From a virus, in the IMG/VR virus record IMGVR_UViG_3300032322_002516, positions 1 through 35,846 of that record: a stretch of 35,846 bases of DNA. One strand, written 5' to 3'. The notes below the pieces were generated by a model. That model was given only the letters and a program-made list of their open reading frames with translations. It had not been told where the DNA came from and did not search any database. Positions 1 to 35,846 of this stretch are shown piece by piece. The stretch's first letter is position 1. The number at the start of each line of letters is the position of its first letter. Position numbers and translations under genes: made by a program.

Positions 1-79
1 AGATATGATGCGACAATATAGCTATTCGGAGACCGGAGAGCTTAACCAAATGTATCTGGACATGATTGAGGATATGTGA
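1..79 (+). CDS. C-terminal fragment of an upstream gene, product unknown
   Basis: An open frame (codons in phase with position 2) enters from the left edge and ends at TGA 77-79. Only about 25 residues are visible, ending in a Met/Asp/Glu-rich tail (LDMIEDM). No function can be assigned. It contains an ETGE segment whose 13 bases (28-40) recur in the same codon phase in the next gene at 526-538. The base composition resembles the GC-richer genes at 485-2313 more than the AT-rich rest, so it may be the last gene of the same cassette. Confidence 0.5.
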   Translation, partial: DMMRQYSYSETGELNQMYLDMIEDM

Positions 80-117
80 TATCCTACCACATAGAATATG
101 CTCCCACATAGGGATGA

Positions 118-142
118 ACCGCCGGCATAATACGCTGGCGGT
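118..142. terminator. GC-rich hairpin, possible weak terminator
   Basis: ACCGCC (118-123) pairs with GGCGGT (137-142) around a 13-base loop. It lies 38 bases after the left-edge stop codon. The following bases are only moderately T-rich (ATTCTTATG), so as an intrinsic terminator it is weaker than the hairpins at 7051, 7554 and 28142. It could be another kind of RNA or DNA structure. Confidence 0.35.
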
Positions 143-173
143 ATTCTTATGCCCACGATTTTCACTTGCGATT

Positions 174-277
174 TTTATATTTATTTTCACCCCTTATATT
201 TACTTGCACCGCTTATATTTAATTTATATAAATCTAACACTTATATTCATTTGCACTCCTTATATTTACTTGAACCG
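174..277 (+). repeat. Array of 19-bp imperfect direct repeats containing the late-promoter-like core
   Basis: Five units start at 174, 193, 212, 240 and 259. Four are 19 bases long and the third is 28. The best form is CTTATATTTACTTGCACCG (193-211); 259-277 differs from it by one base (GAACCG for GCACCG) and 240-258 by a few. Each unit carries TATATTTA or TATATTCA, the core found just before many gene starts here. Two inverse-orientation copies, TAAATATA, follow at 299-306 and 305-312. This may be a promoter cluster, a binding array for a phage regulator, or iteron-like sites. Which of these it is cannot be decided from sequence. Confidence 0.7.
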
Positions 278-462
278 AATTTCATGTAACTGGAAAAATA
301 AATATAAATATAAATCGGGCCTAATCGGTGAAAATATTTCGGGTAATTTTTTCCCATATGGAAACACTTTTTGAAACAAAAGGTTTTTGGCTTCTATTCC
401 CTTTCGGCTCACACCCCATCCGGGCTAAAATTTTTTTGGGGAGTAAAAAACCTATAAGGAAG

Positions 463-471
463 ATATTTATA
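463..471 (+). promoter_or_regulatory. Late-promoter-like motif ATATTTATA before the 485 gene
   Basis: ATATTTATA, 13 bases before the ATG at 485. It has the same core and similar spacing as the motifs at 7598, 14276, 26235, 29379 and 34176. No TTTG element lies at the expected distance upstream. Probably read by the gp55-like sigma at 10729. Confidence 0.55.
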
Positions 472-484
472 GAAAACGCAAGGG

Positions 485-958
485 ATGATACGGCTTAAAG
501 GATTGATACCAATTAGAATACTATGGGAGACCGGAGAGGGCTCGGCCAAACCATACGGGTACGATATGGTGTATTCGGGAGGAACTATGAAGGATTGGGA
601 GTTTAAAACCGATTCGGGTGTGCAATATACGATGACGATTAGCTTGAAACGTAAAACCGTATCGAAGGTGAAGAATACGGTTGAGTGGTATGTGGATTTC
701 AGAATAGAACCGGGTTCTGCGGGGAACACTCAGATGAGTAGGTATGGAGATACAAACCGCGGTGAACTATATCGGGTGATGGCTACGATAGTTGCGATAC
801 TGCGCGAGGAAATTCGAAAGGACGGGGCGCCGGATACTATACGGTGGATTGCCGATGACCGCCGTACCCGGCTATATGGACAGTATATCAAAAGGGCGTT
901 TCCCAAAGCCGTAACAAAGATTAGTGGTAACGAAGTGGTAATGAAATTAAAAGGATGA
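485..958 (+). CDS. Conserved-looking phage protein of unknown function (157 aa)
   Basis: Start ATG follows ATATTTATA by 13 bases. The N-terminus (MIRLKGL) resembles that of the gene at 2372 (MIRLKDL). A beta-rich first half (WEFKTDSGVQYTMTI, then EWYVDFRI) is followed by an alpha-helical stretch (ELYRVMATIVAILREEI), then DTIRWIADDRRTRLYGQYIKR. From memory this layout occurs in uncharacterised small proteins of many marine tailed phages, but I cannot name a family. The GC content and Arg codons (CGG, CGC) differ from the AT-rich genes downstream. The stop overlaps the next start (ATGA at 955-958), implying coupled translation. Function unknown. Confidence 0.75.
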   Translation: MIRLKGLIPIRILWETGEGSAKPYGYDMVYSGGTMKDWEFKTDSGVQYTMTISLKRKTVSKVKNTVEWYVDFRIEPGSAGNTQMSRYGDTNRGELYRVMATIVAILREEIRKDGAPDTIRWIADDRRTRLYGQYIKRAFPKAVTKISGNEVVMKLKG

Positions 959-1209
959 GAGAAGAAGAATATAAGAAGATAGCAAATGGCTTTGGGTGCA
1001 CGGTCGGCCTCGCGACGTTCATTCCGGCCGGATTACGTATAAAAGAAGACCCAACCCGATACATACTACAAGCCATTGATATGGGTGTGTATCCAGCCAT
1101 GCAAAGGAGGGTATTGACAGGTGAGTGGGGGCGGAAGGGCGAAATCGCACGCTACCGAGAAACATTAAAATGGTTAAGAAATGATAAGGCAAAATCCACA
1201 AAGGTATAG
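955..1209 (+). CDS. Hypothetical protein, 84 aa, coupled to the preceding gene
   Basis: The ATG overlaps the previous stop by four bases (ATGA), and its 3' end overlaps the next gene by 29 bases. It is a basic, mostly helical-looking protein with many Arg and Lys residues in its second half (QRRVLTGEWGRKGEIARYRETLKWLR). No signal peptide, membrane segment or metal motif is visible. It shares the GC-richer composition of its neighbours. The tight overlaps on both sides support a real gene in one operon. Product not recognised. Confidence 0.6.
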   Translation: MREEEYKKIANGFGCTVGLATFIPAGLRIKEDPTRYILQAIDMGVYPAMQRRVLTGEWGRKGEIARYRETLKWLRNDKAKSTKV

Positions 1210-2215
1210 CCGGGTAGGTGATGAAGTGCTCGTGGCTGCCAATCCTCCGGCAGTAACCCCACTTGCCATCGGTCTTTCGCCGGAACGTGAACTCCTACCC
1301 CTATTGGAGGCAGATGGAATTATTGTGGAGTGCGCGGGGCGGCTGCTTGTTAGCCCGAAAACACTCGCGAGTCTTTCTGCTGCACGAGAGGGCGGTGACC
1401 CACACTATTGGTACACCCGCAATGGTGAAGTAAAGACAGTATCCGGACTGGCTGCCCCTATGGGTGATGCCGTACCAATCATAAAGGTAGATGTTTCAGG
1501 TCTACAAGGGCTTGCGGCCCAACAGGAATTCGTTCTCCGTACCGCTGGGGTGACGGAAGTGGATTGGTCGTATGATGACCCTGGTCCGGTGCCAAAGGGG
1601 ATTCTGGAGCAAATAAATTGGACTATTAGCCCATCTGCCGAAAGGCCTGCTGACCGGTGGAGGTTATCGGATTTGGGATTGGGTGCGGATTACTCCTATG
1701 CCACATTAAAGATTGCTCCACCGGCCGAGGGCGGCAGGATTGATTACAATGGAATTGCCGAAATAGTTAAGCGTGTTTCCGAACGTCTTGCCGACCTACG
1801 TGTGGATTTTAATCGTATTGGTGATATCTACTTTGATGGTGTACTACCCGAAGGTGTTGGGGAATCCGACCTGATTGTTTCCGCCATTACGGAAGTACCG
1901 CCGGCGCAAGGGCCCGACCCGAATCGCCAAAGGGTACGTAAGGAAACTCGTCTTGTGGGAGTGGATAGTGGACCAACCGAACGTGGTAATGCCGGTGCCG
2001 ATGTGGTAACTGCCATTGGGGCTGCCGATTCTACTTCGGATACGACCCCACCTGCTGCCGAAGATACCGCTCCTACCTCTCCGGTTGATGAGGGAGGTCG
2101 TCGTACTATTGTGGACCGTGCGGTTGGTGTTGCAAATACTGCAATTCGTTTTCTGGGCCTCACTACTCCGGTTGGGCTTATATTCCGCGGATTGCGTAAA
2201 TTGTTTCGCCGATGA
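1181..2215 (+). CDS. Hypothetical protein, 344 aa, with acidic Pro/Thr linker and hydrophobic-basic C-terminal helix
   Basis: The chosen ATG lies inside the end of the previous gene (29-base overlap); a GTG at 1225 is an alternative start. The first ~235 residues look globular. A low-complexity Pro/Thr/Ala/Asp linker follows at about 240-305. The end is a hydrophobic segment with a strongly basic tip (RAVGVANTAIRFLGL ... RGLRKLFRR), which could lie on or in a membrane. The next gene is a 33-residue membrane peptide overlapping this stop, so the two may work together at the membrane. GC-rich codon use sets it apart from most of the window. No homologous family recognised. Confidence 0.7.
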   Translation: MIRQNPQRYSRVGDEVLVAANPPAVTPLAIGLSPERELLPLLEADGIIVECAGRLLVSPKTLASLSAAREGGDPHYWYTRNGEVKTVSGLAAPMGDAVPIIKVDVSGLQGLAAQQEFVLRTAGVTEVDWSYDDPGPVPKGILEQINWTISPSAERPADRWRLSDLGLGADYSYATLKIAPPAEGGRIDYNGIAEIVKRVSERLADLRVDFNRIGDIYFDGVLPEGVGESDLIVSAITEVPPAQGPDPNRQRVRKETRLVGVDSGPTERGNAGADVVTAIGAADSTSDTTPPAAEDTAPTSPVDEGGRRTIVDRAVGVANTAIRFLGLTTPVGLIFRGLRKLFRR

Positions 2216-2313
2216 GAGCCTTAATTTGTATCCTTGTGTTGGCATGGTTGCTTTGGCGAGGATGGATAGTGATTGTGCCGATGGATTGGTTTAGACGATA
2301 TATATCGGTTTGA
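2212..2313 (+). CDS. Tiny single-span membrane protein (33 aa)
   Basis: The ATG overlaps the stop of the 344-aa gene (ATGA, 2212-2215). The peptide starts MRALICILVLAWLLWRGW and continues with IVIVPMDWFRRYISV, giving one hydrophobic, Trp-rich segment (about residues 3-22) and a basic end. The overlap is the same coupling seen at 955, and the composition matches the cassette. It could be a small holin- or toxin-like peptide or a partner of the preceding protein; nothing in the sequence decides this. Confidence 0.5.
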   Translation: MRALICILVLAWLLWRGWIVIVPMDWFRRYISV

Positions 2314-2359
2314 AAAAATGTTGTAATCCTAACGACGGATTAATTCCCCCAACCCCCTT

Positions 2360-2368
2360 ATATTTATT
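2360..2368 (+). promoter_or_regulatory. Late-promoter-like motif (CTTATATTTATTTG) abutting the 2372 start
   Basis: ATATTTATT within CTTATATTTATTTG, leaving only three bases before ATG 2372. The longer context matches the repeat units at 193-277 (CTTATATTTACTTG) and the motif at 11435. If it works as a -10 element, transcription would start at or within the start codon, giving a leaderless message. Confidence 0.55.
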
Positions 2369-2371
2369 TGT

Positions 2372-3199
2372 ATGATAAGACTGAAAGATTTATTGAGTGA
2401 GACAGTAACCGATGTAAAATGGGTATCGAAAGCATATACATTTGCGTATTCACGTAAATTTCCATTTACACCAAAGATTGCAAAAATATTGAATGAAGGT
2501 AAACGTGTTCGGGCGTTTCACATTACAAGTATAAAAAAGTTAGACCAATTGGACTCACTTCAGGGTACTAAAAAGTCTATAAGTTGTATGACCCGCGTAC
2601 CAAACGCATCTATGCGAGTAGATATACCCGGTATTTGGAACTCTGGCGTTATGTTTTATTTGGAGGGTACTTTATTAATTAAAGGCGATGATGATATAAT
2701 GTCCGAACCAGATGAACAGGGCAGACGTTGGGCATCATTGATTGGTAATGTTTTTTTGGATTGGTGGGAGTTTCTTGAGCAGGATAGTAAATTAAAATCT
2801 ATTTTAGATGATATAAACGGAGCTAAACTATTTAAATACTACACATCAGATAAATCTAAAAAGAATGTTAAAAATCGTGGTGAAATTTTAAGAAAATATG
2901 TAGAAAGGTATATACAGCTTGCTGAAAAGTTTGCTGAACAAAATAAAAGTGAATTGGCAGATGCATTTAATTTTGGTTTTGATGATAATCCCGATTCTTG
3001 GGATGAACTATTATTAAATGATATAAAATTGATAGATGTTATATGGGGTGCGGAACGGGATAGAAATAATATAATTGATAAAAATATCGTTAAGAACGTA
3101 AAATCTAAATTAAAGTCAATGGTGTCCGGCAAAGTTACAATTGCCGAAGATGATTCCGATATCAGAGTATTTGTGATGAAGGGTAGAATAAGAAGATAA
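2372..3199 (+). CDS. Unknown phage protein (275 aa), possibly ADP-ribosyltransferase-like fold
   Basis: AT-rich composition returns here. The N-terminus MIRLKDLLSE is a common opening in marine phage proteins. Residues 47-53 (RAFHITS), 67-75 (KKSISCMTR), 92-104 (GVMFYLEGTLLIK) and 111-120 (SEPDEQGRRW) form an ordered set of strands. It recalls the His/Ser/Glu pattern of ADP-ribosyltransferase-like folds and related uncharacterised phage proteins. That assignment is inference from motif spacing only. The C-terminal half is helical and rich in Lys, Asp and Asn. It stands as a separate unit with its own promoter-like motif. Confident as a gene; function unproven. Confidence 0.8.
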   Translation: MIRLKDLLSETVTDVKWVSKAYTFAYSRKFPFTPKIAKILNEGKRVRAFHITSIKKLDQLDSLQGTKKSISCMTRVPNASMRVDIPGIWNSGVMFYLEGTLLIKGDDDIMSEPDEQGRRWASLIGNVFLDWWEFLEQDSKLKSILDDINGAKLFKYYTSDKSKKNVKNRGEILRKYVERYIQLAEKFAEQNKSELADAFNFGFDDNPDSWDELLLNDIKLIDVIWGAERDRNNIIDKNIVKNVKSKLKSMVSGKVTIAEDDSDIRVFVMKGRIRR

Positions 3200-3220
3200 A
3201 CAAATAATTTTTAATTTCAA

Positions 3221-3229
3221 ATATTTAAT
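3221..3229 (+). promoter_or_regulatory. Degenerate late-promoter-like motif ATATTTAAT
   Basis: ATATTTAAT lies 15 bases before the small ATG at 3245, the spacing seen for exact motifs elsewhere. One base departs from the consensus, so this is a weaker call. Confidence 0.3.
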
Positions 3230-3244
3230 ATAAAATAGGTTACT

Positions 3245-3352
3245 ATGAATTGGTATGTAACAAGTACAGGGTATTCAAATTGGTCTAGTCCGAATCCATA
3301 TTGGAATTGTATAAAAGTCATTTATGAATATAAAAGCCTTAGAAAAAATTGA
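3245..3352 (+). CDS. Possible small peptide gene, 35 aa, Trp/Tyr-rich
   Basis: ATG 3245 opens a 35-residue frame starting MNWYVTSTGYSNWSSPNPYW and ending at TGA 3350-3352. It has four Trp and four Tyr residues and no clear membrane span. It lies 15 bases after a degenerate promoter-like motif and fills an otherwise empty gap, but overlaps the next gene by 29 bases. Real translation is uncertain; it could be a leader peptide or chance. Confidence 0.3.
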   Translation: MNWYVTSTGYSNWSSPNPYWNCIKVIYEYKSLRKN

Positions 3353-3629
3353 AGGAGCGTGGATAAAGTATAATTGGGATTTCTTGAAAGAGCGTCAAAC
3401 TATTCCATTCGGTGTATTGGTTTCCATAGTTGATATCATAGAAAGGTTTTATAAAAATAAATCGGCAAAGGAATTGGTTTTAATGAAAATAAATGGATTG
3501 CCGGCTTACATAGTTGTACATCGTAATGATTACAAAGAATTATTGAGCTGGTTGCAAGATAAATTTATAGAATTAGAAATGTTTGAAATATGCGCACGTA
3601 TTCAATCAATTAAACAAAAAGTTGTATGA
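3324..3629 (+). CDS. Hypothetical protein, 101 aa
   Basis: Largely alpha-helical and Lys/Glu-rich (ALEKIEGAWIKYNWDFLKERQ; DKFIELEMFEICARIQSIKQK). No metal motif, signal or membrane segment. The start region is A/T-rich without a Shine-Dalgarno sequence, as for most genes here. The stop overlaps the next start (3626), which points to an operon with the zinc-ribbon gene. Not recognised. Confidence 0.65.
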   Translation: MNIKALEKIEGAWIKYNWDFLKERQTIPFGVLVSIVDIIERFYKNKSAKELVLMKINGLPAYIVVHRNDYKELLSWLQDKFIELEMFEICARIQSIKQKVV

Positions 3630-3844
3630 ACAAAGTAGAAGAAATACTAAAATCATGGGCAATCCAATTAAGCCCAAATGATGAGCAAAACGAATTGGCG
3701 GCCAAACGTTTAGAAATTTGTAATAAATGCGAAAAGAAAAAGAAAAATTCGGTTGGCGTGTATGTGTGTTCCGAATGTGGCTGCGTTTTAAAATCAAAAG
3801 TTTTCACTCCGGCGGAAAAGGGGTGTCCATTAGGTAAATGGTAA
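3626..3844 (+). CDS. Small zinc-ribbon protein (72 aa)
   Basis: Cysteines at 32 and 35 (CNKC), then 48, 51 and 53 (CSECGC), and a final CPLGKW (Cys67) make a likely zinc-binding knuckle pair. A short helical N-terminus precedes it (residues 1-30, ending AAKRLEIC). Small proteins ending in CP-x-GKW after a CxxCGC motif are frequent in tailed phages and Bacteroidota; their role is generally unknown. It may bind nucleic acid or protein. It is translationally coupled to the 101-aa gene upstream and three bases from the next gene. Confidence 0.7.
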   Translation: MNKVEEILKSWAIQLSPNDEQNELAAKRLEICNKCEKKKKNSVGVYVCSECGCVLKSKVFTPAEKGCPLGKW

Positions 3845-3847
3845 TGT

Positions 3848-4171
3848 ATGATAACAGTCCCACAAACTCCAATAACTGATGCAAGTTTTAGAAAATGGAA
3901 GTGCTTCAAAATAGATGTAAAGGATGATGAATCAGGCGAAAACTATTGGTATTGGATTATACCATTAGTCGATGCCAGCGAAGAGGATTTTCTAAAGGTA
4001 GATGATTACTATCCACATATGTGGTCTTCCGAAAATGGTGAATTTATAGATGATGATGGAAATCACGTGTATTCTATTTTTATGTTTGATGATGATCTAC
4101 CAGCATTAACTACCGAAGAAGAAGTGGAGATTATATACCAAATACTTACCAAAAAGGATTTATATAATTGA
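3848..4171 (+). CDS. Hypothetical acidic protein, 107 aa
   Basis: Starts three bases after the zinc-ribbon stop and is strongly acidic, with clusters of Asp and Glu (DVKDDESGENYWYW; FIDDDGNHVYS; MFDDDLPALTTEEEVE). No membrane segment, signal or catalytic motif is visible. Highly acidic small phage proteins sometimes act as DNA mimics or inhibitors, but nothing here shows that. Probably the last gene of the 3324-4171 operon. Confidence 0.65.
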   Translation: MITVPQTPITDASFRKWKCFKIDVKDDESGENYWYWIIPLVDASEEDFLKVDDYYPHMWSSENGEFIDDDGNHVYSIFMFDDDLPALTTEEEVEIIYQILTKKDLYN

Positions 4172-4199
4172 TTATATTTTTTATTTTAAAATAAATACT

Positions 4200-5030
4200 A
4201 TGTATATTGAAGGAATTATTGTATGCGTTGATTATTCTGATTTTTTGATGTACACACTACCTCAGGCTAAATTACATTTAGATTACATTGTAGTAGTTAC
4301 ATCTCCGGCAGATTATCAAACTCAAAAAATATGCAGTTATCATAATGTGGAATGTATAAAAACCAATGCATTCTACGAAGATGGGTCGGCATTTAACAAA
4401 GCTAAAGGTATTAACGAAGGTTTAAAATATTTATCCAAACGTGATTGGGTTATTCACATGGATGCCGATATATATTTACCCCCTATGACAAAAGATATTT
4501 TAAATAAAAAGAAACTAAACTCTGAAAAAATATATGGAGCAGATCGTTTAATGTGTCCAAATTACGAATCATGGGTAAAATATTTAAAAAATCCTAAAAA
4601 AATACACGATAATTGGATATTTGTACATTTAGATGCGTTTCCAATTGCGGCACGAGTGGCTGATTATAATGGCGATGGGTATTCCCCAATAGGATATTTT
4701 CAGTTATGGAATCCAAATAAATCAAATATAAAAACTTATCCGGAAGAACATGGTTCTGCTGATAGAACCGATATGATTTTTGCTAAAAAATGGCACACCT
4801 CTATGCGTGAATTATTACCAGAATTGGTGGTAATACATTTAGATTCGGAAGATGCCACTGTTAAGAATATGGGAAAAAATTGGAATGGTAGAAAAACTAA
4901 ATCATTTGAGTATTATAGTCCAAAATCCAAAAAAATTTGGATTAAATTTTTATTATTAGGTATTGGTGTAATTTTGGGAGTTGTATCGGTTTTAATATAT
5001 CTTAATTATTTTCAAAATAAAATTTGGTAA
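4200..5030 (+). CDS. GT-A-fold glycosyltransferase-like protein with C-terminal membrane anchor (276 aa)
   Basis: The N-terminal half has the order of a GT2-type GT-A domain: an opening strand (residues 3-10), a second strand DYIVVVTSP (28-36), a helix with KAKGINEGL (67-75), and a DxD-type metal/nucleotide-sugar motif HMDADIYLPP (DAD at 88-90). A later acidic segment GSADRTDMIFAKKW (185-198) could complete the site. Residues 247-271 form one hydrophobic span (FLLLGIGVILGVVSVLIYLNYF), placing the enzyme on the inner membrane facing the cytoplasm. It may modify host surface glycans or a phage component; the acceptor is unknown. The ATG follows an AT-rich, motif-poor gap. Confidence 0.7.
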   Translation: MYIEGIIVCVDYSDFLMYTLPQAKLHLDYIVVVTSPADYQTQKICSYHNVECIKTNAFYEDGSAFNKAKGINEGLKYLSKRDWVIHMDADIYLPPMTKDILNKKKLNSEKIYGADRLMCPNYESWVKYLKNPKKIHDNWIFVHLDAFPIAARVADYNGDGYSPIGYFQLWNPNKSNIKTYPEEHGSADRTDMIFAKKWHTSMRELLPELVVIHLDSEDATVKNMGKNWNGRKTKSFEYYSPKSKKIWIKFLLLGIGVILGVVSVLIYLNYFQNKIW

Positions 5031-5053
5031 TTTAAAAAAGTTTTCGTATATTG
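5023..5053 (+). promoter_or_regulatory. Host-type (Bacteroidota) promoter before the HD hydrolase gene
   Basis: TTTG (5023-5026), 20 bases, then TATATTG (5047-5053), close to the Bacteroidota -33/-7 consensus TTTG ... TAnnTTTG. The start codon is at 5074. An imperfect inverted repeat (GTAATA 5056-5061 with TATTAC 5065-5070) lies between the -7 element and the ATG and could be an operator or leader hairpin. Confidence 0.5.
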
Positions 5054-5073
5054 TAGTAATAAACTATTACAAT

Positions 5074-5721
5074 ATGAACAAAACAGAAACAGATCTGCTG
5101 CAGTCTTATAACGCATTTATAGCACTACTTAAAAAAGTCTTTAAAGGAGACAGATTAGAAAAACTACTGTATATGTACAGTGAGTCGCAGTTGGGACAGG
5201 AATTAGCAATTGCACCTGCCAGTGGTAAATTACACTTTCACAATGCATATATCGGTGGATATGTAGACCATGTGATGAATGTTGCGAAAAACGCCTTTAA
5301 GATGAAAAAATTATTTGAAGATGGTGGTGGATTTGTGGATTTTACAGATGAAGAGTTATTCTTTGCAGCCCTTCATCACGATTTAGGAAAGTTGGGAGAT
5401 GGTGTTAGCCCAAATTATTTGCCTCAAACTGATGAATGGGCACAAAGAAAGAAAAATGAATATTTTATACACAATCCAGAACTGCATTATCTTGATGTTA
5501 CCCATCGCGCAGTTTGGTTACTAAACAAGTATGGTATCTCTTATACAGAAAAAGAAATGCTCGGAATCTTTTTGGCAGATGGACTTTATAATAAAGCAAA
5601 TGAAAAATATTTTATAGTATACAACGAAGATTTTAGATTGAAAACCGAATTGCCATACATTATTCATTGGGCAGATCACATGTCTTGCAGACAAGAAAAT
5701 TCTCAATGGAAAAATTCTTAA
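5074..5721 (+). CDS. HD-domain phosphohydrolase (215 aa)
   Basis: The HD metal-binding pattern is visible: YVDHV (His66), HHDLGK (His101, His102, Asp103) and a late HWADHMS (Asp201). This fits the HD superfamily of metal-dependent phosphohydrolases, which act on nucleotides or RNA ends. HNAYIGGYVDH resembles the HD part of YhaM-type 3'-5' exoribonucleases, but the OB-fold part of YhaM is absent. A role in nucleotide turnover or host RNA processing is likely; the substrate is not identifiable. It has its own host-type promoter, suggesting expression early in infection. Confidence 0.8.
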   Translation: MNKTETDLLQSYNAFIALLKKVFKGDRLEKLLYMYSESQLGQELAIAPASGKLHFHNAYIGGYVDHVMNVAKNAFKMKKLFEDGGGFVDFTDEELFFAALHHDLGKLGDGVSPNYLPQTDEWAQRKKNEYFIHNPELHYLDVTHRAVWLLNKYGISYTEKEMLGIFLADGLYNKANEKYFIVYNEDFRLKTELPYIIHWADHMSCRQENSQWKNS

Positions 5722-5754
5722 AGAATTAAATACTTATATAAAACGCACACTTCT

Positions 5755-6219
5755 ATGAATTGGAAATCTTTTAATTTTGATTTTATTAAAATGAGTAAGA
5801 AGGAGTTTATGGATACCATTATCCTATATACTACGACATTACTTATCACTTTGGGGATGGTTTACCTGCTATTTCCTAATTTCGTAAAAGGGCTTACCGA
5901 TGTAAGTACAATAAGAACAAACGTTTCTACGATTGACCAAAAAATAGATAGTGTAAAAACTGGACAAAACCTTTTACATGAAAAGGTTGATGTCATTATA
6001 GAAAATCAATATAATTTTACGGGCTCTACACTTGATTCTATAAGACTATTAAATCAGAAAATTGATATTTTGCAAAACGCAACTTATCAAAATAATAGAC
6101 TTGTTAATCAAAACTCACGAGATTTACAAACTCTCAAACAATTGTATTACGAAAGGCAGTTAAATGATAATAACGGAAATAAGGTTTCATCTTTAGAGGG
6201 TTTGTTTAGAAAACAATAG
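5755..6219 (+). CDS. Membrane-anchored coiled-coil protein, possibly spanin-like (154 aa)
   Basis: One transmembrane segment at about 21-40 (TIILYTTTLLITLGMVYLLF) is followed by a long polar coiled-coil region at about 50-135, rich in Gln, Asn, Ile and Leu. The topology (short cytoplasmic N-terminus, single span, periplasmic coil) matches an inner-membrane spanin (i-spanin), and the next two genes are an exported peptidoglycan peptidase and a holin-like protein. No outer-membrane spanin lipoprotein is obvious nearby. An AT-rich CTTATATAAAAC lies about 13-24 bases upstream, only partly matching the late motif. Spanin is inference; it could also be another membrane structural protein. Confidence 0.6.
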   Translation: MNWKSFNFDFIKMSKKEFMDTIILYTTTLLITLGMVYLLFPNFVKGLTDVSTIRTNVSTIDQKIDSVKTGQNLLHEKVDVIIENQYNFTGSTLDSIRLLNQKIDILQNATYQNNRLVNQNSRDLQTLKQLYYERQLNDNNGNKVSSLEGLFRKQ

Positions 6220-6260
6220 TAAAGTTTTATTGGTTTATTGTTAACCATAAAATTTTTAAG

Positions 6261-6707
6261 ATGAAAACATTATTTTTAGGAATCTTATTATTTTTATCCA
6301 TATCGGTAAAAGCTCAAATACCCGATTCTCTCTTAAACGAAGAAACTAAATCATTATATAAATTTATAAACGAATGGTGGCGCACACCATATCGGTATGG
6401 TGGTAGTAGTAAGCGCGGAATAGATTGTTCAGCATTTACACAATCTTTGTACAAAAAGGTATACGATGTTAATATACCAAGAGTAGCATCTCAACAATAT
6501 AAAGTAGGTAAAACGATTACAAAAGAAGAAGTAAATACTGGAGATTTAGTATTCTTTAGAAGTTCAGGTCCATCGGGTTGGCACGTTGGTGTTTACCTAA
6601 TAGATGGATGGTTTCTACATTCGGGAACATCGAATGGTGTTTATGTAAACAATTTAAGTGAAGAAAAATATTCTAAAAAAATAAGAGGTTTCAAACGTGT
6701 TATGTGA
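6261..6707 (+). CDS. Exported NlpC/P60 peptidoglycan peptidase (148 aa)
   Basis: Residues 1-19 are a Sec signal peptide (MKTLFLGILLFLSISVKAQ) of the Bacteroidota style ending KAQ. The mature part is a compact NlpC/P60 (C40) domain: RYGGSSKRGIDCSAF (catalytic Cys56), GDLVFFR, WHVGVYL (His108) and a third polar residue near FLHSGTS (His120). Such enzymes cut D-glutamyl-diaminopimelate bonds in peptidoglycan. With the preceding membrane protein and the following holin-like gene it makes a likely lysis module. The signal peptide suggests export by the host Sec system. The domain resembles cellular Bacteroidota cell-wall enzymes, so acquisition from a host is plausible. Confidence 0.88.
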   Translation: MKTLFLGILLFLSISVKAQIPDSLLNEETKSLYKFINEWWRTPYRYGGSSKRGIDCSAFTQSLYKKVYDVNIPRVASQQYKVGKTITKEEVNTGDLVFFRSSGPSGWHVGVYLIDGWFLHSGTSNGVYVNNLSEEKYSKKIRGFKRVM

Positions 6708-6714
6708 TTTTCTG

Positions 6715-6723
6715 ATATTTATT
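6715..6723 (+). promoter_or_regulatory. Late-promoter-like motif ATATTTATT before the holin-like gene
   Basis: ATATTTATT, 22 bases before the ATG at 6746, just after the NlpC/P60 stop. It would let the holin-like gene be transcribed separately from the peptidase. Confidence 0.45.
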
Positions 6724-6745
6724 ATTGAAACAAAAACTTTTAACT

Positions 6746-7024
6746 ATGAACGCACTTTCACTTTTTATTTCTGAACTAGTTTTGAGAACTTTTTCTTCAA
6801 AACCTAAGTTCTTCGTAACCATCCAATGGTTGTCCATCGTAACGGGTGGTGTTTCTGCAATTATTTCTTATCTACAAACAACATCAGTACAATTACCAGA
6901 GTGGGTTGCAACCGTCGGTAATGCAAATGTAATGGTTGGATCAGTAGTTGCTCTTATATTGGCACAATTGACAAACAAAGACCCAGAGGTAGCTACTAAA
7001 ATTGATGCTCTTCACGAGAAGTAA
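6746..7024 (+). CDS. Holin-like small membrane protein (92 aa)
   Basis: I start at ATG 6746 (MNALSLFISELVLR) rather than the TTG at 6725, which lies closer to the promoter-like motif. Two hydrophobic segments are visible (FFVTIQWLSIVTGGVSAIISYL and NVMVGSVVALILAQL), joined by a short polar loop, with a charged C-terminus (KDPEVATKIDALHEK). Size, two spans and position after a peptidoglycan peptidase fit a class II-type holin. Many unrelated small phage membrane proteins look alike, so the role is inferred from context. A strong terminator follows at 7051. Confidence 0.6.
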   Translation: MNALSLFISELVLRTFSSKPKFFVTIQWLSIVTGGVSAIISYLQTTSVQLPEWVATVGNANVMVGSVVALILAQLTNKDPEVATKIDALHEK

Positions 7025-7050
7025 TTCAGAAATTATTTCAGGTAAAACTT

Positions 7051-7080
7051 AAAAAGTATGACGTATTGTCATACTTTTTT
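7051..7080 (+). terminator. Strong intrinsic terminator after the holin-like gene
   Basis: AAAAAGTATGAC (7051-7062) pairs perfectly with GTCATACTTTTT (7068-7079) around GTATT, ending in a run of six T. The A/T tracts on both arms would make it work on both strands. It closes the lysis unit. Confidence 0.85.
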
Positions 7081-7138
7081 ATTTGGTATAGTAATTGAAT
7101 TATAATAGACATTAAATAACCTTAAAAACTTAATTACT

Positions 7139-7531
7139 ATGTATTACAAAAAATACGATGCACTTGATAGGATTTTTGATTCGTTTTTTAACGATACGAT
7201 ATTTACTACAACTGAATATCAATACGAAAATTCCAAATTGGCAATTGAAGTATTGGATGATAAAGCACAGATTGCTTTATCAGTATTAGGACACTCTAAA
7301 GATGATATTACAATTGAATTACACGAAGATTCTATTGTAGTAAAATCGGCAGAAAAGGAAATGACATCTATCCAAAAGCAATTAATTTCAAAAGTTAATG
7401 AAAAGATTGCCGTAGGTAAAAAATTTGATGGAGAAAAAGCCGAAGCAAAGATTTTAAATGGTGTTCTCTATCTTACCATTCCTAAAAAAGAGGAAGCAAA
7501 ACCAAAACGTGTGGAAATTAAAGTTGATTAA
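7139..7531 (+). CDS. Small heat-shock protein, Hsp20/alpha-crystallin family (130 aa)
   Basis: The alpha-crystallin domain spans about residues 28-125: KLAIEVLDDKAQIALSVLGHSKDDITIELHEDSIVVKS is the typical beta2-beta5 order (split here: KLAIEVLDD, then VLGHSKDDI, then DSIVVKS). KILNGVLYLTIPK is the usual conserved A-x-x-x-NGVL block, and the C-terminus ends in charged residues with a weak V-x-I tail. These ATP-independent chaperones hold unfolding proteins. Marine T4-like phages often carry one, perhaps to aid capsid and tail assembly. It is framed by terminators at 7051 and 7554, so it is a single-gene unit. No clear promoter was found in the 114 bases upstream. Confidence 0.88.
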   Translation: MYYKKYDALDRIFDSFFNDTIFTTTEYQYENSKLAIEVLDDKAQIALSVLGHSKDDITIELHEDSIVVKSAEKEMTSIQKQLISKVNEKIAVGKKFDGEKAEAKILNGVLYLTIPKKEEAKPKRVEIKVD

Positions 7532-7553
7532 TTCACAAAAAAGTGTTATATTA

Positions 7554-7590
7554 ATGGGTGAAGTCAGAAAAACTTCACCCATTTTTGTTT
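7554..7590 (+). terminator. Intrinsic terminator after the Hsp20 gene
   Basis: ATGGGTGAAGT (7554-7564) pairs with ACTTCACCCAT (7572-7582) around a seven-base loop, followed by TTTTGTTT. It ends eight bases before the ATATTTATA at 7598, so one unit stops and the next begins almost at once. Confidence 0.85.
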
Positions 7591-7597
7591 TATGGGG

Positions 7598-7606
7598 ATA
7601 TTTATA
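7598..7606 (+). promoter_or_regulatory. Late-promoter-like motif ATATTTATA before the 7625 gene
   Basis: ATATTTATA directly after a terminator and 18 bases before ATG 7625. The terminator/motif/start order strongly suggests a promoter reading rightward. Confidence 0.65.
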
Positions 7607-7624
7607 CTTATAAACTTTAAACAA

Positions 7625-7801
7625 ATGAATTATAAAGATAAAATAGAATCTCTTTTAGAATCTCTCGAATCTAAAATGTCTATAATTGAAAATGTGGCGA
7701 ATGGTCGCATGCGATTGGATACGAATGACCTTATATTTGTTATCGAAGATTGTAAAAGAATCAGAGAAAAAATTAGTGAACTCATATCCATAGAAAGATA
7801 A
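7625..7801 (+). CDS. Small helical hypothetical protein (58 aa)
   Basis: I use ATG 7625 (MNYKDKIESLLESLESK); an upstream ATG at 7593 would place the promoter motif inside the gene. The protein is predicted helical and charged, with heptad-like Leu/Ile spacing (IESLLESLESKMSIIENV), so a short coiled coil is likely. It stops two bases before the next start, so the two are probably co-transcribed. Function unknown. Confidence 0.6.
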   Translation: MNYKDKIESLLESLESKMSIIENVANGRMRLDTNDLIFVIEDCKRIREKISELISIER

Positions 7802-7802
7802 A

Positions 7803-8885
7803 ATGAATTGGCTTAAATTTTTAGTGGCTTTAGCTGCCTTTGTGGTAGCTGGCTGCGCTGCATATTTTTCAGTAACCGGTTTGGGAATACTATTCAGTGG
7901 TGCATCAATCGCCGTAATGGTAATGGCATCTGCGTTAGAGTTTTCAAAATTGGTAGCAGCATCATATTTAAAACAATCTTGGGATTCAATTGGTAAAGTA
8001 TTAAAAATTTATTTGGTTTTGGCCGTAGTTATCTTAATGATAATAACTTCAGCGGGTATTTTTGGATATCTTTCTAACGCGTTTCAACAGCAAAACCTAA
8101 AAATTCAACAAGTTGAACGTGAAATATCCATTTGGGAGCAAAAAATCAACACGAACAAAGAACAAATAGAAATTTTTAACACACAATTAAATAATTTCCA
8201 GCAAAATCAGGGTAAAATAATTGATTTACAACAAGGTAATCGCGCGAATAGTAGACTTTTACGCTCAGTTGATAATAGAGATAGACAAATCACCGAAACT
8301 TCTGAAAAAATTGATGTTTTGCAAAGTGAAATCGTACAATATAACGATACTATTAACAAAATTAAGAATGCAAACATAGATATTGAGCGGGAAGTGGGTG
8401 GATTTCGTTTTGTTGCCGAAGCATTTGGAGTAGATTTGAACTCGGTTGTAAAATTTTTCATATTTTTGATAGTTTTTGTGTTTGACCCATTGGCAATTGC
8501 TCTGGTCATCGCGTTTAATAACTTAATTAGACAAAATTCCGAAAAAAAATCAACTCCAAACGATGGAATTAGAGTATTTAAGGTTTATGGTGATGATAAA
8601 GACGATAATATCATAAATTTATCCGAAAAAGATTCAAAAATACTTGAAGAAACATTAGAAAATCCCCCAATTCCGAATGATGCACTAAAAACTGCGGCAG
8701 ATGAGTATAAAAACGTGGTAGAAAGTGAAAAAAACGAAAAACCTGAGCAAGATTGGTTAAATGCTTACAATGGGCAACCATACTACACAAATCCTGAGTT
8801 TCCGTGGGATAAAAAACATCTTTGGCAGAATGACCAAAAGGCAGTCAACCATTGGATGAACAATAAGGGCCTCGGTAATTATTAA
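7803..8885 (+). CDS. Four-span membrane protein with central coiled coil (360 aa)
   Basis: Hydrophobic segments at about 5-30, 33-55 and 66-90 are followed by a Gln/Asn/Ile-rich coiled coil (about 96-195) and a fourth span near 215-239 (VVKFFIFLIVFVFDPLAIALVIAFNN). The C-terminal 120 residues are polar and end in a Trp/Tyr-rich stretch (NGQPYYTNPEFPWDKKHLW). The FDPLA motif inside the last span recurs, from memory, in uncharacterised membrane proteins of marine phages. The coil would form a soluble domain between spans 3 and 4. A role at the host membrane (superinfection exclusion, membrane remodelling, lysis control) is possible but unproven. Confidence 0.7.
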   Translation: MNWLKFLVALAAFVVAGCAAYFSVTGLGILFSGASIAVMVMASALEFSKLVAASYLKQSWDSIGKVLKIYLVLAVVILMIITSAGIFGYLSNAFQQQNLKIQQVEREISIWEQKINTNKEQIEIFNTQLNNFQQNQGKIIDLQQGNRANSRLLRSVDNRDRQITETSEKIDVLQSEIVQYNDTINKIKNANIDIEREVGGFRFVAEAFGVDLNSVVKFFIFLIVFVFDPLAIALVIAFNNLIRQNSEKKSTPNDGIRVFKVYGDDKDDNIINLSEKDSKILEETLENPPIPNDALKTAADEYKNVVESEKNEKPEQDWLNAYNGQPYYTNPEFPWDKKHLWQNDQKAVNHWMNNKGLGNY

Positions 8886-8887
8886 TA

Positions 8888-8919
8888 TTTGGTTTTTTGA
8901 TAAAATTTTGTTATATTTA
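8888..8919 (+). promoter_or_regulatory. Host-type promoter before the UV endonuclease/deformylase/sigma operon
   Basis: TTTG (8888-8891), 20 bases, then TATATTTA (8912-8919), one base from the TAnnTTTG consensus. ATG 8936 is 16 bases further on. It would place the gp55-like sigma under host polymerase, before late expression. TATATTTA also contains part of the late core, so a dual role is possible. Confidence 0.45.
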
Positions 8920-8935
8920 GGTAATAATTAATATT

Positions 8936-9835
8936 ATGAATTTAGGTTACGCTTGTATAAACTTATCATTGGGTAAAAAGATTACCACAAATCGAAGTAT
9001 GGTTAAAAAAACTCTTGATAGTAAAGGATTGGATTACGTGTCAGAACTTGCACTTAAAAACGCAAGTGATATTATCAAAATATTGGAATGGAATGTAGCA
9101 AACGATATTTACTTTTTCAGACTATCATCTGCCATCATTCCTTGGGGTGACCATATTGATATTACTGCCTTAAAGGATTACAAACAAATTGCAACCGAGC
9201 TCAGAAAGGCAGGTGATTACGCCCAATTGATGGGTGTTCGTATTACATCGCATCCTGGTCCATTTGTAGTTCTTACATCCCCTAAAGAAAGTGTAGTCCA
9301 CAATGCAATCGCAGATTTGGAACTACACGCTAAAATATTCGACCTAATGGGGCTAGAACGTTCTCCTTACAATAAGATAAACATACACTGTAACGGCGTT
9401 TATGGCAACAAGAAAGAGGCAATGGATAGATTCTGTACCAATTTTGATAGATTATCGGAATCGGTTCGTTCTCGGCTTACCGTTGAGAATGATGATAAGG
9501 CATCTATGTATTCTGTAAAAGATTTACTATACGTACACAATAAAATCGGTATTCCGATTGTGTTCGATTATCATCACCATCAATTTTGTACAAGTGATTG
9601 GACGGAAGAAGAAGCACTGAAAGCAGCAGCTACCACTTGGCCAAAAGGCATAACACCGGTTGTGCATTATTCCGAATCGAAAGCATTGCACGAAAACAAC
9701 ATCAAAGAAAAACCACAAGCTCACTCTAATTATATTAATTCACTCCCCAATACATACGAATTGGATGTAGATATTATGGTTGAAGCGAAAGCAAAAGAGT
9801 TAGCTATTTTACCATTTATAAACAAAGTTATATGA
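8936..9835 (+). CDS. uvsE: UV damage endonuclease, UvdE/UvsE family (299 aa)
   Basis: This is a TIM-barrel repair enzyme that nicks DNA 5' to UV photoproducts. Family landmarks appear in order: GYACINLSL (4-12), FRLSSAIIPWG (61-71), SHPGPF (His106), VHN (His123), INIHCNGVYGNK (His151), TVENDD (Glu184), IVFDYHHH (Asp211, His213-215), VVHYSES (His244) and AHSNYI (His263). These cover the His/Asp/Glu ligands of the metal cluster. Length is close to bacterial UVDE. Phage copies probably repair phage DNA damaged by sunlight, fitting a surface-water habitat. First gene of an operon; its stop overlaps the deformylase start (ATGA, 9832-9835). Confidence 0.92.
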   Translation: MNLGYACINLSLGKKITTNRSMVKKTLDSKGLDYVSELALKNASDIIKILEWNVANDIYFFRLSSAIIPWGDHIDITALKDYKQIATELRKAGDYAQLMGVRITSHPGPFVVLTSPKESVVHNAIADLELHAKIFDLMGLERSPYNKINIHCNGVYGNKKEAMDRFCTNFDRLSESVRSRLTVENDDKASMYSVKDLLYVHNKIGIPIVFDYHHHQFCTSDWTEEEALKAAATTWPKGITPVVHYSESKALHENNIKEKPQAHSNYINSLPNTYELDVDIMVEAKAKELAILPFINKVI

Positions 9836-10461
9836 AATTAATTGTAGACAAAAAAGCAAATGGATTATCAAATCCCGAATTTGATAAAAATTTAAAAACA
9901 TCAGTACCACGTACTGAATTTACAAAAGAGTCCGCAGATGAATTGGAATCCATTCTTTCTAGCGCCATTGATGAATATGGTGGAGTGGGTATATCTGCAA
10001 ATCAGTTAGGTATTCAAAAACGTGCATGCCTAATACGTGTTAGAGATACTTCACTATTTTTATTAAATCCATACATCGTAAAACGTGATGAAGAGGGATT
10101 CATATTTTATGAAGGGTGTTTATCTATTCCTAAAACAATAAACAAACCAATAAGAACACTTCGTTCTAACTCCGTTACGGTAATGACTGATAATTTCGGT
10201 GAAATGCAATTTTCTATTAATCCCGATGGTGATAAAGATTCGGTTTCAATCGAAACACTACAAACTGTAGTTGTGCAACATGAGATAGACCATTTGGATG
10301 GAATAACTATAAAAGAACGTGTGTATACTACTCAGGTTACTAAAAAAATTAATTATGGAAGAAATGATATTATCATTATGAAATCTCCCGATGGAGATTT
10401 GATTGAAGTAAAACATAAAAAAGCAAATGAGTTTTATTTAAAAGGATATGAAATAGTTTAA
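9832..10461 (+). CDS. def: Peptide deformylase (209 aa)
   Basis: Removes the N-formyl group from new proteins. All three family motifs are present: GVGISANQ (51-58, motif 1), EGCLSIP (94-100, with metal ligand Cys96) and QHEIDHLDG (149-157, with His150, catalytic Glu151 and His154). There is a short extra stretch between motifs 2 and 3 (about 125-140) and a C-terminal tail of about 40 residues. Phage deformylases are common in marine T4-like viruses, where they are thought to keep host or phage protein processing going. Coupled to the UV endonuclease by a 4-base overlap and followed by the next gene one base later. Confidence 0.93.
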   Translation: MKLIVDKKANGLSNPEFDKNLKTSVPRTEFTKESADELESILSSAIDEYGGVGISANQLGIQKRACLIRVRDTSLFLLNPYIVKRDEEGFIFYEGCLSIPKTINKPIRTLRSNSVTVMTDNFGEMQFSINPDGDKDSVSIETLQTVVVQHEIDHLDGITIKERVYTTQVTKKINYGRNDIIIMKSPDGDLIEVKHKKANEFYLKGYEIV

Positions 10462-10462
10462 A

Positions 10463-10726
10463 ATGGAAATAATAATTTTTATACTTTCTATATTCCTTAT
10501 TGCCTCATTGTATTTGATTTGGAATCTATTTTCTAAATTAGAAGTATACGAAGATATATTCGAATCATACGATGAATTTCTTTCTAAGAAGGCTTTGGCA
10601 TATGAGCAACTGCTGGAGAAAATGAGAGAGATTGATTCTCGTCAAATCTTTGAAAAAGATGATGACGTTGGATCAACCTTTCAAGGCATAAAGGAGTTAA
10701 TAGAAGATTACAAAAACTTCGAATAA
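10463..10726 (+). CDS. Small membrane-anchored protein (87 aa)
   Basis: One N-terminal hydrophobic span (about 2-23, IIIFILSIFLIASLYLIWNLF) is followed by a charged helical cytoplasmic or periplasmic domain (YEDIFESYDEF ... LLEKMREIDSRQIFEKDDDVG). From memory, the segment FEKDDxVG followed by a helix with IKELI recurs in small proteins of T4-like phages next to gp55, function unknown. Starts one base after the deformylase stop and ends two bases before the sigma gene, so it belongs to the same operon. Confidence 0.7.
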   Translation: MEIIIFILSIFLIASLYLIWNLFSKLEVYEDIFESYDEFLSKKALAYEQLLEKMREIDSRQIFEKDDDVGSTFQGIKELIEDYKNFE

Positions 10727-10728
10727 AT

Positions 10729-11421
10729 ATGCCAAGAAAAAAAGTAGTAAGAGAATACTTCACAAAAGACACAGAGAACGCCATATTGGAATATAATACG
10801 GCTTCAGAAAAAGAAATTAGAGATAGAATCTACAAAGAAAGAATCCAGCAATCATTTGAAAAACTTGCCGAAATTGTTTACAATAAATGGAAGTTTACAT
10901 ATTTCGATGATGAGCCGGAAGATGTTATGTCGCAGGTTGTTGCGTTTATGGTAGAGAAAATCCATATGTACAATGACCCGAATAAAGGAAAGGCGTATAG
11001 TTACTTTACAATTGTAGCGAGAAACTACCTTATATTGAATAACAATTCCAATTACAAAAGGTACAAAGATACCGATATAATCTCCAAAATGCCCGAACAA
11101 TGGGATGTAGAAAATAATTTTCACGATGAGGTTAAAGATTCCGAATATAAGGTATTTAATAGATTAATGTTAGCCTATTGGGATAAGAATTTAGAAACAT
11201 ATTTTCAGAAAAAACGTGATATTCAAATTGCAGATTCAGTATTGGAATTGTTCCGTCGTGCCGAATACATAGAAAATTTCAATAAGAAAAGTCTCTATCT
11301 TTTAGTTAGAGAAATGACCGGGTGCCCCACTCATTATATTACAAAAGTGGTAAACAAAATGCGACAGAAACAAATGGAGTTATTTAACGAATATCAAGAT
11401 ACGGGTGATATTAAAATGTAA
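10729..11421 (+). CDS. gp55-like late-transcription sigma factor (230 aa)
   Basis: Recognised from the pattern of T4-like late sigma proteins: REYFTKDTENAILEYN at the N-terminus, then a basic helical region with SYFTIVARNYLI (about 87-98), equivalent to the region-2 core binding and -10 recognition helices, and a C-terminal helical domain. T4 gp55 directs host RNA polymerase to late promoters with a TATAAATA -10 element. Here the likely target is the ATATTTATA motif found before structural genes. Length (230 versus about 185 for T4 gp55) is a little longer. Last gene of the 8936-11421 operon, which has a host-type promoter. Confidence 0.75.
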   Translation: MPRKKVVREYFTKDTENAILEYNTASEKEIRDRIYKERIQQSFEKLAEIVYNKWKFTYFDDEPEDVMSQVVAFMVEKIHMYNDPNKGKAYSYFTIVARNYLILNNNSNYKRYKDTDIISKMPEQWDVENNFHDEVKDSEYKVFNRLMLAYWDKNLETYFQKKRDIQIADSVLELFRRAEYIENFNKKSLYLLVREMTGCPTHYITKVVNKMRQKQMELFNEYQDTGDIKM

Positions 11422-11436
11422 GTTTATTGATTAACT

Positions 11437-11445
11437 ATATTTATT
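11437..11445 (+). promoter_or_regulatory. Late-promoter-like motif before the baseplate module
   Basis: ATATTTATT in the context CTATATTTATTTG, close to the repeat units at 193-277 and to 2358-2370. It lies 61 bases before ATG 11507, leaving a longer leader than at other motifs. Confidence 0.5.
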
Positions 11446-11446
11446 T

Positions 11447-11486
11447 GTGTGAGTATCCTATTTAGGATAAAGAATACATTTCACAC
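11447..11486 (+). promoter_or_regulatory. Leader hairpin upstream of the 11507 gene
   Basis: TATCCTA (11454-11460) and TAGGATA (11463-11469) form a perfect palindrome with a two-base centre. Outside it GTGTGA (11447-11452) can pair with TCACAC (11481-11486). It lies just after the late-type motif, so it would be in the transcript leader or act as an operator. Function unknown. Confidence 0.4.
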
Positions 11487-11506
11487 GTAATTAAAAATAA
11501 AAATAA

Positions 11507-11911
11507 ATGTCAGTAGATTTTCAATTGTTTCCCGGCAAAACTCTATCTGATGTTTTTCAAGATATTTACGCAAACCAAGTAAATAAAAAGAAGAACATTT
11601 CAGAACTCATCGAATCCTTACGAAAATTAATTAAAAACGTGGGAGAGGCAGCAGTAATTGCACCGATAGTAAAAGACCTTATTGAAGTCTCAGTAAAGAA
11701 TGATGATCATCTAATTAAGTTAGCAACCATTGCACAGAGATTAGCAGCAGCTGCAGGAAAACAAAAAGGACAAGAAGGTTATTTATCTGAAGCAGAAAAG
11801 TCTCAATTACTTTCCGAAATAGAACATACCGTTTCCGAAATGGAAAGGGATAGCAAAGAAAAGTTAATTGATTTGGAAATAGAAATTGATGAAATAAAAT
11901 CAAAATTTTAA
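11507..11911 (+). CDS. Hypothetical helical protein at the head of the baseplate module (134 aa)
   Basis: Begins MSVDFQLFPGKTLSDVFQDIY, then a mostly helical protein with a hydrophobic stretch (AAVIAPIVKDLIEV) and a charged C-terminal coil (EIEHTVSEMERDSKEKLIDLEIEIDEI shown in parts: EIEHTVSEMERD; LIDLEIEIDE). The N-terminal pattern LFPGKTLSD occurs, from memory, in unnamed marine phage proteins next to tail genes. It starts the 11507-14262 unit with the M15 peptidase and spike, suggesting a virion or assembly role. No catalytic motif seen. Confidence 0.7.
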   Translation: MSVDFQLFPGKTLSDVFQDIYANQVNKKKNISELIESLRKLIKNVGEAAVIAPIVKDLIEVSVKNDDHLIKLATIAQRLAAAAGKQKGQEGYLSEAEKSQLLSEIEHTVSEMERDSKEKLIDLEIEIDEIKSKF

Positions 11912-11914
11912 CCT

Positions 11915-12451
11915 ATGGAAGATAAACTTACATTAGAAAGAATTAAACTACTTCATCCAAAAGTTAGAAGTGAAGTAGAACATATTTATCGTGCACAAAT
12001 TGTACCCGCTCTGACCGGCAAAGCTATGTGTCGCTTTGCTTACACTCTTAGGACGTTTGATGAGCAGGCAGAAATTTATTCACGTGGTAGAACCAAATTG
12101 TTCGATGAAAAAGGACAACGATTGGGTGTTGTAACGCAAGCAGCCGCCGGTCAATCTATTCACAATTATGGATTGGCATTTGATATTATATTGTTAGTTG
12201 ATAACAATCGTGATGGTAGATACGAAGAAGGTTCATATAATACGGTTGCAGATTATGATGGAGATAGAAAATCTGATTGGATGGAAGTAACAAACATCTT
12301 CAAAGCAAATGGATGGACATGGGGAGGTGATTGGACTCGTTTTAAAGATGCTCCTCACTTTGAAAAAAATTTTGGATTTACTTGGAGACAACTAAAAGCT
12401 AAATGGGATAAAAAAGATTTTATTCCTGGTACGAGTTATGTAAAAATTTAA
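11915..12451 (+). CDS. M15-family peptidoglycan peptidase (L-alanyl-D-glutamate type, 178 aa)
   Basis: The M15 zinc site is clear: SIHNYGLAFD (81-90; His83 and Asp90 as ligands) and DAPHFE (145-150; His148), with YTLRTFDEQAEIY (43-55) as the conserved Arg-bearing block and WGGDW (136-140) before the last ligand. These enzymes cut the stem peptide of peptidoglycan. There is no signal peptide. It sits four bases after a baseplate-unit gene and directly before the spike, so it may be a tail-associated lysin used during entry rather than, or besides, an endolysin. A VRDNNRDGR-like acidic insertion (about 95-121, DNNRDGRYEEGSY and DYDGDRKSDW) looks calcium-binding-like. Confidence 0.85.
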   Translation: MEDKLTLERIKLLHPKVRSEVEHIYRAQIVPALTGKAMCRFAYTLRTFDEQAEIYSRGRTKLFDEKGQRLGVVTQAAAGQSIHNYGLAFDIILLVDNNRDGRYEEGSYNTVADYDGDRKSDWMEVTNIFKANGWTWGGDWTRFKDAPHFEKNFGFTWRQLKAKWDKKDFIPGTSYVKI

Positions 12452-12463
12452 TTACGATACTCT

Positions 12464-13708
12464 ATGATGATAAACTCTTTTTTGGCAAAAGTGGTCACGG
12501 TCTATATGGGGTATGGTGAATCCATGTCTGAATTTCCTTTACAAAAAGAAAATGGAAAATTAGCAGATGATGTTATAGTTTACAATGAATCGGATTCATT
12601 TGGTGATATTGATACAAGTGCACTTGGTGCTATATTGTTTTATCACGAATCTACTAGTCAAAATGTAAAAGCATATCCTTTTGATAAAAATCAAATGACG
12701 TTTCCAATTGAGGGAGAAACTGTTATAATTTTTAAAATAGAAAACAATCACTATTGGTTACCGTATTCAAGAACTATTTATCCAAATTTTAGAGAACTAT
12801 ATTCTATTTCAAAATTAACAGAAGAAAAAGAAGTAGATGAAATTTCTCCCGAAAAATCAAAAAATTATGGAAGGTTAAAAAAGACAGGAATAACAAACAC
12901 CGCAAATTCAAGTCAAAAAAAACAAACCACACAAAATTATAAAGTAAATACTAAGCCAAAATTTCTAAAACCATACGTAGGAGATACTATCATAACTGGC
13001 CGTACTGGTCAATCAATTAGATTTTCGGAATTTTTCTTAACCGAAGATGGTAAAACATCTTCACCATCAATTTTTATCAGTAATAAAAAAAGTAACGATT
13101 CTGAAAATAAAAAAATAGGAGAATTAATCGAAGAAGATATTAATAAAGATGGCTCTTCGATTTATATTGTTTCTGGAAAGGTTAAAGTTCCTTTCAATTA
13201 CAAGAATGTTTCAAAGGAAAAGATTGCTTTTAAGGATTTTCCAAAAGATGATTCATTTCAAGGAAATCAAGTATACATTAATTCTGATCAAATTATTTTA
13301 TCTGCAAAAAGTAAAGAGTTTATTGTTTTTGGAAAGGGAAACACCGGTATAATAACTGACGCGAACTTTTCAGTTGATGCTAAAAAAGAAGTTTACATTC
13401 ATAACGAAAGTAATATAACTTTACATTCAAAAGGATCAAATCAAATATTTCTTAATTCTGAAAATGGTAAAATTTATTTAGGAAAAAATAAAGGTGAAGG
13501 TAATGCTGGGGCAGACGTACAAAAAATGGTTTTGGGTGGTGAATTGGTATCCGTATTGGAAGAATTAATCAATGCTATAAATCGGCAAGTTTATTTAACA
13601 CCATCAGGTCCAACTGCAACCGGTCCAACGAATGCTCCAACGTTTAATTCGATAAAAAACAAATTAAAGACAATTTTATCTGCTAGAAACTATCTATCTA
13701 AACAATAA
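12464..13708 (+). CDS. gp5/gpV-like central spike protein (414 aa)
   Basis: The first ~110 residues look like the OB-fold of tail spikes (KVVTVYMGYGE ... MTFPIEGETVIIFKIENNHYWLPYSRTIYP). A polar linker follows, then GDTIITGRTGQSIRFSEF (about 172-190). A run of short beta repeats at about 270-345 (VYINSDQIILSAK; VYIHNESNITLHSK; QIFLNSENGKIYLGK) fits the triple-stranded beta-helix needle. The C-terminus (MVLGGELVSVLEELINAI ... TPSGPTATGPT) resembles the ends of gp5/VgrG-type spikes. No lysozyme domain is present, unlike T4 gp5. The neighbouring M15 peptidase may supply that activity. Its stop overlaps the next start. Confidence 0.75.
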   Translation: MMINSFLAKVVTVYMGYGESMSEFPLQKENGKLADDVIVYNESDSFGDIDTSALGAILFYHESTSQNVKAYPFDKNQMTFPIEGETVIIFKIENNHYWLPYSRTIYPNFRELYSISKLTEEKEVDEISPEKSKNYGRLKKTGITNTANSSQKKQTTQNYKVNTKPKFLKPYVGDTIITGRTGQSIRFSEFFLTEDGKTSSPSIFISNKKSNDSENKKIGELIEEDINKDGSSIYIVSGKVKVPFNYKNVSKEKIAFKDFPKDDSFQGNQVYINSDQIILSAKSKEFIVFGKGNTGIITDANFSVDAKKEVYIHNESNITLHSKGSNQIFLNSENGKIYLGKNKGEGNAGADVQKMVLGGELVSVLEELINAINRQVYLTPSGPTATGPTNAPTFNSIKNKLKTILSARNYLSKQ

Positions 13709-14262
13709 TGTCTTGGAATACATTCAAATCTTCACTATTACCATCAATGCAATCGCATTCTTATGGTAGAAATTTTCAAGCATTTGCAAATGCGTTTGTA
13801 TTGGCTTATGATTCTACAATAAGAGCGGGTGGTGAAACAGTTAGTAAAATTCCGATAGCATCTGGAAATACATCCGGTATGAAATCTACATTGATTGGAC
13901 TTCTGCAACAAACTCAATCAAGTAGAAGTCCAAATCTTCTTCAAATAATTGGACCAGCTGTAATAACCTATTGGTCCGGCGCATCTTTACTGCCAATTCC
14001 ACCAATTATACCACCACCCGGAGCCATAGCAAGCGTTGCTACAACTCAAGCGCCCATTATATCTCCGGGAACATGGTCTCCAATTGATGTTCCACCGAAT
14101 AATGATTCAAATGTATTTTTGAATGCATTTATAGCATCAGCAAATATACATTTATCTACAATAAATGGAATGTATTTTGTTATGGCAACATATCCATCTC
14201 CGACAGGTGCCATAGTTGCTCCTGGCGTAGTTCCGTGGACTGGGTATGTAGTTCCCTCCTAA
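13708..14262 (+). CDS. Putative baseplate/spike-associated structural protein (184 aa)
   Basis: Starts on the last base of the spike gene. The N-terminal half is helical (YGRNFQAFANAFVLAYDSTIRAG in parts: FANAFVLAYDSTIR). The middle is Pro/Ile-rich (LLPIPPIIPPPGAIA), and the end is rich in small and aromatic residues. No enzyme motif. Coupling to the spike gene suggests a hub or spike-associated protein. Not recognised as a named family. Confidence 0.6.
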   Translation: MSWNTFKSSLLPSMQSHSYGRNFQAFANAFVLAYDSTIRAGGETVSKIPIASGNTSGMKSTLIGLLQQTQSSRSPNLLQIIGPAVITYWSGASLLPIPPIIPPPGAIASVATTQAPIISPGTWSPIDVPPNNDSNVFLNAFIASANIHLSTINGMYFVMATYPSPTGAIVAPGVVPWTGYVVPS

Positions 14263-14275
14263 ATTTTATCTTTCA

Positions 14276-14284
14276 ATATTTATA
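14276..14284 (+). promoter_or_regulatory. Late-promoter-like motif before the gp25/gp6 baseplate unit
   Basis: ATATTTATA followed by an A-rich stretch, 14 bases before ATG 14299. It would drive the long unit 14299-26214, which has no other clear motif between genes. Confidence 0.6.
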
Positions 14285-14298
14285 AAAAAGAAAAATCT

Positions 14299-14808
14299 AT
14301 GTCTAAATCGGATGTATTAATAACTCTCATTAAAGAGGTTATAAAAAATGAAGTTAAAAAACAAGTAGAAGAAGAAGTAAAGAGATTGGTTAGGCAAACT
14401 GCTTTAAATCCATATGTGGGTGGTGTGATAGAACCAAAAACCAAAAATACTAATTCTGTGTTAAAAAATAAATTCATTGCAAAAGAATCTGTATCGAAGG
14501 TTTCAACTCCAAAACGCACTTTATCTAAAGATCCTATGCTTAACGAAATTCTAAATTCAACTACACCATTTACCGCAGACCAAAGACGTGAAGGTGTTGG
14601 ATTAGCTGGAATGATGGGTGGGTCTGTTTTAGATGCTATTCATCGGAATTCTGAAGATGGTTGGGGAGAGATAAATCTTTCTACAAAGAATATGAGCTAT
14701 GAACCAACACCACAAGTGACGGTTGAAAGCACTGGTAATGAAGCAGTCGATATTGTAGCAAAAGCATTGACTAGAGATTACACTGAGTTAGTTAAAAGAT
14801 TTAAATAA
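14299..14808 (+). CDS. Hypothetical structural protein upstream of gp25 (169 aa)
   Basis: The N-terminus is a basic/acidic amphipathic helix (VLITLIKEVIKNEVKKQVEEEV), probably a coiled coil. A flexible polar middle follows, then GVGLAGMMGGSVLDAI and a helical end (EAVDIVAKALTRDYTELVKRFK in parts: VDIVAKALTRDY). The last base overlaps the gp25 start. First gene in the baseplate wedge unit, so likely a baseplate or chaperone component; not recognised. Confidence 0.65.
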   Translation: MSKSDVLITLIKEVIKNEVKKQVEEEVKRLVRQTALNPYVGGVIEPKTKNTNSVLKNKFIAKESVSKVSTPKRTLSKDPMLNEILNSTTPFTADQRREGVGLAGMMGGSVLDAIHRNSEDGWGEINLSTKNMSYEPTPQVTVESTGNEAVDIVAKALTRDYTELVKRFK

Positions 14809-15245
14809 TGGCAATAGAACTTGGTAGAGTAAGTGTACAAGACCTTTCCGAAAACGATTACAAATCGTTAGGGATATCCATAAACCAAACATCGAATAGC
14901 AATGGTGTTTTTGCTGTGAATTATACTACTTTATCTCAAGTAAAATATAATTTGATTAATCTAATCCTAACAAAAAAAGGTGAACGCGTAATGCAACCCG
15001 AATTTGGATGTGATATATGGGGGATACTTTTTGAACCAATTATTGAGGGGCAAATTGATGCAGAAATAGAAAGAACAGTAACAGAAGCAGTAAACATTTG
15101 GTTACCATATATAAATGTAGACCAAATATTATTTGATTATGATGAAAACGATATTGATAATCATAGAGTAAACCTTGAATTACAATTTTCATTGACATCT
15201 AATCCTGCTATAAGAGATTCAGTAACAATAAACGTAAACGGATAA
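14808..15245 (+). CDS. 25: gp25-like baseplate wedge protein (145 aa)
   Basis: Contains the gpW/gp25 family signature: a helix ending in LTKKGERVMQPEFGCDIWGILFEP (split: LTKKGERVMQ; PEFGCDIWG; ILFEP; EFG at 65-67), followed by an alpha/beta end with NLELQFSL. gp25 is a conserved core wedge protein that links the baseplate to the first sheath ring in contractile systems. It is about 13 residues longer than T4 gp25. Overlaps its upstream neighbour by one base and is followed by gp6, the usual order in contractile tails. Confidence 0.9.
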   Translation: MAIELGRVSVQDLSENDYKSLGISINQTSNSNGVFAVNYTTLSQVKYNLINLILTKKGERVMQPEFGCDIWGILFEPIIEGQIDAEIERTVTEAVNIWLPYINVDQILFDYDENDIDNHRVNLELQFSLTSNPAIRDSVTINVNG

Positions 15246-15250
15246 ATTAA

Positions 15251-17272
15251 ATGGCATTAAAACCAACAAATAAAAATTGGGGTGAAAATAGAACAATAAA
15301 CTATTTGGGAAAAGATTTTGGAAGTTTTAGGCAAAACCTTATTGATTATGCAAAAACTTACTTTCCAAACACTTACTCCGATTTTAACGAGGCATCACCT
15401 GGTATGATGTTTATTGAAATGGCATCCTACATTGGAGATGTACTTTCTTTTTATTTAGATACACAATTAAAGGAATCCATTCTAACATTTGCAACGGAAA
15501 GAAAAAATGTGATGGCACTTGCTCAAACTTTAGGATATAAACCAAAAGTGACAACACCTGCCGCCGTAAACTTAACCGTATATCAATTGGTTCCATCAAT
15601 CGGGGTGGGTGCTAATAACCGACCAGATGATAGATTTTATCTAAAGATAAAAGATGGCATGCAGGTTATTTCAACCTCAAATTCTAACGTAATTTTTCGA
15701 ACGGTTGATGGGCTTGATTTTGGAAATTCAAGTGGGAGAGAAATAGATGTATATGAACGTGATTCAAATGGTGAACCTACATTTTATCTTATAACAAAAA
15801 CAGTTAAAGCTATATCCGCGACCGAAACTGAAACTACAATTACAATACCAAATACAACCGAATATCCTACTGCCACATTATTCGATACCAATATCATTCA
15901 GATAATTTCAGTAGCAGATTCAAATGGAAACAAATACTATGAAGTTCCTTATTTGGCGCAAGAAAGTATTTTTGTAGAAAATGCAAACACTACAAAGTTC
16001 AGTTCTGAATATGCACAATATTCTGGTTCAGTTCCTTATATGTTGGAAATACAAAAAGTTCCACGCAGATTTTCTATTAAAGTAAATACCGATTCTACAA
16101 TGGAAATACAATTCGGTAGTGGCAACACTGCTCTATCGGATGATATAATACTTCCAAATACAAAAAACATAGGATTAGGATTGGCAAATTCAGTTTACCG
16201 ATTAAACGATTCAATTGACCCGTCTAATTTTTTAAAAACAAATACATTTGGTATTGCTCCTGCGGGACAGACACTTACTGTCAAATATCTTACCGGCGGA
16301 GGAATTCAATCGAATGTAAACCAAGGTGATTTGATTACGGTATCAAGAATTGAATACGAAGAAGACCTATTATCTCTTTCTACTATTGATGCGGGAATTT
16401 ATCAAACAGTAAAAAACTCTTTGGCAGTTGAAAATCTTGAATCTGCTACAGGTGGTCGTGGTGCAGAAAGTGTTGAAGAAATACGTCAAAATGCTTTGGC
16501 AATGTTTGGTTCGCAAAATCGTGCAGTGACTAGACAAGATTATTCGATACGAGCGTTGAGTATGCCTGAAAGGTATGGCAGTGTAGCGAAAGTATATGTA
16601 TCCGCAGATGGTGAAATAAACGCAAATGACCCGTCTACAATCCTCTCAAATCCAAGTTCCTTATCGGAGTTTATGAATTTGATAGAATCTCTTAAAGATG
16701 TTCCTAAAGAGGAAATGCAACGACAAGTAAATGAATTTATTTCAAAGAAGAAAGGTTCTACAACTGAATTGAATAATCCCTTTGCAGTTAATCTTTATGT
16801 GCTAGGATATGATGTAAATAAAAAATTAACTACATTAAATTCTGCAGTAAAACAAAATCTTAAAACATACCTTTCCGAATATAGAATGCTTACCGATGGT
16901 GTGAATATAATTGATGGATTTATTGTAAACATCGGAGTTGAGTTTGATATAATAGTTTATTCATCTTATAATAAACGTGAAGTTCTTGCAAATTGTTTGA
17001 CCGAATTGCAAGATTATTTTAATATTGATAATTGGACATTCAATAAACCCATAAACATTTCCGATATAGAATTAACATTAGCAAACGTTGATGGGGTTAT
17101 GAGTGTCCCATCCGTCACTATTAAAAACATTTGTTCGAATGATGGATTATACTCGCCAAATGAGTATAACATTCAGGCGGCAACTATGGGTAAAATAGTA
17201 TATCCATCTTTAGACCCATGCGTATTTGAAGTAAAGTATCCAAATAAAGACATAAAAGGAAAGGTAGTATAA
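15251..17272 (+). CDS. 6: gp6-like baseplate wedge protein (673 aa)
   Basis: The N-terminal block (DFGSFRQNLIDYAKTYFP; SPGMMFIEMASYIGDVLSFYLDTQ; ERKNVMALAQTLGYKPK) is typical of gp6/baseplate-J-like wedge proteins. The middle TGGRGAESVEEIRQNA ... RAVTRQDYSIRALSMPERYG (about 397-440) is the second hallmark of the family. T4 gp6 (660 residues) has similar length. gp6 forms the inner ring of the baseplate and holds wedges together. Directly after gp25 and two bases before the next gene. Confidence 0.92.
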   Translation: MALKPTNKNWGENRTINYLGKDFGSFRQNLIDYAKTYFPNTYSDFNEASPGMMFIEMASYIGDVLSFYLDTQLKESILTFATERKNVMALAQTLGYKPKVTTPAAVNLTVYQLVPSIGVGANNRPDDRFYLKIKDGMQVISTSNSNVIFRTVDGLDFGNSSGREIDVYERDSNGEPTFYLITKTVKAISATETETTITIPNTTEYPTATLFDTNIIQIISVADSNGNKYYEVPYLAQESIFVENANTTKFSSEYAQYSGSVPYMLEIQKVPRRFSIKVNTDSTMEIQFGSGNTALSDDIILPNTKNIGLGLANSVYRLNDSIDPSNFLKTNTFGIAPAGQTLTVKYLTGGGIQSNVNQGDLITVSRIEYEEDLLSLSTIDAGIYQTVKNSLAVENLESATGGRGAESVEEIRQNALAMFGSQNRAVTRQDYSIRALSMPERYGSVAKVYVSADGEINANDPSTILSNPSSLSEFMNLIESLKDVPKEEMQRQVNEFISKKKGSTTELNNPFAVNLYVLGYDVNKKLTTLNSAVKQNLKTYLSEYRMLTDGVNIIDGFIVNIGVEFDIIVYSSYNKREVLANCLTELQDYFNIDNWTFNKPINISDIELTLANVDGVMSVPSVTIKNICSNDGLYSPNEYNIQAATMGKIVYPSLDPCVFEVKYPNKDIKGKVV

Positions 17273-17273
17273 A

Positions 17274-18350
17274 ATGCATAAATTCTTTACAGCATCCTAT
17301 GATGCAAGCGTATATCTACAACAGCCGGAACAAAACAGCGGACTAGATGAAATAATAGAAGTTGGTAAAACATATTATGGTACAACCCGTGATGTGACAC
17401 GAACTCTTATAAAGTTTGAGCTAACTGCTATATCGCAAAGTATTTCGACAAGAGCTATTAGTTCAAGCTTCACATCTTATTTAGTTTTAAGGTCGGCCAA
17501 TTCAGAGGAAATTCCTTTGAACTATACAATATATGCTAACGCCGTATCACAAAGCTGGACAATGGGAACTGGTACTAAATTTGATAATATAACATCAAAT
17601 GGAGTAAGCTGGAAATATCGTGATGGTATAACGGCTTGGATGACTAATACAATAGGTGGTTCTGCGGTTTATGCATCTGGTACGACTGGTTCGGCCAACG
17701 CAGAAGGTGGAACTTGGTACACAGGCTCTGAAGCCAGTCAATCATACTCATATTCATCCGATGATGTTCGTATGGATGTGAGTGGTATAGTAAGATTGTG
17801 GTTAAGTGGTAGTGTTCCAAACGAAGGATTTATTATACATCATAGTCTTCAAAATGAAGAAAATACAACCGATTATGGTTTGCTAAAATGGTTTTCAAAA
17901 GAAACCTCAACCATATACGAACCAAAATTGGAATTTGTTTGGAATGATTTTTCATTTGTAACTGGTTCTCTATCTTCGATGCCGTCTTCCGATTATAAAG
18001 TTGTATTTACAAATCTTAAATCTAAATACGATAAAAATTCAAAAGTAAAAGTAAGATTGAAAGGTAGAGAATTATATCCTGTAAAATCTTTTACTACTAC
18101 TGCGTTTGAATACGACCAAACTAAATATTTACCAACGGCGAGTTACTATCAACTTCAAGATGAAGTGAGTGGTGATGTATTATTTCCGTTCGGAGATTAC
18201 ACCAAAGTAAGTTGCGACCAAAGTGGTAGTTATTTTATTATGGATTTAAATACATTGCCTGAAAAGCGTATTTACCGGCTTAAATTAAAGGTTACGGCAG
18301 ATGGAATTGACAACATTATTGATGACAAGTTTTTATTTGAAATAGTATAA
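17274..18350 (+). CDS. Baseplate/tail structural protein with DNRLRE-like domain (358 aa)
   Basis: Begins HKFFTASYDASVYLQQPEQN, then TRTLIKFEL and VSQSWTMGTG ... VSWKYRDGITAWM ... VSGIVRLWLSG (about 160-185). This order (D-x-Y-L strands, W-x-x-G-T-G, W, then V-x-x-W-L) resembles DNRLRE-type beta-sandwich domains known from secreted carbohydrate-binding proteins. The last ~140 residues are a second beta domain. It is Ser/Thr/Tyr-rich. Its place after gp6 corresponds to where T4 has gp7/gp8, so it is probably a wedge or outer baseplate component. Domain call is by pattern only. Confidence 0.6.
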   Translation: MHKFFTASYDASVYLQQPEQNSGLDEIIEVGKTYYGTTRDVTRTLIKFELTAISQSISTRAISSSFTSYLVLRSANSEEIPLNYTIYANAVSQSWTMGTGTKFDNITSNGVSWKYRDGITAWMTNTIGGSAVYASGTTGSANAEGGTWYTGSEASQSYSYSSDDVRMDVSGIVRLWLSGSVPNEGFIIHHSLQNEENTTDYGLLKWFSKETSTIYEPKLEFVWNDFSFVTGSLSSMPSSDYKVVFTNLKSKYDKNSKVKVRLKGRELYPVKSFTTTAFEYDQTKYLPTASYYQLQDEVSGDVLFPFGDYTKVSCDQSGSYFIMDLNTLPEKRIYRLKLKVTADGIDNIIDDKFLFEIV

Positions 18351-18351
18351 G

Positions 18352-19515
18352 ATGCTAGCTATTGAAGCCATAAAAGAAAAATTAGAAACAGAAAAAAGAG
18401 AAAGATTAGAAGAAATTCTAAAGGTTTCTGGTAGTAATGCTATTTCAAAAACCGAATATAATACAACAATAGTTGATGAAAAAAACGCCGCATCATCATT
18501 AATATTCAAAAACGTATCAAAAGATAAATTTGATAATGATGAGCTTGTAAAGGCGATAGATATAGAAATAACGGAATTAAAACCAAATATTCCGACACAA
18601 ACTACCCCTAAAGTTGATTTAGATTTATATAATGAAGCCGTTGCTCAAATTGAGGATCTGAGAAAGCAGGTGGAATTGTTGCAAAATCAAGTAGTATCAT
18701 TAAATGGTACAATTGCTAATTTGAACGCACAATTGGAATCCATAACAAATGAAAAACTTTCAACAGACCAAATAAACGATGCACTTGTAAATCAATTAGA
18801 TACATTATCAAAAACGGTAGATGATTTTGCAGTACAAATACAAACAGCAGTTCAAAAATCAGTAGAAGAATCTATATTGCGTGCATCTTTACAAGCACAA
18901 AACTCAGGTTTCAAAGCACAAATAGAAGCCCTAATAAAGCAGATTGATTCTCTTAATTCTATTATAGAAGGATTGCAGGCACAATTGGGAGCAGTTCAAC
19001 AACAACAAGCAATTGAGCAAGGAACGCAAGCGCAAGCACTTGCGGCAAAAGGTGAAGTTATAAATGATGTTGTTGTTGCATCATTTGATAGAACACTATC
19101 AACTACAACCGATTACAGAATCTATGCCAAGATTCAAGAAAATAGAAACAACAAAGAGCCTGAAAGTAAATGGATAAATGGTGAATCCATTAAGTTTGTA
19201 AATAACGATAAATTGCCCGTTAAAATAGTTATTGATGTATCATATCCGGAAAACGGAAAGCTACGTTGGTTTGAGCCGGATAATACTAACTTTGAAGTTC
19301 CTCCGAATGGAGATGTAAAAGTATCTTTGAATTTAAGAGGAAGAGCGGCAAATGGATATCAAAGTAAACCTATATTTTTAGGATACGGATCTAGTCAGAA
19401 CTATACAGGTGAATTAAGAGTAAAAGTAATTCGTTCTGATAAAAGTGAAGATACTAAAGCATTCAAAACATTGATGATAAAATCACATCCAAAATCATAC
19501 GCAAGTAACGATTAA
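18352..19515 (+). CDS. Coiled-coil structural protein with C-terminal beta domain (387 aa)
   Basis: Starts one base after the preceding stop. The N-terminal ~90 residues are helical and charged. About residues 95-215 form a long coiled coil (EDLRKQVELLQNQVVSLNG; FKAQIEALIKQIDSLNSIIEG). The remainder is a beta-sandwich-like domain (YRIYAKIQENRNN; VKIVIDVSYPENGKLRWFEP; VKVSLNLRGRAANG). A trimeric or hexameric stalk bearing a beta head would suit an outer-wedge or fibre-attachment protein. No family recognised. Confidence 0.6.
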   Translation: MLAIEAIKEKLETEKRERLEEILKVSGSNAISKTEYNTTIVDEKNAASSLIFKNVSKDKFDNDELVKAIDIEITELKPNIPTQTTPKVDLDLYNEAVAQIEDLRKQVELLQNQVVSLNGTIANLNAQLESITNEKLSTDQINDALVNQLDTLSKTVDDFAVQIQTAVQKSVEESILRASLQAQNSGFKAQIEALIKQIDSLNSIIEGLQAQLGAVQQQQAIEQGTQAQALAAKGEVINDVVVASFDRTLSTTTDYRIYAKIQENRNNKEPESKWINGESIKFVNNDKLPVKIVIDVSYPENGKLRWFEPDNTNFEVPPNGDVKVSLNLRGRAANGYQSKPIFLGYGSSQNYTGELRVKVIRSDKSEDTKAFKTLMIKSHPKSYASND

Positions 19516-19520
19516 TAATT

Positions 19521-20864
19521 ATGGCAATAAATAAATATACAAATATTGAACAAATAAATAGTAGGCTAGAAAATGAGGGGCAGTTCTTAAAACCCGAAGA
19601 CCTATTTATTGTTTCAAAAGATGAATCCGAAATATCAGAGTTTGGAGATTCCAAATATGATGTTATGGAGGTATCGGTTTATGATGTTAATAATAATTTA
19701 CTTCCACAAAAATCGGGAAAAAATGTTGCATACATAAAGGGTGGTGATATTAAAAATTATATCTATAATGTAGTAAACAAAGGTGGGCAGAAGGAATTGG
19801 CGATTGATGCGGAAAAGTTGTTGAATGGATTGGGATTCTCAAATGGAATTTTAAAAGTTAATATAAACTTTGTAAGAAATCGTGTTGGAAACGATAATGA
19901 ATATCAAAAAGTATGGATACAAGAAATTTCCGCAACACGCGAAGAAGTCAGAATCCTACCACTAAAAGTTAAAGATGAGCAACTAACAAAGAAAGTAGTA
20001 GAAGAGTTTAATAGAACGATTGCGCAAGATAAAGATTTTCCACTTGTTAAAAAATGGGTTTTGGATTCATTGGATTCATTTGGCAGAGAGTATCTATCAA
20101 AGATAAATGATACTATGGTTTCAAAATTTGGTAATGATTTTTTTACTACAATAAAAAAAGATTTTGGAATATCATCATTTGATGCGTTTAAAGATAGAAT
20201 TTTTGAAAACTTTAAAACATCGGTAACATATTATCTATCAAACAAATATTACGATATAGAACAATCAAATTTTGGAAGACAATTATCAGTTCCAACATTT
20301 GATGATTCGGAAAGATATGATTTTTCTATGATAAGAATGGAAGTAGAAAAGATATTGTATAAATGCGTTTCATCTCAAATAAAAACACTCAAAAGAAGAA
20401 ATGTAGAATATCAGATACTACCACAAGAATTTTCAGTTGTTCAGCTACAAAAATCAGTTAAAGATAATTTGGCAAGTTTTGAAGTTCCAACGGTAAATGC
20501 TACTGATATATTTAGTCCGAAGTTGGCTCAACTCCGGAGAGAAGAATCATTGGTAATAACTCCATCCCCAACACCAATTGAAAATCCACTTGTTACGATT
20601 AGACAATTGGAGCCGGATATATTACCCGGTGCACCATTCAGACCACAAGAACCACCGATAGTAGAGCCCGATCCAGGTGTATTTCCGATTGATGTTGTAA
20701 CTCCACCTAATTCAGGTACAAGAGATGTAGAACCCCTGCCAGAACCTCCAATACAAACACCAATTGGTGGAGGAGGTGGTGGAAGTGGAACACGATTGGA
20801 AAACCCAATAGATAGTGGATTTAGGTATGGAATAAATAATGATGTATTTCAATTAGAACAATAG
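19521..20864 (+). CDS. Tail/baseplate structural protein with Pro-rich C-terminus (447 aa)
   Basis: An ordered N-terminal part (to about 340) contains beta strands, then helices (VLDSLDSFGREYLSKIND; FDAFKDRIFENFKTSVTYYL). It is followed by about 90 residues rich in Pro, Glu and Gly (TPSPTPIENP; APFRPQEPPIVEPDPG; IQTPIGGGGGGSG). The following protein begins with a similar Gly/Pro-rich stretch, so the two may share an assembly mode or contact. No enzymatic motif. Same unit as gp25 and gp6. Confidence 0.6.
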   Translation: MAINKYTNIEQINSRLENEGQFLKPEDLFIVSKDESEISEFGDSKYDVMEVSVYDVNNNLLPQKSGKNVAYIKGGDIKNYIYNVVNKGGQKELAIDAEKLLNGLGFSNGILKVNINFVRNRVGNDNEYQKVWIQEISATREEVRILPLKVKDEQLTKKVVEEFNRTIAQDKDFPLVKKWVLDSLDSFGREYLSKINDTMVSKFGNDFFTTIKKDFGISSFDAFKDRIFENFKTSVTYYLSNKYYDIEQSNFGRQLSVPTFDDSERYDFSMIRMEVEKILYKCVSSQIKTLKRRNVEYQILPQEFSVVQLQKSVKDNLASFEVPTVNATDIFSPKLAQLRREESLVITPSPTPIENPLVTIRQLEPDILPGAPFRPQEPPIVEPDPGVFPIDVVTPPNSGTRDVEPLPEPPIQTPIGGGGGGSGTRLENPIDSGFRYGINNDVFQLEQ

Positions 20865-20871
20865 ATAATAC

Positions 20872-23800
20872 ATGGCAGTAAAACAAAATAGACAATATCA
20901 GAGACCAGTAGATGGTAATCCATTTGAATTTGATAATCAATTCGGAGGGGCAGGAATTTCAGATCCATACGATGGGACTAGACCATATGTTCCATTTAAT
21001 CAATTGGGATTATTTACTGATCAATTGGGCGGTGGAACTGGCGGAGGCGGTACATCTTATACACCACCGACACCACCAAATAGTACGTTTGTTCCACCAT
21101 CAAATCAACAAGATTTGCTGAATGGGAACATAATTGTAAATCTATCTGCTGAATCTTTATCTAGCTCTGAAAAAGTAGATGTTGAATTTTTAGAAAATGA
21201 TATTTCTAAAGGTATCAGTAATAACACTCGTATAGTATATTCTCCTGCACTTTCATTCGGTGATAAGAAAATATATAAAGCAACATCGGCAGGAAAGGTT
21301 TTAACTAACTATTACGAAATTACTGTTGTAAAAACGTTTGTTAGTTCAAATTATCCATTTGATGATGTGATAAGATGGCAACCGGGTAGTGATGGAGTTA
21401 TACCGGACCCAAATACATTCGGTACAAGCAGATATCCATATTGGGATCAAAATAATGGAACTTACAATTATACATTTGATTTCAATAGAGGTAATCGTAA
21501 CACTCCGTTTACAAGATTTGAAGAAATATACACGGAGAACCTACAAGTAAACGAATATGAATTACAAGATGATGGTACATACATTTTATCATCAACTAAA
21601 GACTATAAAAGTACAGGTGATGTAATAAATCTTACATTTTATTTTAGAGAAAGGAAAACTACCGATACTCCAATTGAGGAAGTTCCAAAAGATGCATCGA
21701 GTCAATTGGATTATGAAATTGCGTTTGGTACTAACTTTGGACTTGAATTAAATGGTAAAATATTTTTAGAATATTCAATTGAAGGGCCAAACGGAGATGT
21801 GATTGTTGGTGGAAAAATTGGTGTAGAAGATGGCAGCGATATAGGTAAACTAAATTTTACAGAACTTACAAATGGTAAAGTACGATTAGGGATTACTGGA
21901 AATCTACCTGCCGAATACAAGTACAAAGCTGTTTATCAAAATAAATTACAAGGTCTTTCAAGAGATACTCAAATAGATTATACAAATTGGAAAACGGTAC
22001 CCCAGCAATTTGAGTTATCTATTAATGAACTAAAGTATGGTATAGCGGTTGTTGCCGAATTATACAAAGAGGTTACCATATTGGCTCCGGAGTTGAGTTT
22101 ACCTCAAAATAAATTTGATGTACAAGTAAAAGAATCAGATTTAGAAAAAGGCGTAAGGATTCCATTTACTACAATAAGAGCAGATGAGGTAATCGCATAT
22201 ATTAGTAAAGATAAATCGGTAAAAGTAAATGCATCCGATAATGAAGTAACACTATTTTTTCAAAAAGATTTTGAAGAAATATATGGTAGTAAAAAAGTTA
22301 TACTTGTAGCACGTAGTGGAAGATATGGAACAAGTTCTCCAATTGAAGTTCTAATAACATTTACTGCTGTAAATGATTTTCCATCTATCACAAATATAAC
22401 ATATCCACAATTTTTGGATATTCCTACGTTTTCAGATTTTAATATAGATATTAACGTAAATTATGATACGTTTGGTGCAACAAGTGTTGATGTAGACCTT
22501 CGTAAAAAAGATAAAACACTAATAAACGTTTTTAAGAATTTAGGTACAAATTCTGCTTTCAAACTTAATGTTAAAAAACTAAACGAGGCATATCCCGATT
22601 GGAACGCAGGCGATAACAAATTGTATTTGGTTTTAAGACCATACAATCGTGGTGGAGCAGAAAATCTTATTGGAAATGAATACGAAATTATTACCGATAT
22701 TCGTTTACCAAAGGTTCAGTTAAATGAGACCATAATTGAATCTGCTTTAATGCAAGCATTTACTCAAAACCTATCCATAATAACTCCCGAAAAAGATAGT
22801 AAGTATTTAACTCATCTTTTGAATTTCGGAGGTAACGAACAAGTATTAATTTCATCTTGGGAAGAAGATAATTGGACTCTATCGGAAAAAGCAGAAAACG
22901 CAGATGGAATACTTGCAGTTGTTCCTGGCAAAGAAGTTAAATCTTTAATATTAAAATTATATAATCCGCTTCCTCCTGCAATTCAAATTAATTCAACTTC
23001 TTGGATTACTAAATTGATGACCAATCCATTGGTTGAAACTGTAATACTTACTGAACAAGCCAAACTAGAATGTCCACCAATTAAAGGACCAAACTTTAAC
23101 ATAGAAGTAAACTTTGTTCAGGGGCAATCGGTTAGTTATGAAGCATTGGATGATATTTTATTAAGTGGTTCGGTTAATAACGATTCTTTAGTTCAAACTT
23201 ATACAAGCGCTTCTCTTTTAGATTGGGAAGATATTAATATACAATATACAAGTGGTTCAAATCCACTAGTTGGGTATCTATGGGAAAACTTTGTACACTT
23301 TTCATCTGCAAAAGAAAGATTAGATAATTTTGTCTATAAGGTTCAATTAATTGAAACGTATGAAACCCTTATAACATCCGCATCTACCGATTATACCGGA
23401 AATGGATCCGCATACACCGGTTCGACTACGGGTATCAATGAAATAAATCGTCAAACTCAAAAGAAAAATGGAGTAATACAAGGGTTTGATGGATTTGAAA
23501 AATTCCTATTTACAAGCTCATCTTTATCTTGGCCATTTAATGGGACAGTTAGATACTCTAGCACATCATCGCAAGTAATAAATTGGTATAATAGTTCTTC
23601 AACGGCAGCGACTATATACGATAATAATAACGCTAATTATGTATTAAACAATATTCCATCATATGTTTTAAACTATGATGAAAACGAACAATTCCTATTG
23701 TTCATGTCAATGATGGGACATCATTTTGATAACATTTACTACTATGCTAAATCCATTGAGAAGAGTAGAAACGTAAGTTATAACGTAACCAATGGAATCG

Positions 23801-26214
23801 CAGATAAGATATTATTTGATGTACTAAAATCTTACAATTGGGATGCTAAAAACCTAAATTCAAATATTCCACTTTGGGAATATACATTGGGATTAGATTC
23901 TAATGGTAATCAAAAATTTCTATCACCATCAAAGAAAAGAAATTATGAAGTATGGAGGCGTATTCTAAATAATTTGCCATACCTTCTAAAACATAAAGGC
24001 ACACGACGTGGTATATATGCTTTACTTTCTTGTTATGGTATTCCTTCATCAAATCTTTCTATAATGGAGTTTGGTGGACCAGAACCAACGACATCAGTAA
24101 AAGGAAAACTAATAATGGATGAGTTGACATATGTGTTGGGCATGGATACCAGTTCAAGAATCAATTTAAGTTGGCCTACAACCGAAAATAGTAGAACACC
24201 CGATAGTTTGGAATTATTCTTTAGACCAACTGCAACGGGTAGTTTATCAACTGTACTATCAAACACTTGGACACTAAGAGTGTCGGCAAGTTCGGATTTA
24301 GAGTCAAAGTTTGGAAAATTGGTTTGGAATTATGGAGCAGGAACTCTTACAAGTAATCAGTTTCCTTTATTTGATGATGATTACACTGCAGTTTGCTTAA
24401 CAAAGCAGGGTAGTGATATTCGTATGGACATTGCCAAATACAGTGGAGAAAGACGTATATTTACTCAATCACTTTCAACGGCGGCAAGTTGGGCAACAAG
24501 TACAGGCACAGTCGTTGTTGGTAGTTCAACATTTACAGGTTATATAGATGAAATCAGAATGTGGTCACAGCCATTAAGTAGTTCGGTATTTTACGAACAT
24601 GCTGCATGGCCGGAAATGATAAATGGTAATAACTATTCATCCTCAACCGATGACTTATTTTTCAGACTTGATTTTGAATATCCAAAGAATCTTTATATAA
24701 GTACAAGTGTATTAAACGTTGATGCAAACGTTTACTATGATGAGGGATATACTCGTAATATGGTAGAAGCGGAATCAACTCCGGCTACTTATATGAACAC
24801 AAGAAACGCAGCATCTCCACTTACTGCATCTGTTAGTGGATTTACTGATATAACGACGTATCCATATCAATTCCTTCCATATGAAAGAAAAGTGTCCGCA
24901 CCCATTCCATCCATCGGCTCCAGTCGATTTGTAGGAAACAAAGTTAGGGTTGAAGAACAAACATTGGTAAGCCAACTATCACCGAAATATAGGTCTACAG
25001 TTAAATCGTATGATAACGCTCCGATTGATTCTAATAGAGTTGGATTGTTTTTCTCTCCAAACAAAGAATTAAACTTTGATATTATAAAAGCATTCGGTGG
25101 TTTGAATTTTGATAACTATATTGGTGACCCATCGGATACATACAAACCAAACTACGATTCATTAGATAAACTACGTCAATATTATTTTAGAAGATATGCA
25201 AATTCAAAAATAGACATTTATCAATATATCAATCTTATAAAGTTATATGAAAAGGCCCTATTTGAAGATATCAAGCAAATGTTGCCGGCTAGGGTTAAAG
25301 CCACATCTGGTCTATTGATTGAACCACACATATTGGAAAGAAGTAAGTTTCAGCACACAAAACCAACCGGTAGTGCCGAAAACTATCAGGATACTATTGA
25401 TTTGAAAGATTCACCGATTTTGAATTTTGAAACAACTATAATTGAATCCGAAATAGATGCAACCGAATATGAATTAATGGGTGAAGATAATCAGCACACA
25501 ACGATTATTGATGCCGATTATTCTGAAAGTTTGGAATCCGATAGTTATCAACTCGATTCTAATATAGAAACCGAAGGTCTATTCAACGTATCATCTTTAA
25601 GTGAGACAGGATATTTAGAAACCGCGGATTCGGTTGTAGATGCTAATCTAGATGAGGGCACCCCACAAAAGGAAAGAGAGGCTTTCGCAGGATTGGCGGT
25701 GGCCGGACAAGATGAGTTTAGTGATATTGGATTCGGTATATTCGGAGAAGATGGTCACGCGGTTCGCTCTTATTTCGACCGATTCGGAAAAGTAGCAAAA
25801 GAGCGTGTACTTGTATCGATTCTAAAAGAAAAGAAAGAAAGAGAGTTCACATACTATCAGCAAGGAGATGATCCTCGTAGTGGTGAATTAACTGGCACTG
25901 AAGTTTATTATGAAACACGTGTAAATATTCAGCCATTTTATCAGCCAGGTACAACAACGCCATCATCACTTCCAACCACGAATGATAGAATAGTAGAAGT
26001 AACGCCGGTTAGAGGATATCTGCCTACACATTATAAAAATACATCTGATCTAACTCGTGGATTGGAAAATTCATATTGGAGAGGATGTAAAAACACTTCG
26101 GCCACTACATTGGATGGAACACCACCGGTCGAAGTGTTTGCTACCAATCCAAATACATTGAAAGTAAATAAAGCTGGAAGAGATTCTTCAGAACCGATTT
26201 TGGAAACTGAATAA
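20872..26214 (+). CDS. Giant baseplate protein, gp7/tail-protein-I-like, with a LamG-like domain (1780 aa)
   Basis: Largest gene in the window. A Gly/Pro-rich start (about 50-80) precedes several Ig-like beta domains to about residue 900. LPYLLKHKGTRRGIYALLSCYGIP (about 1032-1056; shown in parts LPYLLKHKGTRRG and IYALLSCYGIP) matches the KGT-helix of P2 gpI/T4 gp7-type wedge proteins. Residues about 1105-1275 look like a LamG/concanavalin-type domain (GKLVWNYGAGT; VVVGSSTFTGYIDEIRMWSQPLS). The last ~300 residues are acidic with flexible repeats. Probably the large wedge protein, with added glycan-binding or surface-exposed domains. Promoter ATATTTATA for the next unit follows its stop. Confidence 0.7.
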   Translation: MAVKQNRQYQRPVDGNPFEFDNQFGGAGISDPYDGTRPYVPFNQLGLFTDQLGGGTGGGGTSYTPPTPPNSTFVPPSNQQDLLNGNIIVNLSAESLSSSEKVDVEFLENDISKGISNNTRIVYSPALSFGDKKIYKATSAGKVLTNYYEITVVKTFVSSNYPFDDVIRWQPGSDGVIPDPNTFGTSRYPYWDQNNGTYNYTFDFNRGNRNTPFTRFEEIYTENLQVNEYELQDDGTYILSSTKDYKSTGDVINLTFYFRERKTTDTPIEEVPKDASSQLDYEIAFGTNFGLELNGKIFLEYSIEGPNGDVIVGGKIGVEDGSDIGKLNFTELTNGKVRLGITGNLPAEYKYKAVYQNKLQGLSRDTQIDYTNWKTVPQQFELSINELKYGIAVVAELYKEVTILAPELSLPQNKFDVQVKESDLEKGVRIPFTTIRADEVIAYISKDKSVKVNASDNEVTLFFQKDFEEIYGSKKVILVARSGRYGTSSPIEVLITFTAVNDFPSITNITYPQFLDIPTFSDFNIDINVNYDTFGATSVDVDLRKKDKTLINVFKNLGTNSAFKLNVKKLNEAYPDWNAGDNKLYLVLRPYNRGGAENLIGNEYEIITDIRLPKVQLNETIIESALMQAFTQNLSIITPEKDSKYLTHLLNFGGNEQVLISSWEEDNWTLSEKAENADGILAVVPGKEVKSLILKLYNPLPPAIQINSTSWITKLMTNPLVETVILTEQAKLECPPIKGPNFNIEVNFVQGQSVSYEALDDILLSGSVNNDSLVQTYTSASLLDWEDINIQYTSGSNPLVGYLWENFVHFSSAKERLDNFVYKVQLIETYETLITSASTDYTGNGSAYTGSTTGINEINRQTQKKNGVIQGFDGFEKFLFTSSSLSWPFNGTVRYSSTSSQVINWYNSSSTAATIYDNNNANYVLNNIPSYVLNYDENEQFLLFMSMMGHHFDNIYYYAKSIEKSRNVSYNVTNGIADKILFDVLKSYNWDAKNLNSNIPLWEYTLGLDSNGNQKFLSPSKKRNYEVWRRILNNLPYLLKHKGTRRGIYALLSCYGIPSSNLSIMEFGGPEPTTSVKGKLIMDELTYVLGMDTSSRINLSWPTTENSRTPDSLELFFRPTATGSLSTVLSNTWTLRVSASSDLESKFGKLVWNYGAGTLTSNQFPLFDDDYTAVCLTKQGSDIRMDIAKYSGERRIFTQSLSTAASWATSTGTVVVGSSTFTGYIDEIRMWSQPLSSSVFYEHAAWPEMINGNNYSSSTDDLFFRLDFEYPKNLYISTSVLNVDANVYYDEGYTRNMVEAESTPATYMNTRNAASPLTASVSGFTDITTYPYQFLPYERKVSAPIPSIGSSRFVGNKVRVEEQTLVSQLSPKYRSTVKSYDNAPIDSNRVGLFFSPNKELNFDIIKAFGGLNFDNYIGDPSDTYKPNYDSLDKLRQYYFRRYANSKIDIYQYINLIKLYEKALFEDIKQMLPARVKATSGLLIEPHILERSKFQHTKPTGSAENYQDTIDLKDSPILNFETTIIESEIDATEYELMGEDNQHTTIIDADYSESLESDSYQLDSNIETEGLFNVSSLSETGYLETADSVVDANLDEGTPQKEREAFAGLAVAGQDEFSDIGFGIFGEDGHAVRSYFDRFGKVAKERVLVSILKEKKEREFTYYQQGDDPRSGELTGTEVYYETRVNIQPFYQPGTTTPSSLPTTNDRIVEVTPVRGYLPTHYKNTSDLTRGLENSYWRGCKNTSATTLDGTPPVEVFATNPNTLKVNKAGRDSSEPILETE

Positions 26215-26234
26215 TACTTATTTTTTAGAATAAT

Positions 26235-26243
26235 ATATTTATA
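26235..26243 (+). promoter_or_regulatory. Late-promoter-like motif before the 26264 gene
   Basis: TATATTTATA containing ATATTTATA, 20 bases before ATG 26264 and just after the giant gene's stop. Confidence 0.6.
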
Positions 26244-26263
26244 ACAAAAGATAACAATACACT

Positions 26264-26887
26264 ATGGGATATTTAAGTAATACTGAATTGACAGTAGACG
26301 CAATTCTAACAAAAAAAGGTAGGGAAAAACTCGCGGCAGGATTAGGGTTGAATATTACACAATTTGCACTTGCCGATGATGAGGTAGATTACTCTCTCTA
26401 CGAACCTGCGCATCCACTTGGATCTGCTTATTACGATTCCGCAATTAAAAATATGCCGGTATTGGAAGCATCTCCGGATGAAACACAAGTTATGAAATAC
26501 AAACTTGTTACACTCCCAAAAAATACTACAAGAATCCCAGTCGTAGAATTTGGTGTACCTAATATTACGGTTAATCAAAAAAGTGGCGAGGTTGCCCTTT
26601 CGCCAACCACCTCCCCTTCCGGAAATAGAAGATTGGGATACACTATCATTCTTGCAAATAAAAATGCAGGTGATTTAGTAGGAGAGGGTGTAACTGCAGA
26701 TGTAGGAACTGTCCCCGTATTTATCGGTGATGATGTTTCGGCAACGGCAGCGGTAGCAAAAGGACTTACATTTAAATTTATTCCAAATCCATCACTAACA
26801 TCAACGGTAAGAACAACAATTACTGTTTATGGCAATGAAACGGGTGGCTCTCAAACAATACCAGTAACCGTAAACTACGTTCAATAA
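26264..26887 (+). CDS. Virion structural protein, conserved in marine phages (207 aa)
   Basis: Opens with MGYLSNTELTVDAILTKKGRE, then ITQFALADDEVDYSLYEPAHP and MPVLEASPDETQVMKYKL. From memory this pattern (TKKGRE, FALADDE-x-DY, HP-x-GS-x-YY, MPVLEA-x-PDET) recurs in unnamed structural proteins of marine myoviruses. The last ~50 residues look like a small Ig-like beta domain (LTFKFIPNPSLTS ... TITVYGNETGG). Role not known; position suggests a tail or baseplate accessory protein. Co-transcribed with the next gene (8-base gap). Confidence 0.75.
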   Translation: MGYLSNTELTVDAILTKKGREKLAAGLGLNITQFALADDEVDYSLYEPAHPLGSAYYDSAIKNMPVLEASPDETQVMKYKLVTLPKNTTRIPVVEFGVPNITVNQKSGEVALSPTTSPSGNRRLGYTIILANKNAGDLVGEGVTADVGTVPVFIGDDVSATAAVAKGLTFKFIPNPSLTSTVRTTITVYGNETGGSQTIPVTVNYVQ

Positions 26888-26895
26888 TATAAACT

Positions 26896-28116
26896 ATGGC
26901 AGTAATTAGAGATAATAGAGGAGCCCTTTTAGCAAGTAATCTTTCACAATATCTAGCCGCAGCTGCAAACACAGCCGGTACACCGATTGATACTAATGAG
27001 CTCGTAAATATACTTAACCAATTTTTGGGACAAGGTGAGCAAATCAGTCCCGATGTAACCACAATATCAAGTGGTATTTATAAAAGATTTGGCGCCATTG
27101 ACAAGGTAACAAATCGTACCGAAATAGTAACTTCAGGAATATGGAGTGATGGGTCTGGTTCACTTACTGGATTTTTCACATCATCCGCACAAAGTAGTTC
27201 GGTTAGTGGTAAATACTATCTTGATGTTTATAATAAAAACCCACAATCGGATACAACGGCCGAAGTTCAATTTTCTATCGCTTATGCAAATATAAGTGGT
27301 GGTGGTGTACCAACGCTTTCCCAAACGGATTCATCTCTATTGCAAACCAAAGCAGTTTATACTCAATTTAGAAATATCCTATTGGATACCAATGATGAGT
27401 TTTTCAGCGTTTACTCTGGTTCTAGCGCAGGTGCCCATAATTTACATCAATTTTATGCAGTAGCAATCAATAGAGCAAGATATAAAGAAAGATTGGATCC
27501 AGGAAATATTCAAATAAGTCTTAAAGATGGCGCTGGTGCAACTTATACATTTATTGATGATAGTGCACAAACTGAAACCGTTGGTTCTTTTGGAAGAGTA
27601 TTTAATATGGTAAGTGGGGCATTAAATATTGGAACGGCAAACGAAGGAACGATATCGACATACACATCATCAAACGGACAAGGATTTGGATTATTCTATC
27701 CAGATATGGGAATCTTCATATTGAATCCCGCCGCATTGGGTGCCACTGTGGGTTCTAACCTAATTCCAACCAGCGCAAGTGTAGCCGATACATACTACGA
27801 TAATAATAAGAAACTATTTTTAGCATTTGATGCTGGCGATGATTTTCAAGCTCGTAGAGTTGAAAACGTTTCAACTTCGCATTATTTTGTAAGAGCAAAT
27901 AACAGAGAATATAATTTCTCAAATAACCCAACGTTTGTAACCGGCTCAACCGGTCAATTTTCGCAAGCAACATTTGAACGTGACCCGAAAGTTTATATAA
28001 CATCTGTTGGTCTTTACAATGATGCAAGTGAACTACTAGCCGTTGCTAAAATAAGTAAACCTATTGAAAAATCTTTCGATAAAGAAGTCTCTATAAAAGT
28101 TAAGTTGGATTTCTAA
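26896..28116 (+). CDS. Structural protein, paralogue of the 28191 gene (406 aa)
   Basis: Helical, Ala/Asn-rich N-terminus (LLASNLSQYLAAAANTAG), then a long beta-rich Ser/Thr/Gly body. The C-terminus VYITSVGLYNDASELLAVAKISKPIEKSF matches that of the 394-aa protein downstream (FITAIGLYDDNNDLVAVAKLPKPVKSE), shown in parts GLYNDASELLAVAKISKP and GLYDDNNDLVAVAKLPKP. The shared end suggests a common attachment or oligomerisation domain. No enzyme motif. Ends before a clear terminator. Probably a baseplate or fibre-like virion protein. Confidence 0.7.
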   Translation: MAVIRDNRGALLASNLSQYLAAAANTAGTPIDTNELVNILNQFLGQGEQISPDVTTISSGIYKRFGAIDKVTNRTEIVTSGIWSDGSGSLTGFFTSSAQSSSVSGKYYLDVYNKNPQSDTTAEVQFSIAYANISGGGVPTLSQTDSSLLQTKAVYTQFRNILLDTNDEFFSVYSGSSAGAHNLHQFYAVAINRARYKERLDPGNIQISLKDGAGATYTFIDDSAQTETVGSFGRVFNMVSGALNIGTANEGTISTYTSSNGQGFGLFYPDMGIFILNPAALGATVGSNLIPTSASVADTYYDNNKKLFLAFDAGDDFQARRVENVSTSHYFVRANNREYNFSNNPTFVTGSTGQFSQATFERDPKVYITSVGLYNDASELLAVAKISKPIEKSFDKEVSIKVKLDF

Positions 28117-28141
28117 AATTTAAATCTTAAACATAATCTAA

Positions 28142-28167
28142 AGCCCACCTAACTATGGTGGGTTTTT
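28142..28167 (+). terminator. Intrinsic terminator after the 406-aa structural gene
   Basis: AGCCCACC pairs with GGTGGGTT around a seven-base loop (core stem CCCACC 28144-28149 with GGTGGG 28157-28162), followed by TTTTT. The ATATTTATA of the next unit begins ten bases later. Confidence 0.8.
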
Positions 28168-28176
28168 AGTTTTAGA

Positions 28177-28185
28177 ATATTTATA
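28177..28185 (+). promoter_or_regulatory. Late-promoter-like motif five bases before the 28191 start
   Basis: ATATTTATA between a terminator and ATG 28191, with only five bases to the start codon. If it is a -10 element, the message is essentially leaderless. Confidence 0.65.
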
Positions 28186-28190
28186 GATGT

Positions 28191-29375
28191 ATGTTAAAAC
28201 CTATACCAAAATCAGATATTAGTATTAGACCATTCAAAGTTTATAAAGATTGGTCATTTACAAACGCGTCTACCGAAATAGATTTACTAACTGCGCAATA
28301 TACCGCATCTTATGCGGGCAGCGGTACTACATCTGATACAAATCTATCTTTTAATAATTTATCATTATATGGACAACTTAGGGCACAGTTTTATAATGGA
28401 AACGAAGATAATCCGTTTTTAAGAATTGGTAGAAAAACTTCAAACTACGCTATTAATAATTTAGAAAAAGAACGATTATTAAGCGATTCCGCAAAAGTCA
28501 TTTCTATACCACAAACCTATATTGGGGAGGGAATAAAACCTGGCAGCTTCACACTCATTGATAATAACAGAGCGTTTACAGATGATTCGTATGGTAATAT
28601 AGTTGGAGATAGTGGATTCAATGGTGTGCTGGTTTCTTTGATAGATAACCAAACAAATGAATTTAATTTTTCAGACCAATTAAATAATGAATATAGTGCA
28701 TCTTTAAATTATATAAACATAAACGACAATGAAATTAGTTTCGATTTAGATGCAACTACATATGTAGAAACGCTTATTAGTTTTGATACAGAAACCGGAA
28801 TAATGGTTTTAGAAAATGCCACATTTCTACCAACCGGTCTACCATCTACTAAAATAGGAAACATATTTTATGATAAAGGTTTGGTTGTAATTACTCTTTC
28901 GCCTTCTACACGATTTGTTGGTCTTTGGGAAATACAATATAAATCAACAGTTACAATTTATGAAAATGAATACCTTTTAGTTGTAGGTGAAGATGAATTT
29001 AATGTATCGACAAATCCAAGCGCAACAATAGAAACCGGATCTGTAGTTGAAGATTTTGTTGATTCAAGCGGAATTAAAAGAAGAGTAACTCCATACCCCG
29101 GCGTTAGATATGTTAGAAAAAATATAACGTTGGATAATGGTTCAACAATACAATTTGGATATCAATCAAAAGTAAATGCATCGGTATATGGTGGGTTTGG
29201 TGATGGATATTATAGCCAATCAATTGATATGACGGGTTCATATCTTACCCCATTTATTACTGCAATCGGATTATATGATGATAATAATGATTTAGTTGCT
29301 GTTGCAAAATTACCAAAACCGGTTAAATCGGAAATAGATATTCCATTAAACTTTATAGTACGTTTTGATACATAA
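28191..29375 (+). CDS. Structural protein, paralogue of the 26896 gene (394 aa)
   Basis: A beta-rich Ser/Thr/Asn protein starting MLKPIPKSDISIRPFKVYKDW. Its C-terminal ~45 residues match the preceding gene's end (GLYDDNNDLVAVAKLPKPV versus GLYNDASELLAVAKISKPI). The N-terminal bodies differ, as expected for fibre or decoration proteins that share an anchor. Single-gene unit between a terminator and the next motif. No catalytic residues recognised. Confidence 0.7.
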   Translation: MLKPIPKSDISIRPFKVYKDWSFTNASTEIDLLTAQYTASYAGSGTTSDTNLSFNNLSLYGQLRAQFYNGNEDNPFLRIGRKTSNYAINNLEKERLLSDSAKVISIPQTYIGEGIKPGSFTLIDNNRAFTDDSYGNIVGDSGFNGVLVSLIDNQTNEFNFSDQLNNEYSASLNYININDNEISFDLDATTYVETLISFDTETGIMVLENATFLPTGLPSTKIGNIFYDKGLVVITLSPSTRFVGLWEIQYKSTVTIYENEYLLVVGEDEFNVSTNPSATIETGSVVEDFVDSSGIKRRVTPYPGVRYVRKNITLDNGSTIQFGYQSKVNASVYGGFGDGYYSQSIDMTGSYLTPFITAIGLYDDNNDLVAVAKLPKPVKSEIDIPLNFIVRFDT

Positions 29376-29378
29376 CTT

Positions 29379-29387
29379 ATATTTATA
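29379..29387 (+). promoter_or_regulatory. Late-promoter-like motif before the 29402 gene
   Basis: TATATTTATATA containing ATATTTATA, 14 bases before ATG 29402. It would place the resolvase gene at 29613 in the late class. Confidence 0.6.
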
Positions 29388-29401
29388 TAAAACAAAACAA
29401 T

Positions 29402-29611
29402 ATGGCACAAATAGTAGACCTTTATAAAGCACAGCAAACTCAACTTGGTACAGATAAAATTGGCAAAGATGTCAGTAACGCTAGAAAGACTCCATATTCC
29501 ACCGATGATTTACAAAAGATTGACAGTGGGGCAGTAAGTGAAGAAAGATTAAAGCAAGCCAGAGGTGGTATCGTAAACGATAAGATGTATTCTTCTACAG
29601 TTAAAAAATAA
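29402..29611 (+). CDS. Hypothetical protein, 69 aa, upstream of the resolvase
   Basis: Small polar protein (MAQIVDLYKAQQTQLGTDK ... YSTDDLQKIDSG ... EERLKQARGG) with no signal or membrane span. It is one base from the T7-type resolvase start, so the two are likely co-expressed. From memory, similar short Gln/Lys-rich proteins beginning with an LYKxQxTxL pattern occur in marine phages. Function unknown. Confidence 0.6.
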   Translation: MAQIVDLYKAQQTQLGTDKIGKDVSNARKTPYSTDDLQKIDSGAVSEERLKQARGGIVNDKMYSSTVKK

Positions 29612-29612
29612 T

Positions 29613-30035
29613 ATGACCAAATCTAAGGTTACATCGCGTACTAAATCAAATTGGGTAGGAAAAAAATATGGTTTTAAATCTGGGTTGGAGGAATCAATCT
29701 CTAATCAGCTAAAAGAAAATGGGATACCTATTAGATACGAAGAAAAAGAGTCAGTTATTAATTATGTTATACCTGCTTCTGAACACAGCTATCATCCCGA
29801 TTTTATATTACCTAATGGGATAATAGTTGAAACTAAAGGTAGGTTTGTTTTGGCGGATAGGAAAAAGCATTTGTTAATAAAAGAGCAATACCCACATTTT
29901 GATATCCGATTTGTATTCACAAATTCTAAAAACAAAATATCCAAAGGTTCAAAAACTACTTATGCTATGTGGTGTGAGAAGAATGGGTTTCTTTATGCTG
30001 ATAAGCAGATTCCCCAAAAATGGTTAGAAGAATAG
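29613..30035 (+). CDS. T7 endonuclease I-type Holliday junction resolvase (140 aa)
   Basis: Closely follows T7 gp3: FKSGLEESISNQL, YVIPASEHSYHPDFILPNG, IVETKGRF, DRKKHLLIKEQYPHFDIRFVF, and an end DKQIPQKWLEE. The catalytic set Glu26, Asp63, Glu73 and Lys75 matches T7 Glu20, Asp55, Glu65 and Lys67 with nearly identical spacing. It cleaves four-way junctions and debranches replicated DNA before packaging. T4 uses the unrelated gp49 for this step. It is in a late-type unit, consistent with a packaging role, and ends two bases before the -33 element of the primase promoter. Confidence 0.92.
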   Translation: MTKSKVTSRTKSNWVGKKYGFKSGLEESISNQLKENGIPIRYEEKESVINYVIPASEHSYHPDFILPNGIIVETKGRFVLADRKKHLLIKEQYPHFDIRFVFTNSKNKISKGSKTTYAMWCEKNGFLYADKQIPQKWLEE

Positions 30036-30036
30036 T

Positions 30037-30067
30037 TTTGAAATACAAAATACTTTTTGTATATTTG
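30037..30067 (+). promoter_or_regulatory. Host-type promoter before the primase/SbcDC operon
   Basis: TTTG (30037-30040), 19 bases, then TATATTTG (30060-30067), an exact match to the Bacteroidota consensus TTTG ... TAnnTTTG. The GTG start at 30072 is only four bases downstream, so the message may be leaderless. Confidence 0.65.
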
Positions 30068-30071
30068 ATTT

Positions 30072-31013
30072 GTGATAAAACAATTCGATAAAAATAAAGT
30101 CCTATCAATACTTACAAACGTAATCGGTTCACACTCTCTTTTAAAGGGTGATGAACACGCGTTTTATTGTCCATTTTGCCACCATCATAAGCAAAAGTTA
30201 CAAATAAATCTTCAGACTCAAAAATGGCATTGTTGGGTATGTAACAGTGGTGGGAAAAAAATTGCGTATCTACTTCGTAAATTGGATGTAGATAAAGATA
30301 CTATTAAAATAATTCGTGATGTTTATGGGGATGCCGGATACGTTTCTGAAAAACACGATACCGATACAAAAGTATTCATTCAACTACCAAAAGAGTTTGT
30401 ATCACTATCCATAGAACCGAGTGGATTTAATCCGGAATATCGTCAAGCAATCGCTTATCTAAACCGACGTGGAATCAGTATTAAAGAAATTGTAAAATAC
30501 AATATAGGATATTGTTTGGATGGAATGTATGCTAAACGATTAATTGTACCATCATACAATTCCGATGGTTCTGTAAATTATTTTGTATCTCGTTCGTATT
30601 ATGAGGATACAAAAATGAAATATAAAAATCCCCCTATATCAAAAAATATAATATGCTTTGATTCCCAAATAAATTGGGATATGCCTATAATATTGTGCGA
30701 AGGTGTGTTTGATGCCATAGCGATTCGTAGGAATGCAATACCACTATTGGGTAAGTTTCCATCAAAGCAATTAGTAGAAAAAATATTTTTCAAATCCGTC
30801 AAAGAGCTGTTTATAGCATTGGATGATGATGCAAAAGCAGAAGCACTTAAAGTTGCAGAATATTTCAGAAAGCAAGGAATAGCGGTAAGGATGATTTATT
30901 TGAAAGAAAAAGACCCATCAGAAATGGGATACGATAATTTTTACAAAGAAGTATATAAAAGTAAAGAGTTCACATCGGATGAACTATTGTTGAGTAAGAT
31001 TAATAGTATATGA
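30072..31013 (+). CDS. DnaG-type primase with zinc finger and TOPRIM domain (313 aa)
   Basis: GTG start; no other start lies before the zinc finger. FYCPFCHHHKQK (Cys33, Cys36, with His38/39) and WHCWVC (Cys54, Cys57) form a CHC2-like zinc finger at the N-terminus. The TOPRIM core is at about 204-280: IILCEGVFDAIAI (Glu210), LFIALDDDAKAE (Asp251-253) and KDPSEMG. It lays RNA primers for lagging-strand synthesis. Shorter than bacterial DnaG (about 580) and lacking the helicase-binding end, like T4-type primases. The stop overlaps the SbcDC start (ATGA, 31010-31013). Confidence 0.88.
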   Translation: MIKQFDKNKVLSILTNVIGSHSLLKGDEHAFYCPFCHHHKQKLQINLQTQKWHCWVCNSGGKKIAYLLRKLDVDKDTIKIIRDVYGDAGYVSEKHDTDTKVFIQLPKEFVSLSIEPSGFNPEYRQAIAYLNRRGISIKEIVKYNIGYCLDGMYAKRLIVPSYNSDGSVNYFVSRSYYEDTKMKYKNPPISKNIICFDSQINWDMPIILCEGVFDAIAIRRNAIPLLGKFPSKQLVEKIFFKSVKELFIALDDDAKAEALKVAEYFRKQGIAVRMIYLKEKDPSEMGYDNFYKEVYKSKEFTSDELLLSKINSI

Positions 31014-34000
31014 GATTAAAAAGAATATTTCACATAGCAGATGTTCACATTCGTAACATCAAAAGACATAAAGAGTACCGATTGGTATTTGATAAAATGT
31101 TTGAAGAAATTCGCAAACATGGTACTGAAGATTCTATCATTTATTTAGCAGGCGATATCGCTCATGCTAAACTTGAGATGTCTCCCGAATTGATAAAAGA
31201 AATAAGTTGGTTATTCACCGAATGTACAAAACATTGCCCAACAATTCTTATCGCAGGTAATCATGATTGTAATATGAACAACACCGATAGGCTTGATGTT
31301 TTGACACCAATGGTAGATGCACTTAACCTGCCAAACTTTTATTATTTAAAAGATACACAAGTTTGGAGTTATGGTGGAGTTGGATTTGGTGTATTCAGTA
31401 TCTTTGATAATAAAGATAATTGGCCCAAAGCAGATGATATTGATACAAAAATAAAGATTGCATTATTTCATGGACCAGTTGATCATTCTCAAACCGATGT
31501 TGGATATGTAGTTTCATCTCGTCATTTCACGGTTGATATGTTTGATGGGTATGACCTTGCTCTATTGGGTGATATCCATAAAAGGCAAGAGTTGATTTCA
31601 TCAAGTGGTTGTAAAGCAGTTTACGCCGGTTCTCTTGTACAACAAAACTTTGGAGAAAGTGTAAGTGGTCATGGGTTTCTTGTTTGGGATTTGGATACCT
31701 TAACCTATGAAGCAATTGATATCCAAAATGATTATGGATATTATACTCTAAATGTTGATAATGGTATTGTACCAAATGTGTTAGATATGCCAAAGTATGC
31801 GCATCTACGTGTAAAGCTTTCCAATACCGATTCTGCTACTACTAAAAAAGTAGTAATGGAAATAAAAAGGAAATACAAAATAAAAGATTTTAGTATTATC
31901 CGCACCGATTCAATTTCAAAAGTAAAGACCGGCAATAGAAGCTCTAAATTGGATTTTGATGATGTAAGTGATATCAATTATCAAAACTCATTAATAAACG
32001 ATTATCTAAATCGTATGCTTCCACATCTAACAGATTGTGATTTACGCAAAATAGAAACAATAAACACCGAAATAAATGGAAGGATATCAACCGATGATGT
32101 TCAACGTAATATATTTTGGAAACCAATTCGTTTTGAGTTTAGTAATATGTTTTCATATGGTGAAGATAATAAAATTGATTTTACAAAAATAAATGGATTG
32201 ACCGGATTGTTTGCACCAAACGCATCAGGAAAATCATCTCTATTTGATTCCATATCATTTTGCCTATACGATAAATGTAGCCGAGCGTTTAAGGCTACCA
32301 ACATAATGAACAATCGTAAAACAACGTTTTGGTGTCAATTGGATTTTGAAATAAATGGTGTATCATATTCAATTCGTAGAGAAGCACGCACTGTCAACAA
32401 AGGTAAAAATGTAAAAGTAGATGTTCAGTTTTGGAGAACTGTAGATGGGCAAGTAGAATCTCTTAATGGAACAGAACGTCGTGATACTAATCTGATAATA
32501 GAACAATACGTTGGACGTTATGAAGATTTTGTATTGACATCTCTTTCTTTGCAAGGAAACAACGCCCTATTCATTGATAAATCTCAATCGGAAAGGAAAG
32601 AGTTACTTGCTCAATTTATGGGATTAAATGTATTTGATAAATTACATGAAGCGGCTTCGGATGAAATAAAAGAGGTAAGTGCTCTAATTAAAAATTTCAA
32701 AAGAACTGATTTCACATCTGAATTAAATGATAAAATATTAGAAGTGGGGCAAACCCAAACTTTAATTTCAGAATTAGAATCATTAATTTCAGAAACTATT
32801 AAGAAAAAAGATAATGTAATAGAATCTATAATATCATTGAATAAACAATTAGCAAAAGTTGATGTGGTTTATGATATTGATAAATTAATTTCTAAAAAGA
32901 AGGATATATTATCCGCATTGGAATCGTTAGACACGGAAAGTGGTGCTAAACAAAAGCAGTTAAACGATTTGAATTATTTATCAGAGGCGTTACTTAATAC
33001 CATAAACGAAACACAAACTATAAATGGAGTAAGTATAAGTGATGCTAAAGATGAATTGGATTCGTGTAAGAATCAAATTGTTACACTAAACCACAACATA
33101 CAATTATTGAAGCAATCAATAAAACTAAATAAGGAAAAGCTTTCTCATTTAGAAAAGCACGAGTATGACCCAAATTGTAAATATTGTATAAATAATGTTT
33201 TTGTAAAAGATGCAATTTCTACAAAAGAAAAAGTGGATAAAGAGGAATCCGATTTACAATCGAAATTGAATACAATCGAAGAGTTAAAATTGAAATATGA
33301 ATCCATAAAAGATGTAGAAACGATTTGGAATACCTTAAATGAAAATAAATTAAAGTATAACAAACTACTTTCATTTATAGAAAAAGTTCAAGAAGAGATT
33401 AAAACTTTTAAAACTAAAAATGAGCTATATAATCATCAATTGGAAACTATTAGTGATAGTATAAAGAGATACTATGCAAATGAAGAAACTATAAAGCAAA
33501 ACAAAGAAATTGAAATTAAACTTTCTGCATTAGAAGAAACTAATACAGAATTAGATAAAACCATTAAAGTAAAAAACAGTGAACTATCGGCTCTAAATTC
33601 AAAGATGGCAACAATAAAATCGTATATAGATAGTTGTAGAGCAAAGATAAAAGAAGTAAAAGATTTGGAAGATAAATATCATTTATATGAGTGCTATTTG
33701 GATGCCGTTAAAAAAGATGGAATACCATACGAATTAATATCTAAAGCCTTACCAATAATAGAAAGCGAAGTCAATAATATTCTTGGACAGGTTGTAGATT
33801 TCAATATTGTTATGGATGTGGATGGTAAGAACATTAACGCCAAAATCGTTTACGATGACCAGGAATGGGCTCTTGAAATGTCAAGTGGTATGGAGAAGTT
33901 TATTAGCGGACTAGCGATTAGAGTGGCTCTAATTAACATATGCAACCTGCCCAGGCCAAACTTCCTCGTAATTGATGAAGGGTTTGGTACATTGGATTCG

Positions 34001-34150
34001 GATAACATCTCATCGTTATTTATGATGATGCAATATCTAAAAACTCAATTTGACTTTATTTGGATTATTTCGCATCTTGACCAAATGAGAGATATGGTAG
34101 ATGGCATTGTTGAGATTAAAAAGATAGGAGGATATAGTTCGATACAGTAA
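31010..34150 (+). CDS. Fused SbcD-SbcC (gp47-gp46) recombination nuclease/ATPase (1046 aa)
   Basis: One frame carries both subunits. The N-terminal metallophosphatase has HIADVHI (Asp11, His13), AGDIAH (Asp49), AGNHDCN (His85), FHGPVDH and LLGDIHKRQ, as in gp47/SbcD/Mre11. From about 375, FEFSNMFSYGE begins the ABC ATPase: Walker A APNASGKSS (Lys408), a long coiled coil split by the zinc hook CKYC (Cys723, Cys726), the signature SSGMEKFISGL and Walker B FLVIDEGFGTLD. In T4 these are separate genes. It processes DNA ends for recombination-dependent replication. Co-transcribed with the primase by a four-base overlap. Confidence 0.93.
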   Translation: MRLKRIFHIADVHIRNIKRHKEYRLVFDKMFEEIRKHGTEDSIIYLAGDIAHAKLEMSPELIKEISWLFTECTKHCPTILIAGNHDCNMNNTDRLDVLTPMVDALNLPNFYYLKDTQVWSYGGVGFGVFSIFDNKDNWPKADDIDTKIKIALFHGPVDHSQTDVGYVVSSRHFTVDMFDGYDLALLGDIHKRQELISSSGCKAVYAGSLVQQNFGESVSGHGFLVWDLDTLTYEAIDIQNDYGYYTLNVDNGIVPNVLDMPKYAHLRVKLSNTDSATTKKVVMEIKRKYKIKDFSIIRTDSISKVKTGNRSSKLDFDDVSDINYQNSLINDYLNRMLPHLTDCDLRKIETINTEINGRISTDDVQRNIFWKPIRFEFSNMFSYGEDNKIDFTKINGLTGLFAPNASGKSSLFDSISFCLYDKCSRAFKATNIMNNRKTTFWCQLDFEINGVSYSIRREARTVNKGKNVKVDVQFWRTVDGQVESLNGTERRDTNLIIEQYVGRYEDFVLTSLSLQGNNALFIDKSQSERKELLAQFMGLNVFDKLHEAASDEIKEVSALIKNFKRTDFTSELNDKILEVGQTQTLISELESLISETIKKKDNVIESIISLNKQLAKVDVVYDIDKLISKKKDILSALESLDTESGAKQKQLNDLNYLSEALLNTINETQTINGVSISDAKDELDSCKNQIVTLNHNIQLLKQSIKLNKEKLSHLEKHEYDPNCKYCINNVFVKDAISTKEKVDKEESDLQSKLNTIEELKLKYESIKDVETIWNTLNENKLKYNKLLSFIEKVQEEIKTFKTKNELYNHQLETISDSIKRYYANEETIKQNKEIEIKLSALEETNTELDKTIKVKNSELSALNSKMATIKSYIDSCRAKIKEVKDLEDKYHLYECYLDAVKKDGIPYELISKALPIIESEVNNILGQVVDFNIVMDVDGKNINAKIVYDDQEWALEMSSGMEKFISGLAIRVALINICNLPRPNFLVIDEGFGTLDSDNISSLFMMMQYLKTQFDFIWIISHLDQMRDMVDGIVEIKKIGGYSSIQ

Positions 34151-34175
34151 TAAATAGATATAATCCGTTTTAGGA

Positions 34176-34184
34176 ATATTTATA
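34176..34184 (+). promoter_or_regulatory. Late-promoter-like motif before the right-edge gene, inside a hairpin
   Basis: ATATTTATA, 15 bases before ATG 34200. GAATATTT (34174-34181) can pair with AAATATTC (34188-34195), so the motif lies in an AT-rich hairpin. Confidence 0.55.
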
Positions 34185-34199
34185 AAAAAATATTCTTTA

Positions 34200-35846
34200 A
34201 TGGCTATATTGAAAAAAACCCTATTTAAACAAAATTTAGATAGAGTAAACACACTGGTTTACGATACTGAAGCAACTTCCAAATATTTCAGAATAACAGA
34301 GTTGCCCGACACTTTTACAGGTGGTAAAAATGCGTTCCTTATACAAGGTTCTGAATTTTTAGTCAATGGTACAGAAGTAAAAATAGAAATAAAAGATTCT
34401 GCTGGCGAAACAATCTATTATGAGCCAGCAAAAGGTAATCCAGAAGCATACGATGGAGTATCAAAGGTGGTGTCGGTTCACATTTATCCCGATACTGCCT
34501 TTGGCCCATGTACCATAACGGTATTGGGAGAATTAAGCGATTATGTAGACCAAAATGGGTCTATAATATCTGTTCCAGACATTTGGAAAGATTCGTATAA
34601 TGTAAAGTGGCAAACGGTAGTAGATGTAAATCCAAATCTGCGTAATACAACCAAAATACGATTTTATAAAACTCCAAAGTTTGAAATTACAGAACAAATA
34701 CTTCCAATTTATAATAGAAATCCGTATATTGTAACGGTTAGTAGTAGTATAGATGGTACGGCCCTAAATCCTGCGCCTGGAGATGATTACAGAACATTCA
34801 ATGGTAGTGTAAACTACCAATTAAAAATAACAGACAATACTATATTTTCGCAATCTATGGAAGGATTGCAAATACAAGTGAATGGTCTATCTCAATCATT
34901 TACTCCAACATTATCCGATATTTATACATCTAAATTAGCCGTAGTAAATATTCCATATTACGAAACAAGTTCAGCTACACCATATTTTCAAGAAGTAAAA
35001 AACTTTACGTCCGCATCATTTACGGCATCATATGAGAATACTGCAATAGTTACAGAATCTAATATTGATAGTTCATTTGCACAAATAAAAATAACAAATT
35101 TAGATACATTTACAGGAGATGTTCATCGTGTTAAAGTATTTGCTAAAAGTCAGAATTGGTTAGGTGATTTTGAATTGTTAGAAGATGTGCAATTAGAAAG
35201 TGCTGATTTACTAATTGCTAGCACATTTTCTTCATCCTTAAATGTTAGAAAGGGTATATTTACAGAACCAATATTGGAAGCATATTGGGTTACTCAATCT
35301 ATATCCGTAAATTCTCAATGGGAAGTTGATGATATTTATTTAAATAAATCTGTAAAATTAGTTCCCGATACCGATTCAAACATTACTACCGGCTTATTTT
35401 ATTTTGCAACATCCGAATCAATTGATTTTAGCGAAGGTACTGAATATCAACTTGATTTTACCCCATTACTTTCTTCATCAGTTGCTAACTATGGTAGTTT
35501 GGAAGTATATTTAACTGGCTCCGCATTTGTTGATACTGATATAAATTTTGGATATGGTAAATTAATAAATACCGTAACAACTCCTACAAACTTTAGAAGA
35601 TTTGATAAGCAACAAGTAAATTTCAAACCTGACAGAACAGAAAATGGTAAGTTACTATTTTTAATTAAATCCGGCGTTTGGCAATTAACTGATGTATCAT
35701 TATCTACGGCTTCTGAAACATCATTTTCTCCAAACGAAGTTACATTAAATGTAAATGTTCCAAATAAAATAGCAAACGAAAAATTTGAATTTAAATTTGA
35801 ATTTTACGATATAAATAATAATTTTGTTCCAGTTGATTTAAGAGAA
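34200..35846 (+). CDS. Large virion structural protein, truncated by the window edge (at least 549 aa)
   Basis: ATG 34200 opens a frame with no stop before the right edge. It begins MAILKKTLFKQNLDRVNTLV, then YFRITELPDTFTGGKNAFLI, EFLVNGTEVKIEIKD and YPDTAFGPCTITVLG. The whole visible part is beta-rich and Ser/Thr/Asn-rich, without catalytic motifs. From memory this opening is widespread in marine T4-like phages, in unnamed tail or fibre-related proteins. Its own late-type motif and the composition support a virion protein. The C-terminus, likely to hold the functional tip, is outside the window. Confidence 0.7.
   Translation, partial: MAILKKTLFKQNLDRVNTLVYDTEATSKYFRITELPDTFTGGKNAFLIQGSEFLVNGTEVKIEIKDSAGETIYYEPAKGNPEAYDGVSKVVSVHIYPDTAFGPCTITVLGELSDYVDQNGSIISVPDIWKDSYNVKWQTVVDVNPNLRNTTKIRFYKTPKFEITEQILPIYNRNPYIVTVSSSIDGTALNPAPGDDYRTFNGSVNYQLKITDNTIFSQSMEGLQIQVNGLSQSFTPTLSDIYTSKLAVVNIPYYETSSATPYFQEVKNFTSASFTASYENTAIVTESNIDSSFAQIKITNLDTFTGDVHRVKVFAKSQNWLGDFELLEDVQLESADLLIASTFSSSLNVRKGIFTEPILEAYWVTQSISVNSQWEVDDIYLNKSVKLVPDTDSNITTGLFYFATSESIDFSEGTEYQLDFTPLLSSSVANYGSLEVYLTGSAFVDTDINFGYGKLINTVTTPTNFRRFDKQQVNFKPDRTENGKLLFLIKSGVWQLTDVSLSTASETSFSPNEVTLNVNVPNKIANEKFEFKFEFYDINNNFVPVDLRE

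Follow-up and report, generated by a model that had tools for sequence, protein, structure and literature searches.

A putative lineage-specific array of asymmetric binding sites at the early/late gene boundary of a T4-like phage

Introduction

Plasmid iteron origins, such as P1 oriR and that of F, consist of several asymmetric direct repeats of 17-22 bp beside an AT-rich stretch, and phage repressors bind multi-site operators or stoperators. The oriE iterons of phage T4 are 12-nt evenly spaced direct repeats near repEA, whose role is unproven and for which use as an origin has been proposed (PMC3016281). T4 late promoters have the consensus TATAAATA (PMC1524935), and promoters of Bacteroidota hosts combine a -33 TTTG with a -7 TANNTTTG element (PMC6847099).

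Here we analyze a repeat array in the 35.8-kb virus record IMGVR_UViG_3300032322_002516 ("the window" hereafter, meaning the whole stretch of 35,846 nt, to which coordinates refer unless another genome is named). Our best reading is a lineage-specific array of asymmetric binding sites, of operator or iteron type, at the boundary between early and late genes, with both the bound protein and the function putative. If a protein does bind it, the array would provide an entry point to transcription or replication control in large, probably Bacteroidota phages, for which such control sites appear, from a narrow literature search, to be little described.

Results

The window belongs to a T4-like phage with a contractile tail, as judged from a baseplate wedge homologue whose closest isolates are Flavobacterium phage immuto and Microcystis phage Mel-JY01 (~40% identity), and the promoter type together with these isolate relatives suggests that the host is probably a member of the Bacteroidota. 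IMG/VR contig 3300045999_010033 (221,095 bp; the 221-kb relative) is 97.5% identical to window positions 2-4182 and 94-99% identical to much of the remainder. Because both of its ends match the same zone of the window (~5.0-6.2 kb), the contig probably represents a complete genome that is circularly permuted; nearly all of its genes run in one direction. It also carries 23 tRNA genes and a tmRNA gene clustered at 40-60 kb, and a run of paralogous-looking genes of 66-81 aa in its early region (7238-9057). Among annotated phages there was neither a DNA match nor a homologue of the proteins flanking the array, no isolate known to carry the array emerged from the collections searched, and scans seeded with proteins of the next closest relatives, contigs L125 and L127, returned no usable matches.

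Upstream of the array lie tens of kilobases of very small, early-type genes resembling the small hypothetical genes of immuto, and downstream of it genes with late promoters begin. The G+C content of window positions 1-2215 is ~41-53%, compared with ~32% in the rest, and is closer to that of the early region upstream. The array itself occupies a non-coding gap of 406 bp (79-484) that contains, in order, a hairpin, five direct units, an AT-rich stretch and a late promoter; these features, and those of the adjoining genes, are as follows.

118..142, + strand: hairpin, 9 bp, G+C-rich, without a T-run, directly after the upstream ORF; identical in the 221-kb relative
175..193, + strand: unit 1, TTATATTTATTTTCACCCC, tail TTTTCACC; the sole unit fitting the late-promoter ATATTTAT
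194..212, + strand: unit 2, TTATATTTACTTGCACCGC, tail CTTGCACC; the 221-kb relative has an additional 19-bp unit after it
213..240, + strand: unit 3, TTATATTTAATTTATATAAATCTAACAC, 28 bp, tail degenerate (AATTTATATAAATC)
241..259, + strand: unit 4, TTATATTCATTTGCACTCC, tail TTTGCACT
260..278, + strand: unit 5, TTATATTTACTTGAACCGA, tail CTTGAACC
295..313, - strand: AT-rich stretch, two overlapping reverse-strand TATATTTA cores
463..471, + strand: predicted late promoter ATATTTATA of gene 485
485..958, + strand: gene 485, 157 aa, first gene downstream; N-terminus MIRLKGLI, capsid-targeting-like
2355..2370, + strand: single core copy CCCTTATATTTATTTG, ending 1 nt before the ATG of gene 2372

Direct reading, together with motif and repeat scans, places TTATATTYA on the + strand at 175, 194, 213, 241 and 260, in units of the pattern TTATATTYA-n-TT, followed in most by GCACC, with spacings of 19, 19, 28 and 19 bp. 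The array is about 185-310 nt upstream of gene 485, every unit being more than 180 nt away. A previous sequence-only reading had described five direct repeats of period 19, one of them 28 bp long, in a non-coding gap of about 400 bases, and these were recovered at 175-278 and exceed what shuffling produces. Across 500 dinucleotide shuffles of the gap, the best motif-free self-match at any lag of 10-39 reached 26, against 28/38 in the gap itself, and TTATATTYA occurred 0.05 times on average and at most twice, against 5 copies in the gap; the motif statistic was chosen after the array had been seen, a bias that the lag-based test does not share. Within the window, such repeat structure occurs solely at the array.

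Other details of that reading needed amendment. The ACTTGCACC-like tail that it assigned to each unit is present in four of the five but lacking in unit 3, and the two opposite-orientation cores that it placed behind the array do exist (reverse-strand TAAATATA at 298-305 and 304-311) but overlap, and thus form one AT-rich AAATAAATATAAATATAAA stretch rather than two independent sites. The phasing of the units on one helical face was not upheld, since 19 bp corresponds to 1.81 turns, or ~70 degrees of rotation per unit, and the sites are therefore not strictly on one face of the DNA. The stretch at 295-313 pairs with 171-187, at the start of the array, as a 17-nt inverted repeat (94%). Folded as single-stranded DNA, positions 100-320 outperform shuffles (z -4.1), largely because of the hairpin and the 171-187/295-311 inverted repeat. 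A structured RNA behind the array was rejected, as 296-500 (+) and 296-484 (-) fold no better than shuffles and gave no Rfam match.

The array had been expected at the same place in close relatives, and the one available keeps it, with six units in place of five. One unit there differs by two transitions, TTTACTTG to TTCATTTG, a swap of unit type that points to recombination between units or slippage. In this comparison of two genomes that are 97% identical to each other, positions 131-484 of the gap differ at 4 of 354 sites, as against 50 of 1147 third codon positions (p=0.003), an approximately fourfold lower substitution rate which indicates that the region is constrained; against the mean of the surrounding DNA as a whole, which includes coding sequence, divergence of the gap was not significantly different (p=0.32). 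Among the 99 stretches returned by an exact 16-mer scan of other viruses, the array was found in the 221-kb relative alone. It is absent from a 252-kb relative and from the stretches that could be checked in relatives found through the phosphohydrolase gene, and contigs L125 and L127 stop short of the syntenic position.

This phage group uses TATATTTATA as its late promoter word, which starts ~10-55 nt before the ATG and resembles the Bacteroidota -7 box plus an extension, just as T4 TATAAATA compares with TATAAT. Upstream of genes, ATATTTAT has 26 sense copies and one antisense copy in the 221-kb phage (expected 1.1), and 31 and none, respectively, in the 252-kb relative. This clean, strand-specific late word is a by-product that is probably more useful than the array. 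Examples of TATATTTATA in the window lie at 463-471, 14276-14284 and 26235-26243. The early genes of immuto use another promoter (TTGC, ~19 nt, TATATTTAGG), and in its 65-77 kb region the small genes each have one of a dozen or so almost identical early promoters (GTTGC, ~19 nt, TATATTTAGGTATCAATAATTAAAA).

The proposal that the array is built from the late-promoter core did not survive comparison with this word. In four of the five units the word is disrupted (TTTAC, TTTAA, TTCAT and TTTAC), and the array variants ATATTTAC, ATATTTAA and ATATTCAT, as well as TATATTCA, show no enrichment upstream of genes. The array has neither the placement of a late promoter (ATATTTAT/TATATTTATA, in sense, ~10-55 nt before a start codon) nor that of a host promoter (-33 TTG 19-20 nt upstream of the TANNTTTG/A element), its TTG lying 7 or 26 nt from the core. 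Given the mismatch to the late word and this TTG spacing, the units match neither promoter class apart from the common TATATTTA.

Beyond the array, a weight matrix built from the units matched one isolated copy, at window 2355, and a cluster in the 221-kb relative (14792-14860), so that, as expected of an operator array, the site recurs in other control regions of the genome. The 221-kb relative has 13 copies of the word TTATATTYATTT, compared with 0.9 in order-3 Markov simulations; 12 of the 13 lie between 3.0 and 14.9 kb, and a triple within 100 bp never arose in the simulations. The copies at 7487, 7945 and perhaps 9059 are discounted because they stand at the starts of small, partly paralogous genes, and these two or three dispersed copies may stem from gene duplication or from A-rich translation starts. 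The second CCTTATATTYATTT cluster (14795, 14819 and 14849) is oriented opposite to transcription and sits in a 567-bp non-coding control gap (14422-14988) that also holds three phased dyads TTRRATATTTTCTAA at 14680, 14712 and 14743, spaced 31-32 bp or three helical turns apart, and a host-type promoter TTG-N19-TAACTTTG. It has the core in common with the array, without the 19-bp spacing and the GCACC tail. Protein-coding repeats aside, these two gaps are the clearest triple-repeat loci of the 221-kb relative. The 252-kb relative contains two dispersed words of the TTATATTYATTT type, few and scattered enough that the system looks lineage-specific.

Genes 485 and 2372 both begin MIRLK(D/G)L, a motif carried by at least six proteins of the phage. 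These MIRLKDLL-like N-termini, encoded at 485 and 2372 in the window and at 172267-180618 in the 221-kb relative, are reminiscent of the T4 capsid-targeting sequence (PMC3012670), which would make the proteins candidate internal head or ejected proteins. Structure predictions for two neighbouring proteins were of low confidence. Gene 2372 has a predicted promoter core (window 2359-2372) whose end lies ~5 nt upstream of the ATG, so that the mRNA would have little or no leader. A C-rich element, CCCCCAACCCCC (CCCCCAGCCCCC in L127), is kept in otherwise diverged intergenic DNA downstream of gene-1181 homologues (window 2335-2375, L125:3137-3160, L127:958-985).

Discussion

The array is maintained in two phages that differ in its copy number, its core recurs in a second gap in the opposite orientation, and its units match neither promoter class. 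Tentatively, and at slightly less than an even chance, we favour a non-coding array, with core CCTTATATTYATTT and a 19-bp period, that controls transcription and is recognized at the DNA level by a sequence-specific protein, which the phage probably encodes. The protein, its cooperativity and its role in transcription are all what we infer: it would bind several adjacent sites, most likely cooperatively, and their occupancy would control transcription across the early/late boundary or of the late-promoter gene 485, with the isolated copy that overlaps the gene 2372 start acting as a weaker operator of the same regulon. The orientation of the second cluster argues against an RNA function common to both loci and favours a site read as DNA. 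Of the earlier suggestion of a protein-bound regulator array, the maintained repeats and the plausibility of protein binding stand, but a gp55-type target is unsupported; a search for Sigma70_r2 in the 221-kb relative found no match. Counting against the binding array, no candidate for the bound protein was identified. A broader and rather unlikely proposal is that the two CCTTATATTYATTT gaps constitute a phage regulon or replication control, in which one protein would coordinate early genes, the early/late boundary and possibly origin firing.

Second in our preference after a transcription-control array is an iteron-type replication origin, in which an initiator would bind the direct repeats and melt the adjoining AT-rich 295-313; we consider it unlikely. 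Five to six 19-bp asymmetric direct repeats adjoin an AT-rich inverted segment, as in iteron origins, copy number differs between near-identical phages, and T4 oriE also has evenly spaced direct repeats (PMC3016281). However, a search of the 221-kb and 252-kb genomes for Rep3_N, the single initiator family covered, gave no match, none of the neighbouring genes tested is initiator-like, the B-family polymerase lies ~95 kb from the array, and the single copy at 2355 is left unexplained. Cumulative GC skew, which had been proposed as a check for an origin, shows no inflection, but it is monotonic because nearly all genes run one way and is thus uninformative, neither supporting nor locating an origin.

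Somewhat less probable again is that slippage duplicated an AT-rich segment in tandem, neutrally and without function. The gain or loss of one unit and the TTTACTTG/TTCATTTG swap between near-identical phages fit this, as does the absence of the array from other relatives, but the core is intact in all units, the gap has diverged less than third codon positions, and the same core lies with other spacing in a second, separate gap, which slippage cannot yield.

We regard as improbable an element acting at the RNA level, that is, a C-rich, G-poor unstructured leader or terminator (Rho-utilisation-like) that would end early transcription after the hairpin at 118-142. The hairpin does sit ahead of the array, and in the 221-kb relative the array ranks within the top 0.04% of 110-nt windows for C minus G on the transcript strand, yet it is the T/A core and not the C-rich tail that is most conserved, the oppositely oriented second cluster would give purine-rich RNA, and the hairpin has no T-run. 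Marginally more improbable are tandem late promoters feeding the late block: TATATTTA is common to the units and TATATTTATA, and gene 485 is late-type, but the TA extension is absent from four of five units, the array variants show no enrichment ahead of genes, the host-type TTG is misplaced, and gene 485 has its own perfect late promoter at 463. A TubZ-type partition site was rejected, as it requires a tubulin-like partner and no Tubulin match was found.

Among described systems, T4-type late promoters (TATAAATA, gp55) and the group word TATATTTATA come close in that the array carries the TATATTTA core of the group word, but it differs in lacking the diagnostic TA extension in four of five units and in standing apart from the gene 485 promoter. 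Like T4 oriE, it is a set of short direct repeats limited to one region of a T4-like genome, but its 19-bp period, unrelated sequence and gene neighbourhood are different, and neither an initiator nor a skew inflection was found. With the iterons of P1 oriR and F it shares asymmetric direct repeats next to an AT-rich stretch, although a Rep3-type initiator was not found here and the skew carries no origin signal. Whereas a repressor was not identified here and the sites, unlike repressor operators and stoperators, are low in number and restricted to a small portion of the genome, the array resembles such operators in having repeated, asymmetric sites that lie in or near intergenic regions, occur in both orientations and include a single copy over a gene start.
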